From Paracoccus aestuarii (lineage in GTDB: Bacteria; Pseudomonadota; Alphaproteobacteria; Rhodobacterales; Rhodobacteraceae): 64,000 bases of DNA. The translations under genes and the position numbers were made by a program. Positions 1-64,000 of the stretch are shown piece after piece; position 1 is the stretch's first letter; each line of letters starts with the position of its first letter. A model generated the notes under the pieces. It saw only the letters and a list, made by a program, of their open reading frames with translations, made no database searches and was not told the DNA's origin. Location: NCBI RefSeq assembly GCF_028553885.1, contig NZ_CP067169.1:2591001-2655000 (forward strand). Direction: 5' to 3'.

Positions 1-59
1 TGTCGATACCAGCAACTTGAAGTCTGGGTGTTATTGGCCTGCTATTCGGGAGGCGATGT

Positions 60-881
60 ATGCTTGATCGCTGGCAGATGAATACTGTATTTATTGTTTT
101 CATTTTTATTGTAGTGGTCCTTGCACTGAGTGAAGCCTACCTTGTTATTCAGGTTGCTCAGGGGGACGGAGGATGGGTTTCTGCGGCGACCGCCTTTATC
201 ACACTTCTATTTCTATCAGCAGCCGGTAAGACTTTCCTAGACATCAGTCGGAAGAATTTTCTCGACACAAGTAAGCTGCCTGTCTCCGTTTTGAAAGAGC
301 TTGCGGCGGAGATGGCGAAAATTGTTTCGAAGCCAGGCTTATCAGAAGTCGCTAAAAGGTTGGAGCTAATGCACGCGATATTAAATTTCGCGCGCAGCCG
401 AATGCCTGACTGGGCGAAGGGAAATCATTTTGAATTTTGCGTCTTCATTGATAGAGAATTTCCTGTGATGGTTGCTTACACTGATAGCGCCCTTCAATCC
501 CGAAATCGCAGCATGAGCCAGCGCGAAAGTAATCGCACTTACTACCGAGAAAAAATGTATGAGGCTGTTAAGCTATTAGATGGTCCGCAGAGTCAATTCC
601 ATTATATCAACGACACAGAGAGTTCGGAGATAAACTACAGCTTTGTTCGAGACGAGCAAAGGGTGCAGATTCGCTCTTCTTTGCTAGCTTGCACAGACAC
701 TGATACCCCTGCCATACTTGTTATCAGTAGCAATCAAAGGGACGCATTCAGCCTTGCAGATCCTGATTTCAACTCATTTGTTCGGTATTTGCTTGAGATG
801 ATCCATCTTCAGACTGCTGACGGTAAGCTTGAGGAACTCTACAGAAACGAGCGCCCTGAATTGTTTTTAGAGGTTAGATAG
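60..881 (+). CDS. Unrecognised membrane-anchored protein, 273 aa
   Basis: I do not recognise this protein. Residues about 8-31 form a strongly hydrophobic helix (many V, I, F, L) and residues about 39-56 a second one, so it is probably an inner-membrane protein with a large cytoplasmic C-terminal domain of some 210 residues. That domain is mixed and polar and shows no motif I can name. The gene is clearly richer in A+T than the core genes to the right and uses AT-rich codons, which suggests horizontal acquisition. The start ATG follows a GGAGGCG-like ribosome site. A stem-loop follows the stop at 905-934. Confidence 0.7.
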   Translation: MLDRWQMNTVFIVFIFIVVVLALSEAYLVIQVAQGDGGWVSAATAFITLLFLSAAGKTFLDISRKNFLDTSKLPVSVLKELAAEMAKIVSKPGLSEVAKRLELMHAILNFARSRMPDWAKGNHFEFCVFIDREFPVMVAYTDSALQSRNRSMSQRESNRTYYREKMYEAVKLLDGPQSQFHYINDTESSEINYSFVRDEQRVQIRSSLLACTDTDTPAILVISSNQRDAFSLADPDFNSFVRYLLEMIHLQTADGKLEELYRNERPELFLEVR

Positions 882-904
882 GGTGCATTGATAGGTAGGG
901 GAGT

Positions 905-934
905 GGTCTCGCTAGTGCAAAACGCTGCGAGACC
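905..934 (+). terminator. Stem-loop after the 60-881 gene
   Basis: GGTCTCGC at 905-912 pairs with GCGAGACC at 927-934 over a 14-nt loop, 23 nt after the stop codon. There is no T-run, so it may be a weak terminator or an mRNA 3' protecting hairpin. The pairing is seen; the role is inferred. Confidence 0.4.
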
Positions 935-1587
935 CTCTGAAGCTTATTGATAGACGGATTCGCGCGGCAACTCGCTTTCTCAACGTTGCCGCGTCTGCCG
1001 CGCATGTGGCTGTCACTCAGCTCTCTGCCAGCAACATCGAGCAAGGCGCTTGCCGCACTGCAAATAGGCTGAGTGTCCGCTTCAGGCCGAGGGCTCAATT
1101 GCTGCGTTGCATCGCCATCAGGTTGCTTCCCGCCTTGCGCGTTGGGTCAGGAACCCGTGTTGTTGCGCCGAGACTGAATGACCGCTTCTACACCTGCGGC
1201 TTCTGGTTAGCCGCATCGCTGAAAGGCGGCTTTCCGCCCTTGAGGTGGATCCTGCGCCGGTGACGCTGCCCGCGGGTCGAGCGTCCGCTTTGTCGAGATG
1301 CTGCATCTGCTCTGCCGCACTGCCGTATGACCGCTTCCCGCCCATTGCGGCCGCTCGACGCTTGACTGATGCCGGCGTGCAGCTTCTCCAAACCGGACGT
1401 TCGCTCTAAGTATGTGCTATCTCTGATTTCTCGCGTTGCTGCTACGGCATCTGCCGTCTGAACCACGACTGGACAATGAGGCAGTTGGTGAGAGCCGAGC
1501 CTGCAATTGGGGTGCTCGCCGTCACCAATGAGCACCTGAACGACCAGCTTCAAACCGGCAGAGGTATCATGCCACTCGCCTGCGCTC
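935..1587. other. Non-coding stretch with degenerate repeats
   Basis: I see no convincing gene here; the open frames have no codon bias and no ribosome sites. The stretch contains imperfect repeats built on GTCCGCTT and GCTTCCCGCC (about 1075-1135, 1280-1345). One of them, starting AGCGTCCGCTTT at 1280 and continuing to ATGCTGC at about 1304, recurs at 5006-5037 in the other non-coding gap. Similar degenerate sequence appears to be common in intergenic accessory DNA of this family, but I cannot assign a role. Confidence 0.5.
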
Positions 1588-1616
1588 TGGACTTGCCCGG
1601 CTTTTGTGGAGAGCGT

Positions 1617-2485
1617 TTAGCTCACTTCCCGTGCCTTTCGCTCGAAGGCGATGGGGCTTTGGAAGCCGAGCGATGAATGTCGCCTGACGGGGTTATAGAA
1701 TCCGTCGATGTATCTGGCGATGGCGTTTTCGGCCTGCTGGCGGGATTGCCAGGCGACCGGCCAGATCAGCTCTGACTTGATGGTTTTGAAGAACGTTTCC
1801 ACCATCGAGTTGTCGTAGCAGTTCCCACGCCCGCTCATCGAGATCAGGATGCCGCGTTTGCGGAGCAGCGCCTGATAGGTGACCGAGCAGTATTGCGATC
1901 CGCGGTCGGAATGATGGACCGGCCCGGGTGCAAAGTTGCGAACCACCAGAGCACGGCGCAGGGCTTCGACCGCGAGATCGCGCTTCAGACGATCACTCGT
2001 GGCCCAACCGACGACACGGCGCGAGAAGAGGTCCAGGACGATGGCGAGGTAAAGCCAGCCCTCTGCCGTCCAGATGTAGGAGATATCAGCCCCCCCTTTC
2101 TGTCCGGACCGTCCGCCGTGAAGTCCTGCGCTACAAGGTTCGGCGGGAAGGGCCAGGCATGTTCGCTGTCTGTCGTGCGCTTGAAGCGCCGCGTCGGACC
2201 GTGCGATCAACTGGTTCTCGCGCATCAGGCGTGCCGTGCGATGCCGCCCGATCTCATGGCCCTCGTCGACGAGATCGCAGGTCGCATGCGCGGGCTGCCA
2301 TAGGTGCCGTTCGACAGCGCGAAGGCCGTGCGGATATGGGCTAGATAGACCATGTCCTGCTGCTGGCGGCGGCAGGCCGGGCGTTCCTGCCAAGCGAAGA
2401 AACCGCTTTGGCTGACCCCGAGGACGCGGCACATCCGGTTGATCGGGAAGCTGGCCTTCTCCGCTTCGATGAAGCCGAAGGTCAT
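1617..2485 (-). pseudogene. IS3 orfB (DDE transposase), frameshifted
   Basis: The N-terminus starts at 2485 (MTFGFIEAEKASFPINRMCR) and reads as IS3 OrfB until about 2305. The rest of the rve integrase core (ADISYIWTAEGWLYLAIVLD, HSDRGSQYCS, MVETFFKTIKSEL) lies in other frames down to 1617. Three small indels, near 2300, 2205 and 2085 (the last in a run of seven C), break the frame. The catalytic D, D and E positions are all still encoded. It is a recently broken gene; a sequencing error in the homopolymer could explain one shift, not all three. Confidence 0.8.
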
Positions 2486-2522
2486 CGACTTCCCTCTTTC
2501 GCGAAGAAGGCCGCGGCTTTTT

Positions 2523-2810
2523 TTAAGATGTCGCCATTCGCCGGGAAAACGATCCCCCGGATCGTTTTCTGATCCGGCTCGAATGCTTCAGGACCGCATT
2601 CTCGCGCCGAAGCCGCTTCAACTCGGCATGCAGGTCGACAGGTGCCTCACTCGGCTTACCGGTGTCCCGCTCCTGACCCAGCCACCGCGTCAGCGTCGAC
2701 AAGCCAATGCCAAGATCCTGCGCGATTTCCCGCCGCGTCCTGCCGCTGGTCAGTGCCAGCCGCACCGCTTCACGCCGAAACTCCGGCGTCGGTCTGTTCC
2801 CGTTTCCCAT
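2523..2810 (-). pseudogene. IS3 orfA (helix-turn-helix subunit), altered 3' end
   Basis: Starting at the ATG at 2810, residues 5-50 form the IS3 OrfA helix-turn-helix (PEFRREAVRLAL, then REIAQDLGIGLSTLTRWL), followed by the leucine-zipper-like segment LKRLRRENAVLK. The family normally continues with an ILKKAAAFFA-like tail. Here a roughly 44-bp net insertion, the palindrome at 2535-2585, replaces it with an unrelated tail. The original continuation (ILKKA...) is still visible downstream in another frame near 2525. Transposition activity is therefore unlikely. Confidence 0.75.
2535..2585. repeat. Palindromic element, copy A (inside IS3 orfA)
   Basis: This is a 51-bp near-palindrome. Inner arms AAAACGATCC (2546-2555) and GGATCGTTTT (2559-2568) flank a CCC loop. 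Outer arms CATTCG/CCGG and CCGG/CGAATG also pair. Comparison with the usual IS3 OrfA protein sequence indicates that it was inserted into the gene. A second copy with the same core but different, still-pairing outer arms lies at 44197-44244 in an unrelated transposase gene. Confidence 0.8.
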
Positions 2811-2863
2811 AGAACACTCCTGGTTCCTCAGTTGGTGCTCTCCACATTTTCCGGGCAAGTCCA

Positions 2864-3724
2864 CTCGATGGACGGGTTCTCGTCGAGATCAAGCAGCCCA
2901 CGGCGGCCGAAGGGGGGCTTGCGCTGATCGACCAGATCGCCGCGCAGCGTGAGCACCTGCTCTTGCAGGCGGGCTTATCCTCAGACAAGCTTCTTGCGGG
3001 CTCCGTGGGGGTGCCGGCGGCCGTGCATCCGCGAACCCGCCGCCTGAGCCGCATCCCGAACATTCGCGGCATCGAGGAGCTCGATTTCAGCGGGATCCTT
3101 ACCCGGAAGTTCGACATGCCAGTGTCCGTCGAGAACGACGTGAACCTTGCTGCGCTCGGCGAACATTGGCGGGGTCACAGAGCAAGCAGCATGGTCTTCC
3201 TTGCCCTTGGCACGGGGATCGGGATGGGCGTCATACTGGACGGCAAGCTGTTTCGTGGCGCGCGGGGCGCGGCGGGCGAAATAAGCGCTCTTCCAATCGG
3301 CGGCGACGCTTTCGCTCAAGACAGTCTGGAGAGCGGCGCGCTGGAGAACGCGGTTTCCGGCAAGGCGATGATGGCTCGATACTTGGGCAGCGGTGGCAGG
3401 CCAGGCACGAAGCTGACAGGCCTTTTCGTAGTGCCGCCAAGCTCGGCGCCCGCGCCGATGCTTGACGAGGCCGGGCGCCTCATCGCGCTCGCGATCCTGT
3501 CCGTCTGCGCTGTCATTGACCCTGAGAAGGTTGTTCTTGGCGGCAGTATAGGCATCCGTCCTGAACTCCTTGCGCGGACCACCCACCATCTTGCGCGCTG
3601 CATGGCCGTTCCTCCGTCCTGCCAAATCAGCGCCCTTGGCAATAGGGCCGGAGCTCTTGGCGCGGTGCGCGCTGCGCGGCTTCTGCTCGCCGATGAATAT
3701 ATCTCTGCCTGCGAGACCTCATGA
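2864..3724 (+). pseudogene. ROK-family sugar kinase or repressor, 5' end lost to the IS
   Basis: The frame is open from the IS junction (DGRVLVEIKQPT...) through the ROK fold: SVGVPAAVHP, ENDVNLAALGEHW, and the phosphate-loop-like LALGTGIGMGVILDGKLFRG. The N-terminal part, with either the ATP-binding start of a kinase or the winged helix of a NagC-type repressor, is missing. The usual ROK zinc motif CxCGxxGC is absent: after GARGAAGEIS the sequence runs directly to ESGALENAVSG. The next gene is nagB, overlapping by ATGA, so the protein probably served or controlled amino-sugar catabolism. An internal start at 2963 could still give a 253-aa fragment. Confidence 0.75.
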
Positions 3725-4518
3725 CGATCACGACAAGTCCCGACGCACGAAGCCCGATGCTGCTGGTGCTGCCTTCGCCGGAGGCGGTCGCCCGCCAGGC
3801 GGCGGGTCACATCGCCGACCTGATCAGAAGCAGGCGTGCGCGCGTGCTGGGCCTTGCCACCGGCCGGACCCCGCTCCGGGTCTACGAGCTTCTGTCCGCG
3901 GAGCTGCGGGCCGGCCGTCTGAGCCTTGCCGGCGTCACGACCTTCAATCTCGACGAATATCAGGGCCTCGGCCCTGATCATCCAGCCTCCTTCCGGAGCT
4001 ATATGGAGCAGCACCTGTTCCGACATTCGGATATTGATCCAGCGCACTGGCATGTGCCGGACGGAATGAACCTGGACGGCGATGCCGTGAGAAGCCACTA
4101 CGAGGGACTGATCGTAGCAGCGGGTGGGATCGATCTGCAACTGCTTGGCATCGGGGCGAACGGTCATATCGGCTTCAACGAACCCTTATCGGCGTTCGAC
4201 AGCCGGACCCGCATCGTCAGACTTGCGCCTGAGACGCGTGAAGCAAACTCTGACGAGTTTTCTGACGGCCGAACGCCCGAGCGTGCGATCACCATGGGCA
4301 TCGGCACCATCCTAGAGGCGCGGGAGATACTCCTGCTGGCGTGCGGTGCGGCCAAGGGCGAGGCTCTTGCGGCCATGATAGCAGGCCCTCTGCACCCCAG
4401 CTGCCCGGCATCTGCGTTGAGACTGCATCCGCAGGTTACTGTTCTCTGTGATCACGAGGCAGCGGCAGGTTTAAGCTCCTTCACCGAACTAGGTTCAGGG
4501 TTTACCGGCACCGCCTAG
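3721..4518 (+). CDS. nagB: Glucosamine-6-phosphate deaminase
   Basis: It converts glucosamine-6-phosphate to fructose-6-phosphate and ammonia, feeding amino sugars into glycolysis in the cytoplasm. The 265-aa length matches the family (266 in E. coli). Visible motifs are the TGRTPLRVYE phosphate-binding loop (residues 47-56), TFNLDEY with catalytic Asp78, and GIGANGHIGFNEP with His149 and Glu154. The start overlaps the stop of the truncated ROK gene (ATGA), so they formed one operon. The C-terminus after LSSFTELGSG is short and may have been altered by rearrangement near 4490. Loss of the upstream promoter through the IS may have silenced it. Confidence 0.9.
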   Translation: MTITTSPDARSPMLLVLPSPEAVARQAAGHIADLIRSRRARVLGLATGRTPLRVYELLSAELRAGRLSLAGVTTFNLDEYQGLGPDHPASFRSYMEQHLFRHSDIDPAHWHVPDGMNLDGDAVRSHYEGLIVAAGGIDLQLLGIGANGHIGFNEPLSAFDSRTRIVRLAPETREANSDEFSDGRTPERAITMGIGTILEAREILLLACGAAKGEALAAMIAGPLHPSCPASALRLHPQVTVLCDHEAAAGLSSFTELGSGFTGTA

Positions 4519-4611
4519 GTTCCAGACTTCGGTAACGGGGTCTCCCGGGACCGGGGCGCTGATCGACATGACACCCGCAAGCATGATCGAAAAAAAGAGT
4601 CGTTGAGACAT
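4495..4611 (-). CDS. Possible 38-aa exported peptide or gene remnant
   Basis: A strong ribosome site (GGAGGACA) precedes ATG at 4611. The short product starts MSQRLFFSIMLAGVMS, with a basic start and hydrophobic core like a signal peptide, and stops after 38 residues inside the end of nagB. The good start and abrupt end suggest the 5' remnant of a larger secreted-protein gene cut by a rearrangement, or a genuine small peptide. I cannot tell which. Confidence 0.35.
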   Translation of the reverse strand: MSQRLFFSIMLAGVMSISAPVPGDPVTEVWNLGGAGKP

Positions 4612-5107
4612 GTTGTCCTCCTGCTGCAGCGTCATGCCGCACTACCACGCAGGATTGAGGGCATGCACGAGGGACCGCAATAATACAACCGCGCGCCTCG
4701 CGGCGTCTATCGCAACTTTGTCCACATTGGCTTGGGCAAGGTGCGGCGTTGGAGCCGGATGACGGGCTAGGCGTTGCACGTGCCTTCGACCGCATGGCGG
4801 CCCGTGCGCAGTAGCGGCCAAGCTTCCTCGTATGGCATGATGTGGACTCTTCTCGTCGATCTGCCGCCTCTGGCGCCAGGACGTATGCTGGGCGGCCTCT
4901 GACCCGCGCACTCGGCCGATGCTGCGGCTGCCGTGCTGCACCACGGTCAGGCTGCTTCCCGCCCTTTCAGTCGAACCGGGCGCTCCCCTGACCTTCGGCA
5001 GAGTAAGCGTCCGCTTTTTGGCTGATGCTGCGGTCGCCATGCCACGAACGGGCGGGACGGGGTGCCTAGAGGGCGCGGCCCGGCCTGTCAAGCCGGGGTG
5101 GCGGGTG
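4612..5107. other. Non-coding stretch with degenerate repeats
   Basis: No gene is visible. Around 4950-5040 the same degenerate motifs occur as at 1075-1345 (GCTTCCCGCC; AGCGTCCGCTTT ... ATGCTGC at 5006-5037). The two gaps may share an origin. Confidence 0.45.
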
Positions 5108-5728
5108 TCACACCGGCGCGTCCAGCAGCGCCAGCGCGCCGTCCGGCAGGGGCCGCTGCAGCGCCTCGGCACGGATGCCGCCGAGCCATGCGCGCCATTC
5201 CTCGGGGCGGGTCAGGATCACCGGCATGGCCTTGGGATGAATGGGCGCGATCTCTGCATTCGGCGGGCAGGTCAGGAAGGCGTAGAGATCATCGGTCGTC
5301 TCGCCATCCTTGACCTTGCGGAGCGAGGTCCAGCCGCGCGTCTCGATCCCCGCGAAGAACATCGTGGTCTCAGCGTAAGTCGGCGCGAACCACTGCACCC
5401 CCTGCCCCTTGCCGCGCGGTTCCGAGAAGCTGGTGACCGGCACCAGGCAGCGATGCCCCTGCCCCAGCCAGCGCCGCCAATGCGGCGAGCCGAGATTGCG
5501 CACATTGGTGACACCGGGATCGCGCGCGGTCTTCAGGACCGAGGGCGGCGACGGCATGCCCCATCGCGCCTTGACCAGCTCCGGCCCGTCGTCGCCGTTG
5601 CGGATGATCGGCGCCAGCTGATCGGGATAGACGCTGCCGGAGGCCAGGTTTCCGGCGCGGTCGGTGAGCCCATCGATCAGACGGGTCAGTGCCTCCTGCG
5701 AGGTCGTCACGTTATACAGATTGCAAAT
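5108..5728 (-). CDS. SRAP-family DNA-protein crosslink sensor (YedK/HMCES type), ATT start
   Basis: SRAP proteins shield abasic sites in single-stranded DNA by linking covalently through Cys2. The body is typical: NVRNLGSPHW (active-site Asn), CLVPVTSFSEP (Glu) and IHPKAMPVIL (His), about 206 aa in all. The family starts MC; here the codons for CNLYNVTTSQEAL are intact at 5725 downwards, but the codon before TGC is ATT (5726-5728), not ATG. The nearest ordinary start, GTG at 5710, would remove the catalytic Cys. So either ATT is used, as in a few known bacterial genes, or the protein is inactivated by a start mutation. It is divergent from imuA, and both concern DNA damage. Confidence 0.8.
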   Translation of the reverse strand: MCNLYNVTTSQEALTRLIDGLTDRAGNLASGSVYPDQLAPIIRNGDDGPELVKARWGMPSPPSVLKTARDPGVTNVRNLGSPHWRRWLGQGHRCLVPVTSFSEPRGKGQGVQWFAPTYAETTMFFAGIETRGWTSLRKVKDGETTDDLYAFLTCPPNAEIAPIHPKAMPVILTRPEEWRAWLGGIRAEALQRPLPDGALALLDAPV

Positions 5729-5957
5729 CGCCCTGCCCTCGCGCTTTCCTAGCTTCCGTTCTGGGCCTGCTTTCTGCCTAGGTCAATCACGTCACGGCTA
5801 ATGCCATTACCCTGTCGAAGGATCAGGATGGGCAGTCTATACGACCACCTACGACTTATCCCCCGCTTTGAATCCAGCATTTTCAATTCCTTGTGGCGTC
5901 GTCGCCCAGGCTCACAGTGGAACATACGCAGCGCCGGTTGACAGAATGGCACGCTAA

Positions 5958-5972
5958 GAACAAAACAGGAAC
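5958..5972. promoter_or_regulatory. LexA (SOS) box upstream of imuA
   Basis: GAAC (5958-5961), seven bases, then GAAC (5969-5972). This is the reverse-strand form of GTTC-N7-GTTC, the direct-repeat LexA site known in alphaproteobacteria. It lies 44 bp before the imuA start, the classical position for the SOS-controlled imuA-imuB-dnaE2 operon. The 230-bp distance to the divergent SRAP gene makes shared control possible but less certain. The rest of the stretch 5729-6015 holds no convincing gene. Confidence 0.85.
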
Positions 5973-6015
5973 TAGCTAGACCCGTTCATCACCAACTGCA
6001 AAGGAGCCCCTTTCC

Positions 6016-6771
6016 ATGCCTGCCGTCCGCCCCGCTCTGGCCGAACTGCGTGCCCGGATCGGCGAGATCGACGGCACGGGAGCGCGCCAACACGGTGTGC
6101 TGCCCTTCGGGGTGCGGGAGCTGGACCGCCGCCTGCCACAGGGCGGGTTGTCGCTCGGCGCGCTGCACGAGGTCGCCGGCGGCGGTCAAGGTGCGGTGGA
6201 TGGCGCGGCGGCCGCCTGCTTCGTGGCTGGCATCGCCGCGCGGATGAAGGGCCAGGTGCTGTGGTGCGTGACCCAGACCGATCTCTTCGCGCCGGGACTG
6301 GCGCAGGTCGGCCTGCCGCCCGAGCGGGTGATCCATGTCGAGGCCGGAGACGACATCTCGGTTCTGGCCGCGATGGAGGAAGGGCTGCGCCATGGCGGGC
6401 TGGGCGCGGTGGTCGGCGACGTGGCGCGGCTGTCAATGACCGCCTCGCGCCGGCTGCACCTCGCCGCCAAGGGGTCGGGCACCATCGGGTTGGCGCTCAG
6501 GCGCTGGCGGCGGCAGGCGGATGCCAGCGACTTCGGACAGCCGACCGCGGCGATGACCCGCTGGCGGGTGTCGGAGCTGCCCTCCGCCCCCCTGCCCGTT
6601 CTGGGCATCGGCCGGGCCCGGTGGCTCGTGGAGCTGATCCGAGCCCGGGCAGGGGATTCCTTCGATCTCGAACTGGAGGCATGCGATGGCGCGGGTCATC
6701 TTCGTCTTCCTGCCGATGTGGCCGATCGATCGGCGGCAGCGGCAGGCGGACGTTACATTGCCGCCGGCTGA
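6016..6771 (+). CDS. imuA: ImuA, mutasome accessory protein
   Basis: ImuA is a RecA-like cell-division-inhibitor-type protein that works with ImuB and DnaE2 in SOS mutagenesis across DNA lesions. The 251 residues include the family's opening LRARIGEID, then LPFGVRELDRRLPQGGL and ALHEVAG, and a degenerate RecA-like core without a clear Walker A. AAAGGAG precedes the ATG at a suitable distance. It is first in the three-gene cassette, downstream of the LexA box, and overlaps imuB by 86 nt. Confidence 0.92.
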   Translation: MPAVRPALAELRARIGEIDGTGARQHGVLPFGVRELDRRLPQGGLSLGALHEVAGGGQGAVDGAAAACFVAGIAARMKGQVLWCVTQTDLFAPGLAQVGLPPERVIHVEAGDDISVLAAMEEGLRHGGLGAVVGDVARLSMTASRRLHLAAKGSGTIGLALRRWRRQADASDFGQPTAAMTRWRVSELPSAPLPVLGIGRARWLVELIRARAGDSFDLELEACDGAGHLRLPADVADRSAAAAGGRYIAAG

Positions 6772-8218
6772 GGGGCCGCTGATCATCGCCGGCCGCGTGG
6801 GCAACCGGCGGGTGATCACCGCCGCCTGCCCCGCCGCACTTGATCTGGGCCTGCGGACGGGCATGACTGTCAGCCGGGCGCAGGCGCTGGTGCCCGATCT
6901 GCGCATCGAGGCGGATGACGCCGCCGCAGATGCCGCGGCGCTCGAGCGTCTGGCGCTCTGGTTGCTGCAGCGGGTCGCGCCCATCGTCTCGGCCGATCCG
7001 CCCGACGGGATCGTCATCGACTCGACGGGCGCCGATCATCTGCATGGCGGTGAGGCGGCAATGCTGGAGGCGCTGGCGGGCAAGCTGGCGCTTTCCGGCA
7101 TCACCGCACGGCTGGCCCTGGCCGACAGCTGGGGCGCGGCCCATGCGCTGGCGCATCACGGGGCGGATGGCGTCACCATCGTGCCGCCGGGTGCGTCGGA
7201 CGCCGCGTTGGCGCCCCTGCCGCTGGAGGCTCTGCGCCTGCCCGCTGCCACGGCGGCCGGGCTGCGGGATCTCGGCTTCGAGACCATCGGCGATCTGATG
7301 GACCAGCCGCGCGCGCCCCTGACCCGCCGCTTTGGCGAGGCCCTCTGCCGCCGCCTGGACCAGGCGCGGGGGCTGGCATCCGAGCCGATCGCGCCCCTGC
7401 GCCCGGAGGGGCTGATCGAGATCCGCCGCGCCTTCGCCGAACCCATCGCCGCGCCGGAGACCATCGCTCGCACCATCGGCAAGCTGGTGGGCCAGCTCTG
7501 CACCGAACTGACCGCCAAGGGTCTCGGCGCGCGGCGGCTGGACCTGCTATGCGCGCGGATCGACAACCGCATCGAGGTCCTGCGCGTAGGCCTGGCCGTG
7601 CCGCAGCGCGACCCGGCCAGGCTGACCCGGCTCTTCTGCGACAGGATCGTCACCCTCGATCCGGGCCTCGGCATCGAGATCATGACCCTGACCGCCACCA
7701 TCGCCGAGCCGCTGGTGCCGCGGCAGGCGGCCACCTCGCTACTGGAGGAGGCGGCGCCCGATCTCTCCGGGCTGATCGACACGCTGTCGAACCGGCTTGG
7801 CGCCCGCTCGGTCTTCCGCTTCGCCGCGGTGGCCAGCGACGTGCCGGAACGCGCCATCATCCGCATCCCGCCGCTGGTGGACACGGCCACCCCCGGCATG
7901 GAGGCCTGGCCCGACCACTGGCCCCGGCCCGCCCGCCTGCTGCCGCGGCCCGAGCCGATCGAGACCATGGCGCTGCTGCCCGACCATCCGCCGCGCTGGA
8001 TCCTCTGGCGCGGGGTGCGGCGCCATGTGCAATGCGCCGACGGGCCGGAACGCATCTTCGGCGAGTGGTGGAAGCGTGACGCCGAGGCCCAGGCCGTGCG
8101 CGATTACTTCCGCATCGAGGACGAGGCCGGAGCCCGCTACTGGATCTTCCGGCAAGGCGACGGCGAAGACCAGGCCACCGGATCGCATCGCTGGTTCCTG
8201 CATGGGGTGTTCGGATGA
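6686..8218 (+). CDS. imuB: ImuB, catalytically dead Y-family polymerase homologue
   Basis: ImuB bridges the beta clamp, ImuA and DnaE2. The 510-aa protein has the Y-family fold (palm, fingers, thumb, little finger) but lacks the catalytic acids. Where DinB has DMDAFFASVE it begins [10 protein letters not shown], and where DinB has SxDEAYLD it has [13 protein letters not shown]. The helix-hairpin-helix region [20 protein letters not shown] is clear at about 190-210. The start lies inside imuA (86-nt overlap), so translation is probably coupled; it ends in ATGA with dnaE2. The C-terminal third carries the RIFGEWW-x-RD...YFRIEDE segment typical of ImuB. Confidence 0.92.
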
Positions 8219-11200
8219 GCGGGCCGGGTTACGTTGAGCTGCAGGTCACCTCGGACTTCTCCTTCCTGCGCGGGGCGTCCTCGGCCGAGGAGCTCTTCGC
8301 CACCGCCGCCCTGATGGGGATGGAGGCCCTGGCCATCACCGACCGGAACTCGCTGGCCGGGATCGTCCGCGCGCATGTGGCGGCCAAGGAGACCGGCGTC
8401 CGGCTGATCGTCGGCTGCCGACTGGACCTCAACTGCGGCATGTCACTGCTGGTCTATCCGACCGACCGGCCGGCCTATTCCCACCTCTGTCGGTTGCTGT
8501 CGGTCGGCAAGGCCCGGGCGGGCAAGGGCAAGTGCCATCTGGAATGGTCGGACGTCTCCGAGGCCTGCGAGGGCCTGATCGGCATCTTGATCCCCGATCA
8601 GGCGGATGACCTCTGCGCCCTGCAGCTGCGCCGGATGCGCCAGGCCTTCGGTAACCGCGCCCATCTGGCGCTGACCCTGCGGCGGCGCCCGAACGATCAG
8701 CTGCGGCTCCATGAGTTGTCGAACCTCGCCGCCCGCCTGCGCGTGGCGACGGTGGTCACCAACGACGTGCTGTTCCACGCGCCCGACCGCCGCATCCTGC
8801 AGGACGTGGTGACCGCCATCCGTCACAACACCACCGTCGACGCTCTGGGCTTTCGCCGCGAGCGTCACGCCGACCGTTACATGAAGACGCCGGCGGAGAT
8901 GCACCGGCTGTTCACCCGCTACCCCGAGGCGCTGGCCCGCTCGGCCCGGATCGCGGAGGCCTGCCGCTTCTCGCTGGACGAGCTGGAATACCAGTATCCC
9001 GAGGAGCGCGACGATCCCACCGTCACCGCGCAAGCCACGCTGGAGCGGCTGACCTGGGAGGGCGCGGCCGAACGCTATCCTGAAGGCATCCCGATCGAGG
9101 TCACTGCCAGCCTACAACATGAGTTGCGCCTGATCGACCGGCTGGACTATGCCCCCTACTTCCTGACCGTGAACAGCATCGTCCGCTTCGCCCGATCCCG
9201 CGGCATCCTCTGCCAGGGCCGGGGGTCGGCTGCGAACTCGGCCGTGTGCTTCGTGCTGGGTATCACCTCCATCGATCCGGGGCGCAACGACCTGCTGTTC
9301 GAGCGCTTCGTCAGCGAGGAGCGCCGTGAGCCCCCCGATATCGACGTGGACTTCGAGCATGAGCGGCGCGAGGAGGTCATCCAGTGGATCTACCGCACCT
9401 ATGGCCGCGACCGCGCCGCGCTGACCGCCGTGGTGACCCGCTATCGCTCCAAGGGCGCGCTGCGCGATGTCGGCAAGGCGCTCGGCCTGCCCGAGGACCT
9501 GATCCGCACGCTCTCAAGCCAGATCTGGGCCTGGTCCGAGGAGGGGATCACCGATGACGACCTGCGCGCGCTGAACCTCAACCCCGCCGACCGCCGCCTG
9601 CGCCTGACGCTGGAACTGGCAGCCCAGCTGCGCGGCACGCCGCGGCATCTCAGCCAGCATCCCGGCGGCTTCGTGCTGACCCATGACCGGCTGGACGATC
9701 TCGTGCCCATCGAGCCCGCCGCCATGGAGGATCGCCAGGTCATCGAATGGGACAAGGACGACATCGAGGCGCTGCGCTTCATGAAGGTCGACGTGCTGGC
9801 CCTTGGGATGCTGACCTGCATGTCCAAGGGACTGCAGCTTCTGGCCGATCACAAGGGCATCCGCCATGATCTGGCCTCGATCCCCGCCGAGGATCCGCGC
9901 ACCTATGCGATGATCCGCAAGGCCGACACGCTCGGCACGTTCCAGATCGAGAGCCGGGCGCAGATGTCGATGCTGCCGCGTCTGAGGCCGCGCACCTTCT
10001 ACGATCTGGTCGTGCAGGTGGCGATCGTGCGGCCCGGCCCGATCCAAGGCGACATGGTCCATCCCTATCTGCGCAGGCGCGCGGGACAGGAGGCCGTCTC
10101 CTTCCCGACGCCCGAGCTGGAGAAGGTGCTGGGCAAGACGCTCGGCGTGCCGCTCTTCCAGGAGCAGGCGATGCGGGTCGCCATCGAATGCGCGGGCTTC
10201 ACGCCGGGCGAGGCTGATATGCTCCGCAAATCCATGGCCACCTTCAAGTTCACCGGCGGCGTGTCGAAGTTCCGCGACAAGCTGATCGAGGGGATGGCGG
10301 CGCGCGGCTACGACCGCGACTTCGCCGAGCGCACCTTCCGCCAACTGGAGGGCTTCGGCAGCTACGGCTTTCCCGAAAGCCATGCGGCCAGCTTTGCGCT
10401 GATCTCCTATGCCTCCTCCTGGCTCAAGTGCTGGCATCCGGACGTGTTCTGCACGGCGCTCCTGAACAGCCAGCCGATGGGCTTCTACGCGCCCGCCCAG
10501 ATCGTGCGCGACGCGCGCGATCACGGGGTCGAGGTCCGCCCGGTCTGCATCAACGCTTCCCATTGGGACTGCACGCTGGAGCCGCTTGGCGACGGCCGGC
10601 GCTTCGCCGTCCGGCTGGGGCTGCGGATGGTCAAGGGCCTCGCCAACGCCCATGCGGCGGCGATCGTGCTGACCCGCGCCGACGAGCCCTTCGCCTCGGT
10701 CGAGGATCTGCGCCGCCGCGCGCCGGTGCCGGTGGCGGCACTGACCCGCATCGCCGAGGCGGACGGCTTCCGCACCGCTCTGGGCCTCGCCCGCCGCGAG
10801 GCACTCTGGCAGCTGAAGGCCCTGCGCGACGGTGACCTGCCCCTCTTCGCCGCGACGCCGGCCGGCGATGCCGAGCCCCCCGTGACCCTGCGCCCGATGG
10901 CTGCAGGCCGCGAGGTGGTCGAGGATTACGGCCATACCGGCCTGTCGCTGCGCCGCCATCCGGTGGCCTTCCTGCGCGAGGACCTGACCCGCCGCCGGAT
11001 GATCCCCTGCGCGGAAGCGATGGCCTCCCGCAACCGTCGCCGCTGCGAGGTGGCGGGCATCGTGCTGGTCCGCCAGCGCCCCGGCTCGGCCAAGGGCGTG
11101 ATGTTCATCACGCTGGAGGACGAGACCGGCATCGCCAACCTGGTCGTCTGGCCCAAGGTCTTTGAGGCCAACCGCCGCGCCATCCTAGGCGCCGGCATGA

Positions 11201-11457
11201 TCTCCGTCGCGGGCCATATCCAGCGCGAGGGCGAGGTCGTCCACCTCGTCGTCCAGCGCATCACCGACCTTTCAACTGAGCTTGCCAGCATCGGCAAGCG
11301 CGGCGACGCTTTCCCGCTGACCCACGGGCGCGGCGATGAGTTCAGGGCGACCGGCGGGAGCCTGCCTGGCAACACCGGAACGCCGACGCCGCGCGACATC
11401 TATATCCCGGATCTGCATATCGATACAGTCAGGGTGAAGTCGAAGGACTTCAGGTGA
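8215..11457 (+). CDS. dnaE2: Error-prone DNA polymerase DnaE2
   Basis: This is an alternative C-family polymerase alpha subunit (1080 aa, usual length) that extends across lesions during the SOS response. The N-terminal PHP domain ([17 protein letters not shown], residues 5-22), the polymerase motif [16 protein letters not shown] with the two catalytic aspartates (near residue 376), GRGSAANS, the [11 protein letters not shown] motif, and the C-terminal OB fold ([23 protein letters not shown]) are all visible. It overlaps imuB by ATGA, completing the LexA-controlled cassette. The G+C is high and no damage is seen. Confidence 0.95.
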
Positions 11458-11514
11458 CGACAGAGCTTTCGAGAAGCTTGCTGATCGTAAAGTTCTTTTC
11501 TAGAGAAATTAGCT

Positions 11515-12177
11515 CTACTTTATTCTTGGCGGCTCAATCTTCATCGAGTAGGTCAAACGTCCCTTGTTAAGCTTTATTTTAACAAGATAGCCAGTTTCGG
11601 TTAGAAACTCCTCCACACGAGGCTTGAAATTATCGCTGGCTATACAATCGAGAGTGATAGGCACCATCGAGTGCCTATTAATTGCAAAGTTGGCTATGTC
11701 ATGCTGCTCAGACGTCAGCAGTGCGCCCTTTTTAACTCGCGGGGCCAACTTCAACGCTGCATCCCCGATTACTTTGGCGAAGCCAGCTCGTTCCAACCAA
11801 CTCAAGAGGCAAGCAACTCCAGCTAAACTCAAGCGACCGCGCCCTAAGAAAATCCTTTCATCCCCGTTTGGATGCGCAAAGTATGTCCGCTTAAGCAGGC
11901 CCAATTTGAAAGAGAGGTCTCGCTTGTAGAACAATGTATTCGCCACGCGGATATCAAGCATTGCAAGAAGATCTTCGACTTGAACTGCATCCGCCGAAGC
12001 CTCTGACTGAATCACTTTAAGAGACTTGTCTATTTCCTTACTGGGATGGGAAACCTTTATTGGCTCTTTCAGAGCGTGAATCACCCGCCCAAACTCCTCC
12101 GGCGATACAATGAATCCGTTTGGCATTAGCATATCGCCAATGTCAGCTTCCTTTTGGCATCTATCGCAAATTGTCAT
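11515..12177 (-). CDS. Unrecognised 220-aa protein with N-terminal Cys motif
   Basis: I do not recognise the family. The start MTICDRCQKEAD has a CxxC pair, perhaps half a zinc site, and the rest is a soluble mixed protein with LLSWLERAGFAKV and a basic C-terminus. The gene is AT-rich, unlike dnaE2 beside it, and convergent with it. It ends the SOS cassette side with a sharp drop in G+C, a sign of acquired DNA. The start ATG at 12177 follows a weak GGGAAC region. Confidence 0.65.
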   Translation of the reverse strand: MTICDRCQKEADIGDMLMPNGFIVSPEEFGRVIHALKEPIKVSHPSKEIDKSLKVIQSEASADAVQVEDLLAMLDIRVANTLFYKRDLSFKLGLLKRTYFAHPNGDERIFLGRGRLSLAGVACLLSWLERAGFAKVIGDAALKLAPRVKKGALLTSEQHDIANFAINRHSMVPITLDCIASDNFKPRVEEFLTETGYLVKIKLNKGRLTYSMKIEPPRIK

Positions 12178-12299
12178 TGATAAATTGTTCCCTTAGAGGT
12201 TAGTTCGAAACTATCAACCTGCAGCTTCTACTCTGATAGTCATCAATATGCTAACCTAGCGAGATTTCCTAGCCAGACATTTCTTCCTAACTACGTGAT

Positions 12300-12880
12300 C
12301 GAGAATGGCCGAGTCCAGAAGACCTGCAAGTGGCGCCGCAGGTCACGGCGGACCCGGTTGACATAACCCCTCGAGCTGGCGGAGGGCGCTGCGGCATCGA
12401 CGACGACCTGCTTTAGGCGCTTGTTCCCGACTGCATGAGGCTAGTCCGGCCTCGATCGTCTTGATCAGCAGCCATTCCACTCGCTCCTCGCCGATGCGCT
12501 TGCGCCAGCAGGTCAGGGATTATGGGCGACTGGCGGGCGATTCTGAACGAATGTCTCGCCGGTGAAATGCGGACAATACGGGTTCGCGACCCACTGAGCG
12601 ATGACAGCCCCGTCAGAAAGTCTTAAAGCAAGCTAGAGATACATGAGCCATGCCACTTGGCACGGCGAAGTCGCGGCCGACCCTGAAGCGACGGGAGAAA
12701 ACTCGCCCACTCCCGTTCGACAAACTCCCAAATCGATCAGTGCAGCGCGCTTCGCCCGCTCGTTGGCGCGCGTGATCATGTCGACCAGTCGCGGACGGAG
12801 CAGGTCATCCTGCACATGGGCGCGGAAATCGGGCTTCACCGGCAAATTTGGAATTTCAGGGCGTCTGCACAATGCCTCTG
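12300..12880 (-). pseudogene. Decayed IS5-superfamily DDE transposase
   Basis: Read on the minus strand, fragments in several frames resemble the N-terminal half of IS5/IS1182-like transposases: DDLLRPRLVDMI, ANERAKRAALID, then (across a stop) SDGAVIAQWVANPYCPHFTGETF and VQNRPP, then IEAGLA and LKQVVVDA. A stretch resembling YVNRVRRDLRRHL from the C-terminus follows after a large internal deletion. Stops and shifts are frequent. The bounds are approximate and no inverted repeats could be defined. Confidence 0.6.
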
Positions 12881-13094
12881 CGCCTTGCAGTTAAAAGCGA
12901 GCGACACCGCAGCTTCAACAGGTGAAATCAATGCGTTGAGTGTTGTTCGAGCCGCACTATCATAGCGGCAGGAGTGTCAGACCGGTCCAGCTAGCGGCTT
13001 ATAGAAGCGCCGACCAAGGCTTGAAGCCGCTGCGTGGCCTTTCCACGGAGCCGCTATCGGGGTCATATTTCGCGCTGTAACAACCAGCCCATCT

Positions 13095-13375
13095 TGATAC
13101 GCTGTGATACAAGAATGATACGCAGTTATGCTCATGTTCTTAAACGAATATCTGTGATAAACTGAAAATGTATCAAGAAAAAACATATATATACACACGC
13201 ACACCTACCTGCACGTGCGCACACGTGCGCAGGATACTTAAGTTTCAGCTCTGATACGCTACGCAGGCAGAAGAGCTCAAGCTATTGATATATCTTTGAA
13301 ATTTAGTATTCGAGCCGTATCGAAGCTTCATGCCAGCGATTTTTTCACATCGTTCTCAATGGCTTACGCGTATCA
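13095..13375. repeat. Cluster of TGATAC motifs in an AT-rich intergenic region
   Basis: TGATAC occurs at 13095, 13105 and 13116 (spacing 10 and 11 bp, one helix turn) and at 13252. Its complement GTATCA occurs at 13170 and 13370. The three phased copies look like an iteron or operator array. A run rich in A+T (about 13155-13195) lies in the middle. It could be a binding array for a repressor or the remnant of a plasmid replication origin; no replication gene is adjacent. The rest of 12881-13437 holds no gene that I can support. Confidence 0.5.
13212..13231. repeat. Exact tandem duplication of a 10-mer
   Basis: CACGTGCGCA is present twice in direct succession. It sits between the AT-rich run and the fourth TGATAC copy. 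Each unit holds the palindrome CACGTG. Confidence 0.7.
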
Positions 13376-13437
13376 AGAATCCTGCCTCTTCTGTTACATT
13401 TTCGCGGCGACAGCGATCGGGTCGGGGCGTGATTCAG

Positions 13438-13635
13438 CTATTCGGAAGCATCGATCCCAGCTGTTCCCTTTTTTTTGCCCTCGGGCTTCCCGAAGTCAGC
13501 ATTGCCCCGGAGCCACTCGACCACAACCTTCTCTAGCAGGGAGGATACAGAACGATGATCATCCTTTGCTGCCTGTTCAAGCGCGTGTTTAGCCTCAGAA
13601 GGCAAGCGAAAGGATATCGGCAAAGACTTACTCAT
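13438..13635 (-). CDS. Small ribbon-helix-helix DNA-binding protein
   Basis: The 65-aa product has the ribbon-helix-helix (Arc/CopG) pattern: a short strand LPISFRLPSEAK, helix ALEQAAKDDH, turn RSVSSL, and helix LEKVVVEWL, followed by a charged tail. Proteins of this type are dimeric repressors or antitoxins. Four TGTAGTT-like repeats lie immediately upstream of its start, so autoregulation is likely. No toxin partner is visible next to it. Confidence 0.65.
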   Translation of the reverse strand: MSKSLPISFRLPSEAKHALEQAAKDDHRSVSSLLEKVVVEWLRGNADFGKPEGKKKGTAGIDASE

Positions 13636-13694
13636 TTGTAGTTACCTGTAGTTGACACAACGACTCACACTAACTACAATTACACCTATTGTAG
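13636..13694. promoter_or_regulatory. Putative operator: four TGTAGTT repeats
   Basis: TTGTAGTT (13636-13643) and TGTAGTT (13647-13653) are followed by the inverted copy AACTACA (13672-13678) and a diverged TTGTAGGTT (from 13689). They directly abut the start codon of the ribbon-helix-helix gene at 13635. The arrangement fits cooperative binding of a dimeric repressor. Binding is inferred. Confidence 0.55.
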
Positions 13695-13760
13695 GTTTAT
13701 CGCAAACCTGAGGCGCCCGCGTCGGCCACCAAAGTGACCAAGGCTAGGAGGAGCCCTATC

Positions 13761-13940
13761 ATGAAGCGCCAATCTACCTCCTCGCCCTTCCTGACTGGCG
13801 CGTTCATCTTGGCCTCCTGCATCTGGCAGCATGGTCCAACCGCCGTCGATTGGCTGAAGCTCGGGATGGATCTGCGTGTCCCGGTCGAAGTCTCGGAGCC
13901 GATACAACGTCCGCCGTCAAAGCCTGCACAGCTGCGATGA
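13761..13940 (+). CDS. Small possible lipoprotein, 59 aa
   Basis: A strong AGGAGGAG (13746-13753) precedes the ATG. The product starts MKRQSTSSPFLTGAFILASC, basic then hydrophobic and ending in a lipobox-like LASC, followed by about 38 polar residues. It lies just before the protease cluster. The good ribosome site is the main argument; no homologue is recognised. Confidence 0.4.
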   Translation: MKRQSTSSPFLTGAFILASCIWQHGPTAVDWLKLGMDLRVPVEVSEPIQRPPSKPAQLR

Positions 13941-14016
13941 ACTGCAGCTTCATTGGTTCTTCCCGCCTAATTGCCGCGCGAAAGGCGCGGAAGAACGCCA
14001 TGCCCGGAGCCGACCC

Positions 14017-16173
14017 ATGCCCGACTGGCTGCCCCGCTTCTACACCGCCGCCGCGCTGATCGACGCGCGCCCCCTCACCGCCGAGGAGATGCCCGAGCAT
14101 GTCTTCGAGGCCCTGGTCGAGGGCCGCATCGGTGAGATCGACCTCGAGGAGATCGACGAGACCGTGCCCATCGAGGAGCCCGAGATCAGCTTTGCGGACA
14201 CCCGCCCCGGCCTCGCGCAGCGGCCGCTCAGGGCGCTGGCCTTGGCGCGGCTCTGCCGGGCGCTGCCCACGGCCGAGGATCTGGCCCGGTGGCTAGCGCC
14301 CGGCGCCATCACCGTGATCGCCTGCCGGCCCGCCGGCCTCGCCGGCGATCTGGCCATCGTGCTGGCCCAGCTGATCGAGGCCGAGCACCCAACCCGCAAG
14401 CTGAACCTCGTCTGCAGCTCCGGCCGGGCCACTGCGCCCGAGACCAAGCCGCTGGATGCCGTGGCCGGCTTCTGGAAGGACGCGCTGGCCGAGGGGGGCG
14501 GTGCGCATCTGCTGATCCTCGGGGATGCCGCGCAGCTGCCGCGGCGCATGGCGCGGCTGCTGCCGCCGGTGCTGCAGCTCGGCCCCCCGGACCGGGAGGT
14601 GGTGGCCGCCGCGCTCAGCCTCGGCGATCCCGGCCCGCTGGTCGGCGACTGCGCGCTGCCGCAGGACGCGGCGCTGGCGCGACTCGGTGCCGATGCCTGG
14701 CGCCTGGCGCTGCGGCTGCCGGACCTCGCCGGCCGCGCGGCCGAGTTGCGCCGGCTGACCGAGGTGGCGGCAGGGACACGCGACGCCGGCCCGGTGCTGG
14801 AGGATCTGTGCCTCGACGGCCCCGTCGCCGCGGCGGCCCGGCGGCTGGTCGCGGACATCGCCGCCTGGCGCGCGGGGCGCATCGCCTGGTCGCAGATGAC
14901 CCGCTCGCTGCTGATCTATGGCGAGCCCGGCACCGGCAAGACTTGGCTCGCGCGCGCGGTGGCGGGATCGGCCGGGCTGCCGCTCGTTACCGCCTCGCTG
15001 GCCGAATGGCAGGCGGCGGGCCATCTCGGCGACATGCTGCGCGAGATGCGTGCCGCCTTCGCCCGCGCCCGCAGCAACGCGCCCTGCGTGCTGATCCTCG
15101 ACGAGCTGGACGCCGCCGGCAGCCGCGCCTCGGGCGACCGGCATGCCGTCTCCTACCGCGCGCAGGTGATCGCCGGGCTTCTTCAGGAACTGGACGGAGT
15201 CCTGGGCCTCAAGGGGGTGCTGGTCCTCGCCACCACCAACGACGCCCGCGCCATCGACCCCGCGCTCTTGCGCCCCGGCCGCATCGACCGGGTGCTGGCG
15301 CTGCCGCGCCCCTCCCCGGCGGCGGTGCGCGCCATCCTGGCGCGGTTGGTCGCCGCACTGCCCGGCGCGGTGCGTGGGGCGATCACCGGCGCGGATCTCG
15401 ACCGGCTCTCCCGCCGCGCCGCGGGGCGCAGCCCGGCCGAGCTGGACGCCGCGCTGCGCGAGGCGCAGAGCCGCGCGCGCGAAGCGGGCCGCGCCGTCAC
15501 CGCGGGCGACATTGCCGCCGCGCTCGGGCTCGGGCGCGAGGACCCTGCGGTGCTGCGCCGCGTCGCGGTTCATGAAGCGGGCCACGCGGTGATGCTGCAC
15601 CAGACCCGGCGTGGGCGCATCACCGGCGCGCGGATCGGGATGACCGGCGGCCATGTCGCGGTCGAGGACCTGCCGCTTCTCGACACCCGCGCCGGGCTCG
15701 AGGACCAGCTGGCCTGCTGCCTAGCCGGCCGCGCCGCCGAGGAGCTGATCCTCGGCGCGCCCACCACTGGCGCGGGCGGCGGCGCCGCCTCGGATCTCGG
15801 CCGCGCGACGCAGCTGGCGGCCGAGATCGAGCGCGGCTACGGGCTCGGCGCGGGCCTCCTCTGGCAGGCCGATCCCGGGGCAGTGCTGGCGACGGATCCG
15901 GCCCTGGCGGCGCGGGTCGAGGCGCATCTGCAGCGCGCGCTGCGCCACGCCCGCGCCACGCTCATCGCCGAGCGCCCGCGACTGGAGGCGCTGACCGCAC
16001 GCCTCCTCGCCGAGCGGGTCATCGAGGGCGATCCCTTCGCCGCGCCGCGCACCGCGCCGGCCGCCGCTCGGTGGGGCGCGGAGGCGGGCGCAGACGTCGC
16101 TGCCGTCACCGCCCCTGCTGCTGGCGGCCCCACCGGCCCTGCCGGCACGGAGGCGCGTCATGGCGGCGCGTGA
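14017..16173 (+). CDS. Soluble FtsH-like AAA+/M41 zinc protease with novel N-terminal half
   Basis: The C-terminal two thirds are FtsH-like: Walker A GEPGTGKT (302-309), Walker B VLILDELD (358-365), second region of homology ATTNDARAIDPALLRPGRID (405-424), zinc motif HEAGH (519-523) and the third ligand region ASDLGRATQL (Asp593). FtsH itself begins with membrane helices and a periplasmic domain. Here residues 1-270 are a soluble, unrecognised domain (acidic at 38-62), so this protease is cytosolic. I chose the ATG at 14017 (718 aa) because it begins a plausible protein; the frame is open upstream to 13876. It is followed by an overlapping short gene and three exported-protein genes, a context I do not know. 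Confidence 0.85.
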   Translation: MPDWLPRFYTAAALIDARPLTAEEMPEHVFEALVEGRIGEIDLEEIDETVPIEEPEISFADTRPGLAQRPLRALALARLCRALPTAEDLARWLAPGAITVIACRPAGLAGDLAIVLAQLIEAEHPTRKLNLVCSSGRATAPETKPLDAVAGFWKDALAEGGGAHLLILGDAAQLPRRMARLLPPVLQLGPPDREVVAAALSLGDPGPLVGDCALPQDAALARLGADAWRLALRLPDLAGRAAELRRLTEVAAGTRDAGPVLEDLCLDGPVAAAARRLVADIAAWRAGRIAWSQMTRSLLIYGEPGTGKTWLARAVAGSAGLPLVTASLAEWQAAGHLGDMLREMRAAFARARSNAPCVLILDELDAAGSRASGDRHAVSYRAQVIAGLLQELDGVLGLKGVLVLATTNDARAIDPALLRPGRIDRVLALPRPSPAAVRAILARLVAALPGAVRGAITGADLDRLSRRAAGRSPAELDAALREAQSRAREAGRAVTAGDIAAALGLGREDPAVLRRVAVHEAGHAVMLHQTRRGRITGARIGMTGGHVAVEDLPLLDTRAGLEDQLACCLAGRAAEELILGAPTTGAGGGAASDLGRATQLAAEIERGYGLGAGLLWQADPGAVLATDPALAARVEAHLQRALRHARATLIAERPRLEALTARLLAERVIEGDPFAAPRTAPAAARWGAEAGADVAAVTAPAAGGPTGPAGTEARHGGA

Positions 16174-16399
16174 GCCGGCGGGCCCGGCCCATCAGGCTCT
16201 GACCGAGGCCTTGGACGAGGCGGCGGTGCTGCGCGACCTGCTGGCGCTCCTCTTCTGGGCCGCCGAGGCCGTCCCCGGCCCCAAGGGCGCTGGCCTCGCC
16301 CGCGGCGCCATGATGGCCCAGGACCGGCTCGAGCTGCTCATCGCCCGGATCGAAGCGGCACGGTCGCAGCTGCGGCCGGGGACGGAGGGGCGCGGATGA
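16160..16399 (+). CDS. Short helical protein, 79 aa, in the protease operon
   Basis: It starts inside the end of the protease gene (14-nt overlap), a sign of translational coupling. The product is largely helical (QALTEALDEAAVLRDLLALL, then QDRLELLIARIEAARSQL) without cysteines. It may be an adaptor or partner of the protease; function is unknown. Confidence 0.6.
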   Translation: MAAREPAGPAHQALTEALDEAAVLRDLLALLFWAAEAVPGPKGAGLARGAMMAQDRLELLIARIEAARSQLRPGTEGRG

Positions 16400-16577
16400 T
16401 GGCGGCGACAGCTTTCCGGCCCCTCGGCGCCCTGCACGCCACAGGGCGTGTCCCGCATTCCTCCGCACGCCGCCGGCCCGCGCTCTCTGTTCTTACCGCC
16501 CCGCTGCTGCCCGGTGGCCGGATGCCGGCTGCCTGATCCCTACTGCCCAATCTTGCCACCACCCGAGGATGACCCTG

Positions 16578-17630
16578 ATGACCTGCCTCTTCCCGAACCG
16601 CCCCGCCACCGTGATGGCCCCCATCATGGCCGCAGCCCTGGCCGCCGCCGCTCTCGCGGCCCCGGCGCAAGCCACGCCTGCCGGTCCGGCGACCACGGCA
16701 GGGGCCGATGCCGCGGCGGAGGCCCGCGGGGCCGAGCTGGCGCAGGGCGTGGAGCGGATCACCGAACCCTATCTTGTCAGCATGCACTGCATGGTCCGGA
16801 TGAGCGAGGCATTCGGCTTCGAGCGCGATGCGTCAGCCGAGGCGGCAGGTGCCGCCTGCGAGGCCCGGGCCGGGGCGCGGCTCACCCAGATCGCCGGGGA
16901 ACGCGCAAGCCGCGCCCTGGCCGAGATCGAGGCCGCACCCGCCACGCTCGACGCGGCGATCGCCGCGAATGGCTACGCGCCTGCCGACGACGCCTTCGCC
17001 CGGATCTCGGCCAGCGCCGCCTACCGCGCGGCGGCACCCGAGATCGCCGCGGCCTTCGAGGAGGTCCGCCGCGCCGGGGCGGCCAAGCGCGAGGAGGTGC
17101 TGGAGGCTGAGCGCAGGCGCCTCGACGCCGCCATGGCCGCACTCGATCCCGCGCGGCACGGGCCGTCCGATCTGCCGGACTGCGCCGCCTTCGACGCAGA
17201 TCAGCCCTGGCTGCGCCTGCTCCTGTCCCATTGCCGGGACCTGTGGCGCAGCTTCGAGGCCCGTCACACCCATCTGCGCTGCGAGCGGATCTTCGAGATC
17301 GCTCCTGCCGAACTGCGGACCGGGGCCTTCGATGTTGGTGGCGGCGAGAGGTTCGATGCCACCGAGATGCTCTGCACCCACGGCTTCGAGGCCGAGGCGA
17401 GAACGCGCGGCGGGCTCTTCTCGGCCAGCCGCACCGAGCTGAGCCTGCAGCTGGGGCCGCTGGAGGCGCCGCTGACCCTGACCGGCACGCTCCACGGCCC
17501 GGACGCGACGGGGCTCTGGCAGCTGCGGGCCCTCGCCCTCAGCCCCGGCCGCCTGGCGCGGGACCTCGATCCCGATGCGCCCGAGACCCTGCGCCACTGC
17601 CTTTCCGACCACACGCGCTGCCAGGACTGA
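16578..17630 (+). CDS. Exported protein of unknown function, about 350 aa
   Basis: The N-terminus has a signal peptide with a hydrophobic Ala-rich core (APIMAAALAAAALA) ending in PAQA before TPAG. Two ATGs are possible, 16569 and 16578; the second has GAGG at a better distance. The mature part is helical and Ala/Glu-rich with several cysteines (MHCMVRM, AACEARAG, LPDCAAF, LSHCRDLW, LRCERIF, MLCTHGF, LRHCLSDHTRC) that could form periplasmic disulfides. No known domain is recognised. It belongs to the run of exported proteins after the FtsH-like protease. Confidence 0.65.
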   Translation: MTCLFPNRPATVMAPIMAAALAAAALAAPAQATPAGPATTAGADAAAEARGAELAQGVERITEPYLVSMHCMVRMSEAFGFERDASAEAAGAACEARAGARLTQIAGERASRALAEIEAAPATLDAAIAANGYAPADDAFARISASAAYRAAAPEIAAAFEEVRRAGAAKREEVLEAERRRLDAAMAALDPARHGPSDLPDCAAFDADQPWLRLLLSHCRDLWRSFEARHTHLRCERIFEIAPAELRTGAFDVGGGERFDATEMLCTHGFEAEARTRGGLFSASRTELSLQLGPLEAPLTLTGTLHGPDATGLWQLRALALSPGRLARDLDPDAPETLRHCLSDHTRCQD

Positions 17631-17668
17631 CCACCACCCTCACCCACCCCAGCACCACGGAGACGACC

Positions 17669-18181
17669 ATGACCATCACCTCGACCACCGCACGCCGTTT
17701 CGCGATCCCCCTCCCTGCCCTCCTGCTGCCGGCGCTCCTCCTGCCCGGCGCGCTTATGGCCGCGCCCTATCTCGGCCGCTGCCAGATGGGCGAATGCATC
17801 CATGTCGATCAGGTCGCGCGCGAGGTGGTGGGCGAAGGCAGCGCCGCCGTGCCGGGCGATCTGGTGATAGTCGCGCTGCGCACCGCCGTCTCCGCCTCGC
17901 CCGAGGCCGATCCCGCCACCCTGGACTGGGAGGCGCCGGCCCCGGTGCAGTTCTTCTGCTCCGAGACCCGGCCCGCCTTCCGCGCGGGCGACGGCAGCTA
18001 CCAGGGTCTGGATCTCGTGACCCCGGTCGGCGCCACCACGCTGGTGACCGCCATGTATCTGCACGCCTGCCACCCAGAGGCGGATCTCGCCGATGACCCC
18101 TTCTCCGCAGCCGCCGCGCTTGGCTACGGCGCCACCGGCACCGAGGTCTTCGCCGACCACAATGCCCTGACCGCGCGCTGA
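17669..18181 (+). CDS. Exported protein of unknown function, 170 aa
   Basis: GGAGACG precedes the ATG. The protein has a signal peptide (hydrophobic PLPALLLPALLLPGALMA, cut after MAA) and a mature domain of about 140 residues starting PYLGRCQMGECIHVDQ. It has Cys pairs (CQMGEC, then FFCSET and LHACHPE), so two disulfides are likely in the periplasm. Function is unknown. It follows the 350-aa exported protein by 38 nt. Confidence 0.65.
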   Translation: MTITSTTARRFAIPLPALLLPALLLPGALMAAPYLGRCQMGECIHVDQVAREVVGEGSAAVPGDLVIVALRTAVSASPEADPATLDWEAPAPVQFFCSETRPAFRAGDGSYQGLDLVTPVGATTLVTAMYLHACHPEADLADDPFSAAAALGYGATGTEVFADHNALTAR

Positions 18182-18264
18182 CGCGCCGCCGCTATCACCC
18201 TGCCCGAGGCGGCCGCATCCGGGCCGCCTCCCTCCGCCAGACCCCTTTCCCGAAGGACCCCATC

Positions 18265-18567
18265 ATGCCTCTCTCCCGCCGTCACCGCGTCATCGCCGCC
18301 AGTGCCCTGGCACTCATCATCGCACTGATCGCCGTCGTCGTTCTGACGACACAAGGCGGTGCTCTCGGCAGCGCCGATCGCCGCCTCGTCGACCGCCACC
18401 ACGCCAGCATGGAGCGCTGCATGGCGGACGGCATCTCGATCACCGAGCGCTCGATTGCCTGCGTCGAGATGAGCCGGATCCGCGAGGACATCCGCGCCCG
18501 CGGTCTCTGCTTCGATCTCACCGGCACGCGGCAGAGCTATCAGGATGTCTACCGCTGCGACCGATGA
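18265..18567 (+). CDS. Small exported or membrane-anchored protein, 100 aa
   Basis: AAGGA precedes the ATG. A basic start and one hydrophobic stretch (residues about 9-30) form a signal anchor; the exported part holds four cysteines (MERCMADG, IACVEMSR, GLCFDL, YRCDR). Like its two upstream neighbours it seems to be a Cys-containing periplasmic protein of unknown role. It ends the cluster; G+C falls sharply after it. Confidence 0.6.
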   Translation: MPLSRRHRVIAASALALIIALIAVVVLTTQGGALGSADRRLVDRHHASMERCMADGISITERSIACVEMSRIREDIRARGLCFDLTGTRQSYQDVYRCDR

Positions 18568-19980
18568 CCGGCGTCGCCAAGGCCGGTTCGAATACAGCAA
18601 ATGCGTTTGGAAATGCGATTTGCTAAACCATTTCGCAAACTCTTTTCAACGCCGAGTTTGGCTCCTCCGCTGCAGTTTCAGACTGAGGAGAGGCACTGGC
18701 CCAGGATCTCAAAAAACGCAGTCTCGGCTCACCTGCAAAAAATGCCTCTGGGAAAACGAAAAAACTACCTCGAAATCCCTTATTTTATTGTAAGAACTGA
18801 AAATTCCCAACACCATGTCTGGAAAACGGTTCAGATGCTTTTCGGAGCAAAAATTGCCTAGATCAAGCCAAACGTGGCCCGCCGGACGAAAAATACCCTG
18901 CATTCGCGGACTCTTGCTGGGAGTTTATGAATCTATAAAAGTATCGTTTATTGATTTAATATTTTTATCGTTCGAGAAGTGCGTTATTTTGCGTTTCCGA
19001 AACATCATCATTTCGCCTCCCCTTAATCTAGGACATCTCTCTGGCAGTGCAAGTCCACGGCGCATCGCACCACAGATAGATTGCATCGCGATGACAGATC
19101 TGGGGTTACCGTCGCAGTTCGGTTCCTCATACGGGAAGCAATCTGAATCCAATCCCCTCAGAGGCCAACGGGATGTTGGAAAGTTCGAAAATTCAACCCG
19201 CCACATGCTGTCTTTGAGAGAGATACAAGAGATGATCAGCCTAAAGCAGCCGGCGGTGCCAAGACGTCAGGCAGTGACGTGCTGCATAGTGCGGACCCAA
19301 ATCGACGACTTAGTCTAGCTCCCTCCATGCAGCGAATGAGACGCGGCCTCGTGCGCAGCACGCGCCTCCATCTGCGCTGACGCCATTGCTTGCCAACGAA
19401 CGTCAGTATCGCAATGTCAGGCCGATACGAGGGCATTGGAGGCTGGCGCTCGGATCCCTGGAGGGCACCAAGACTGCACTCGTTCGCGGACAGGATGGCC
19501 TTTGCGGATCGCGCTGCAGCGAAGAGGAAAGTCGCCATAGGCGCCGGAGCAGAGCGCCATCCTGCTACCTGACACCCCCCGATTACCTGGCAGGCCCGAA
19601 CCGTCGGACGTGCTCCAGACTGACCCCTGCCCCGAGTCAGTTATGCGTGGAATTCGCGGATGGACCGTCCAGCCTTCGTCTCCCTGATGTCTGCGAATGC
19701 CATTTGGAGCCGCTACGTGCAAGGAGCTCGACCGAGCGGACGGTAGACATTCGCATCCGCAAAATGCTGCCGCTTTGGCCCGACAGGCCAAGTTCTTTAG
19801 TTGTCTCCGGCTCTATGAAGAACGCGAATCATCCCCATGAGACCATTTGGTAATAGGCCGCGCCAATTACGAAACAATTCTATAAGTCATTTATAAATAA
19901 TTAATAATTGCCTCAGTCACTCTAAATCGACTTTTTTGGCGCCATATGGGCCAATACAGCCGATTTTCGTTGACAGGACT
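18568..19980. other. Long AT-richer stretch without a supportable gene
   Basis: G+C drops right after the exported-protein cluster. Open frames here (for example 18601-18861 and 19390-19572) lack ribosome sites or recognisable protein character. The part from about 19300 to 19800 looks like eroded coding DNA in several frames but I could not identify a family. Close to the end, 19870-19915 is very AT-rich and may belong to the transfer-origin region of the mob genes. Confidence 0.4.
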
Positions 19981-20001
19981 GATGTCGGTATATCTGACAT
20001 C
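19981..20001. promoter_or_regulatory. Inverted repeat before mobC, candidate operator or oriT part
   Basis: GATGTC (19981-19986) and GACATC (19996-20001) form a perfect 6-bp inverted repeat with a 9-bp spacer, 30 bp before the MobC-like start. In related mobilization systems oriT and the accessory-protein site lie just here. The nick site is not identified. Confidence 0.45.
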
Positions 20002-20031
20002 TACCTCCGTAACGAACAAAGGCGAGACAGC

Positions 20032-20376
20032 ATGAAAGAGAAGGGCAAAGCACCGTCTAAGAACGGCTCTAGCAAGGTTGAGTCTGCGAAGAAAAGAGAG
20101 CGCACCGCTCGCATTTCTGATGAGGACTGGGAGGATATCCGGCGTGCTGCGAAGGCCGTCGGAAAATCGGCAGGCGACTATTTCGTGGACCTGCATCGGC
20201 AGAAAGGGGTCACGCCGAAAATATCGCCTTCAGTCGCAGTTACCAAGTCTGCGCTGGCGCTGCATATGACTCAGCTGACGCGAGCGATCATGCAACAGGA
20301 GGCGCTCTCCGACGATATCTTCGAGGAACTGCTGGCACTCCATATTTTGATGCAGCGCATCATCGAGACGAAATGA
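20032..20376 (+). CDS. MobC/MbeC-like mobilization accessory protein
   Basis: The product (114 aa from the ATG at 20032, after GGCGAG) has a Lys-rich start, then ARISDEDWEDIRRAAKAVG and SAGDYFVDLHRQKG, like the ribbon-helix-helix domain of MobC/MbeC relaxosome proteins. Its helical C-terminal part (LALHMTQLTRAIMQQEAL) fits dimerisation. Its stop overlaps the relaxase start (ATGA at 20373). In ColE1, mbeC occupies the same position before mbeA. The assignment rests on position and the DNA-binding pattern rather than clear sequence identity. Confidence 0.65.
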   Translation: MKEKGKAPSKNGSSKVESAKKRERTARISDEDWEDIRRAAKAVGKSAGDYFVDLHRQKGVTPKISPSVAVTKSALALHMTQLTRAIMQQEALSDDIFEELLALHILMQRIIETK

Positions 20377-22376
20377 TTATCGGGACGGCTCGATACTCCG
20401 GCGACTGCGAGGATAGCATCCCGCGCAAGGCAGTGGATTATTTGGTCGCGCACGGCGTTCCAAAAGACGTCGCAGGGCGCAAGACGACAGTTCTCAGGAC
20501 GCCGGAGCCCGAAACCCTGCTGGGTGACCCGACGGACATAGCTGAGTTCCTGGCGCAGCTTCCTTTTAAGCGGAAGTATCTCTCTCTCGCCGCGACGTTC
20601 GCTGCAGAGGAGGTCGATGTCAAAAGCTTCAACGCCGGATACTGGCGCAAAGAGGCGGGCCTCGTCATCGCGCTGATCCTTGACGCTGCTTACGCAGGTA
20701 TCCCGACCCTCCGCCAGCCGCCAGTCTTCGCCAACTGCCATACGCATACGGGTCGGCTCGAGATCAACTTCCTCCTGCCCCGCGCCATGATCAATGGACA
20801 CGGGCATCTCAGATCATTCACGCCATTCCCTCCGCAAAAGCGTTACGAGGTCTTTCGTTATGTGCTGCAAGAGGCTTTGACTGACAGGCTTGAGCTGATA
20901 GATCCGCGGAGCCCTCTGAGGACCAGGCTCTTCAAACTCCCCTCGTGGATGCACAAGGATCATGCCGAGGCGCTGCGGGCGGGCCTGGACGGCCACAGCC
21001 TGTTTCGCCTGATCGATCCGCTCATCGCTGCGGCCGAGCGCGGAGAGGTGCATGGTCGGGGGGATCTCATTTGCGCGCTGCACCCGCTCCTCGGTGATAT
21101 CGGCCATGTGGTTCATGAGGTTTCGGCCCACTCCGTCACCATCGAGGATACCAAGAGCAGAAAGCGCCTTCCACTGAGTGGATTTTGCTTCAGCGACAGC
21201 TTTCGTGGCCCGCAGGACATTTACGACCTGCGCGACGAAAATGGACCGCTCCATGCCGAACGTCAGCAGCGCCTCGCAGAGGCGGCAGCCACCTATGTCG
21301 GGCTTCGGAACTACTACGCAGATCAGCGAGCCAGCCAGTTTGACCATCCCCCGCCGCCCCTCATTGCCGAGCTGTCTGACATCTCACCCGTGCTTCTTCC
21401 CCAGTTCCACCCCGCGTCAGGAGATCCCCATGTCCAAGCGTTACTCGTTCACGACCGAAGCACTCAGCCCCTTCCGGCGGTTGCTCGAACAGCTGCAGAC
21501 GGCACTGGGCCTGCACTCCGACAGGATCAAGAACCTGGAATCCAGGAACGAGGAGCTGGAAGCGCAGATCCGGCAGATGCTGCCTCGGCTCGAGAGGGTG
21601 GAGCAGGAGAACCGGGACCTGAGGAAGATCTCGGGGATACTAGGTGGCTTGCTCTCGTCGTCCGACGACTGAAGCCCACCTTCCTCCGGGCCATCGCCCG
21701 GATCAAGCGCAACCGCTCCGTCGCGGCTCTTACCCGGGGCCTCGAGCAGCATGCCGCCGCGGCCCTGCCGCACCTTTCTACCCTCATCACAACCTTGGAG
21801 GCCTCCCATGACCGATACCGCCGCGCCGACTCCCCCCTGCGAGCCGCCGGACGACGACAGGATCAGAGAGATCCTGACCCTGCTGCAGGTGATCCAGGGG
21901 CTGCTGAACGATCTCATGGCGGACCGCGAGCAGCACCCCGTTTCGGACGTGATCAAGGACTACCTGAGCGCGATGAAGCTGATGGAGAGCCATCTCGCCG
22001 ATACGGTGAAAATCCTGACGCAGCTCATCGCGCAGCTGACCGAGGCTACCCGCGTTCAGGAGGTCGAGAGATCCCGTCAGAACCGGGCCATGGCGGACCG
22101 AATGGATCGCCTCGACGCGAAGCTCGACAGGATCCTCGACCTCCTCGGGGAGCCGATGTCGAACCCGGACGCGGGCTGACCCGGGCCGCCATGATCCGCG
22201 CGACCTGGGATCAGGCCCGGGCGGAACACCAGCGGCCTCACGCCATCCGCTTCATCAACGACGCAGACGGACCGGCAATGGTGGCCCGGATTGGCGACGA
22301 CCCGTGGCGTCATGACGGTTTCGATCTCGACCCCGTCGAGCCGGAACGCCCGGCAGACGATGATTTCTCGCCGTAG
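20373..22376 (+). CDS. HEN-type (ColE1/MbeA-like) relaxase
   Basis: A relaxase nicks oriT through a tyrosine and leads the strand into the recipient. In ColE1-type relaxases Tyr lies in a VDYLL motif and metal binding uses H-x6-E-x-N. Here Tyr23 is in AVDYLVAHG, and His123, Glu130 and Asn132 occur in CHTHTGRLEINFLLPR with exactly that spacing. LGDP (50-53) and the KRKYLSLAATFAAEE segment also match the family order. The catalytic domain covers about residues 1-250. The remaining 400 codons stay open although two other genes are nested in another frame. Stretches free of nested genes (VVRRLKPTFLRAIARIK; RAAMIRATWDQARAEHQRP) look coding. The start overlaps mobC. Confidence 0.8.
   Translation: MIIGTARYSGDCEDSIPRKAVDYLVAHGVPKDVAGRKTTVLRTPEPETLLGDPTDIAEFLAQLPFKRKYLSLAATFAAEEVDVKSFNAGYWRKEAGLVIALILDAAYAGIPTLRQPPVFANCHTHTGRLEINFLLPRAMINGHGHLRSFTPFPPQKRYEVFRYVLQEALTDRLELIDPRSPLRTRLFKLPSWMHKDHAEALRAGLDGHSLFRLIDPLIAAAERGEVHGRGDLICALHPLLGDIGHVVHEVSAHSVTIEDTKSRKRLPLSGFCFSDSFRGPQDIYDLRDENGPLHAERQQRLAEAAATYVGLRNYYADQRASQFDHPPPPLIAELSDISPVLLPQFHPASGDPHVQALLVHDRSTQPLPAVARTAADGTGPALRQDQEPGIQERGAGSADPADAASAREGGAGEPGPEEDLGDTRWLALVVRRLKPTFLRAIARIKRNRSVAALTRGLEQHAAAALPHLSTLITTLEASHDRYRRADSPLRAAGRRQDQRDPDPAAGDPGAAERSHGGPRAAPRFGRDQGLPERDEADGEPSRRYGENPDAAHRAADRGYPRSGGREIPSEPGHGGPNGSPRREARQDPRPPRGADVEPGRGLTRAAMIRATWDQARAEHQRPHAIRFINDADGPAMVARIGDDPWRHDGFDLDPVEPERPADDDFSP
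21430..21672 (+). CDS. Nested MbeB-like coiled-coil protein
   Basis: This 80-aa frame lies wholly inside the relaxase gene, one frame off. CAGGAG lies 7-8 nt before its ATG. The product is a coiled coil with a heptad pattern (FRRLLEQLQTALGLHSDRI, NEELEAQIRQML, LERVEQENRDLRKI). In ColE1, mbeB is nested in mbeA in the same way. MbeB-type proteins stabilise the relaxase at oriT. The name is by position and character. Confidence 0.6.
   Translation: MSKRYSFTTEALSPFRRLLEQLQTALGLHSDRIKNLESRNEELEAQIRQMLPRLERVEQENRDLRKISGILGGLLSSSDD
21808..22179 (+). CDS. Nested MbeD-like helical protein
   Basis: A second nested frame, 123 aa, in the same frame as the 21430 gene. GGAGG lies 8 nt before the ATG. The protein is almost entirely helical and amphipathic (IREILTLLQVIQGLLNDLMA, SAMKLMESHLADTVKILTQL, MADRMDRLDAKLDRILDLL). 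ColE1 mbeD has the corresponding place inside mbeA and encodes a helical protein involved in mobilization and entry exclusion. The similarity is architectural. Confidence 0.55.
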   Translation: MTDTAAPTPPCEPPDDDRIREILTLLQVIQGLLNDLMADREQHPVSDVIKDYLSAMKLMESHLADTVKILTQLIAQLTEATRVQEVERSRQNRAMADRMDRLDAKLDRILDLLGEPMSNPDAG

Positions 22377-22427
22377 CCTTATGGCAAATCATAAGCGCTC
22401 CCGCCCAAACCGAAGAGGAAGAATAGA

Positions 22428-22655
22428 ATGGAATCCGACTGCAAGACGATACCCCACTGGCTATCGAAGAAACATCTCTGCTCTAACGACGATCTGCAGC
22501 GTGTCTTCGGCGTAACGAGGAGCACCATCGACAGGTGGGCAAAGGAGCGTCCCGGGTTTCCAAGGAAGGTCCGACTTGGTGATGAGCACGGATCGATCGT
22601 GAGGTTCTACACGTCCGACGTTCAGCAGTATCTGTCGAGGATCACAAAAGCGTAA
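22428..22655 (+). CDS. AlpA-like helix-turn-helix regulator or excisionase
   Basis: The 75-aa protein has the AlpA/MerR-type winged helix-turn-helix: LSKKHLCSNDDLQRVFGVTRSTIDRWAK, then PGFPRKVRLGD and FYTSDVQQYLSR. Such proteins control integrase or excision genes of integrated elements. GAGGAAG precedes the start. It is 130 bp from the 3' end of a tRNA gene, the usual position near an attachment site, but no integrase is present in the window. The stretch 22656-22784 has no other supported feature. Confidence 0.75.
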   Translation: MESDCKTIPHWLSKKHLCSNDDLQRVFGVTRSTIDRWAKERPGFPRKVRLGDEHGSIVRFYTSDVQQYLSRITKA

Positions 22656-22784
22656 ATTCTCCGAAGCGGAGGACGATACTGAGTCTGTGCCACGTCAGTG
22701 CCACGGCCTCATCGAAAAATCTGTCGGTGAACTGACAGCGTTTGCCACTGATCCTTCAAGGCCATGCAAAGCTTGAGGTTTTTT

Positions 22785-22861
22785 TGGTAGCGGAGGAGGG
22801 ACTTGAACCCCCGACACGCGGATTATGATTCCGCTGCTCTAACCAACTGAGCTACTCCGCC
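22785..22861 (-). tRNA. tRNA-Met (anticodon CAT)
   Basis: On the minus strand it starts GGCGGAG and ends with encoded CCA (22785). D-arm AGCTCAGTTGGTTAGAGC, anticodon stem GCGGA/TCCGC with loop ATCATAA (anticodon CAT), and T-arm GGGGGTTCAAGTCCC are all present. The form looks like elongator tRNA-Met. Its 3' end points to the mobile region on the left, so it may be the integration site. Confidence 0.93.
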
Positions 22862-23000
22862 ACACGGTAGCGGCGATCTAAAAGACCCGGGCCGAGGCGT
22901 CAAGCGGCATCTGACGAAAAAATTGCGAAACCCGACTGAAATCCGGCGCGGCGCGGGCGGGGGTGCGGGGGCGGCCAGCCCCCGCCGTCGCGGGACGCAA

Positions 23001-24323
23001 TCAGGGGCGGGCCTTCACCACGCGCAGCAGCGGCATCACGTCGGACATGTCGGGGCCGTGCGCCTGGCCCGTCACGGCCTTGCGCAGCGGCATGAACAGG
23101 CCCTTGCCCTTGCGGCCGGTGGCTTCCTTGACGGCGGCGGTCCACTCGCCCCAGGTCGCGTCGGTGAACGGCCCCTTGGGCAGCAGGGTCATCGCTTGGG
23201 CCACGAAATCGGCATCCTCGGGGTCGATCTGCGGCTCGGCGCCCTCGGCGAAGATGCGCCACCAATCGGCCAGATCCTCCAGCCGGGTGATGTTCTGGGA
23301 CGCCACGCGCCAGAAGCGCTCGGCCTGATCGCCGGGCACCCCAAGCGCCGCGATCCGGTCGGCGACCTGGTCGAAGGGCAGCGCCTGATTGCGCTCGCGC
23401 GTCAGGGGCCAGAGGTCCTCGGCGTCGAACTTGGTGGGCGATGCGCCGAACTGGCCCAGATCGAAGCTCTCGGCCAGCTCCTCCAGCGAGGCCAGACCGA
23501 CCGGCACCCCGGATCCTAGCCGCGCCATCAGCGACAGCAGCGCCTCGGGGGCCACGCCCGCCTCGCGCAGGTCCTTCAGCGACAGCGCGCCGATGCGCTT
23601 GGATAGCTCCTCGCCCTTGGCGCCGGTCAGCAGGGAATGATGCGCGAAACGCGGGGGCGTGCCGCCGATGGCCTTGATGATCTGGATCTGCGTCGCGGTG
23701 TTCGTCACATGGTCGGACCCGCGCACGATGTCCGTCACGCTCATGTCGGTGTCATCCACCGAACTGGCGAAGGTATAGAGCACCTGCCCATCCGCGCGGA
23801 TCAGCACCGGGTCGCTGACCGATGCCGCGTCGATCGAGATGTCGCCCAGGATGCCGTCGGTCCATTCGATCCGCTCCAGATCCAGGCGGAACCGCCAATA
23901 GCCCTCGCGCCCCTCGGCCCGCAGGCGGTCGCGGTCGGCATCGCTCAGCGACAGGCCGGTGCGGTCATAGACCGGCGGCTTGCCCATGTTCAGCAGCTTC
24001 TTGCGCTTCAGGTCCAGCTCGGTCGGGGTCTCGAAGACCTCATAGAGCCGCCCCGAGGCCTTCAGCGCCTCGGCCTCGGCGCGGTAGCGGTCCAGCCGCA
24101 GCGACTGGCGCTCGACCCGGTCCCAATGCAGGCCCAGCCAGTCGAGGTCGCGCTTGATGCCGTCGACATATTCCTCCTTGCTCCGTTCCTGGTCGGTATC
24201 GTCCAGGCGCAGGATGAAGCTGCCGCCGGCCTTGCGGGCGATCAGATAGTTGAACAGCGCGGTGCGCAGGTTGCCCACATGGATGTGGCCGGTGGGCGAT
24301 GGCGCGAAACGGGTGGTGGTCAT
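23001..24323 (-). CDS. gltX: Glutamyl-tRNA synthetase
   Basis: It charges tRNA with glutamate. The class I signatures are FAPSPTGHIHVGNLRTALFNY (HIGH-like, near residue 6) and GEELSKRIG (KMSKS-like, near 237). The length of 440 aa fits the shorter alphaproteobacterial GltX form, which may prefer tRNA-Glu or serve as GluQ-type in organisms with two copies; I cannot tell which copy this is. It is the first core gene after the tRNA border and is divergent from the zincin gene. Confidence 0.93.
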   Translation of the reverse strand: MTTTRFAPSPTGHIHVGNLRTALFNYLIARKAGGSFILRLDDTDQERSKEEYVDGIKRDLDWLGLHWDRVERQSLRLDRYRAEAEALKASGRLYEVFETPTELDLKRKKLLNMGKPPVYDRTGLSLSDADRDRLRAEGREGYWRFRLDLERIEWTDGILGDISIDAASVSDPVLIRADGQVLYTFASSVDDTDMSVTDIVRGSDHVTNTATQIQIIKAIGGTPPRFAHHSLLTGAKGEELSKRIGALSLKDLREAGVAPEALLSLMARLGSGVPVGLASLEELAESFDLGQFGASPTKFDAEDLWPLTRERNQALPFDQVADRIAALGVPGDQAERFWRVASQNITRLEDLADWWRIFAEGAEPQIDPEDADFVAQAMTLLPKGPFTDATWGEWTAAVKEATGRKGKGLFMPLRKAVTGQAHGPDMSDVMPLLRVVKARP

Positions 24324-24403
24324 GGGGCGTCTCCTGTTGGCATCGCTCTTTCACAGGTGGCGCTTTTTGTCCATATCAGGGGGCAGGAACGCAGGAGACA
24401 CGC

Positions 24404-24811
24404 ATGAGTGACTGGGACCCCCGGACCGCCCCCGACGCAGCCGAGATCGAGGCCATGGCCCGCACCGCGCTGGACGGGCTGCCGCCCGAATTCCGCGAGG
24501 CCGCCGCCCAGGTCGCGCTGCAGGTCGCCGAATTCGCGCCCGACGACGTGCTGGACGAATTGCAGATCGACGATCCGTTCGAACTGACCGGCCTCTATGA
24601 CGGGATCCCGCTGACCGAGAAATCCATCAGCGACCAGCCCGGCGGGCCCGACATCATCTGGCTGTTCCGCCGCCCGATCATGGACGAATGGGCGTCGCGC
24701 GGGGACGTGACCCTGGGCGATCTGGTCGTCCATGTCGTCACGCATGAGATGGCGCATCACTTCGGCTGGTCGGATGACGACATCGCCTCGATCGATCGCT
24801 GGTGGGAATGA
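24404..24811 (+). CDS. Small zincin metallopeptidase (PF06262-type)
   Basis: A 135-aa minimal zincin. The motif HEMAHHFGWSDDDI near the end gives two zinc histidines, catalytic Glu and a third acidic ligand. The N-terminal part (LPPEFREAAAQVALQVAEFA; LTGLYDGIPLTEKS) matches the family often annotated as metallopeptidase family protein. The ATG at 24404 follows CAGGAGAC. The stop overlaps the next start (ATGA). The substrate is unknown. Confidence 0.85.
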   Translation: MSDWDPRTAPDAAEIEAMARTALDGLPPEFREAAAQVALQVAEFAPDDVLDELQIDDPFELTGLYDGIPLTEKSISDQPGGPDIIWLFRRPIMDEWASRGDVTLGDLVVHVVTHEMAHHFGWSDDDIASIDRWWE

Positions 24812-25761
24812 GCGGCCAGACCCCCATCCTGACGGTGACGCTGAACCCGGCGCTGGACCTGTCCACCGCCGCCGACAGCGTGGTGCCGGACCTCAAGCTG
24901 CGCTGCGACAAGCCGGTGGTGGATCCCGGCGGCGGCGGCATCAATGTCAGCCGCGCGATCAAGATCATCGGCGGGCAGTCCACTGCCATGGTCGCACTGG
25001 GCGGTGCCACGGGCCAGCGCATGGCCGACATGCTGAAGGCGGCGGGCCTCGACATCCTGCGCCTGACCGCCCCGGGCGAGACGCGCCAGTCCCTGGCCGT
25101 GACCGACCGCGCCACGGGGGGCCAGTACCGCTTCGTCATGCCCGGCCCGGAATGGCACATGACCCAGCTGGCCGGGACGATGGCTGCCATCGCCGAGGCC
25201 GCCCTGGCCGGGGGCTGGGTCGTGGTGTCGGGGTCGAACCCGCCCGGCATCGCGCCGGGCTTCGAGCAGATGCTGACCGTGCGGCTGAAGGACGGGCGGG
25301 CGCGCCTTCTGGTCGACACATCGGGCGACGCGCTGCGCGCGCTGGCGGGGTCGTCCATCCCCGTGGACGTACTGCGCATGGACAGCCACGAGGCCGAGGG
25401 CCTGGCCGGCCGCCCCCTGCCCTCGCGCCAGGACAGCGCCGATTTCGCCCAAGGCCTGGTCCAGAGCGGCGCGGCCCGGTCGGTCATCGTGGCGCGCGGC
25501 GCGGACGGGTCGGTCGTGGCGGGGCCCGACGGGGCGTGGCACGCGGCCGCGGCCCCGGTCCATGTGGTCAGCGCGGTGGGCGCGGGCGACAGCTTCGTGG
25601 CGGGCTTCGTGCTGGCCATGGCCCGCGGCTGGCCCGTGCAGGAGGCCCTGGCCTTGGGCACCGCCGCCGCATCGGCCGCGGTGATGACCCCCGCGACCCA
25701 GCTCTGCCATGCCGATGACGTGCGCCATTTCTATTCGCAGCGCATCGTCACCCGGCTCTGA
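24808..25761 (+). CDS. PfkB-family hexose-phosphate kinase (1- or 6-phosphofructokinase)
   Basis: It phosphorylates a sugar phosphate using ATP. The 317-aa protein has the family start TPILTVTLNPALDLS, the substrate glycines PGGGGINVSRAIKI, and the C-terminal ATP/anion-hole motif VGAGDSFVAGFVLAMARG with catalytic Asp. No phosphotransferase genes are adjacent, so Pfk-2 (fructose-6-phosphate) and FruK (fructose-1-phosphate) remain possible. The ATG at 24808 overlaps the zincin stop. A hairpin follows the gene. Confidence 0.88.
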   Translation: MSGQTPILTVTLNPALDLSTAADSVVPDLKLRCDKPVVDPGGGGINVSRAIKIIGGQSTAMVALGGATGQRMADMLKAAGLDILRLTAPGETRQSLAVTDRATGGQYRFVMPGPEWHMTQLAGTMAAIAEAALAGGWVVVSGSNPPGIAPGFEQMLTVRLKDGRARLLVDTSGDALRALAGSSIPVDVLRMDSHEAEGLAGRPLPSRQDSADFAQGLVQSGAARSVIVARGADGSVVAGPDGAWHAAAAPVHVVSAVGAGDSFVAGFVLAMARGWPVQEALALGTAAASAAVMTPATQLCHADDVRHFYSQRIVTRL

Positions 25762-25768
25762 CGAAAAA

Positions 25769-25787
25769 GGCCGCCCCAAGGGCGGCC
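25769..25787. terminator. Bidirectional terminator between convergent genes
   Basis: GGCCGCCC (25769-25776) pairs with GGGCGGCC (25780-25787) over a CAA loop. The five A bases just before it become the U-run for transcripts coming from the right, so it terminates the 25812-26138 gene well and the kinase gene partly. Confidence 0.8.
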
Positions 25788-25811
25788 CTGACGGTCGATG
25801 CGGCCCGGATC

Positions 25812-26138
25812 TCAGGCGGCTTCGGCTTCCTCGGCCTCGGCGGCCATGCGGCGCTCGCTCTCTTCGCGCGACAGCGCGACCGAGGTGCGCACGCCCTTGG
25901 ACACGAATTCCATCAGGCCCTTGACCACGCGTTCGTTCGGGTCGATGCCCGCGCAGGACAGCACTTCGCGCCCGTCGCGCGACCGCGCCCAACGCGCGAT
26001 CTGTTCGGGACCGTTGCCGTATTTCTTGTCATCAGCGATCGCGTCGTCCAGGGCCGCCAGCACCACCGCAGCAAACAGCTTGCGGGCGCGCTGCCCCTGT
26101 TCGAAATTGAAAGCCGAGCCGTCAACAAAATCGCGCAT
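25812..26138 (-). CDS. Conserved small protein of Rhodobacteraceae (DUF6280-type)
   Basis: A 108-aa soluble protein starting MRDFVDGSAFNFEQGQRARK, with LFAAVVLAALDDAIADDKKYG, ARWARSRDGREVLSCAGIDP and a charged Ala/Glu-rich tail. I recognise it as a conserved protein of this family, I believe DUF6280; its function is not known. I chose the ATG at 26138, which fits the conserved N-terminus, over the longer upstream frame. It ends at the shared terminator. Confidence 0.8.
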   Translation of the reverse strand: MRDFVDGSAFNFEQGQRARKLFAAVVLAALDDAIADDKKYGNGPEQIARWARSRDGREVLSCAGIDPNERVVKGLMEFVSKGVRTSVALSREESERRMAAEAEEAEAA

Positions 26139-26501
26139 CTTGTGTCGTCCATCCTTTTCGGCCCTGTTCAGGAAAACAGCGCCTCTGGGGGAAAACTTGA
26201 CGTTTCCCCTGTTTCTTCGTTTCCGTTTCTCCGACGGTGCCGCCTGCAATAGCCGTTCGGCGCGCCGATTCGGTATCCCTTCCGCCGCATGTCAGCCATG
26301 CTGATACTGCATGCCGCCCGATTTGCGGGAAAAATCCGGCCCCGCACGGGCCGATGACGCTGCGGCGGGCATCATCGCGCCTTGACAACGCCGCAGAACC
26401 GTTCTGGTTGCCTGCGACCCAAGGCCCCGATATAGGGGGCCGGACAGGCCGTTCAACGCCCGCCCGGCCCGATTTTTTCCCAATCGCACGAGACCCATCC
26501 C

Positions 26502-27065
26502 ATGCCCAAGATCAACGGCAACGAAATCCGCCCCGGCAATATCCTGGAACATGACGGGGGCCTGTGGGCCGCCGTCAAGGTGAACCATGTCAAGCCCGGC
26601 AAGGGCGGCGCCTTTGCCCAGGTCGAGCTGAAGAACCTGCGCGACGGCCGCAAGCTGAACGAGCGCTTCCGTTCGGAGGACAAGGTCGAACGCGTCCGCC
26701 TGGACCAGAAGGACCAGCAGTTCCTCTACGAGACCGACGGCCGGCTGGTCTTCATGGACAGCGAGACCTTCGAGCAGACCGAGCTGGACGCCGATCTGCT
26801 GGGCGACCGCCGCCCCTTCCTGCAGGACGGCATGACCGCCACCGTCGAATATTACGGCGAGGAGGCGCTGTCGGTGCAGATCCCGCAGAAGGTCACCTGC
26901 ACCGTGGCCGAGACCGAGCCGGTCGTAAAGGGCCAGACCGCCGCCAACAGCTACAAGCCCGCGATCCTCGACAATGGCGTGCGCATCATGATCCCGCCCT
27001 TCGTGGGCGAGGGCGAACAGATCATCGTCAACACCGAGATGTTCGAATACAGCGAACGCGCCTGA
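26502..27065 (+). CDS. efp: Translation elongation factor P
   Basis: EF-P relieves ribosome stalling at proline runs. The 187-aa protein has the three-domain pattern: [20 protein letters not shown], the modified-lysine loop VKPGKGGAF in domain I, and the C-terminal signature [23 protein letters not shown] perfect hairpin follows. The upstream 26140-26500 gap is a promoter region with no gene. Confidence 0.95.
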
Positions 27066-27075
27066 TCGCCGCGAA

Positions 27076-27101
27076 CCGACCTCACCTTTGCGTGAGGTCG
27101 G
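27076..27101 (+). terminator. Hairpin after efp
   Basis: CCGACCTCAC (27076-27085) and GTGAGGTCGG (27092-27101) form a perfect 10-bp stem with a 6-nt loop, 10 nt after the efp stop. No T-run follows, as often in this high-G+C group. Confidence 0.75.
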
Positions 27102-27169
27102 GCTTCGGGCCGTGGTCTCTGCCGGGTTTTCGCGGAAATGTCGCCGCGATTGCCGCAAGGGAGACGCCC

Positions 27170-28138
27170 GTGACCGACCGCCGCCGCCGCCACCTGATCC
27201 TGACCGCCGCCGCGGCCCTGGCCCTGCCGGGCCTGGCCGCCCTGCCCGCCTCGGCCCGCCCGCTGCCGCGCCCCCCGGCCTTTCATCCGCTGGTCCATCA
27301 CCGCGCGCTCGGCGATCTGCAGGTGACGACCATCGCCGACGGGTTCTTCGACCTGGACCGCGACCTGGTGGTGAACCTCGACAACGCGCTCTATCGTTCG
27401 GCGGTGACCGAGGCCTATCTGGACCCCGACCAGCCGATCCGCGTGCCCGTCAGCGTGCATCTGATCCGCCATGGCGACCAGCTGACGCTGATCGATGCGG
27501 GGGGCGGGTCGGCCTTCGGCGACACGACCGGCGGTCTGGCGGCCTCGCTGCGGGCGCTGGACATCGCGCCCGAACGGATCGACCGGGTGGTGATGACGCA
27601 TCTGCATCCCGACCATGCGGGCGGGCTGATCACCGATGCGGGCGCGACCTTCGCCAATGCGACCCTGCACCTGCATCAGGACGAGCTGGCCTTCTGGACC
27701 GACGAGACCGCCGATGCCCCGGCCGAGATGGCGCCCTTCATGGCCTTGGCCCGGTCGGTGGCCGAGGCCTATGGCGACCGCATTCAGACCTTCCAGGACC
27801 AGGACGACCTGGGCGGCGGGCTGACCGCCATGGCCCTGCCCGGCCACACGCCGGGCCATAGCGGGCTGCGCCTGTCGGATGGCGACGACCAGATGATGAT
27901 CATCGGCGATGCCGCCGCGCTGGCTGCGCTGCAGTTCCGCCACCCGGATGCAGGGATCGTCTTCGACGTCGATCCCGGCCGCGCCGCCGTCACCCGCCGC
28001 GACCTGCTGCAGATGGTCACCGCCGACCGCATCGCCGTCGCGGGAACGCATCTGCCCTTCCCCGGCATCGGCCATGTCGAGACCCGCCGCGACGCCTTTG
28101 CCTGGGTCCCCGAGGACTGGTTCGCGACCCGCCCATGA
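27170..28138 (+). CDS. Exported MBL-fold hydrolase
   Basis: A metallo-beta-lactamase-fold hydrolase of 322 aa. It starts at GTG with MTDRRRRHLILTAAAALALP, a basic start and hydrophobic segment ending ASARP, so it is likely exported (an arginine-rich start, perhaps Tat). The zinc motif THLHPDHAGG (near residue 145), LPGHTPGHSG and the later IIGDA and AGTHLPFPGIGHV carry the ligands. Similar enzymes are lactonases or detoxifying hydrolases; the substrate cannot be told. It overlaps the DoxX gene by ATGA. GGGAG precedes the start. Confidence 0.85.
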   Translation: MTDRRRRHLILTAAAALALPGLAALPASARPLPRPPAFHPLVHHRALGDLQVTTIADGFFDLDRDLVVNLDNALYRSAVTEAYLDPDQPIRVPVSVHLIRHGDQLTLIDAGGGSAFGDTTGGLAASLRALDIAPERIDRVVMTHLHPDHAGGLITDAGATFANATLHLHQDELAFWTDETADAPAEMAPFMALARSVAEAYGDRIQTFQDQDDLGGGLTAMALPGHTPGHSGLRLSDGDDQMMIIGDAAALAALQFRHPDAGIVFDVDPGRAAVTRRDLLQMVTADRIAVAGTHLPFPGIGHVETRRDAFAWVPEDWFATRP

Positions 28139-28500
28139 CCCATGCCGCGAACCTGCTGGGCCGTTTGCTGATCGCGGTCCTGTTCATCGGCGGCGCGGTC
28201 CAGAAGCTGCGCGACCCCGACCAGGTCATGGCCATGATCGCCGGGCTGGGCCTGCCGCCCCAGCTGGTCTGGCCGGTGGCCGCCTTCAACCTGGTGGCGG
28301 GGCTGTGCCTGATCCTGGGGCCACGCGTGCGGGCCTGGGCGCTGATCCTGGCCCTCTATTGCATCGGAACCAGCTGGTTTCACTGGCAGCTGCGCGCCGA
28401 TCCGTGGCAGGTCACCATCGTGGTCAAGAAATGGGCGGTCGCCGGGGGCCTTCTGATCCTGGCGGCCCAAGGCCCGGGTCGGTGGGTGCGCTGGCGCTAG
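28135..28500 (+). CDS. DoxX-family membrane protein
   Basis: A 121-aa protein with four hydrophobic helices, starting with the DoxX pattern NLLGRLLIAVLFIGGAVQKL and continuing VMAMIAGLGLPPQLVWPVAAFNLVAG. DoxX proteins are inner-membrane proteins linked to redox or oxidative stress. It is coupled to the MBL hydrolase, and its stop overlaps the convergent dinB stop by 4 nt. Confidence 0.85.
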   Translation: MTHAANLLGRLLIAVLFIGGAVQKLRDPDQVMAMIAGLGLPPQLVWPVAAFNLVAGLCLILGPRVRAWALILALYCIGTSWFHWQLRADPWQVTIVVKKWAVAGGLLILAAQGPGRWVRWR

Positions 28501-29576
28501 TCGAAGAGGCTCAGCTGCGCGGGGCCGTCATCGGGGGTCTCGAAGCCCGACAGGGTCACGCCCAGCAGCCGTGCGCCGCGCGGATCGGGCAGCACCCCGC
28601 GCGCCAGATCGCGGGCGATGGACAGTAGTTCCTCCTGCGTGGCGACCGCATGGCCCAGGCTGCGTGCCCGGGTGATCTGCTGGAAATCGCTGAACTTGAC
28701 CTTCAGCGTCACCGAGCGGCCGCGCAGATCGTGGCGCGCGACGGCCGCCCAGACCTTGGCCGCCAAGGGCTCCAGCGCCTCCAGCGCCGCGTCCAGCGTC
28801 ATGATATCGGCGGAATAGGTGTTTTCCGCCCCCACCGACTTGCGGATGCGGTCGGGGCTGACGCGCCGGTGGTCGATGCCCCGCGCGATGTTCCAGTAAT
28901 AGCGTCCCGACTTGCCGAACCGCCGCAGCAGAAAGTCCAGATCCTGCGCGCGCAGATCGGCCCCGGTGGCAATACCCATCGCCTGCATCTTGGCCGCCGT
29001 CGCCGGGCCCACGCCATGGAACTTGCCCACCGGCAGGGACAGCACGAAATCCGGCCCCTGTTCGGGGGTGATCACGCACAGCCCGTCGGGCTTGTTCTGG
29101 TCGGATGCCAGCTTGGCCAGGAACTTGTTGTAGCTGACGCCCGCGCTGGCGGTCAGGGCGGTGGCCCCGCGGATGCGCGCGCGGATCTCGGCGGCGATCT
29201 TGGTCGCGGTGCGGCCGTCAAGGTAATCGGTCACGTCCAGATAGGCCTCGTCCAGGGACAGCGGCTCGACCAGCGGCGTATAGTCCAGAAAGATCTCCCG
29301 GATCTGGCCGCTGACCTGCTTGTAGACGTCGAAGCGGTGGCGCACGAAGATCAGGTCGGGACACAGCCGCGCCGCCGTGACCGAGGGCATGGCCGAGCGC
29401 ACCCCGAAGACCCGCGCCTCATAGCTGGCGGCGGCCACCACGCCGCGGGCGGCGGACCCGCCCACGGCCACCGGCTTGCCGCGCAGTTCCGGAAAATCGC
29501 GCTGTTCGACCGAGGCGAAGAAGGCATCCATGTCGATATGGATGATCTTGCGCAGCCCCGGCGCGGGCTCGCTCAC
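28497..29576 (-). CDS. dinB: DNA polymerase IV
   Basis: A Y-family lesion-bypass polymerase, 359 aa. The catalytic motifs are intact: HIDMDAFFASVEQRD near residue 15 and SLDEAYLDVTDYLDG near 105. The little-finger domain and the C-terminal clamp-binding tail (QLSLF) are present. The start is GTG at 29576, overlapping the ygfZ stop, so it is last in the exporter-ygfZ-dinB operon. I see no LexA box directly before it. The window thus carries both an active Y-family polymerase and the ImuB/DnaE2 system. Confidence 0.93.
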   Translation of the reverse strand: MSEPAPGLRKIIHIDMDAFFASVEQRDFPELRGKPVAVGGSAARGVVAAASYEARVFGVRSAMPSVTAARLCPDLIFVRHRFDVYKQVSGQIREIFLDYTPLVEPLSLDEAYLDVTDYLDGRTATKIAAEIRARIRGATALTASAGVSYNKFLAKLASDQNKPDGLCVITPEQGPDFVLSLPVGKFHGVGPATAAKMQAMGIATGADLRAQDLDFLLRRFGKSGRYYWNIARGIDHRRVSPDRIRKSVGAENTYSADIMTLDAALEALEPLAAKVWAAVARHDLRGRSVTLKVKFSDFQQITRARSLGHAVATQEELLSIARDLARGVLPDPRGARLLGVTLSGFETPDDGPAQLSLFD

Positions 29577-30288
29577 AGCGGGGACAGCCGCGCCTCGCCG
29601 GCCTGCATGTCGGGGGCCACGCGGTCGTGGCGGACATGGGCGATGGCCTGCCCGCCCGATTGGGTGAAGACCGTGCCGACCTCGCGCCCCTCCGCGGTGA
29701 TGGGCGTGCCGACGGGCGCCGCGCCCTCGATGCGCAGCGTGGTCAGACCCTTGCGCAGCTCGGTCTTGTGCTTCATCCGCGCGGTGACCTCCTGACCCAC
29801 ATAGCAGCCCTTGCGGAAATCGACGCCGTGCAGACGCTCGAACCCGGCCTCCAGGATGTAGGTGTCGTTGGGGATCAGCTCGATCAGCGTCTCGGGGATG
29901 CAATGGGCGACCCGGATCGCGTCCCAATCGCTGCCGTCATCGCCCGCCGCCCCGTAGTGGCGCCAGCCGAGCGCCGGGTGGCGCGGGTCGGCCACGGCGC
30001 CTTCGGGCGCGGGACCGGTGCCGCGGGCCACGGGCATGTCCACCGCCTCCAGCGCGACCTTGCTGCGCAGCTTGTACATCGACAGCCGGCGCAACAGGTC
30101 GTCCGACAGCCGCGCATCCACGTCGATCAGCAGCGCCTGCGCCTCGGGGATGACCAGGAAATCGGCCAGATACTTGCCCTGCGGGGTCAGGATCGCCGCC
30201 CAGCAGGGGGCGCGGCGGATGTCGTTGGTGACCAGGCCCTGCAGGAAATCCATGCGGTCCTCGCCGGTCAGGCGGATGATCTGGCGGG

Positions 30289-30292
<4 letters not shown>
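29573..30292 (-). CDS. ygfZ: tRNA-modifying / folate-binding protein YgfZ
   Basis: YgfZ is a GcvT-like folate-binding protein that supports some iron-sulfur enzymes. The 239-aa protein has LTGEDRMDFLQGLVTNDI at the start and the signature KGCYVGQEVTARMKHKTELRKGL near residue 160. It sits between the exporter and dinB with 4-nt overlaps on both sides. Confidence 0.9.
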
Positions 30293-32091
<1,799 letters not shown>

Positions 32092-32227
32092 GGGGTCTGG
32101 GGTCTCCTGTCCGGAAAGGCGCCCCAGCCATAGCGCCTTTGGCACGCACCCCACAAGGCCGCGCGCCCCGTTGACGCGGGCGGGCGCCGGTCCTACCGAT
32201 CCTTGCATGATGTGAAGGAAGAACGCC

Positions 32228-33382
32228 ATGACCGCCGGCCCCGAACTGATCGCCATTCCCGGACCCTCGCCCCTGCCCGCGCGGGTGCTGAACGCTGCCC
32301 ATCGCGCATCGCCCGACATCTATGGCGAGGATCTGCCGCGCGTGAACCTGGCCGTCATGGACCAGCTGAAGCGGCTGGCGGGCACCTCCGCGCATCTGGC
32401 CCCCTATATCGGCAACGGCCATGCCGGGTGGGAGGCCACGACCGCGAACCTGCTGGACCGGGGCGATGCGGTCCTGGTGCTGACCTCGGGGCATTTCGGG
32501 CGCAGCTGGGCGGATGTCGTCGCCGCCCAAGGCGTCGCGGTAGAACGTCTGGATTTCGGCAATGCGCCCCCCGACCCCGCCCGTCTGGCCGACCGTCTGG
32601 CGCGGGACCGGGCGGGCGCGATCCGCGCGGTGATGGTCTGTCAGACCGACACGGCCAGCGGCACCTTGGCCGACATCCCCGCGATCCGGGCGGCGATGGG
32701 CGATCACCCGGCGCTGCTGGTGGTGGATGCGATCGCCTCGCTCGGCTGCGCGCCGATGCGGATGGACGATTGGGGCGTCGACGTGCTGATCGCGGCCAGC
32801 CAGAAGGGGCTGATGGCCCTGCCCGGCACCGCCTTCGTGTGGTTTTCCGACCGGGCGGCGGCGCGGGGGCCGACGGGGCTGACCTCGCCCTGGTGGGATT
32901 GGCACCAGCGGGCGGGGGCGGATGCGCTGTGGCGGTTCTGGGGCGGCACGCCCCCGGTCCAGCAGATCTTTGCCCTGTCCGAGGCGCTGAGCATGATCCT
33001 GGACGAGGAGGGGTTGGAGCGGGTCTGGGACCGCCACGCCCGGCTGGCCCGCGCCACCTGGGCCGCGGTCGATGCCTGGGGCGGGCATGGCATCGCGCTG
33101 TCGGTGGGGGACCCCGCGGCGCGGGCGCCCTCGGTCACGGCGGTGACGCTGCGCGGGGCGGACCGGCTACGGGCCTGGACGGCGCGGGAATGCGGCGTGA
33201 CGCTCGGGGTGGGGCTGGGCGCGGCCAGCCCGGCGGATGCGCTGCGCATCGCGCATATGGGCCATTGCAATGCGGGCACGCTGATGGGCACCCTGGGGGC
33301 GATGCAGGCGGGGCTGATCGCGCTGCGCATCCCGCATGGCCCCGGCGGGCTGGAGGCCGCGGCCGCGGCCATCGCCGCCTGA
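32228..33382 (+). CDS. Class V aminotransferase (alanine/serine-glyoxylate type)
   Basis: A 384-aa PLP enzyme. It has the fold-type I class V start IPGPSPLPARVLNA, NGHAGWEATTANLL, the PLP Asp region LLVVDAIASLGC, and the lysine motif ASQKGLM. Closest known roles are serine-glyoxylate or alanine-glyoxylate aminotransferase in photorespiration-like or C1 metabolism, or purine-catabolic (S)-ureidoglycine-glyoxylate aminotransferase. No neighbouring pathway genes decide between them. The start follows GGAAG and is divergent from the ABC exporter. Confidence 0.85.
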   Translation: MTAGPELIAIPGPSPLPARVLNAAHRASPDIYGEDLPRVNLAVMDQLKRLAGTSAHLAPYIGNGHAGWEATTANLLDRGDAVLVLTSGHFGRSWADVVAAQGVAVERLDFGNAPPDPARLADRLARDRAGAIRAVMVCQTDTASGTLADIPAIRAAMGDHPALLVVDAIASLGCAPMRMDDWGVDVLIAASQKGLMALPGTAFVWFSDRAAARGPTGLTSPWWDWHQRAGADALWRFWGGTPPVQQIFALSEALSMILDEEGLERVWDRHARLARATWAAVDAWGGHGIALSVGDPAARAPSVTAVTLRGADRLRAWTARECGVTLGVGLGAASPADALRIAHMGHCNAGTLMGTLGAMQAGLIALRIPHGPGGLEAAAAAIAA

Positions 33383-33386
33383 GGGG

Positions 33387-33953
33387 TCAGCCCCCCCGAC
33401 GCCGGGCCAAGGTCACCACCGTGTCGCCATAGCGGCGCTGATCCAGCAGCTCGGCCCAGGCCGGAATCAGGGGCGGGCGGGCCTCCTCCCAGACGATGGT
33501 GGCGGCGGGGGCCAGCCAGCCGCCGTCATGGGCGGCCTCCAGCGCGGCCTCGCCCAGGGCGCGGCCATAGGGCGGGTCCAGCAGGACCAGGTCGCAGCCC
33601 GGCCCCGTGCAGGGCCCCAGCCGCCGCGCATCCCGCCGCAGCAGCACCGCCCGGTCGCCCGCCCGCGCCTTGTCCAGGTTCTGGCGGATCAGCCCGGCGG
33701 CCACGCGCCCGTCATCGACCAGCGTGACATGGGCCGCGCCACGCGACAGCGCCTCGATCCCCAAGGCGCCGGTGCCCGCGAACAGGTCCAGCACCCGCGC
33801 ATCGGGCAGCGGATTGCCATGCGTGCCGTTGACCAGCAGGTTGAAGATGGATTCCCGCACCCGGTCCGTGGTCGGGCGCAGCTGGGCCGCCGCATCGCCC
33901 TGGCCCAGATCGGCCAGCCTCAGGCCCCGCAGGCGGCCGCCGACGATCCTCAT
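33387..33953 (-). CDS. rsmD: 16S rRNA (guanine966-N2)-methyltransferase RsmD
   Basis: RsmD methylates G966 of 16S rRNA. The 188-aa protein has the start MRIVGGRLRGLRL, RPTTDRVRESIFNLL, SAM motif VLDLFAGTGALGIEALSRGA, and catalytic LVLLDPPYG. It lies after the FAD reductase with an ATGA overlap and converges on the aminotransferase. Confidence 0.93.
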   Translation of the reverse strand: MRIVGGRLRGLRLADLGQGDAAAQLRPTTDRVRESIFNLLVNGTHGNPLPDARVLDLFAGTGALGIEALSRGAAHVTLVDDGRVAAGLIRQNLDKARAGDRAVLLRRDARRLGPCTGPGCDLVLLDPPYGRALGEAALEAAHDGGWLAPAATIVWEEARPPLIPAWAELLDQRRYGDTVVTLARRRGG

Positions 33954-35164
33954 GCCAGCAGGGCCTTCAGGTCGGTGACCCCCGCCACGGCATCGGGATC
34001 GGGGCTGCGGCCCGCCTCGATCAGCCGCTTGCCGATCATGTAGGCGCGGGCATCGTTCAGCGCATCGACCGCGATCAGCCGGCCTTGGCGGAAATACCAG
34101 ACCGAGCCGCCGTGATCGCCCTGCCCGGGCCGGGTGCGGATCATGTCATGGCCCTGCCCCAGCCCCGCGATCTGCAGCTTGGCGTCGAACTGGTCCGACC
34201 AGAACCAGGGCCGCGGATCAAGCCGCCGGTCCGACCCCAGCATCGCATCGGCCACGCATTCGGCCATGTCGATGGCCCCGCCCACGCTTTCCAGCCGCAG
34301 CCTGCCGCCCTGATGGGGGATGCTGGCACAATCGCCCGCCGCCCAGATCGCGGGGTCGGAACTGCGCCCCTGCGCATCGGTGGCGATGCCGTTGTCCAAG
34401 GCCAGGCCCGCGGCCTCGGCCAAGGCGGTGTCGGGCAGCACGCCGATGCCCTGCACGATCACATCCGCCCCGATCACCCGGCCGTCGGTCAGCGCCACGC
34501 CATCGGCGCGCCCGGTGCCGGTGATGCGGCTGATGCCCGTCCCCTCCAGGATGGTGACGCCATGGGCCAAATGCAGCGCGCGGATCATCGCGGCGGTCTG
34601 GGGGGCGGCGACGCGGCCCAGGATGCGGGGGGCGGCCTCGATCACGGTGACCTCCAGCCCCAGCTTTCGGGCGACGGCGGCGGCCTCCAGCCCGATATAC
34701 CCGCCGCCAATCACCACCATGCGGCGGCCGGGGCGCAGTTCGGGGGCCAGCGCGTCGATATCGGTCAGGCCGCGGATGACATGGGTGCCGGTCAGATCGC
34801 CCCCCATCGCGGCGGGCAGGCGGCGCGGCCGCGCGCCCGTGGTCAGCGCCAGCGCGTCATAGGGGTGAACGCCCGCCTCCGTCACGACCCGACCCCCCGC
34901 CCGGTCGATCGCCCGGTCGATCGCTGTCACCCGCCGCCCGGTGATCAGCGTGATGCCTTGGTCGCGCCACCAGTCCGGCGCCCGCAGCACCAGCCGGTCC
35001 ACCCCCATCTCCCCCAGCAGATAGGCCTTGGACAAAGGCGGGCGCTGATAGGGCGGGGCCGCCTCCTCGCCGATCACGGTGATCGGCCCGTCATGGCCCT
35101 TGGCGCGCAGCCGCGCTGCCATCGAGGCCGCCGCCTGCCCCGCCCCCACGATCACGATCCGCAT
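33950..35164 (-). CDS. FAD/NAD-dependent ferredoxin reductase
   Basis: A 404-aa pyridine-nucleotide oxidoreductase of the rubredoxin/ferredoxin reductase type. The FAD motif MRIVIVGAGQAAASMAARLR begins at the chosen ATG (35164). A second NAD motif VVIGGGYIGLEAAAVARKLG lies near residue 148, and the FAD-binding VQGIGVLPDTALAEAAGL and AIWAAGDCASI follow. The C-terminal reductase domain (FWSDQFDAKLQIAGLG) matches partners of P450 or Rieske oxygenases, but none is nearby. Divergent from the peroxiredoxin gene; overlaps rsmD. Confidence 0.9.
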   Translation of the reverse strand: MRIVIVGAGQAAASMAARLRAKGHDGPITVIGEEAAPPYQRPPLSKAYLLGEMGVDRLVLRAPDWWRDQGITLITGRRVTAIDRAIDRAGGRVVTEAGVHPYDALALTTGARPRRLPAAMGGDLTGTHVIRGLTDIDALAPELRPGRRMVVIGGGYIGLEAAAVARKLGLEVTVIEAAPRILGRVAAPQTAAMIRALHLAHGVTILEGTGISRITGTGRADGVALTDGRVIGADVIVQGIGVLPDTALAEAAGLALDNGIATDAQGRSSDPAIWAAGDCASIPHQGGRLRLESVGGAIDMAECVADAMLGSDRRLDPRPWFWSDQFDAKLQIAGLGQGHDMIRTRPGQGDHGGSVWYFRQGRLIAVDALNDARAYMIGKRLIEAGRSPDPDAVAGVTDLKALLA

Positions 35165-35239
35165 GCCGCCGCCTCTCTGGTCTGTTTGCCGGGCGCAGCC
35201 TATAGTCGCCGCGAATCCGTTGCAATTCAGGAGCGTGCG

Positions 35240-35725
35240 ATGACCATCACCGTCGGAGACAAGCTGCCCCAGGGCGATCTGCTGCAGGTCGGCGATGCCG
35301 GCCCCGAAAGCGTCAGCCTGGCCGATCTGACCCAAGGCAAGGTCGCGCTGTTCGGCCTGCCGGGCGCCTTCACCGGCACCTGCACCAATGCGCATATGCC
35401 CAGCTTCGTGCGCAATGCCGACGCGATCCGCGCCAAGGGCGTGGACCGGATCGTCTGCGTGACCGTGAACGACCCCTTCGTCGCCAAGGCCTGGGCCGAA
35501 CAGACCGGCGCGACCGATGCGGGCATCCAGGTCATGGCCGATGCCGATGGCAGCGTGACCAAGGCGATGGGCCTTGATTTCGACGCGCCGCCGGTGGGCT
35601 TCTTCGGCCGCTGCAAGCGCTTTGCCGCCGTGGTCGAGAACGGCGTGCTGACCGCCATCGATGTCGAGGACAGCCCCGGCACCTGCTCCGTCAGCGCGGG
35701 CGAGGCGCTGCTGGAAAAGCTCTAA
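35240..35725 (+). CDS. Peroxiredoxin (Prx5-type)
   Basis: A 161-aa thiol peroxidase that reduces peroxides. The peroxidatic Cys is in PGAFTGTCTNAHMPSF (near residue 48). A second Cys in GRCKRFAAVVENGVL and a third near the end could be resolving residues. CAGGAG precedes the ATG. The stop overlaps the convergent acyltransferase stop by 4 nt. Confidence 0.92.
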   Translation: MTITVGDKLPQGDLLQVGDAGPESVSLADLTQGKVALFGLPGAFTGTCTNAHMPSFVRNADAIRAKGVDRIVCVTVNDPFVAKAWAEQTGATDAGIQVMADADGSVTKAMGLDFDAPPVGFFGRCKRFAAVVENGVLTAIDVEDSPGTCSVSAGEALLEKL

Positions 35726-36855
35726 CCGTCCTTGCGGAAGGGGGTGAAATCGGCCAGCGCGTCGATTTCATCGCCCATCGCGCGCCGCTCCTGGTCCAGG
35801 TAATCGTCCAGCGCGCGCAGAAATCCCGGGTCGCGGACCCAGTGCAGGGAATGGATCGGCACCGGCTCGTATCCGCGGGCCAGCTTGTGGTCCCCCTGCG
35901 CCCCCGCCTCGACGCGCGACAGGCCATGCGCGATGGCATGGTCGATGGCCTGGTGATAGCACAGCTCGAAATGCAGGAAGGCGTGGTCGGCCACGCAGCC
36001 CCAGTACCGGCCATAGATCGCATCCGGCCCCAGAAAGTTCAGCGCCCCGGCGATGGGCGTGCCGTCATCCTCGGCCAGGACCAGCAGGATGTCGTCGCGC
36101 ATCGTCTCGTGGATGCGGTCGAAGAAGGCGCGGGTCAGATAGGGCTGGCCCCATTTGCGCGCCCCGGTATCCTGATAGAATTCCCAGAACGCGTCCCAGT
36201 GATGCGGCCTCAGATCGTCGCCCCGCAGGTGGCGGATGGTGCCGCCGAAGGCCTGGGCCCGCGCGCGTTCCTTGCGCAAATCCTTGCGCTTGCGCGATGA
36301 CAGCGCGGCCAGGAAATCGTCATAGCTGCCATAGCCACGGTTCAGCCAGTGATATTGCTGGGTGATGCGCGGCAGGAAACCCGCGGCCCGGCCCAAGGCG
36401 GACTCGCTTTCCAGGCAGAAGGTCACATGCGCCCCCGACGCGCCCACGCGGTCGGTCACCTGCATCAGCCCGTCCAGCAGCCCCGCCCGCGCGCCGTCGT
36501 CACGCGCCAGCAGCCGCGCCCCGCTGGCCGGCGTGAAGGGCACCGCCGCCTGCAGCTTGGGGTAATATCGTCCCCCCGCCCGCATATAGGCCTGCGCCCA
36601 GGCATGGTCGAAGATGTATTCCCCCTGGCTGTGCGATTTCGCATAGAGCGGCATGGCGCCCACCAGCGCGCCTCCCCGTTCCAGCGCCAGGTGCAGCGGC
36701 TGCCAGCCGGTGCCGGTGCCGACCGATCCGGACTGTTCCAGCGCCAGCAGGAAGCGATGCGTGGTGAAGGGATTGCCGTCGCCCAGACCGTCCCAGTCCT
36801 GCGGGTCGATGGCGGCGATCGAGGGATGGGTCGTCAGGGTCAGCATGTCGCTCAT
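35722..36855 (-). CDS. GNAT/FemAB-like protein (DUF482)
   Basis: A 377-aa protein of the DUF482 family, sometimes called peptidoglycan biosynthesis protein, with a FemAB/GNAT fold. Visible segments are NPFTTHRFLLALEQSGSVG, YAKSHSQGEYIFDHAWAQAY, LSSRKRKDLRKERARA and the conserved CYHQAIDHAIAHGLSRVEAG. The substrate is unknown. I chose the ATG at 36855 (MSDMLTLTTH) over the upstream frame. Confidence 0.85.
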   Translation of the reverse strand: MSDMLTLTTHPSIAAIDPQDWDGLGDGNPFTTHRFLLALEQSGSVGTGTGWQPLHLALERGGALVGAMPLYAKSHSQGEYIFDHAWAQAYMRAGGRYYPKLQAAVPFTPASGARLLARDDGARAGLLDGLMQVTDRVGASGAHVTFCLESESALGRAAGFLPRITQQYHWLNRGYGSYDDFLAALSSRKRKDLRKERARAQAFGGTIRHLRGDDLRPHHWDAFWEFYQDTGARKWGQPYLTRAFFDRIHETMRDDILLVLAEDDGTPIAGALNFLGPDAIYGRYWGCVADHAFLHFELCYHQAIDHAIAHGLSRVEAGAQGDHKLARGYEPVPIHSLHWVRDPGFLRALDDYLDQERRAMGDEIDALADFTPFRKDG

Positions 36856-36929
36856 GCCGTGCAAGATAGGCGCGCTGCGGGCGGTTGTCAGGCCCCGCCG
36901 ATGTCGCAAGCGCGGCATCGGCGGAATGG

Positions 36930-37679
36930 TCACAGGGCCGCGTGATAGCCCTCGAAGGTGACGTTATGGGCGACGCGGCGGGCCGCGTCTTCCTCGGCGG
37001 GGCTGCGGATGGTCCAGGTCAGGATGCCCGCCCCCGCCGCCCGCAGCGCATCGACGCGCGGATTGGCCAGATCGCCCTTGTCATGCGACAGGAAACACGC
37101 CCCCACCCGGTCGTAATCGGCGATGGCGGCCAGCGCCTCGCGCCGTTCGGGGGGTACGCGCGCCCAGTCCCCTTCGGCAAAGGCGCAGGTGGTCAGGCCC
37201 ACGGCGATGTCGGGGGCCGCCTCGCGGAAGGCCGCGATCATGTGCGGGTTGAAGGACATGACCGCCACGGGGCCGTCATAGCCCTGCAGGACCTCGGCCG
37301 TGCGGGCGGGCAGCGTGCCGGTATTCGGCCCACAGGTGCCGTCCTGATCCTTGATCTCGATCAGCAGGGGCACACGGCCCGCGACCAGGTCCAGCAGCTG
37401 GCGCAGCGTGGGGACGGGTTCATCCGTGCCCAGCAGGCGCAGCGAGGCCAGAGTCTGCGCGTCGGTCGCGGCGATGAAGCCCTGCCGGCCGGTCAGGCGC
37501 GTCAGCTGATAGTCGTGAAAGACCAGCGGCTCGCCGCCCGGGCCGGGCTGGATGTCGCATTCGATGCCGTATCCGGCCTCGATCGCCGCGCGGGCGGCGG
37601 CCAGGCTGTTTTCCGGCACGCCCGGCGCATGCAGGCCCCGATGCGTGATCGGGACCGTCAGCAAGCGTTCGTCCAGCAT
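36930..37679 (-). CDS. Glycerophosphodiester phosphodiesterase
   Basis: It hydrolyses glycerophosphodiesters to glycerol-3-phosphate. The 249-aa TIM-barrel protein shows THRGLHAPGVPENSLAA, YGIECDIQPGPGGEPLVFHD (catalytic/metal residues) and IEIKDQDG. No signal peptide is present, so the enzyme is cytosolic. The start shares one base with the RidA stop (TGATG). Confidence 0.9.
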   Translation of the reverse strand: MLDERLLTVPITHRGLHAPGVPENSLAAARAAIEAGYGIECDIQPGPGGEPLVFHDYQLTRLTGRQGFIAATDAQTLASLRLLGTDEPVPTLRQLLDLVAGRVPLLIEIKDQDGTCGPNTGTLPARTAEVLQGYDGPVAVMSFNPHMIAAFREAAPDIAVGLTTCAFAEGDWARVPPERREALAAIADYDRVGACFLSHDKGDLANPRVDALRAAGAGILTWTIRSPAEEDAARRVAHNVTFEGYHAAL

Positions 37680-38134
37680 CAGCGGACCTCGAAGACGGCC
37701 TCGATCTCGACCGCGACGCCGAAGGGCAGCGAGGGGGCCGAGACGGCGGCGCGGGCATGGCGGCCGGCATCGCCGAAGACCTCGACCATCAGGTCGGAAC
37801 AGCCGTTGATGACCTTGGGCTGGTCGGTGAAATCGGGGGTGGAGTTCACGAAGCCGGTCAGTTTGACCACGCGGGTCACCCGGTCCAGATCGCCCACCGC
37901 GGATTTCAGCTGCGCGATCAGCGCCAGCCCGCAGCGGCGGGCGGCGGCGGCGCCGTCCTCGACCGAGGTGCCGTCGCCCAGCTTGCCGGTGATCAGCCCG
38001 TTCTCATCCGCGCTGATCTGGCCCGAGATGAAGACCAGGTTGCCGGTCTGCACGAAGGGGACGTAATTGGCGGCGGGCATGGGGGCCTCGGGAAGGGTGA
38101 TGCCCTTGTCGGCCAGGGTTTGCTCGATGCTCAT
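37679..38134 (-). CDS. RidA-family protein
   Basis: RidA-like enzymes hydrolyse reactive enamine/imine intermediates. The 151-aa protein has YVPFVQTGNLVFISGQIS, a subunit-interface stretch LKSAVGDLDRVTRVVKLTGF and the C-terminal HARAAVSAPSLPFGVAVEIE with the family's Arg and Glu. It is longer than E. coli RidA (128 aa), as in the Rid subfamilies with an N-terminal extension. Upstream of the phosphodiesterase. Confidence 0.88.
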   Translation of the reverse strand: MSIEQTLADKGITLPEAPMPAANYVPFVQTGNLVFISGQISADENGLITGKLGDGTSVEDGAAAARRCGLALIAQLKSAVGDLDRVTRVVKLTGFVNSTPDFTDQPKVINGCSDLMVEVFGDAGRHARAAVSAPSLPFGVAVEIEAVFEVR

Positions 38135-38177
38135 GGGATCCTCGCATTGTGATGGGCGGACCCTAGCGCGGACAGGC

Positions 38178-41100
38178 TCAGGCGACCAGAGCCTCGGCGC
38201 GTTTCAGATCCACGGAGACGAGCTGGCTGACGCCCTGTTCGACCATGGTGACGCCGAACAGCCGATCCATCCGCGCCATGGTCACCGCATGATGGGTGAT
38301 GATCAGGAACCGCGTGTCGGTCCGCCGCGTCATCTCGTCCAGCAGGTCGCAGAAGCGGCTGACATTGGCGTCGTCGAGGGGCGCGTCGACCTCGTCCAGC
38401 ACGCAGATGGGCGCGGGATTGGCCAGGAACACCGCAAAGATCAGCGCCATCGCGGTCAGGGTCTGTTCGCCCCCCGACAGGAGGCTGAGCGTCGACAGCC
38501 GCTTGCCGGGCGGCTGGCACATGATCTCCAGCCCCGCATTCAGCGGATCGTCGGATTCGACCAGCACCAGGCGCGCCTCGCCGCCGCCGAACAGCGCGGT
38601 GAAGAGCGTCGCGAAATTGGCGTTCACCGTCTCGAAGGCGGCCAGCAGGCGCTCGCGCCCCTCGCGGTTCAGGCTGCCGATGCCGGCGCGCAGCTTGGCG
38701 ATGGCGGATTCGAGGTCGGTCTTCTCCGCCGCAAGCTGGTCGCGTTCGGCCTCCAGCGCCTGCTTGTCCTCGTCGGCGCGCAGGTTCACCGCGCCCAACG
38801 CGTCGCGGGACGCGCGCAGGCGGGCGATGCGGTCCTCCAAGGCGGCGGCATCCGAGTCGGTGATCTGGCCCAGGCTCGCCCGCAGCTGGTCGGGGGTCTG
38901 ATCGGTTTCCTCGACGATGCGGGCGCGGGCGGCGGCCTCGGCCTCGCGGGCGGCATCGGCGCGGGCTTGGGCGCTGGCACGGGCCTCGCGCGCCTCGGAG
39001 GCCAGGCGTTCGGCATCGCGGGCGGCCATGGCGGCGGTGCGGGCGTGATCCTCGGCCCCGGCCAGGCCCGCACGCGCCGCGGTCAGTCGCGCGATCAGCG
39101 TTTGCTCGCGCGTGTCGAGGTCGGCGCGCCGGTCGGCCAGGATGCCCGGCTGGTCCTGCGCCTCGGCCAGGTCGCCGCAGGCCGCGTCGCGGCGCGAGGC
39201 CAGTTCCGCCGCGCGCGTGCCCGCCTGTTCCAGGCGCAGGCGCCAGCCGGATTGCTCCTTGGCGATCTCCTGCTGGCGCTTCAGGCGGGCCTGGCCCTCG
39301 CGGCGCAATTCGTCCAGGGCGGCGCGGCGGGTCATGGTGGCGATGCGCGCGGCCTCGACGGCGGTGCGGGCATGTTCGACCGCCGCCGCCGCATCGCCGC
39401 GATCGGGCAAGGCCGCCAACTGATCCTCGGCCTCGGCCAGCCGTTCGCGGGCATCCGCGGCATCGGCGCGGTGACGGGCCAGTTCCGCGCCCGCGCTGTC
39501 GGCGCGGCTGGCGGCAAGGGCCAGGTCCGATTCGGCGCGGGTCGCGGCGCGGGCGGCCTCGGACAGCAGGCGCTCGGCCTCGCGGCGGGCGTCGCGGGCG
39601 GATTTCTCGGTCTGGGCGGCGGCGGAAAGGGCGTCGCGCGCGGTCTCATGGGTGGCGCGGGCGTCCTCGGCCCGGGCCTGGGCCTCGTCGGATTGGGCGG
39701 TGATGCGGGCCAGTTCGTTGACCTTCTGCAGATGCAGCGCCGCGGCCGAGCTGGCCTCGCCCGCCATCACCCGCATCCCGTCCCAGCGGAACAGATCGCC
39801 CGCAGGCGTCACCAGCCGCTGGCCGGGCAGCAGGGCGTCCTGCATCGCGGCCCCCCGCGCCGCATCCAGCACCAGCCCGGTCTGGGACAGGCGCCGGGCC
39901 AGCAGCGCAGGGCCGCGCACATGCGGGGCCAGCGGATCGGCACCCGGCGGCAAAGGCTGGGGCGCGTCCCATCCGGGCAGGTCGTGCCAGCCCGACCCGT
40001 CCCCGGTCACGCCCGCGCGCAGATCGTCGCCGAGGGCTGCGCCGAAGGCCGCCTCGTAGCCGCGCGCCACCTCGACCCGGTCCAAGAGCGTCGCCCCGCC
40101 CGAACGGCCCCGATCCACCAGCCGCTGCAGCGCGGTGCGTTCGGCGGCCAGCGCCGCGGCCTCGCCCTCGGCCTCGGCGCGGGACTGGCGGGCGGCGGAT
40201 TCCACGGCCTCCAGATCGGCGCGGGCGGCCTCGGCCTCGGCCAGAGCGTCCTCGGCGGCCAAGGCGCGGTCGCGGGCGGCGTCCTGGGCGGCATCGGCGC
40301 GGTCCAGCGCGGCGCTGGCGGCCTCGCCCGCGGCATCGGCCTGGGCCACGGCCTCGGCGGCCTCGGTCGCGGATCGGTCGGCACGGTCGAACATGCGGCG
40401 CAGATCGGCAGCCAGACGTTCGGCGGATTGGTGGCGCGCGGCCAGACGGGCGGATTCGTCGGTCAGCTCGGCCAAGCGCGCCTCGACCTCGCGCAGCGTG
40501 TCCGAGGCCGCCTCGGCCAGTTCGGACGCGACCTCCACCCGGTCGTCATGGCCTTGGGCCGCGCGGTCCAGCTCGGTGCCTTCCCAGTCCAGGCGGTCCA
40601 TCACCTCGACCGCGTCGCGGTTCAGCGCCTCCTCGCGATCGATGTCGCGGTCCAGCTGGGCGATGCGGGCAGACAGGGCGGCGATGGCCTGGGTCGCGCG
40701 GGCCTCGGCCTCGGTCAGGGCATCGCGTTCGGCGGCAAGGCGCTGGACGAGGGCGGCGGCGATCTGCTCCTCCTCGCGCAGGGGGGGCAACGCGGCCTCG
40801 GCCGTGGCGCGCGCACCTTCGGCGGCGTCAGATGCCGCGCCTGCCTCGGTCGCCGCCCGCAGCGCGCGGGCCAGCGCCTCGGCGGCGGAAAGGCGCGCGG
40901 CCTCGGCATCCGACCAGCGGCGCCACAGCAACAGCCCCTCGGCCTGGCGCAAAGCGGCGCCGATCTCGCGGTATCTCGCGGCCGCGCGGGCCTGACGGGC
41001 CAGGCTGGCGGCCTGTGTGGACAGCTGGTCCAGCGTATCATCCACCCGCGTCAGGTTCGCCTCGGCCCCGTTCAGCTTGAGTTCGGCCTCGTGGCGCCGC

Positions 41101-41624
41101 GCATAGAGGCCCGAGATGCCCGCCGCCTCCTCCAGGATACGGCGGCGGTTTTTGGGCTTGGCGTTGATCAGCTCGCTGATCTGGCCCTGACGCACCAGCG
41201 CCGGGCTGTGCGCCCCGGTCGAGGCATCCGCGAACAGCATCTGCACGTCGCGCGCCCGCACGTCCTTGCCGGCGATCTTGTAGGCGCTGCCCGCGTCGCG
41301 GGTGATGCGGCGGGTGATGTCGAACTGGTCGTCATCGTTAAAGCCCGCGGGCGCCAGCCGGTCGCGATTGTCGATGGTCAGCGAGACCTCGGCATGGGCG
41401 CGCGCGCCGCGCCGCGTGGTGCCGGCGAAGATCACGTCCTCCATCCCGTCGCCGCGCATGGCGGTGGGGCGGTTCTCGCCCATGACCCAACGCAGCGCCT
41501 CCAGCAGGTTCGACTTGCCGCAGCCATTGGGGCCGACCACGCCGGTCAGCCCCTCGCGGATGACCAGGTCGGTCGGGTCGACGAAGCTCTTGAAGCCGTT
41601 CAGGCGCAGGCGGTCGAAACGCAA
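38178..41624 (-). CDS. smc: Chromosome segregation protein SMC
   Basis: A 1148-aa structural-maintenance-of-chromosomes ATPase. N-terminal Walker A GPNGCGKSNLLEALRWVMGE (residues about 30-50) and C-terminal LSLLSGGEQTLTAMALIFAV plus Walker B ICVLDEVDAPLDDANV lie at the ends of a long Ala/Glu/Arg-rich antiparallel coiled coil, with the hinge at about residues 500-640 (LLDRVEVARGYEAAFGAALGDD). It acts with ScpA and ScpB in chromosome organisation; they are not in this window. Its high G+C gives very long shadow frames on the opposite strand. Confidence 0.96.
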   Translation of the reverse strand: MRFDRLRLNGFKSFVDPTDLVIREGLTGVVGPNGCGKSNLLEALRWVMGENRPTAMRGDGMEDVIFAGTTRRGARAHAEVSLTIDNRDRLAPAGFNDDDQFDITRRITRDAGSAYKIAGKDVRARDVQMLFADASTGAHSPALVRQGQISELINAKPKNRRRILEEAAGISGLYARRHEAELKLNGAEANLTRVDDTLDQLSTQAASLARQARAAARYREIGAALRQAEGLLLWRRWSDAEAARLSAAEALARALRAATEAGAASDAAEGARATAEAALPPLREEEQIAAALVQRLAAERDALTEAEARATQAIAALSARIAQLDRDIDREEALNRDAVEVMDRLDWEGTELDRAAQGHDDRVEVASELAEAASDTLREVEARLAELTDESARLAARHQSAERLAADLRRMFDRADRSATEAAEAVAQADAAGEAASAALDRADAAQDAARDRALAAEDALAEAEAARADLEAVESAARQSRAEAEGEAAALAAERTALQRLVDRGRSGGATLLDRVEVARGYEAAFGAALGDDLRAGVTGDGSGWHDLPGWDAPQPLPPGADPLAPHVRGPALLARRLSQTGLVLDAARGAAMQDALLPGQRLVTPAGDLFRWDGMRVMAGEASSAAALHLQKVNELARITAQSDEAQARAEDARATHETARDALSAAAQTEKSARDARREAERLLSEAARAATRAESDLALAASRADSAGAELARHRADAADARERLAEAEDQLAALPDRGDAAAAVEHARTAVEAARIATMTRRAALDELRREGQARLKRQQEIAKEQSGWRLRLEQAGTRAAELASRRDAACGDLAEAQDQPGILADRRADLDTREQTLIARLTAARAGLAGAEDHARTAAMAARDAERLASEAREARASAQARADAAREAEAAARARIVEETDQTPDQLRASLGQITDSDAAALEDRIARLRASRDALGAVNLRADEDKQALEAERDQLAAEKTDLESAIAKLRAGIGSLNREGRERLLAAFETVNANFATLFTALFGGGEARLVLVESDDPLNAGLEIMCQPPGKRLSTLSLLSGGEQTLTAMALIFAVFLANPAPICVLDEVDAPLDDANVSRFCDLLDEMTRRTDTRFLIITHHAVTMARMDRLFGVTMVEQGVSQLVSVDLKRAEALVA

Positions 41625-41748
41625 GGGGCGGGGTCCGTGGGGCGGTGAAAGGATGGGTGATCTTCCATGGCCCGGGGGGGCAAGTCAACCGGAGCGCCCG
41701 TGATCGCGGCCACTGGCGCGGCGCGGGGGCTCCGGCTAGTCTGGCGCG

Positions 41749-42129
41749 ATGATCCAGACGCTTGCCATCATCCTGGGCTTCCAGCTGACCGGAGAGGTCC
41801 TGTCCCGCGCCCTGTCCCTGCCGCTGCCCGGGCCGGTGACAGGGCTGGTGCTGCTGGTCCTGGCCTGCATCCTGCGGCCCGCTTTGGCCGAAGCGATCCG
41901 GCCGGTGACGCAAGGGCTGCTGGCGCATCTGTCGCTGTTCTTCGTGCCGGCGGGGGTGGGGATCGTGGCGCATTGGGATCTGCTGCGCGACCAGGGGCTG
42001 GGGCTGGCCGTGGCGCTGATGGGATCGACGCTGCTGGCCATCGCGGCGGGGGCCTGGGCCTTCACCGCCGTGGCCCGGCTGACCGGGTCCGAGGAGCGCG
42101 AGGCGCTGCGGGACCAAGGCCGTGAGTGA
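41749..42129 (+). CDS. lrgA: CidA/LrgA family membrane protein
   Basis: A 126-aa protein with four hydrophobic helices (LAIILGFQLTGEVLSRAL; PGPVTGLVLLVLAC; FFVPAGVGIVAHWD), the holin-like LrgA/CidA pattern. LrgA and LrgB proteins are linked to murein hydrolase control or small-acid export. It overlaps lrgB by 8 nt. Divergent from smc. Confidence 0.9.
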   Translation: MIQTLAIILGFQLTGEVLSRALSLPLPGPVTGLVLLVLACILRPALAEAIRPVTQGLLAHLSLFFVPAGVGIVAHWDLLRDQGLGLAVALMGSTLLAIAAGAWAFTAVARLTGSEEREALRDQGRE

Positions 42130-42841
42130 TCCGGCGCTGATCTGGTCCTATCTGGCGCAGGGGCCGCTCTTGTGGCTGACGGCGACGCTGCTGGCTTATC
42201 TGGCGGGGGATGCGGTGTCGCGCCGCCTCGGACGGGCCAGCTGGGCCAACCCGGTGCTGGTCGCGGTGATCCTGCTTGCGGTGCTGCTGGGCGCGACGGG
42301 CACCGATTACGCGACCTATTTCGAGGGCGCGCAGTTCGTCCATTTCATGCTGGGCCCGGCCACGGTTGCGCTGGCCCTGCCGCTTTACGACAACCTACCC
42401 CGCGTGCGCCGCGCCGCGCTGCCGATGGTGGCGGGGCTGCTGGCGGGATCGGGGGTTGCGGTCCTCTCGGCCCTGCTGATCGCGCGCGCCTTCGGGATCG
42501 AGGGATCGGTGCTAGCCTCGCTGGCGCCGAAGTCCACGACCGCGCCGGTGGCCATCGGCATCGCCGAACAGCTGGGCGGCCAACCGACGCTGACCGCCGC
42601 GCTAGTGCTGCTGACCGGGATCTTCGGCGCCATCGTGGTGACGCCCCTGTTGAACGCGCTGAAGATCCGCGACTGGCGCGCGCGCGGCTTCGCTGTGGGG
42701 GTCGCGGCCCACGGGATCGGGACCGCCCGGGCGTTTCAGGTGAATGCCACCGCGGGCGCGTTCTCAGGGATAGGCATGGGTTTGAATGCGGTATTGACGG
42801 CGATCATCGCGCCTTTGGCCCTACGTCTGTTCGGCGGCTAG
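42122..42841 (+). CDS. lrgB: LrgB family membrane protein
   Basis: A 239-aa polytopic membrane protein of the LrgB/CidB/PLGG family, partner of LrgA. Conserved segments: FMLGPATVALALPLYDNLPR, LAPKSTTAPVAIGIAEQLGG, HGIGTARAFQVNATAGAFSGIGMGLN. An IS427-type element is inserted exactly at the stop codon: TA of TAG is the target duplication and the G is the first base of the IS. The protein is intact. Confidence 0.92.
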   Translation: MSDPALIWSYLAQGPLLWLTATLLAYLAGDAVSRRLGRASWANPVLVAVILLAVLLGATGTDYATYFEGAQFVHFMLGPATVALALPLYDNLPRVRRAALPMVAGLLAGSGVAVLSALLIARAFGIEGSVLASLAPKSTTAPVAIGIAEQLGGQPTLTAALVLLTGIFGAIVVTPLLNALKIRDWRARGFAVGVAAHGIGTARAFQVNATAGAFSGIGMGLNAVLTAIIAPLALRLFGG

Positions 42842-42903
42842 GCTCCAGACCCATTGATCTTACGGTCTTTGCATGATTCAGGCTCCTCAAGGAGACCTGA
42901 TCG

Positions 42904-43275
42904 ATGAGTAATCTTTACTGGCTGAGCGACGCCCAAATGGAGCGTCTGAAACCGTTCTTTCCCAAGAGCCATGGCAAGCCCCGGGTCGATGATCGTCGCG
43001 TTCTCAGCGGCATAATTTTCATCAATCGTAATGGGTTGCGGTGGTGTGACGCGCCGAAGGAATACGGCCCGGCCAAAACCCTCTACAACCGCTGGAAGCG
43101 CTGGAGCGATAACGGGGTTTTTGCCCGGATCATTGTCGGCCTTGCCGCCGAGAGCGCCGAGCACAAGACGATCATGAATGACGCGACCTATCTCACGGCA
43201 CACCGCACGGCCTCGAGCCTTGGGGTGAAAAAGGGGGGCGCGGGCGCCAGATCGGGCGCACCAAAGGCGGTATGA
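42904..43275 (+). CDS. IS427-type transposase, first frame
   Basis: This is the N-terminal part of the DDE transposase (DUF4096-type): YWLSDAQMERLKPFFPKSHG, RRVLSGIIFINRNGLRWCDAP, KTLYNRWKRWSDNGVF. At 43228-43238 the run AAAAAGGGGGG is a classical slippery sequence. A -1 slip joins this frame to the second one (GRQIGRTKGGMNTKLH follows in that frame), giving the full transposase. Without slipping it ends as 123 aa. Confidence 0.88.
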   Translation: MSNLYWLSDAQMERLKPFFPKSHGKPRVDDRRVLSGIIFINRNGLRWCDAPKEYGPAKTLYNRWKRWSDNGVFARIIVGLAAESAEHKTIMNDATYLTAHRTASSLGVKKGGAGARSGAPKAV

Positions 43276-43661
43276 ACACCAAGTTGCACGCTGTCGCCGA
43301 TGCGAAGGGGCGGCCGATCGGGTTCTTCATGTCGGCCGGCCAGGTTAGCGATTACACCGGCGCGGCGGCGCTGCTGGGCAGCCTGCCGAAGGCTGAGTGG
43401 CTTCTGGCCGACAGGGGCTACGACGCTGACTGGTTCAGAGACGCTTTGAAAGACAAGGGGATAAAGGTTCGCATCCCCGGACGGAGGTCCCGCAAGAAGG
43501 TCGTCAAATACGACAAGCGGCGTTACAAAAGGCGTAACCGCATCGAAATCATGTTCGGACGTCTGAAGGACTGGAGGCGCGTCGCAACCCGTTATGACCG
43601 CTGCCCGGAAACGTTCTTCTCAGCGATCATGCTCGCCGCAACCGTCTTGTTCTGGCTGTGA
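43272..43661 (+). CDS. IS427-type transposase, second frame
   Basis: This is the C-terminal DDE part: MNTKLHAVADAKGRPIGFFM, LLADRGYDADWFRDAL, and RNRIEIMFGRLKDWRRVATRYDR with the final Glu motif. It overlaps the first frame by ATGA but is normally made as a fusion through the -1 frameshift. All catalytic segments are intact. Confidence 0.88.
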   Translation: MNTKLHAVADAKGRPIGFFMSAGQVSDYTGAAALLGSLPKAEWLLADRGYDADWFRDALKDKGIKVRIPGRRSRKKVVKYDKRRYKRRNRIEIMFGRLKDWRRVATRYDRCPETFFSAIMLAATVLFWL

Positions 43662-43775
43662 AACTTAATGAGTCTGGAGCCTAGACATCTGAGCCAGACA
43701 GATTCATCCCAAATCCGATCCAACAGATGCCGGGACTGAACAGTTCTGGGGGCTGCTCGGCGAACTGAATGCCCC

Positions 43776-43813
43776 TCGCCATCGGGCTTGAACCGGTGGC
43801 GCCCGCTGGCTCA
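43776..43813. repeat. Short stem-loop insert, copy 2
   Basis: 38 bp on the transposase strand: arms GCCAGCGGGC and GCCCGATGGC (one mismatch in ten) around a loop with CCACCGGTTCAA. It shares the 19-bp core GCGCCACCGGTTCAAGCCC with copy 1 at 44090-44128. It splits the expected TILTDNGIQFAEQ segment, a net gain of about 37 nt. Confidence 0.75.
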
Positions 43814-44089
43814 ATCGGTGAGAATGGTATGGACCTGATACGATGAGGCGACCCGCCGAATGCTTCGAGCATGCGCTGCAAGAGTTCCCAGGCTGTCTTC
43901 CTGTCTGCCTTGTCGACGAGCTGGGTGACGGCAAACTTGCTCGTGCGGTCGATGCCAACGAACAGAAAGAGCTTGCCCTCATCGGTCTGCACCTCGGCGA
44001 TGTCGATGTGAAAGAAGCCGATGGGGTAGCGTTTGAACTTCTGCCGCTTCGGTTTGCTGCCCTCCACGTCAGGCAGCCGAGAGATGCAT

Positions 44090-44128
44090 TCGTCATTGGG
44101 CTTGAACCGGTGGCGCCGCAATGGCTCA
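44090..44128. repeat. Short stem-loop insert, copy 1
   Basis: 39 bp with the same 19-bp core as copy 2. The arm sequence is CATTG paired with CAATG, where copy 2 has CAGCG with CGATG, so the arms differ but still pair. It splits the expected LQRHGISRLPD segment with a net gain of about 37 nt. Confidence 0.75.
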
Positions 44129-44196
44129 TCGCTGCAGACACCGATGGAGCGCTGAGCGTGTCACGTGCGGGATGGATGGCTGCAGGGCATAGAGGC

Positions 44197-44244
44197 GTTC
44201 TGCGCTACAAACGATCCCCCGGATCGTTTGCTTCACGCTTGAAC
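44197..44244. repeat. Palindromic element, copy B (inside IS481-type gene)
   Basis: 48 bp: inner arms CAAACGATCC (44208-44217) and GGATCGTTTG (44221-44230), CCC loop, and outer arms GTTC/GCG and CGC/GAAC. The core is the same as copy A at 2535-2585 in the IS3 element; the outer arms differ but still pair. Confidence 0.8.
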
Positions 44245-44631
44245 TCCCGCGGCAGCAGCGTGTGCCGTCGGAAAGCGACGATGGTCGCCTCCTCAGCCTC
44301 GGTCAGGATCGTCGAGCGCGGTTCCTTTTGGCCCGGTCTTGAGGTCCTCGACCGTCTGGCGCTTGCGCCACTTCGCAACCGTCTTGGGATTGATCCCAAG
44401 ATCCCGGCTCAGTTGCGCGCGCGAAGCTTGCGATCATTCGGGCCAGGCCCTCGGACCGATGGCGAGCCGGCCCTCATTATTGCAGCTCTTACGGCAAGCG
44501 TGGTCATGGCGCTTCCATGGCGAACCTGGCCCATAATGCTTCCTTCCATTCCCGCGAAAGGATCACACCATCAAACCGTGGGATCAAACAACTAGGTCCA
44601 AATACCCAATCGCCACGCCAAGCAAGGGCGA

Positions 44632-45168
44632 TCAGGCTGATTTGGGGCGGAACGCCTCCAAACGCTGCGGGTCGGTCTCGATCCGGGCCGCGCCCATCAG
44701 GTCCAAGCAATAGGGGACGGCGGCAAAGACCGCGTCCAGGCAGGTCGCGATGGCCGCGGGCTTGCCGGGGATGGTGATGATCAGCGTCTTGCCGCGGATC
44801 GCGGCGGTCTGGCGCGACAGGATGGCGGTCGGCACCTCGCGGAGAGAGGCGCGGCGCATCTCCTCTCCGAAACCGGGCAGTTCCTTGTCCATGATGTCGG
44901 CGACCGCCTCGGGCGTCAGGTCGCGCGGGGCGGGGCCGGTGCCGCCGGTGACCAGGATCAGGTCCGCGCCACCGTCGGCCAGGTCGCGCAGGGTGCTGGC
45001 CACGCTGTCGCGGCCGTCGGGGATGATGTGGCGGTCGATGGTCATGGGCGAGGTGATGACGCCCCGCAGCCAGGCCTCGGCACCGGGGCCGCCCTTGTCC
45101 TCGTACTCGCCCCGCGACGCGCGGTCGCTGACGGTGACGATGGCGATGCGGGCGGCCCCGGCGGTCAT
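44632..45168 (-). CDS. mog: Molybdopterin adenylyltransferase (MoaB/Mog family)
   Basis: It activates molybdopterin by adenylylation for molybdenum insertion. The 178-aa protein has [21 protein letters not shown], the MPT-binding [18 protein letters not shown] and [13 protein letters not shown]. The start overlaps the argG stop by 4 nt, so they are co-transcribed, an unrelated pairing. Its 3' end faces the IS481 remnant. Confidence 0.9.
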
Positions 45169-46394
45169 TTCGCCACACGGGCGTTGCGGTTGGCGATCAG
45201 CCTCAGGCGCAGCGCGTTCAGGCGGATGAAGCCCGCAGCGTCCTTCTGGTCATAGGCGCCGGCGTCGTCCTCGAAAGTCACATGCGCCTCGGAATAGAGC
45301 GAATGATCCGACCAGCGGCCCACGCAGGTTGCCAGACCCTTGTAGAGCTTCAGCCGCACGGTGCCGGTGACATGTTCCTGCGACTTGTCGATCAGGGCCT
45401 GCAGCATCTCGCGTTCCGGGCTGAACCAGAAGCCGTTATAGATCAGCTCCGCATAGCGCGGCATGATCGAATCCTTCAGGTGGCCCGCGCCGCTGTCCAG
45501 GGTGATCTGCTCGATGCCGCGATGGGCCTCCAACAGGACCGTGCCGCCCGGCGTCTCATAGATGCCGCGCGACTTCATGCCGACAAAGCGGTTCTCGACG
45601 AAGTCGAGGCGCCCGATGCCATGCGCGCCGCCCAGTTCGTTCAGCCTGGTCAGGATCGTGGCGGGCGACATGGCCTCGCCGTTGATCGCGACCGCGTCGC
45701 CCTTCTCAAATGTCACCTCGATGAATTCGGGCTGATCGGGGGCGTCCTCGGGGTTCACGGTGCGCTGATAGACATAGTCGGGCGCGGCCACCGCCGGGTC
45801 CTCCAGTGCCTTGCCCTCACTGGAGGTGTGCAGCAGGTTCGCGTCCACGCTGAACGGCGCCTCGCCGCGCTTGTCCTTGGCGATGGGGATCTGGTTCTTC
45901 TCGGCGAACTCGATCAGCTTGGTGCGGCTGGTCAGGTCCCATTCCCGCCAGGGCGCGATCACCTTGATCGACGGGTCCAGCGCATAGGCCGACAGCTCGA
46001 ACCGGACCTGGTCGTTGCCCTTGCCGGTCGCGCCATGCGCCACCGCATCCGCGCCCGATTCCTGCGCGATCCGCACCAGATGCTGCGAGATCAGCGGCCG
46101 GGCGATCGACGTGCCCAGCAGATACAGCCCCTCGTAGAGCGCATTGGCCCGGAACATCGGGAAGACGAAATCGCGCACGAATTCCTCGCGCACGTCAACG
46201 ATGTGGATGTTCTCGGGCGCGATGCCCAGCATCAGCGCCTTCTCGCGCGCGGGCTCCAGCTCCTCGCCCTGGCCCAGATCGGCGGTGAAGGTCACCACCT
46301 CGCAGCCATATTCGGTCTGCAGCCATTTCAGGATGATCGAGGTATCAAGCCCCCCCGAATAGGCGAGGACGACTTTTTTCGGCGCGTCGGACAT
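45165..46394 (-). CDS. argG: Argininosuccinate synthase
   Basis: It joins citrulline and aspartate using ATP in arginine synthesis. The 409-aa protein has the N-type ATP pyrophosphatase loop [16 protein letters not shown] (residues 10-25), [14 protein letters not shown] and [21 protein letters not shown]. Length matches the family. First gene of the argG-mog pair. Confidence 0.96.
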
Positions 46395-46499
46395 GCGGTT
46401 AACCCTTCGTCGAAGTTTCAGCGGGAATACGGCGATTTGCGCGTTGTCACAAGGGTTCGGGGGCGATTAGCGTGAGCGCGATTTCAATCAGGTGATTTG

Positions 46500-47234
46500 A
46501 TGCTGGCCTGTCGATTGGTGTTTCATGCCGTCCGGCAGCTTTTGGGCAACCGGGGCGCCACGCTGCGGTTGTCGCTGCTGCCCGGGCTGCTGTGGCTGGG
46601 CTTTGCGGCGGGACCGATGCTGCTGGTGGGGACACCGCAGCTGCGGGTCCAGGGTGGGGGCGTCGTGCCGCTTGAGGCGGCGATGCTGCTGGCCATCGCC
46701 CTCCATGTCGCGATGGCGGTCGCGTGGCATCGCCACATCCTGCTGGGCGAGCCCGCGCGTCTGCGCGACGCCGGGCGCGGGCGGCAGATGCTGGCCTATC
46801 TGGGTCGGCTGGGCATGGTCCTGCTGGCCCTGATGCCCGCCATGGCGGCGGCCTTCCTGCTGCTCGGCGTGGCGGTGCGTTTGGGCAGCCAGCCCGCTTG
46901 GATCGTCGCCGTGGCTTTCGCCGGCAACGTGCTGCTGAACGCGCTGATCCTGCGCCTGCTGACGGTGCTGCCGGGCGCGGCGCTGCGCCATTCCCGGCCC
47001 TGGGGGGCCGCATGGGCGGCGACGAAGGGTCGGGGATCGACCTTCCTGCTGCTAGGTCTGGCGACGACGGCGGCGCAGACCCTGATGCCGCATGTCATCG
47101 GGTCGATGGCATCGACATCGGTGACGCAGGCGGTGCTGGTGCATGCGGCGCTGTCCTGGCTGGGCGCGTTGATCACGTTGTCGCTGATCACCACCCTCTG
47201 GGGGCATTTCGTCGAAGAGCGTGCGCTGCGCTGA
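46500..47234 (+). CDS. Membrane protein of unknown function, 244 aa
   Basis: It has about six hydrophobic stretches (LSLLPGLLWLGFAAGPMLLV; EAAMLLAIALHVAMAVA; LGMVLLALMPAMAAAFLLLG; WIVAVAFAGNVLLNALILRL; and two near the C-terminus) with the FHAVRQLLGNRGATLRLSL start. No family is recognised. The ATG at 46500 follows AGGTGAT. Divergent from argG, 40 nt before ilvA. Confidence 0.75.
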   Translation: MLACRLVFHAVRQLLGNRGATLRLSLLPGLLWLGFAAGPMLLVGTPQLRVQGGGVVPLEAAMLLAIALHVAMAVAWHRHILLGEPARLRDAGRGRQMLAYLGRLGMVLLALMPAMAAAFLLLGVAVRLGSQPAWIVAVAFAGNVLLNALILRLLTVLPGAALRHSRPWGAAWAATKGRGSTFLLLGLATTAAQTLMPHVIGSMASTSVTQAVLVHAALSWLGALITLSLITTLWGHFVEERALR

Positions 47235-47273
47235 CGGCTTGCCAAGGGGCGCGTTTCGCGGCATGGGCGGGGC

Positions 47274-48515
47274 ATGGAAAACTTTGCCGCCGCCGTCCGT
47301 CTGGCCGAGGCCGCGCTTCGCGACCTGTTCGAGCCTACGCCCCTGCAACGCAACGACCACCTCTCGGCGAAATACGGCGCCGAGATCTGGCTGAAGCGCG
47401 AGGATCTGACGCCCGTGCGCAGCTACAAGCTGCGGGGCGCCTTCAACGCCATGCGCAAGCTGGTGGGCGGCGGCGCGCCGGGCCATTTCGTCTGTGCCAG
47501 CGCGGGCAACCATGCGCAGGGCGTGGCCTATGCCTGCCGCCATTTCGGCGCGCAGGGCACGATCTTCATGCCCGTCACCACGCCGGGACAAAAGATCGCC
47601 AAGACCCGGATGTTCGGCGGCGATGCGGTGCGGATCGTGCTGACAGGCGACTATTTCGACCAGACCCTGGCCGCGGCCCAGGCCTTCTGCGCCGATGAGG
47701 GCGCGCAGTTCCTGTCGCCCTTCGACGCGCCCGACATCATCGAGGGCCAGGCGACCGTGGGCCTGGAGATGCTGGCCCAGCTGGGCCGCGCGCCCGATCT
47801 GGTCGTGCTGCCCGTGGGCGGCGGCGGCCTGTCGGCGGGCGTGACCAAGCTGCTGGCGACCGAGGCGCCGGACACCCGTTTCGCCTTTGCCGAGCCCCTG
47901 GGCGGTGCCAGCCTGCAGGCGGCGCTGCGCGCGGGCGCGCCGGTGGCCCTGCCCGCCGTGGACAGCTTCGTCGACGGGGCCGCGGTGGCGCGCATCGGCG
48001 CCCTGCCCTTCGAGGCGCTGTCGCGGTTTTCGGAACATGACGTGCATCTGGCCCCCGAGGACCGCATCTGCCGCACCATGCTGGAGATGCTGAACACCGA
48101 GGGCGTCGTGCTGGAGCCTGCGGGCGCGCTGGCGCTGGACGTGCTGGGCGATCTGGGGGATCTGTCGGGCAAGGCGGTCGTGGCGGTCTGCTCGGGCGGC
48201 AATTTCGATTTCGAGCGCCTGCCCGAGGTCAAGGAACGCGCGCAGCGCTTCCAGGGCGTGAAGAAATACTTCGTCCTGCGCATGCCGCAGCGCCCCGGCG
48301 CGCTGCGTGATTTCCTGGAGCTTTTGGGCCCGAACGACGACATCGCGCGGTTCGAATACCTCAAGAAATCGGCGCGCAACTTCGGTTCGGTGCTGATCGG
48401 GATCGAGACCTCGGAGCCTGCGAACCTGACGGCGCTGATGGCGCGGCTGGACCAGTCGGGCTTTGCCTATCGCGACATCACCAATGACGGGATCCTGTCC
48501 GAACTGCTGGTCTGA
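47274..48515 (+). CDS. ilvA: Threonine ammonia-lyase
   Basis: It deaminates threonine to 2-oxobutanoate, first step of isoleucine synthesis. The 413-aa protein carries the PLP lysine in RSYKLRGAFNAM (near residue 50), ASAGNHAQGVAYAC, the phosphate-binding PVGGGGLSAG and one C-terminal ACT-like domain (KKYFVLRMPQRPGALRDFLE). It is the short form with one regulatory domain, compared with 514 aa in E. coli. Confidence 0.93.
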   Translation: MENFAAAVRLAEAALRDLFEPTPLQRNDHLSAKYGAEIWLKREDLTPVRSYKLRGAFNAMRKLVGGGAPGHFVCASAGNHAQGVAYACRHFGAQGTIFMPVTTPGQKIAKTRMFGGDAVRIVLTGDYFDQTLAAAQAFCADEGAQFLSPFDAPDIIEGQATVGLEMLAQLGRAPDLVVLPVGGGGLSAGVTKLLATEAPDTRFAFAEPLGGASLQAALRAGAPVALPAVDSFVDGAAVARIGALPFEALSRFSEHDVHLAPEDRICRTMLEMLNTEGVVLEPAGALALDVLGDLGDLSGKAVVAVCSGGNFDFERLPEVKERAQRFQGVKKYFVLRMPQRPGALRDFLELLGPNDDIARFEYLKKSARNFGSVLIGIETSEPANLTALMARLDQSGFAYRDITNDGILSELLV

Positions 48516-48521
48516 TCCCGG

Positions 48522-48881
48522 TCATGATGCGCGGGCGCTGGCCTCGTCGGGGCGGTCGTCGCCGATCACATGGGGCAGGTCGCGCAGGAACAGCTGGCGC
48601 GCATGGCCGAAGCTGGCCCGCAGCGCCGGAATGCCCAGGTCGAACCGACCGGTCTGCGACAGCTGCTGTTCGCCGCGCCGGCACAGGTCGCAGAAATCGC
48701 TGAACCCGATCGTCGCGCCCAGCCCGAACAGCAGGTGCAGATCCTCGGCCAGATAGGGCACGCGGCGGTCGAGCGCGGACAGATGCGCCTCGATCTCGGT
48801 CAGCACGGCCTCGATCAGCGGCCATGTATCATCGGGGCGCATCGCGTCGCGCAGGTCGATCACTCGGTTCCAGTCGATCAT
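48522..48881 (-). CDS. Hpt (histidine phosphotransfer) domain protein
   Basis: A 119-aa helical protein. EDLHLLFGLGATIGFSDFCDLCRRGEQ matches the Hpt core, normally HxLKGxxxxxGF: His49 is the phospho-acceptor candidate, though the usual Lys-Gly is Phe-Gly here. It is transcribed divergently from the response regulator / PP2C gene, a likely partner. It converges on ilvA. Confidence 0.78.
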   Translation of the reverse strand: MIDWNRVIDLRDAMRPDDTWPLIEAVLTEIEAHLSALDRRVPYLAEDLHLLFGLGATIGFSDFCDLCRRGEQQLSQTGRFDLGIPALRASFGHARQLFLRDLPHVIGDDRPDEASARAS

Positions 48882-49004
48882 GTCCGTGACCTTTCGAATC
48901 GTCAGACTGGTTTCACCATAGGCTGCGACGATTTCAAAAGGTTTAATGCCGACAATACCTTGGGGTTTACCTTGTCTTTACCCCCCGTGGCTTATCCAGT
49001 CCCC

Positions 49005-50288
49005 ATGACAGCCGCGAATCGCCCCTCCGCCAAGGTTACCCTGCCCACGCCCCCCACCGCGCGGCTGGTGCTGCTGGTCGATGACAGCGCCGCCCAGAGG
49101 CGGCTGCTGGCGCGGCTGCTGACACGCGGCGGCTATCAGGTGGCCGAGGCCGCCACGGGGGACGAGGCCTTGGCCATCTGCGCGCGCCTTGCCCCGGATC
49201 TGGTCCTGTCGGACTGGAACATGCCGGGCATGACCGGGCTGGAATTCTGCGCTGCCTTCCGGGCGATGTCGCGGCCCAATTACGGCTATTTCATCCTGCT
49301 GACATCGAATCCCGATGCCCGCGCCATCACCGAGGGGCTGCAGGCGGGGGCCGACGATTTCCTGCACAAGCCCGTCGCGCCGCAGGAGCTTCTGGCCCGC
49401 ATCGCCGCCGGCGAACGCATCCTGCGCGTCGAGGAGGAGCTGCGCGCCAGCAACACCCAGCTGCGCGCCGCGCTGGCCCAGCTGTCCGAGACCCAGGCCG
49501 CGATCGAACGCGACCTGCGCGAGGCCCGCAAGCTGCAGCAGGGCCTGGTGCGCGAACGATCGGGCCGCTTCGGCCAGTTCGAGCTGAGCCTGCTGCTGCG
49601 TCCGGCGGGCCATATCGGCGGGGACCTGGTGGGGTTCTTTCCGATCTGCCCGGAACGGGTGGGGCTCTATGCGCTGGACGTGTCGGGCCACGGGGTGACG
49701 GCGGCGCTGCTGACGGCGCAGCTTTCGGTGCATCTGTCGGGATCGTCGGACCAGAACATCGCCCTGCGCGGCGCGCAGGCGGGCAGCGATTCCGTCGGAC
49801 CCGCCGCCTTGGCGCATTTCTTCAACAACATGATGCTGGAGGAGATGAACACCGACACCTACTTCACCATGATCTATGCCGAGCTGAACCATGTCTCGGG
49901 GCGGCTGCGGATGGTCCAGGCGGGCCATCCCCACCCGGCCCTGCAGCGCGCCGACGGCCAGGTCCAGCATCTGGGACAGGGCGGCATGCCGGTCGGGGTC
50001 TTCGAACACCCGCTGTTTGACGAGATCGACATCACCCTGGATCCGGGCGACCGGCTGCTGATCGCCTCGGACGGGATCACCGAGGCCGCGACCCCGAACG
50101 GCCGCCAGCTGGGCAATGACGGGCTGGAGGCGGTGATGCGCACCAACGCCTTCCTGCAAGGGCATTCCTTCCTGGAATCCATGGCCTGGTCCGTGTCGGA
50201 ATACTGCCGCGGCGAACGCCAGGACGACATGTCCGCGATCCTGATCGAACATCGCGGGACGGGCAAGGTGATCCGGCTGGACGACTAG
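49005..50288 (+). CDS. Response regulator with PP2C (RsbU/SpoIIE-type) phosphatase
   Basis: The 427-aa protein has a receiver domain (LVLLVDDSAAQRRLL, phosphorylation site Asp70 in LVLSDWNMPG, Lys122 in LHKPV), a coiled-coil linker (about 135-185) and a PP2C-type serine phosphatase (GGDLVGFFPI; LYALDVSGHGVTAALLTAQL; LLIASDGITEA). Such proteins control anti-sigma antagonists in partner-switch stress responses. Pair with the Hpt gene suggests phosphorelay input. The ATG at 49005 is taken; the frame is open further upstream. Confidence 0.9.
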   Translation: MTAANRPSAKVTLPTPPTARLVLLVDDSAAQRRLLARLLTRGGYQVAEAATGDEALAICARLAPDLVLSDWNMPGMTGLEFCAAFRAMSRPNYGYFILLTSNPDARAITEGLQAGADDFLHKPVAPQELLARIAAGERILRVEEELRASNTQLRAALAQLSETQAAIERDLREARKLQQGLVRERSGRFGQFELSLLLRPAGHIGGDLVGFFPICPERVGLYALDVSGHGVTAALLTAQLSVHLSGSSDQNIALRGAQAGSDSVGPAALAHFFNNMMLEEMNTDTYFTMIYAELNHVSGRLRMVQAGHPHPALQRADGQVQHLGQGGMPVGVFEHPLFDEIDITLDPGDRLLIASDGITEAATPNGRQLGNDGLEAVMRTNAFLQGHSFLESMAWSVSEYCRGERQDDMSAILIEHRGTGKVIRLDD

Positions 50289-50722
50289 CCCATCCAGTGC
50301 CGCAGCGCGGCGCGCGATCCGGGATCGGTCAGGCGGTCCAGCGCCTCGGCGGGGGGCATCCAATGGGCGCTGTGGCCAGGCTCGGTCGGGGCCGACAGGC
50401 GCCGGATCGGCCGGGCCAGCCAGATCGCGCAGAGCTTTTCCGCGTGAAACCCGTAATCGGGCATGAAGCAGAACCGGCGATAGCAGCCCAACAGGCGCGG
50501 CGTGCCGATGCTCCAGCCGGTCTCCTCGCGGACCTCGCGATGCAGGGCCGCGACGGGGTGTTCGCCCGGATCGACGCCGCCGCCGGGCAGCTGGAATTCC
50601 GGCTCGGGCGCTTGCTGATGGGTCAGCAGCACCCGGCCGTCGCGGATCAGGATGGCATAGGCCCCCGGGCGCAGGCGGTGGCTGCGGCCGATACGGGGCG
50701 GGGGGCCGAAACGGGGGATCAT
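50285..50722 (-). CDS. NUDIX hydrolase
   Basis: A 145-aa NUDIX enzyme with the full box GGGVDPGEHPVAALHREVRE followed by ETGW. Start RSHRLRPGAYAILIRDGRVLL. Substrate unknown (nucleoside di/triphosphate derivative). I took the ATG at 50722 (MIPRFGPP); an upstream frame exists. Converges on the PP2C gene with a 4-nt overlap. Confidence 0.85.
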   Translation of the reverse strand: MIPRFGPPPRIGRSHRLRPGAYAILIRDGRVLLTHQQAPEPEFQLPGGGVDPGEHPVAALHREVREETGWSIGTPRLLGCYRRFCFMPDYGFHAEKLCAIWLARPIRRLSAPTEPGHSAHWMPPAEALDRLTDPGSRAALRHWMG

Positions 50723-50876
50723 GGGACCTCGGGGCTGGGACAGCGCCGTGATAGCGCGGCGCGGCGGGCGCGGGAAGCCATGCGGGCGCCCCCCCCTTGG
50801 GATTGCCGCAAAATGTCCTATATTGGCCCCAACCTGGCCCACAGCTGCGGTGCCGCCTGCCCCTCAAGGATAGATA

Positions 50877-51908
50877 ATGAACAAAGTCAACCAGATAGCC
50901 TGGGACGATACGGTCCTGCCCTTTCAACTGGACCGCAGCGCCATCCGCGGCCGCGTCGTGCGGCTGGACGGTGTTCTGGACCATATCCTGACGCGCCATG
51001 ACTATCCTCCCGCCGTCAGCGCCATGGTGGCCGAGATCGCGCTGCTGACCGCGCTGATCGGCCCGACCGTCAAGCTGCGCTGGAAGCTGAGCCTGCAGGT
51101 CCGCGGCACCGGCGCGATCCGCACCCTGGCCGCCGACTATTTCGCCCCCGAGGCCGATGGCAGCCCGGCCCGCATCCGGGCATGGGCCAGCTTCGACGCC
51201 GATCGCCTGGACGGGCGCGCCCCCTTCGAGCAGATCGGCGAGGGGTATTTCGCCGTGCTGATCGACCAAGGCCCGGGATCCACCCCCTATCAGGGCATCA
51301 CCCCCTTGGCGGGCGGCTCGCTCTCGGCCTGCGCGCAGACCTATTTCGCGCAATCCGAACAGCTGCCGACGCGGTTCCACCTCGCCTCGGGCCAGTCGCG
51401 CATGACCGGCCAGCCCGCCCAGTGGCGCGCCGGCGGCGTCATGCTGCAGACCCTGCCCGCCCAACCCGCCGACCCGGTCGGCGGCGGCACCGGCGAGGGT
51501 GGGCTGATCGAGGCCGCCGACATCCTGCAGGGCGCGGAATCCGAGGATTGGAACCGCGCCAACATCCTTCTGGATACGGTCGAGACGCTGGAGCTGATCG
51601 GCCCCTCGGTCGGGCCGACCGACCTGCTGCTGCGCCTGTTCCACGAGGAGACGCCCCGCGTCTTCGACGCCCATCGGGTGGAATTCGGCTGCTCGTGCAG
51701 TTCGGACCGGGTGCGCGGCACGCTGGCCATCTATTCGGCCAAGGATATCGGGCATATGACCACGGATGCGGGCATCGTCACCGCCGATTGCCAGTTCTGC
51801 GGCGCGCATTACGAATTCGACCCCGCGAGCCTGGGATTCGAGGCGACGGTGGATGCCGACGGCAACCCCCTGCCCGAGGGGCCGGATGCCGACAAGGCGG
51901 CCGGGTGA
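50877..51908 (+). CDS. hslO: Hsp33 redox-regulated chaperone
   Basis: Hsp33 is activated by oxidation of a zinc centre. The 343-aa protein has ILTRHDYPPAVSAMVAEIALL and the C-terminal zinc motif CSCSSDR with CQFC about 30 residues later, after RRVFDAHRVEFG-like sequence. It is first in a 5-gene overlapping operon (GTGA overlap with the next). Confidence 0.92.
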   Translation: MNKVNQIAWDDTVLPFQLDRSAIRGRVVRLDGVLDHILTRHDYPPAVSAMVAEIALLTALIGPTVKLRWKLSLQVRGTGAIRTLAADYFAPEADGSPARIRAWASFDADRLDGRAPFEQIGEGYFAVLIDQGPGSTPYQGITPLAGGSLSACAQTYFAQSEQLPTRFHLASGQSRMTGQPAQWRAGGVMLQTLPAQPADPVGGGTGEGGLIEAADILQGAESEDWNRANILLDTVETLELIGPSVGPTDLLLRLFHEETPRVFDAHRVEFGCSCSSDRVRGTLAIYSAKDIGHMTTDAGIVTADCQFCGAHYEFDPASLGFEATVDADGNPLPEGPDADKAAG

Positions 51909-52492
51909 TCTGGTCCGAGGCGCATCTGACCCGTGCGCTGCGCGCGGCGCCGGGGCCCAGTTCGGATTACGACCTGAACCCCGACGTGACCCCGCCGGGC
52001 ACGGCCCTGCGCCCGGCGGGCGTGCTGGCGGCCTTTCACGCGGATGACGGGCGGCTGGTCCTGACCAAGCGCGCCTCGGGGCTGCGCCATCATCCGGGCC
52101 AGATCGCCCTGCCCGGCGGCAAGGTCGATCCCGGCGATGCCGATGCCGTGGCCTGCGCCCTGCGCGAGGCCCGCGAGGAGATCGGCCTGCCCTCCGACCA
52201 TCTGCGCGTGCTGGGCACCCTGCCCCCGCACCGCACCGTCACCGGGTTTTCCGTGACACCCGTCCTGGCGGTGATCGACCGATCCTTCACCCCCGTCCCC
52301 GAGGCGGGCGAGGTCGACGAGGTCTTCGCCCTGCCCTTCGCCCATGTCGCCGACCCGGCCCGATACCGGATCGAGCGGCGGCGCTGGCGCGGCGGCTGGC
52401 GCAGCTATCACGCGGCGCCCTTCGGGCCCTATTACCTCTGGGGGGCGACGGCGCGGATCCTGCTGGGCCTGGCCCGGGGGCTGGCGCGATGA
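51905..52492 (+). CDS. CoA pyrophosphatase-type NUDIX hydrolase
   Basis: A 195-aa NUDIX protein with the extended PF-type signature: LTKRASGLRHHPGQIALPGG, then GGKVDPGDADAVACALREAR and EEIGLP, plus the UPF0035-like LPPHRTVTGFSVTPVLAVID typical of NudL/CoA diphosphatases. GTG start at 51905 overlaps the hslO stop; ATGA overlap with cca. Confidence 0.85.
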   Translation: MIWSEAHLTRALRAAPGPSSDYDLNPDVTPPGTALRPAGVLAAFHADDGRLVLTKRASGLRHHPGQIALPGGKVDPGDADAVACALREAREEIGLPSDHLRVLGTLPPHRTVTGFSVTPVLAVIDRSFTPVPEAGEVDEVFALPFAHVADPARYRIERRRWRGGWRSYHAAPFGPYYLWGATARILLGLARGLAR

Positions 52493-53646
52493 CGCGGCTG
52501 CCGGGGCATATCCTGGCCGATCCGGCGCTCGGCCGGGTGCTCGACGCGTTGGAGCGTCAGGGCGACCGCGCCTTTCTGGTCGGCGGAGCGGTGCGCAACG
52601 CCCTGCTGGACCGGGCGGTGGACGATATCGACATCGCCACGGACGCGACCCCCGACCGGGTGATCGCCCTGGCCCGCGCGGCGGGTCTGCGCGCCGTGCC
52701 CACCGGGATCGACCATGGCACCGTCACCTTGGTCTGCGAGGGCCGCGGCTTCGAGGTCACCACCTTTCGCCGCGATGTCGAGACCGATGGCCGCCACGCC
52801 GTCGTGGCCTTCACCCGCGACCTGGCCCAGGACGCGGCGCGGCGGGATTTCACCATCAACGCGCTCTATGCCGACCGGGCGGGGCAGGTGCTGGACCCGA
52901 TGGGCGGGCTTGCGGATCTGCTTGACCGGCGGCTGCGCTTCGTGGGCGATCCCGATGCCCGCATCACCGAGGATTACCTGCGCATCCTGCGCTTCTTCCG
53001 CTTTCTGGCCTGCTATGGCCGCCATGCCGATCCCGCCGCGCTGGAGGCCTGCGGGCGTCATGCCGCGGGGCTGGCGCGCATCGCCCGCGAACGCATCGGG
53101 GCCGAGATGCGCAAGCTGCTGGCCGCGCCCGATCCCGGCCCCTCGGTCGCGCTGATGGCGCGGGCGGGGGTGCTGGACCAGGTTCTGCCGGGTGCCCGCC
53201 CCGACCGGCTGGCGGCCCTGCTGCGGGCCGAGGATGCGCCCGGCCCCTGGTTGCGGCGCCTGGCCGCGCTGGCCAGCGGCGATCCGACCGAAGCGCTGCG
53301 CCTGTCGCGCGCCGATGGCCGCGCGCTGGCCCGGCTGCGGGACGCCTTGGCCGCGGGCACCGATCCGGCCGAGGCGGCATGGCGCCACGGCGTGCCCGCG
53401 GGGCTGGATCTGGGCATGCTGATCCTGGCCCAGGGCCTGGCCCTGCCGCCCGACTGGCGCGACCGCGTGGCGCGGGCGGCGGATGCGCCGATGCCCGTCT
53501 CGGCCGCCGATCTGGCGCCGTTGCAGGGCGCCGATCTGGGCCGCGCGCTCAGGGCTGCGGAACGGGCCTGGATCGCATCGGGTTTCACCCTGCCCGCGCC
53601 CGCGCTGATCGACGCCGCGCATCTGGCCGCAAAGGACCCGACATGA
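52489..53646 (+). CDS. cca: CCA tRNA nucleotidyltransferase
   Basis: It adds or repairs the CCA end of tRNAs. The 385-aa class II enzyme has FLVGGAVRNALLDRAVDDID and IATDATPDRV (active-site acids), RRDFTINALYAD and the template motif EDYLRILRFFRF. ATGA overlaps on both sides. Confidence 0.92.
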   Translation: MTRLPGHILADPALGRVLDALERQGDRAFLVGGAVRNALLDRAVDDIDIATDATPDRVIALARAAGLRAVPTGIDHGTVTLVCEGRGFEVTTFRRDVETDGRHAVVAFTRDLAQDAARRDFTINALYADRAGQVLDPMGGLADLLDRRLRFVGDPDARITEDYLRILRFFRFLACYGRHADPAALEACGRHAAGLARIARERIGAEMRKLLAAPDPGPSVALMARAGVLDQVLPGARPDRLAALLRAEDAPGPWLRRLAALASGDPTEALRLSRADGRALARLRDALAAGTDPAEAAWRHGVPAGLDLGMLILAQGLALPPDWRDRVARAADAPMPVSAADLAPLQGADLGRALRAAERAWIASGFTLPAPALIDAAHLAAKDPT

Positions 53647-55487
53647 GCCTGCACACCCGTTTCGGCCGCATGGTCGACGCCTTCCGCCCCGCCGAGGGCG
53701 CGCCGCCCCGCAGCCTGTGGTCCTTTTTCCGCTGGTGCCTGTCGGGGGCCTGGCCGGGCCTGGGCTTCGCGGCCTTCGCATCGGCCCTGGGCGGGGTGGC
53801 AGACGTGGTCTCGGCGCTGCTGCTGGGGATGGTGGTCGATGCCGTCGCCTCCAGCGCGCCGAGGACGTTCTGGGCGCAGAACTGGGGGCTGGTCGCGCTG
53901 TTCGCGGGGTTCTTCCTGATCCTGCGCCCGGCGATCTTCGGGCTGTCCACGGCCAGTTCCAACGTCATCATCGGGCCGAACATCCTGCCCTTGGTCCTGT
54001 CGCGCCTGCATCGCTGGACGATGGGCCATGCGGTGACCTTTTTCGACAACGACTTTGCCGGGCGGCTGGCGCAGAAACAGATGCAGACCGCCCGCGCCGT
54101 CACCGACGTCGCCTCCGAGATGGTGAACGTCGTGGCCTTCGCCCTGGCCTCGGTCATCGGCTCGGCGCTGTTTCTGCTGGCGGTGGACGGCTACAGCGCG
54201 CTGGCGCTGCTGGTCTGGATGGGGCTCTATCTGGCGCTGATCCGGTTCTTTCTGCCGCGCATCCGGGCCAAGTCCGGGGCGCGGGCCTCGGCGCGGGCGA
54301 ATGTCACGGGCCAGGTCGTGGACACGATCACCAACATCAAGACCGTCAAGCTGTTCGCCCATGCCGATCACGAGGATCAGGCCGCCTTGGGCGCAATGGC
54401 GGGGTTTCGCGAGCGCGCGCTGGATTTCGGCGTCGTCTCGACCTGGTTCCGGCTGTCGCTGATGGTGATCGCGGGGATCCTGCCGGTGGTGCTGGTGGGG
54501 GGCGCGATCCTGCTGTGGCGCGAGGGGCTGGCCACGGTGGGCGATGTCGCGGCATCGGGCGCCATCGCCATGCGCCTGTCGCAGATGACGGGCTGGGTCA
54601 GCATGGCGCTGATGGGCATGTGGGGCAATATCGGCGAGGTCGAGGACGGCATGCGCACCCTGTCCCCGCCCCATGACCTGACCGACGCGCCCGGCGCGCG
54701 CAGCCTGGACCGCGTGGCGGGCCGGGTCACCTTCGACCGGGTGGATTTCGCCTATGGCCGCGACGAGGGCGGCATCCGCGATCTGTCGCTGGACATCGCG
54801 CCGGGCGAACGGATCGGCATCATCGGCGCCTCGGGGGCGGGGAAATCGACGATGGTGGCGCTGCTGCTGCGGCTCTATGATGTCGAACGCGGCGCGGTGC
54901 GCATCGACGGCCATGACCTGCGCCAGGTCACCCAGGAAAGCCTGCGCCGCCAGATCGCGATGGTCACCCAGGAAACCGCCATGTTCAACCGATCCGCCCG
55001 CGACAACATCCGCTATGGCCGCCCCGACGCGACCCAGGACCAGATCGTCGCCGCCGCCCGCGCGGCCGAGGCGCATGACTTCATCCTGACACTGCGCGAC
55101 CATGCGGGGCGCACCGGCTATGACGCGCATCTGGGCGAACGCGGCGTCAAGCTGTCGGGCGGCCAGCGCCAGCGCATCGCCTTGGCCCGCGCCTTCCTGA
55201 AGGATTCCCCCATCCTGGTCCTGGACGAGGCGACCAGCGCCCTGGACAGCGAGGTCGAGGCCCAGGTCCAGCAGGCCCTGACCCGCGCCATGGCCGGCAA
55301 GACGGTCCTGGCCATCGCCCACCGCCTGTCCACCATCGCCGAACTGGACCGCATCATCGTGATCGAGGATGGCCGCATCGTCGAGGAGGGCAGCCATGAC
55401 GCCCTGCTGGCCCGCGACGGCCGCTATGCCCGATACTGGAGCCGCCAGTCCGGCGGCTTTCTGGGCACCGAGGAGGCCGCCCAGTGA
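53643..55487 (+). CDS. ABC exporter, membrane domain fused to ATPase
   Basis: A 614-aa half-transporter. Membrane domain with helices such as LGFAAFASALGGVADVVSAL, WGLVALFAGFFLILRPAIF and LASVIGSALFLLAVDGYSAL; ATPase motifs GIIGASGAGKSTMVALLLRL, LSGGQRQRIALARAFL, and ILVLDEATSALD. Substrate unknown. Coupled to cca and the methyltransferase by 4-nt overlaps. Confidence 0.9.
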   Translation: MSLHTRFGRMVDAFRPAEGAPPRSLWSFFRWCLSGAWPGLGFAAFASALGGVADVVSALLLGMVVDAVASSAPRTFWAQNWGLVALFAGFFLILRPAIFGLSTASSNVIIGPNILPLVLSRLHRWTMGHAVTFFDNDFAGRLAQKQMQTARAVTDVASEMVNVVAFALASVIGSALFLLAVDGYSALALLVWMGLYLALIRFFLPRIRAKSGARASARANVTGQVVDTITNIKTVKLFAHADHEDQAALGAMAGFRERALDFGVVSTWFRLSLMVIAGILPVVLVGGAILLWREGLATVGDVAASGAIAMRLSQMTGWVSMALMGMWGNIGEVEDGMRTLSPPHDLTDAPGARSLDRVAGRVTFDRVDFAYGRDEGGIRDLSLDIAPGERIGIIGASGAGKSTMVALLLRLYDVERGAVRIDGHDLRQVTQESLRRQIAMVTQETAMFNRSARDNIRYGRPDATQDQIVAAARAAEAHDFILTLRDHAGRTGYDAHLGERGVKLSGGQRQRIALARAFLKDSPILVLDEATSALDSEVEAQVQQALTRAMAGKTVLAIAHRLSTIAELDRIIVIEDGRIVEEGSHDALLARDGRYARYWSRQSGGFLGTEEAAQ

Positions 55488-56704
55488 CCTGGACCGTCGC
55501 GCGGCTGGACCGGGGCGGCAACGGCGTGGCCCATCGCGGCGCCGATCGCGCCCGCGCACCCCTGACCCTGCCCGGAGAGGTGATCGAGGGCGACGCCCAG
55601 GACGGCCGCATCGCGACCCCGCGGATCGTGACGCCCTCGGATCGCCGGGTGCGCCCGATCTGCGCGCATTTCCGGGCCTGCGGGGGCTGCGCCCTGATGC
55701 ATGCGGATGCGGATTTCACTGCCGACTGGAAACGCGGCGTGGTCCAGGCCGCGCTGGAGGCCCAAGGCATCGCCGCGCCGGTGCCCTTGGTGCGGACCTC
55801 GCCCCTGCAATCGCGGCGCCGGGCGGTCCTGTCGGGGCGGCGCACCAAAAAAGGGGCGCTTCTGGGCTTTCACGCCCGCGGCTCGCAGGTGATCGTCGAT
55901 CTGGTCGAATGCCAGGTGATGCGGCCCCAGATCACCGCCGCCCTGCCGCTGCTGCGCCGGATCGTGGTGGCGGGGGCGTCGCGCATGGGCGAGCTGTCGC
56001 TGGTGGTCATCCACGGCCCTGCCGGGCTGGACGTGGCCGTGCGCGGCGGCAAGCCGATGGATGCCGCGCTGTTCCAGACCTTGGCCGCCCTGGCCGAGGA
56101 GGGCGACCTGGCCCGGCTGGACTGGGACAGCCAAGCGATCACCCGGCGCAGCCCCGCCTTGCCGATGGGCCGCGCGATGGTCGTGCCGCCGCCCGGCGCC
56201 TTTCTGCAGGCCACCGCCGAGGGCGAGGCCGCGCTGCTGGCCGCCGTCCGCGACGCCACGCGGGGGGCGCGCCATGTCGCGGATCTCTTCAGCGGCTGCG
56301 GCACCTTCGCCCTGCCCTTGGCCGAGGACGCCGCGGTCCATGCGGTCGAAGGGCTGGCCGCGCCCCTGCAGGCCCTTGATTCGGCACGGCGCCGGACCCC
56401 CGGCCTGCAGCGCGTGACGACCGAGATCCGCGACCTGGCGCGCCGCCCCCTGCTGCCGGACGAGCTGTCGGCATTTGACGCGATCGTGATCGACCCGCCC
56501 CGCGCCGGGGCCGAGGCGCAGGCGCGTCACATCGCCGCATCGCGCGTGCAGCGCATCGCCTCGGTTTCCTGCGATCCGGTCAGTTTTGCCAAGGATGCGC
56601 GGATTCTGGCCGATTCCGGCTATGTGATTCGCGATCTGCAGGTGGTCGACCAGTTCCGGTTCTCGGCCCATGTGGAAATCGTCGCATCTTTAACCCTTGG
56701 CTAG
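55484..56704 (+). CDS. TrmA/RlmD-type RNA uracil-5 methyltransferase
   Basis: A 406-aa SAM-dependent RNA methyltransferase. Iron-sulfur ligands CAHFRACGGCALMH plus Cys in LVECQVM, SAM motif LFSGCGTFALPL, AIVIDPPRAGAEAQARHI and catalytic Cys in VSCDPVSFAKDARILADSGY. It probably methylates a 23S rRNA uracil; RlmC, RlmD and TrmA cannot be separated by eye. Last gene of the hslO operon. Confidence 0.88.
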   Translation: MTWTVARLDRGGNGVAHRGADRARAPLTLPGEVIEGDAQDGRIATPRIVTPSDRRVRPICAHFRACGGCALMHADADFTADWKRGVVQAALEAQGIAAPVPLVRTSPLQSRRRAVLSGRRTKKGALLGFHARGSQVIVDLVECQVMRPQITAALPLLRRIVVAGASRMGELSLVVIHGPAGLDVAVRGGKPMDAALFQTLAALAEEGDLARLDWDSQAITRRSPALPMGRAMVVPPPGAFLQATAEGEAALLAAVRDATRGARHVADLFSGCGTFALPLAEDAAVHAVEGLAAPLQALDSARRRTPGLQRVTTEIRDLARRPLLPDELSAFDAIVIDPPRAGAEAQARHIAASRVQRIASVSCDPVSFAKDARILADSGYVIRDLQVVDQFRFSAHVEIVASLTLG

Positions 56705-56768
56705 GCAGGGCTGGCCCATCCGTGGTATTCCCGGATCACAAATAATGAAAAACGCTTCAGAGGCAGTG

Positions 56769-57290
56769 ATGAGCAACACGACCCGTCGGACGTTCACGAT
56801 CTCGATGCTGGCCCTGCTGGCCGCCTGTGGACGCCCCCAACAGGCAAGCAAGTTCCAGCGCTACAACGGTCCCCCGATCACCCAGGTCCATATCAACAAG
56901 GGCCAGCGCCGCATGCATCTGCTGAGCGGCCAGCAGGTCATCCGGTCCTATGATGTCAGCCTGGGCAACCAGCCCATCGGCCACAAGCAGTTCTCGGGCG
57001 ACGGCAAGACGCCGGAAGGGGTCTATTTCATCGACCGCTTCAACCCGCGCAGCGCCTTCCATCTGTCGGTCGGGATCAACTATCCCAACGAGCAGGACCG
57101 CGCCTTCGCCGCCGCCCATGGCCGCGATCCGGGGGGCGACATCTTCATCCATGGCCGCGGGCCGCAGGGCAACTACCTGTTCCCGCAGGCGCGCGACTGG
57201 ACGGCCGGCTGCATCGCCGTCACCGACCAGGAGATGGAGGAGATCTATGCCATGCTGCTGCCCCATACCCCGGTCGTGATCCGCGCCTGA
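56769..57290 (+). CDS. L,D-transpeptidase lipoprotein (YkuD family)
   Basis: A 173-aa protein with a lipoprotein signal (MSNTTRRTFTISMLALLAAC, lipobox LAAC) followed by a YkuD domain: QRRMHLLSGQQVIRSYDVSLG, GDGKTPEGVYFIDRFNP, HGRGPQG and the catalytic Cys in DWTAGCIAVTDQEM. It probably forms 3-3 peptidoglycan links or anchors proteins. A start at 56745 (MKNASEAV) is also possible. A terminator follows. Confidence 0.88.
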   Translation: MSNTTRRTFTISMLALLAACGRPQQASKFQRYNGPPITQVHINKGQRRMHLLSGQQVIRSYDVSLGNQPIGHKQFSGDGKTPEGVYFIDRFNPRSAFHLSVGINYPNEQDRAFAAAHGRDPGGDIFIHGRGPQGNYLFPQARDWTAGCIAVTDQEMEEIYAMLLPHTPVVIRA

Positions 57291-57312
57291 TCGCGTCCGC
57301 CATGACGGGCAC

Positions 57313-57338
57313 GGCCCCGGCACCGCCGGGGCCTTTTT
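57313..57338 (+). terminator. Rho-independent terminator
   Basis: GGCCCCGGC (57313-57321), ACC loop, GCCGGGGCC (57325-57333) and TTTTT. A classical terminator for the transpeptidase gene. Confidence 0.9.
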
Positions 57339-57342
57339 CATG

Positions 57343-57870
57343 TCAGCGGGCGGTCAGCAGCGTCCACCAGACCTTGCCCGACGGTTCGCGGAAGAAGGCG
57401 AAGCCCAACTGCGAGGCCGACGGGTCCATGATCACGTCGCGGGTGTCGCGGGTCGACATCCAGGCGGCCAGGGTCTCCATGTCGTTCTCGTAGGTCTCCG
57501 AGATGTTCTCGCCCACGATGGTGCCCATGAAACCCTGGCGGCGGGCGCGGTCCAGCGGCGAGGACCCGTCCGAGCCCCAGTGCCAGGCGCGGTTCTGGGC
57601 GGACATGTCGCGCGAATGGGCGGCGGCGGCGGCGTCCAGCTGGGGATTGGGCATCAGCGCGGGCGCGCCGATATTGGCGCGCAGGATGTTGACCTGCTGC
57701 AGCACGCGCGCGGAAATCGCCGCCGGATCATCGGCCGCGGGCGCCATCGCGGCGGCCGGATCGACCGGGGCCATCGCCGGAACCGGGGCAAGGTTGCGCG
57801 GCATGCACGCCCCCAGAACGACCAGCGAAACCATGGCAAGCACGTTGATATTCATCATTTTCCAGCCCAT
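57343..57870 (-). CDS. CAP-domain (SCP/PR-1) lipoprotein
   Basis: A 175-aa protein with a lipobox LGAC after a hydrophobic start and an SCP/CAP domain: VNILRANIGAPALMPNPQL, AAAAHSRDMSAQNRAWHWGS, GFMGTIVGENIS and MDPSASQLGFAF. Catalytic-type His/Glu positions of CAP proteins are present. Role in the envelope is unknown. The start may be 57870 or 57858. Confidence 0.85.
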   Translation of the reverse strand: MGWKMMNINVLAMVSLVVLGACMPRNLAPVPAMAPVDPAAAMAPAADDPAAISARVLQQVNILRANIGAPALMPNPQLDAAAAAHSRDMSAQNRAWHWGSDGSSPLDRARRQGFMGTIVGENISETYENDMETLAAWMSTRDTRDVIMDPSASQLGFAFFREPSGKVWWTLLTAR

Positions 57871-58108
57871 TCCCTCGCCTGCTTGCCCCAGTCCTAACCG
57901 TTGGGTCGGGCGGGTTCAAACCCAACTTGGCGTGATCGATGCAAACCGGCCACGGGTGGTGCCAAAACGCCCCGGAACGCCAGCGTGAATTGTCGCGAAT
58001 CACATCGCGCGCTATCTTTTTCAGCGTGCCGGGCGCCTGCCCTGCCCGGCCCGATTTCCCCCGCAGACCGCCCCGCAAGAGCGGTGATCCGAACGAGGAC
58101 CTGAGACG

Positions 58109-58714
58109 ATGAGCACGTCATCCTTTCTCAACCGCCGGGCCTTCCTGGGCTCGGCTGCGGCGCTCGGCGCCGCCGGCCTGGCCCTGCCGTCATGGGCGCA
58201 GGAGATCGACCCCGCGACCGGCGCGCCCGTGGCCACCGGCCCCGCGCCCCAGCACAACATCTCCAGCTTTCGCGGCCAGGACTGGCGGCCGCATTTTCAG
58301 AACCTGACCAATGGCGCGGTGCTCTGCGACCTGACATCGCGCGCGGTGCATTTCTGGGGCGAGGACGGATCGACCTATCGGGTCTATCCCAGCTCGATCC
58401 CGGTCAGCGCCGATCTGGTCCGCACCGGCCGGACCGAGATCATCCGCAAGGTCGAGGGCCCCAGCTGGGCCCCCACCCCCGCCATGCGCGAACGCAACCC
58501 GGAATGGCCGGAATTCGTGCCCCCCGGGCCCGACAACCCGATGGGCACCCATGCGCTGTGGCTGACCTGGCAATATTACCGCATCCACGGCACGCATGAC
58601 ACGCGTAAGATCGGGCGGCGGTCCTCGAACGGCTGCATCGGCCTCTATAACGAACATATCGCCGAGCTGTTCAGCCTGACCAAGGTCGGCACCCAGGTCC
58701 TGGTCATGACCTGA
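58109..58714 (+). CDS. L,D-transpeptidase with Tat-like signal
   Basis: A 201-aa YkuD-domain protein. Start FLNRRAFLGSAAALGAAGLAL carries twin arginines, so Tat export is likely. The catalytic motif is HGTHDTRKIGRRSSNGCIGLYNEHI. Longer N-terminal part than the transpeptidase at 56769. The pair suggests several crosslinking or anchoring activities. A hairpin follows. Confidence 0.9.
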   Translation: MSTSSFLNRRAFLGSAAALGAAGLALPSWAQEIDPATGAPVATGPAPQHNISSFRGQDWRPHFQNLTNGAVLCDLTSRAVHFWGEDGSTYRVYPSSIPVSADLVRTGRTEIIRKVEGPSWAPTPAMRERNPEWPEFVPPGPDNPMGTHALWLTWQYYRIHGTHDTRKIGRRSSNGCIGLYNEHIAELFSLTKVGTQVLVMT

Positions 58715-58720
58715 AACGAC

Positions 58721-58748
58721 GACAGCCGCCTCGTCGGGGGCGGCTGTC
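58721..58748. terminator. Hairpin between convergent genes
   Basis: GACAGCCGCC (58721-58730) pairs perfectly with GGCGGCTGTC (58739-58748), 6 nt after the transpeptidase stop and 19 nt before the end of the converging 58768-59322 gene. It can serve both. Confidence 0.75.
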
Positions 58749-58767
58749 ACCGGCAGTCATGCCGACA

Positions 58768-59322
58768 TCAGTAACGGGTGCGCGACCGTTCCCGCGAGGG
58801 CAGCTCGCCTGCATGGTCCAGCGCGCCCGAGGGTGCCGTGCGGCGCTCCTTGTCGGCCAGATCGCCCTTGCCGGGATCGGCATTCGGGTCGTCGGGATGG
58901 ATCGCGCCGCTGTCGTCATCGGCCTTGGCCGCGTCGGCCTCGGTCTTCATCTGCAGCGCCTTTTCGGACAGGGCCTTCTGGTCGCCGCCCTCGGCCTCGC
59001 CCCCGCCCTGACGCTTTTCGCGCTCGGCCGTGGCGCGGTCCAGTGCCGCCGACAGATAGTCCTGCTTGGTCAGCGTGCCCGCATTGCCCGCCGCCGGTGC
59101 GGCGCCCGAGGCATCCGCCTTGCCACGCGCCTCGCGGCCCTGACGGTCGCCGATGTCACGCGCGCGGTTGCGGCGGTCGCGCAGCAGCCCGACCAGGTCC
59201 GACAGCTCCCTGTCGGACAGGTCGCCCAAGGCGGGATGGCGGGCGCGGTCGGCCAGCTCCAACTCGTCCTTGCTGAGGGCGCGCTTTTCCTCGGCGCTGG
59301 CGGTCCTGCTGTCATCGGTCAT
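58768..59322 (-). CDS. Charged, probably disordered protein, 184 aa
   Basis: No family recognised beyond being conserved-looking in Rhodobacteraceae. The first 60 residues are helical and charged (EEKRALSKDELELADRARHP; ELSDLVGLLRDRRNRARDIG); the rest is Ala/Gly/Asp/Glu-rich and likely disordered. No signal peptide. It may be a stress or nucleoid-associated protein; this is a guess. Confidence 0.7.
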   Translation of the reverse strand: MTDDSRTASAEEKRALSKDELELADRARHPALGDLSDRELSDLVGLLRDRRNRARDIGDRQGREARGKADASGAAPAAGNAGTLTKQDYLSAALDRATAEREKRQGGGEAEGGDQKALSEKALQMKTEADAAKADDDSGAIHPDDPNADPGKGDLADKERRTAPSGALDHAGELPSRERSRTRY

Positions 59323-59387
59323 CGGAATAACCCTCCTGTGTCATCTGTTGGATACCCAACCGATGCGACGGGTCCTGGTTCCCCGCC

Positions 59388-60425
59388 TCAGTCCCGGACC
59401 CAGCCTGCGATGTTCTCGCGCACGATGTTCATCATCACCTCGATATGGGCGGGATCGTCGTTCAGGCAGGGGATGTAGGTGAAGCCATGGCCGCCCGCCT
59501 CCTCGAAGGCCTCCTTGATCTCGCCGTTGATCTCCTCCAGCGTCTCGATGCAGTCGGACGAAAAGGCGGGCGAGATCACCGCGATGTCGGTATGGCCCTG
59601 ACGCGCCAGCTCGGCCACATGTTCGACGGTATAGGGGCGCAGCCATTCCTCGCGGCCAAAGACCGACTGGAAGGTGGTGTCGATGATCCCCTCGGGCCAG
59701 CCCAGCTCCTCGCGCAGCAGGCGCGACGTCTTCTGGCACTGGCAGTGGTACGGGTCTCCCTGCATCAGGTATCGCTTGGGCATGCCGTGATAGCTGGCGA
59801 CCAGCTTGGCGGGGACCGTGTCGCCCAAGGCACGGCGCACGCTGTCGGCCAGGGCCTTGATATAGTCGGGCCGGTCCACATAGGGGTCCACCGTGCGGAC
59901 CGAGGGCTGCCAGGTCTGCTCCATCAGCGCGCGGAACAGCTGGTCATTGGCCGTGGCCGAGGTCGGCCCCGCATATTGCGGATAGAGCGGCAGGAACACG
60001 ATCCGCCGGCAGCCCGCCTTGACCATCCGGTCCAGCACGTCATGGGTCGATGGGTTGCCGTAGCGCATGCAGAAATCGACCATCACCTGATCGCCCCATT
60101 CCTGATGGGCGCGTTCGGCCAGCATTTGGGTCTGGGACTTGGTGATCGTCATCAGCGGGCTTTCATTCGCCTCGTTGTTCCAGATCAGCTTGTAGTTCTT
60201 GCCCGAGCTGAAGGGCCGCGTGGTCAGGATGATCCCCTGCAGCAGCGGCTGCCATTTCCAGCGCGCGATGTCGATCACCCGGCGGTCGGACAGGAACTCG
60301 TTCAGATAGCGGCGCATCGACCAGTAATCATAGCCGTCCGGCGTGCCCAGATTGGCGATCAGGATGCCGGTCTTGGCGGGCTTGATCGCGGGATGGTCGG
60401 CGGGGGCATGGGTGGGTCGCATCAT
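59388..60425 (-). CDS. hemH: Ferrochelatase
   Basis: It inserts Fe2+ into protoporphyrin IX, final step of heme synthesis. The 345-aa protein has GILIANLGTPDGYDYWSMRR, LPLYPQYAGPTSATANDQLF, the catalytic His region SYHGMPKRYLMQGDPYHCQC and AVISPAFSSDCIETLEEI. ATGA overlap with the upstream methyltransferase. Confidence 0.94.
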   Translation of the reverse strand: MMRPTHAPADHPAIKPAKTGILIANLGTPDGYDYWSMRRYLNEFLSDRRVIDIARWKWQPLLQGIILTTRPFSSGKNYKLIWNNEANESPLMTITKSQTQMLAERAHQEWGDQVMVDFCMRYGNPSTHDVLDRMVKAGCRRIVFLPLYPQYAGPTSATANDQLFRALMEQTWQPSVRTVDPYVDRPDYIKALADSVRRALGDTVPAKLVASYHGMPKRYLMQGDPYHCQCQKTSRLLREELGWPEGIIDTTFQSVFGREEWLRPYTVEHVAELARQGHTDIAVISPAFSSDCIETLEEINGEIKEAFEEAGGHGFTYIPCLNDDPAHIEVMMNIVRENIAGWVRD

Positions 60426-61255
60426 CTTTTCCTGATTTCGGTCAAGGCCTCGGCCAGCGATTTCTGGGCCGAGCCGGGACGCAGCGGCTTGGGGTGGCTG
60501 TCCGACGGGGCCCAGCCCGTCAGAAAGACCAGATCGAAACTGACGGCGACACGGGACGGATCGTCGCGGTCGGGGCTGTCCTGGGCCAAGAGCTGCGCCG
60601 CGCGGGCCAGCACCGCGCGCCGCAGGGGGCGGCGCTGGCGGGCAGCCATGGCATTGCCCTCGCCCATGGCGCGCAGGTCGCGGCCCAGATGCATCAGGTC
60701 GCGATAGCTGGCGCGCTGATGCAGCGCATCGGCCACCGGCAGGGCCAGCCCCGCGCGCTGCAGCAGCGCGCCCAGGTCGCGGATCTCGGCCATGGGCAGG
60801 ATGCGGGGGGACAGACCGCCCGTTACCTCGGATTCAGCCAAGGCCAGGGCGGCGCGGGCCTCGGCCAGGGTCTGGTTGCCGAAGCAGACGCCCAGGAATA
60901 GCCCGTCGGGCCGCAGCGCGCGGCGGCACTGGATCAGCTGGCCCACCGGATCATCCGCCCAATGCAGCGACAAAGCGTGGATCACCAGGTCATGCGCACC
61001 GGGCTGCAGGTCCAGCACCGGATCGTCGGCGATCACGCGGGCCTGGGGGAAACGCGCCGCCCAGAGGTCGGGAAAACCCGTGACCAGGGCGGGATCCGTA
61101 AAGGTTCTGTTAACCTCGGTCAGCCTATCGTGGATCTCGTCGGCGGCGATCTGGTGGAACAGGTCCACCAGGCCCGACCGCAGGGCGCGGTCGCGCTGGC
61201 GGGCCAGGGCGGTCCGGTCGGTCAGCGCGGGACGGGGGGATGCGGTGTCGCTCAT
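60422..61255 (-). CDS. SAM-dependent methyltransferase, BioC/NDUFAF5-like
   Basis: A 277-aa methyltransferase-fold protein. Start LTDRTALARQRDRALR resembles BioC/NDUFAF5. It shows DLVIHALSLHWADDPVGQL, CRRALRPDGLFLGVCFGNQT and LARDL-type C-terminal helices. BioC methylates malonyl-ACP in biotin synthesis, while NDUFAF5-like proteins assist respiratory complex I; the sequence alone does not decide. Upstream of hemH in one operon. Confidence 0.82.
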   Translation of the reverse strand: MSDTASPRPALTDRTALARQRDRALRSGLVDLFHQIAADEIHDRLTEVNRTFTDPALVTGFPDLWAARFPQARVIADDPVLDLQPGAHDLVIHALSLHWADDPVGQLIQCRRALRPDGLFLGVCFGNQTLAEARAALALAESEVTGGLSPRILPMAEIRDLGALLQRAGLALPVADALHQRASYRDLMHLGRDLRAMGEGNAMAARQRRPLRRAVLARAAQLLAQDSPDRDDPSRVAVSFDLVFLTGWAPSDSHPKPLRPGSAQKSLAEALTEIRKR

Positions 61256-61286
61256 GGGGTTGGACCATAGGGTGCTTTCGGGGGCG

Positions 61287-62021
61287 ATGAAAGCGGCGCT
61301 GAGCCTGCTTTACCCGCCGCAATGCCTGTCCTGCGGGGCGGGCGTGGCCCAGGGCGGCGCGGGGGCGGTGCATCTGTGCCCCGACTGCTGGCCCGATGCG
61401 GAATTCATCACCGGCGCCTGCTGCGACTGCTGCGGGGCGCCCCTGCCCGATGACGGCACCGGCAGCGACGAGGCCTTGGTCTGCGACGACTGCCTTGGGG
61501 CGATGCGCCCTTGGTCGCGGGGCCGCGCGGCGATGGTCTATGGCGGTACGGGGCGCAAGCTGATCCTGGCGCTGAAGCATGGCGACCGGCTGGACCTGGC
61601 ACCGGCCCTGGCGGGATGGCTGGCCCGGGCCGCGCGCCCCCTGGCCTGCGAGGGGATGGTCGTGGCGCCCGTGCCGCTGCACCTGCGCCGGCTGGTGCGG
61701 CGGAAATACAACCAGTCGGCCCAGATCTCGGCCCGGCTGGCGCGCGATCTGGGGCTGGACCATTGCGCCGACTTGTTGCGGCGGTGCCGCCACACAGCGC
61801 CCCAGGACCGCCGCGGCGCGGCCGAGCGATTCGCCAACCAGCAGGGCGCCCTGGCCCTGCATCCGCGCCATGCAGCGATGATCCAGGGGCGGCCGGTCCT
61901 GCTGGTCGATGACGTGATGGCATCGGGGGCCACGATCACGGCGGCGGCGACGGCGCTTCTGGCGGCGGGATCGGGGCCCGTTTCGATGGCGGTGGTGGCA
62001 CGGGCGGTCAAGGATCACTAG
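61287..62021 (+). CDS. ComF family phosphoribosyltransferase-like protein
   Basis: A 244-aa ComF protein: zinc Cys pairs CLSCG, CPDCW, CCDCCGAPLP, CDDCL at the N-terminus, then RKLILALKHGDRLDLAPAL, KYNQSAQISARLARDLGL and the PRPP motif VLLVDDVMASGATITAAA. ComF acts in DNA uptake in competent bacteria. The ATG at 61287 or 61254 could start it. Confidence 0.9.
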   Translation: MKAALSLLYPPQCLSCGAGVAQGGAGAVHLCPDCWPDAEFITGACCDCCGAPLPDDGTGSDEALVCDDCLGAMRPWSRGRAAMVYGGTGRKLILALKHGDRLDLAPALAGWLARAARPLACEGMVVAPVPLHLRRLVRRKYNQSAQISARLARDLGLDHCADLLRRCRHTAPQDRRGAAERFANQQGALALHPRHAAMIQGRPVLLVDDVMASGATITAAATALLAAGSGPVSMAVVARAVKDH

Positions 62022-62052
62022 ATAGGGCGCTGACCCCAAGACGTGAGGACCG

Positions 62053-62313
62053 ATGACCGTTCAGATCTACACCACCCGCACCTGCCCCTTCTGCATCCGC
62101 GCCAAGGACCTTCTGGACCGCAAGGGCGTCAGCTATGACGAGATCGACGTCGGCGCCGACCCGTCCCTGCGCTCGCGCATGACGCAGCGCGCCGGAGGCA
62201 GCCGGACCGTGCCCCAGATCTTCGTGGGCCAGACCCATGTGGGGGGCTGCGACGACCTCTATGCGCTGGAACGGGCGGGAAAGCTGGACCCGCTGCTGAA
62301 GGGCGCCGCCTGA
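62053..62313 (+). CDS. grxC: Glutaredoxin 3
   Basis: An 86-aa dithiol glutaredoxin with CPFC (residues 11-14 region), TVPQIFVGQTHVGGCDDLYA. It reduces disulfides and glutathionylated proteins. The stop shares one base with the next ATG (TGATG). Confidence 0.94.
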   Translation: MTVQIYTTRTCPFCIRAKDLLDRKGVSYDEIDVGADPSLRSRMTQRAGGSRTVPQIFVGQTHVGGCDDLYALERAGKLDPLLKGAA

Positions 62314-63197
62314 TGGCGGGCGCGTCGCTGACGGCCGGGCTGGTTCAGCTGACCGTCGGCGACGACCCGCGGGCGAACCTGCCCGCGACCACCGCCCTGA
62401 TCCGCGAGGCCGCGGGCCGGGGCGCCACCCTGATCCTGACGCCCGAGGCCACGAACATCCTGTCGCCCGACCGCGCCCATCAGGCCCGCATGCTGATGCG
62501 TCAGGACGACGATCCGACCCTGGCCGCCCTGCGTGCGCTGGCGGCGGAGCTGGGGATCTGGCTGCAGATCGGCTCGCTGGCCTTGGCGACCGGGGATGAG
62601 GATGGGCGATTCGCCAATCGCGGCTTCCTGATCGCCCCGGACGGCGCAATCGCGGCGCGATACGACAAGCTGCACATGTTCGACGTGGCGCTGGATCACG
62701 GCCAGACCTTTCGCGAAAGCGCCGCCTACCGCCCCGGCGACCGGGCGGTGCTGGCGCGGGCGGGGATGGTGCCCCTGGGCCTCAGCATCTGCTATGACCT
62801 GCGCTTTCCGGCGCTTTATCGGCGGCTGGCGCAGGCGGGGGCGCGGGTGCTGACCGTCCCCTCGGCCTTTCACCCCCAGACCGGCGCCGCCCATTGGGAG
62901 GTGCTGCTGCGCGCCCGCGCGATCGAGACGGGGTGCTTCGTGCTGGCCGCCGCGCAATGCGGCACCCATCCCGCCCCGCACAGCCCCGACCGCCCGCCCC
63001 GGCGCAGCCATGGCCACAGCCTGGCGGTGGACCCTTGGGGCCGGGTCCTGGCCGATGGCGGATCCGCGCCCGGCGTGGTCATTGTTTCCCTTGACCTTTC
63101 GGCGGTGGATGAGGCACGGTCCCGCATCCCCTCGCTGACCCATGACCGCCCCTTCCGGGGCCCGGAGACCGATGACCGACCGCGCGACATTTCCTGA
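62313..63197 (+). CDS. Nitrilase-superfamily amidohydrolase
   Basis: A 294-aa carbon-nitrogen hydrolase. The catalytic triad is visible: Glu in LTPEATNI, Lys in YDKLHMFDV and Cys in LGLSICYDLRFP. It is close to Nit1/deaminated-glutathione amidase, and the glutaredoxin neighbour fits glutathione metabolism. Overlaps the MarR gene by 26 nt. Confidence 0.88.
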   Translation: MAGASLTAGLVQLTVGDDPRANLPATTALIREAAGRGATLILTPEATNILSPDRAHQARMLMRQDDDPTLAALRALAAELGIWLQIGSLALATGDEDGRFANRGFLIAPDGAIAARYDKLHMFDVALDHGQTFRESAAYRPGDRAVLARAGMVPLGLSICYDLRFPALYRRLAQAGARVLTVPSAFHPQTGAAHWEVLLRARAIETGCFVLAAAQCGTHPAPHSPDRPPRRSHGHSLAVDPWGRVLADGGSAPGVVIVSLDLSAVDEARSRIPSLTHDRPFRGPETDDRPRDIS

Positions 63198-63681
63198 CGG
63201 CCCCGAGGCGGCACCGGACAGCATGGCCGGAGGCCGGTCGCCCGACCGCCTGGCCGCCAGCCTGTTCGCCGAGGTGCTGATCACCGAACAGCTGTCGCGC
63301 AACCTGATCCAGAAGGCCCTGCCCAAGGGGATGCAGATCTCGCATTTCTCGGTGCTGAACCTCTTGGCCCATGTGAACGAGGAACGCACCCCGGCCCAGC
63401 TGGCCGATGCCTTCCACGTCACCCGCGGCGCGATGACCAACACGCTGTCGCGGCTGGAATGGGCGGGGCATGTGCATATCCGCCCCGATTGGGACGATGC
63501 GCGGCGCAAGTTCGTGTCGATCAGCACGGCGGGGCGGGCGGCGCGCGATCAGGCCATATCGGCCTTCATGCCGCTGATCACCGGCGTGGTGCGCGACATC
63601 GGCGCCGACCGGGTGCGCGGCGCCCTGCCTGTCCTGCGCGAGCTGCGCCAGCGGCTGGAGGCCGACCCGCCCCGCGACTGA
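63172..63681 (+). CDS. MarR family transcriptional regulator
   Basis: A 169-aa winged-helix regulator. ISHFSVLNLLAHVNEERTPA, LADAFHVTRGAMTNTLSRLE (recognition helix) and WAGHVHIRPDWDDARRKFVSI (wing) form the MarR fold. The target is unknown. Convergent with ubiG. Confidence 0.9.
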   Translation: MTDRATFPDGPEAAPDSMAGGRSPDRLAASLFAEVLITEQLSRNLIQKALPKGMQISHFSVLNLLAHVNEERTPAQLADAFHVTRGAMTNTLSRLEWAGHVHIRPDWDDARRKFVSISTAGRAARDQAISAFMPLITGVVRDIGADRVRGALPVLRELRQRLEADPPRD

Positions 63682-63684
63682 GGC

Positions 63685-64000
63685 TCAGTTCCGCGCCGTC
63701 ATGATGTAGTTCACCGCCAGGTCCCGATCCGACAGCCGCCAGCTGCGCGCGATGGGGTTGAAGACCATGCCCTTGCGATCCGCCAGGATCAGGCCGGCGG
63801 CATGGACCTTGGCCGTCAGCTCGTCCGGGGTCAGGAAGCGGTTCCAGTCATGCGTGCCCCGCGGCAGCCAGCCCAGGACGTATTCCGCCCCGATGATCGC
63901 CGCGCCGAAGCTGCGGATGGTGCGGTTCAGCGTCGACAGGATCAACAGCCCCCCCGGGCGCAGCAGCGCCGCGCAGGTGGCCACGAAATCGGCCGGGTCG
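63685..64000 (-). CDS. ubiG: Ubiquinone O-methyltransferase, C-terminal part
   Basis: The gene runs off the right end of the window; only the last 105 residues are seen. FVATCAALLRPGGLLILSTL, NRTIRSFGAAIIGAEYVLGW, PRGTHDWNRFLTPDELTAKV and NPIARSWRLSDRDLAVNY match the C-terminus of UbiG, which methylates both O positions in ubiquinone synthesis. Confidence 0.9.
   Translation of the reverse strand, partial: DPADFVATCAALLRPGGLLILSTLNRTIRSFGAAIIGAEYVLGWLPRGTHDWNRFLTPDELTAKVHAAGLILADRKGMVFNPIARSWRLSDRDLAVNYIMTARN

Follow-up and report, generated by a model that had tools for sequence, protein, structure and literature searches.

Two small open reading frames lie wholly inside a relaxase-like gene on the chromosome of Paracoccus aestuarii. 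This locus raises the question of whether the same DNA is read in two frames and, if so, what kind of module the genes form. The window, i.e. the whole stretch of DNA that was analysed, comprises 64,000 nucleotides (G000:C1:2591001-2655000). Coordinates refer to the window unless they carry a genome (G000) or locus (L) prefix. The nearest named relative of the window is Paracoccus tibetensis. With a probability of about 0.83, the genes are those by which an integrated element is mobilized, and their central component is a divergent MOB-HEN relaxase of HUH fold. We infer its part in transfer from what is known of the family.

Layout of the locus

The features of the module and its right-hand border are as follows.

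19842..19951, no strand assigned: candidate oriT block, AT-rich, non-coding and conserved, located 5' of mobC
20032..20376, plus strand: mobC-like gene (114 aa), putative DNA-binding accessory of the relaxosome
20373..22376, plus strand: relaxase gene (667 aa), divergent MOB-HEN/MbeA-like
20373..21428, plus strand: predicted catalytic region of the relaxase, codons 1-352, single-coded, with third-position-biased divergence
21430..21672, plus strand: nested gene 1 (80 aa), coiled-coil and weakly MbeD-like, in the +1 frame wholly within the relaxase gene
21673..21807, plus strand: single-coded relaxase segment between the nested genes, codons 434-478, a hydrophobic, helix-like peptide
21808..22179, plus strand: nested gene 2 (123 aa), a long helical protein, in the +1 frame wholly within the relaxase gene
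22180..22376, plus strand: single-coded C-terminal tail of the relaxase, with third-position bias
22428..22655, plus strand: AlpA/excisionase-like helix-turn-helix gene (75 aa) with PHROG matches
22785-22861, minus strand: tRNA-Met, adjoining the module
22785..22834, no strand assigned: 3' half of tRNA-Met, candidate attachment core with an exact copy at G000:C1:2552552-2552601

The relaxase frame is open from 20373 to 22376, in agreement with the 667 codons of the original prediction. Its start overlaps the stop of the mobC-like gene by 4 nt (ATGA at 20373). An intact orthologous gene of 667 codons is present in P. tibetensis at the same tRNA-Met. The GC content drops from ~0.72 to 0.45-0.65 across 18.6-22.8 kb. 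Within this region the 1.4 kb before mobC (18600-20031) are low in GC and hold no convincing gene; their position is conserved in P. tibetensis. The tRNA is the sole match of an Rfam scan. Further to the left, in a very GC-rich stretch, lies a gene of 765 codons (13876-16173) which we take, from its translation alone, to encode an FtsH-like AAA protease. Positions 6016-11457 presumably hold an imuA-imuB-dnaE2-like mutagenesis cassette, likewise recognised from the translations alone.

The relaxase is a divergent MOB-HEN type

The NCBIfam profile MbeA matches residues 49-281 of the window relaxase with E 4e-7; at 29.6 bits, the score is far below the cut-off, which is 500. The profile also matches 22 of the 24 homologues (best E 4.5e-21). 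No relaxase family was matched in the Pfam scan. The predicted active-site residues, Tyr23 as the motif I tyrosine expected near residue 20 and the motif III triad H123-x6-E130-x-N132, are all present (HTHTGRLEIN, residues 123-132). In the alignment of 24 members Tyr23 and Glu130 never vary, and conservation reaches at least 90% at His123 and Asn132.

A search of PDB sequences with the relaxase profile yielded nothing significant, and the relation was then resolved by fold comparison. The AlphaFold model of residues 1-352, built with 21 sequences, has a pLDDT of 91. In a comparison with the PDB by VIA-align the best 23 matches are all conjugative relaxases (Z 6.8-9.2), whereas the first unrelated protein scores 4.3. 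Staphylococcal NES (4ht4) and R1162 MobA (2ns6) are the top matches, both with Z 9.2. According to the model, the N-terminal 352 residues have the relaxase (HUH) fold.

The local identity between the window relaxase and the ColE1 relaxase is ~27%. In the phylogenetic tree the window family groups in a single clade with a support of 97/88, next to the ColE1/pMARC2 clade and apart from a third HEN group. Judged by profile, motif and tree, the window relaxase is a divergent MOB-HEN type related to MbeA of ColE1.

Both frames of the overlaps are under purifying selection

Each nested gene is preceded by a Shine-Dalgarno sequence 6 nt before its ATG (AGGAG for nested gene 1, GGAGG for nested gene 2), which bears out the good ribosome sites noted in the original prediction. 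Nested gene 2 could also start further upstream, at the in-frame ATG at 21751. Of the two nested genes, the first was detected in 17 homologous loci, none of them in the Sulfitobacter W074/indolifex group, and the second in 24. The nested starts with their Shine-Dalgarno sites and the nested proteins are conserved in these homologues.

The length of the nested frames was rejected as proof that they are genes, because the nested intervals stay open in 17-96% of trials when the relaxase codons are shuffled synonymously. This openness is what speaks for regarding the nested frames as accidents of GC-rich DNA, with the relaxase alone being expressed. The pattern of substitutions is decisive here. 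Between the window and P. tibetensis the differences at relaxase codon positions 1/2/3 are 30/17/69 before nested gene 1 and 2/0/8 in the tail, and 6/10/6 across both nested segments. The codon-position analysis proposed for the homologues was carried out on six independent pairs. Their single-coded segments differ at 577/428/981 sites (third position 981 of 1986 differences) and their nested segments at 243/162/134 (third position 134 of 539). Thus, the position pattern switches at the nested segments (combined Fisher p = 3e-25). Five of the six pairs are significant singly; the pair L061/L063 is not (p = 0.09). These two loci belong to a group of five family copies in one genome of the same genus (G247, L060-L064), in which two relaxase frames are cut to 440 and 432 aa.

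The third position of the relaxase frame is the second position of the nested frame, and it is the slowest-changing one within the nested segments. Hence, constraint is stronger on the nested frame than on the relaxase frame. An accidental origin of the nested frames is contradicted by this codon signature, seen in the clades tested, by the conserved nested proteins and Shine-Dalgarno starts, and by the RefSeq annotation, which independently calls nested genes in several plasmids and misses the relaxase there. Such an origin appears extremely improbable.

The dominance of the nested frame, together with the low-complexity, less conserved relaxase peptide of the overlaps, also suggests the opposite simplification. 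The relaxase proper might stop around nested gene 1, the overlap frame being open passively and the tail being a separate product with its own start or made by a frameshift from nested gene 2. A natural example of such a division is found at L021 (3103-4850, genome G081), where a frameshift before nested gene 2 limits the catalytic relaxase frame to 383 aa. There, nested gene 2 (4297-4608) is intact and overlies the former relaxase frame, which has stayed open; the tail lies in its own ORF (4569-4850).

Several observations argue against a short relaxase. No stop interrupts the relaxase frame within the overlaps in any of the 24 loci with nested gene 2, an outcome somewhat favoured by the choice of loci for carrying both frames. 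When the codons of nested gene 2 are shuffled, the relaxase frame stays open in just 2.8% of trials for the window and in 1-8% for several homologues, and its general openness is therefore improbable for several loci. Nested synonymous sites diverge by 0.235 compared to 0.330 at relaxase third positions outside the overlaps (six pairs), so the relaxase frame constrains the overlap too. Third-position bias marks the single-coded parts, and in most clades it reappears in the tail; the close pair L051/L052, with a tail lacking this bias, is the exception. The return of the relaxase pattern after the nested genes indicates that both frames are coding. Furthermore, no in-frame start preceded by a Shine-Dalgarno sequence is found near the tail in the window and in most homologues. 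Translation of a relaxase that ends around nested gene 1 is thus unlikely, and an uninterrupted protein of 667 aa is the preferred reading. Taken together, double coding with purifying selection on both frames is well supported by the comparison of the sequences.

Architecture of the relaxase and its nested proteins

In the relaxase, the order is catalytic domain, overlap, helical segment, overlap and C-terminal tail. The relaxase-frame peptides of the overlaps are polar, of low complexity and low hydrophobicity (5-15% hydrophobic residues for overlap 2) and less conserved. The middle segment and the tail, by comparison, are ~30% hydrophobic and recognisably conserved. In most homologues the middle segment ends in an LETL-type motif, and the Shine-Dalgarno sequence of nested gene 2 lies within the codons of this conserved motif. 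Going by their composition, the linkers encoded by the overlaps are probably disordered. A simple rule would follow: folded parts of the relaxase lie in DNA that is read once, and polar linkers in DNA that is read twice.

For the product of nested gene 2, two long helices are predicted (mean pLDDT 74). No Pfam, NCBIfam or PHROG family was found for it, and scans of the nested proteins against these collections gave just low-scoring coiled-coil or chance matches. A profile comparison of nested gene 1 with MbeD gave an hhalign probability of 60% (E 9e-5 for a single comparison), a value that coiled coils could inflate. For nested gene 2, identity with MbeB (hhalign 0.1%) and with MbeD (4.5%) was rejected.

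The original prediction equated the locus with the order mbeC-mbeA-mbeB-mbeD of ColE1. The arrangement is upheld: a small mobC-like gene lies upstream of a relaxase related to that of ColE1, and inside the relaxase gene two genes for helical proteins occupy the +1 frame, as mbeB and mbeD do. Together with the weak match of nested gene 1 to MbeD, this would fit a plain ColE1 module that is orthologous gene by gene. A one-to-one match does not hold, however. A counterpart of MbeB, a protein of about 161-172 aa that contains a membrane-spanning stretch, is absent among the nested proteins of the window, and nested gene 2 resembles neither accessory. The Pfam family MbeD_MobD matches the ColE1-type control at 7e-34 but no nested protein, and the relaxase clade is separate from the ColE1 and pMARC2 types. 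Orthology of every gene to ColE1 is therefore very unlikely, and a related module with an accessory set of its own is the reading followed here.

The mobC-like gene and the candidate oriT

Every homologue examined has a small gene before the relaxase that overlaps its start by 1-10 nt. The protein of the window has a weak, sub-threshold match to the Pfam NikA-like family (E 0.011) and a match to Arc-like repressors (E 8e-4). These matches weakly suggest a MobC-like protein.

An alignment of the block 19842-19951 with P. tibetensis shows 5 differences over ~110 nt (~95% identity), whereas the surrounding intergenic DNA is more divergent. A palindromic sequence, TTTATAAA, is located near 19890 within the block. 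In other MOB-HEN modules the oriT-type position is likewise upstream of mobC (PMC3832669). No nic site was identified. From its position and conservation, the block is a candidate oriT.

A probable integrated element at tRNA-Met

The 50-nt 3' half of tRNA-Met has an exact copy 61 kb to the left of the tRNA gene, followed by a tyrosine integrase. Core copy and integrase (G000:C1:2552552-2554223) lie 38 kb beyond the left edge of the window. This arrangement fits an integrated element that has relaxase and integrase at opposite ends. The two core copies may bound an integrated island of 61 kb that includes positions 1-22784 of the window. In P. tibetensis the same core and integrase (93%) are present on another contig. 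No empty site of the 61-kb island was found among the relatives. The DNA to the left of their tRNA-Met differs from that bordering the core copy on the left, so the boundary of the island is tentative.

The AlpA-like gene has PHROG matches to excisionases and DNA-binding proteins; the matches to Pfam HTH_17 and Phage_AlpA are below the cut-off. It is also present in P. tibetensis and beside a second copy of the module. Between this gene and the tRNA lies the exact repeat GTGCCAC-n4-GTGCCAC (22687-22704), and a similar repeat is found beside tRNA-Phe in L010 (about 4850-4868). Possibly, these repeats are arm sites of the integrase.

This genome carries the module twice, and the second copy (L010 4909-6575; G000:C1, ~1.524 Mb) is located at tRNA-Phe. 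No core copy was found for this locus. Its mobC is interrupted next to a transposase-like sequence and an 845-bp deletion removes both nested genes. The clear decay of this copy raises the question of whether the module at tRNA-Met, too, is a decayed remnant, once active in mobilization and now inactive in this chromosome. The gene-poor, low-GC stretch before mobC would agree with this, as would the fact that transfer-channel genes were not seen adjoining the module. All frames of the module are intact, however, and constrained in comparison with P. tibetensis. Inactivity is thus improbable, though less so than the rival explanations discussed above, and a functional mobilization module is the preferred reading. 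Yet another HEN-type relaxase, with an open frame of 517 codons, is found on a different contig of this genome (G000:C7:3228-4022).

Proposed working of the module

The MobC-like protein and the relaxase would bind an oriT located upstream of mobC. The site formed by Tyr23 with His123, Glu130 and Asn132 would nick one strand, and the relaxase would pilot the nicked strand into a conjugation channel provided by another element. Two frames of the relaxase mRNA would be translated. Initiation at the relaxase start would yield the protein of 667 aa, in which the catalytic domain, the helical middle and the C-terminal tail come from DNA used once and are joined by linkers from DNA used twice. From the two internal Shine-Dalgarno sites, two small helical proteins would be made. 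By analogy with MbeB and MbeD, these are probably accessories of the relaxosome or of coupling.

Distribution and annotation of the family

HEN-type relaxases were found in 78 of 293 Rhodobacterales genomes of an order-wide sample, about 12 of which have the high scores of the window clade. No relatives were confirmed on viral contigs. The plasmid members are annotated as hypothetical, and the ORF that is called may be the relaxase, the nested genes or ORFs on the opposite strand. Double coding explains this failure of annotation: a pipeline picks either the nested genes or the relaxase.

Several plasmids carrying family members are typed as non-mobilizable. Among them are pDSM14862_a, _b and _d, for which Table 1 of the original paper (PMC9025767) gives the mobility as 'no'; each carries a relaxase of the window family. 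The family thus explains why these plasmids were recorded without mobility genes. A 2026 survey counted mobQ relaxases alone and called about two thirds of the Sulfitobacter plasmids non-mobilizable (PMC13386836). Standard typing misses the module on many plasmids.

A wider reading, held tentatively and at somewhat less than even odds, is that the family represents a distinct Rhodobacterales clade of HEN relaxases with an interleaved dual-coding gene. Nested gene 2 would then found a new accessory family, many "non-mobilizable" plasmids would be made transferable, and the nesting would predate the split from the ColE1 lineage.

Comparison with known systems

The ColE1 module shares with the window module a small gene before a HEN-motif relaxase. 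In both, the relaxase gene completely encloses two accessory genes in the +1 frame and ends in a short tail after them. In the ColE1-type plasmids examined, mbeB and mbeD lie in the same +1 frame within the HEN relaxase gene. They are nearly contiguous, whereas the window family has a helical relaxase segment between the nested genes. The accessory content differs as described above. In addition, ColE1 modules are carried by small multicopy plasmids and those of the window family by chromosomes or large plasmids. In the ColE1-type control the third-position bias of the single-coded parts weakens in the nested genes without reversing; the dominance of the nested frame is thus stronger in the window family.

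The N-terminal domain shares its fold with R1162 MobA and staphylococcal NES, both of the MOBQ type (148 residues aligned, 3.3-3.9 Å). The sequence identity is 6-10%, and the window relaxase has the H-E-N set instead of a histidine triad. Plasmids of Sulfitobacter and Paracoccus yeei, such as pDSM14862_a, _b and _d and pYEE3, carry the same family with the same architecture. Unlike the window module, these relatives are plasmid-borne, annotated as hypothetical and typed non-mobilizable or with mobility 'no'.

The original prediction set the alphaproteobacterial location of this dense double coding against its known occurrence in enterobacterial plasmids. MOB-HEN modules with overlapping mobB and mobC genes are already published for the Paracoccus plasmids pMARC2 and pAES4 (PMC3832669), so such overlaps were known from the genus before. 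Both plasmids resemble the window module in these features; pMARC2 differs in that it falls in the ColE1-type clade and has two downstream genes that nearly adjoin each other, like those of ColE1. What is new here is the clade, the set of nested genes, their interleaving with the relaxase and the demonstration of dual constraint. Double coding of accessories inside a relaxase gene is conserved far beyond the enterobacterial plasmids, between relaxases down to ~25-30% identical.
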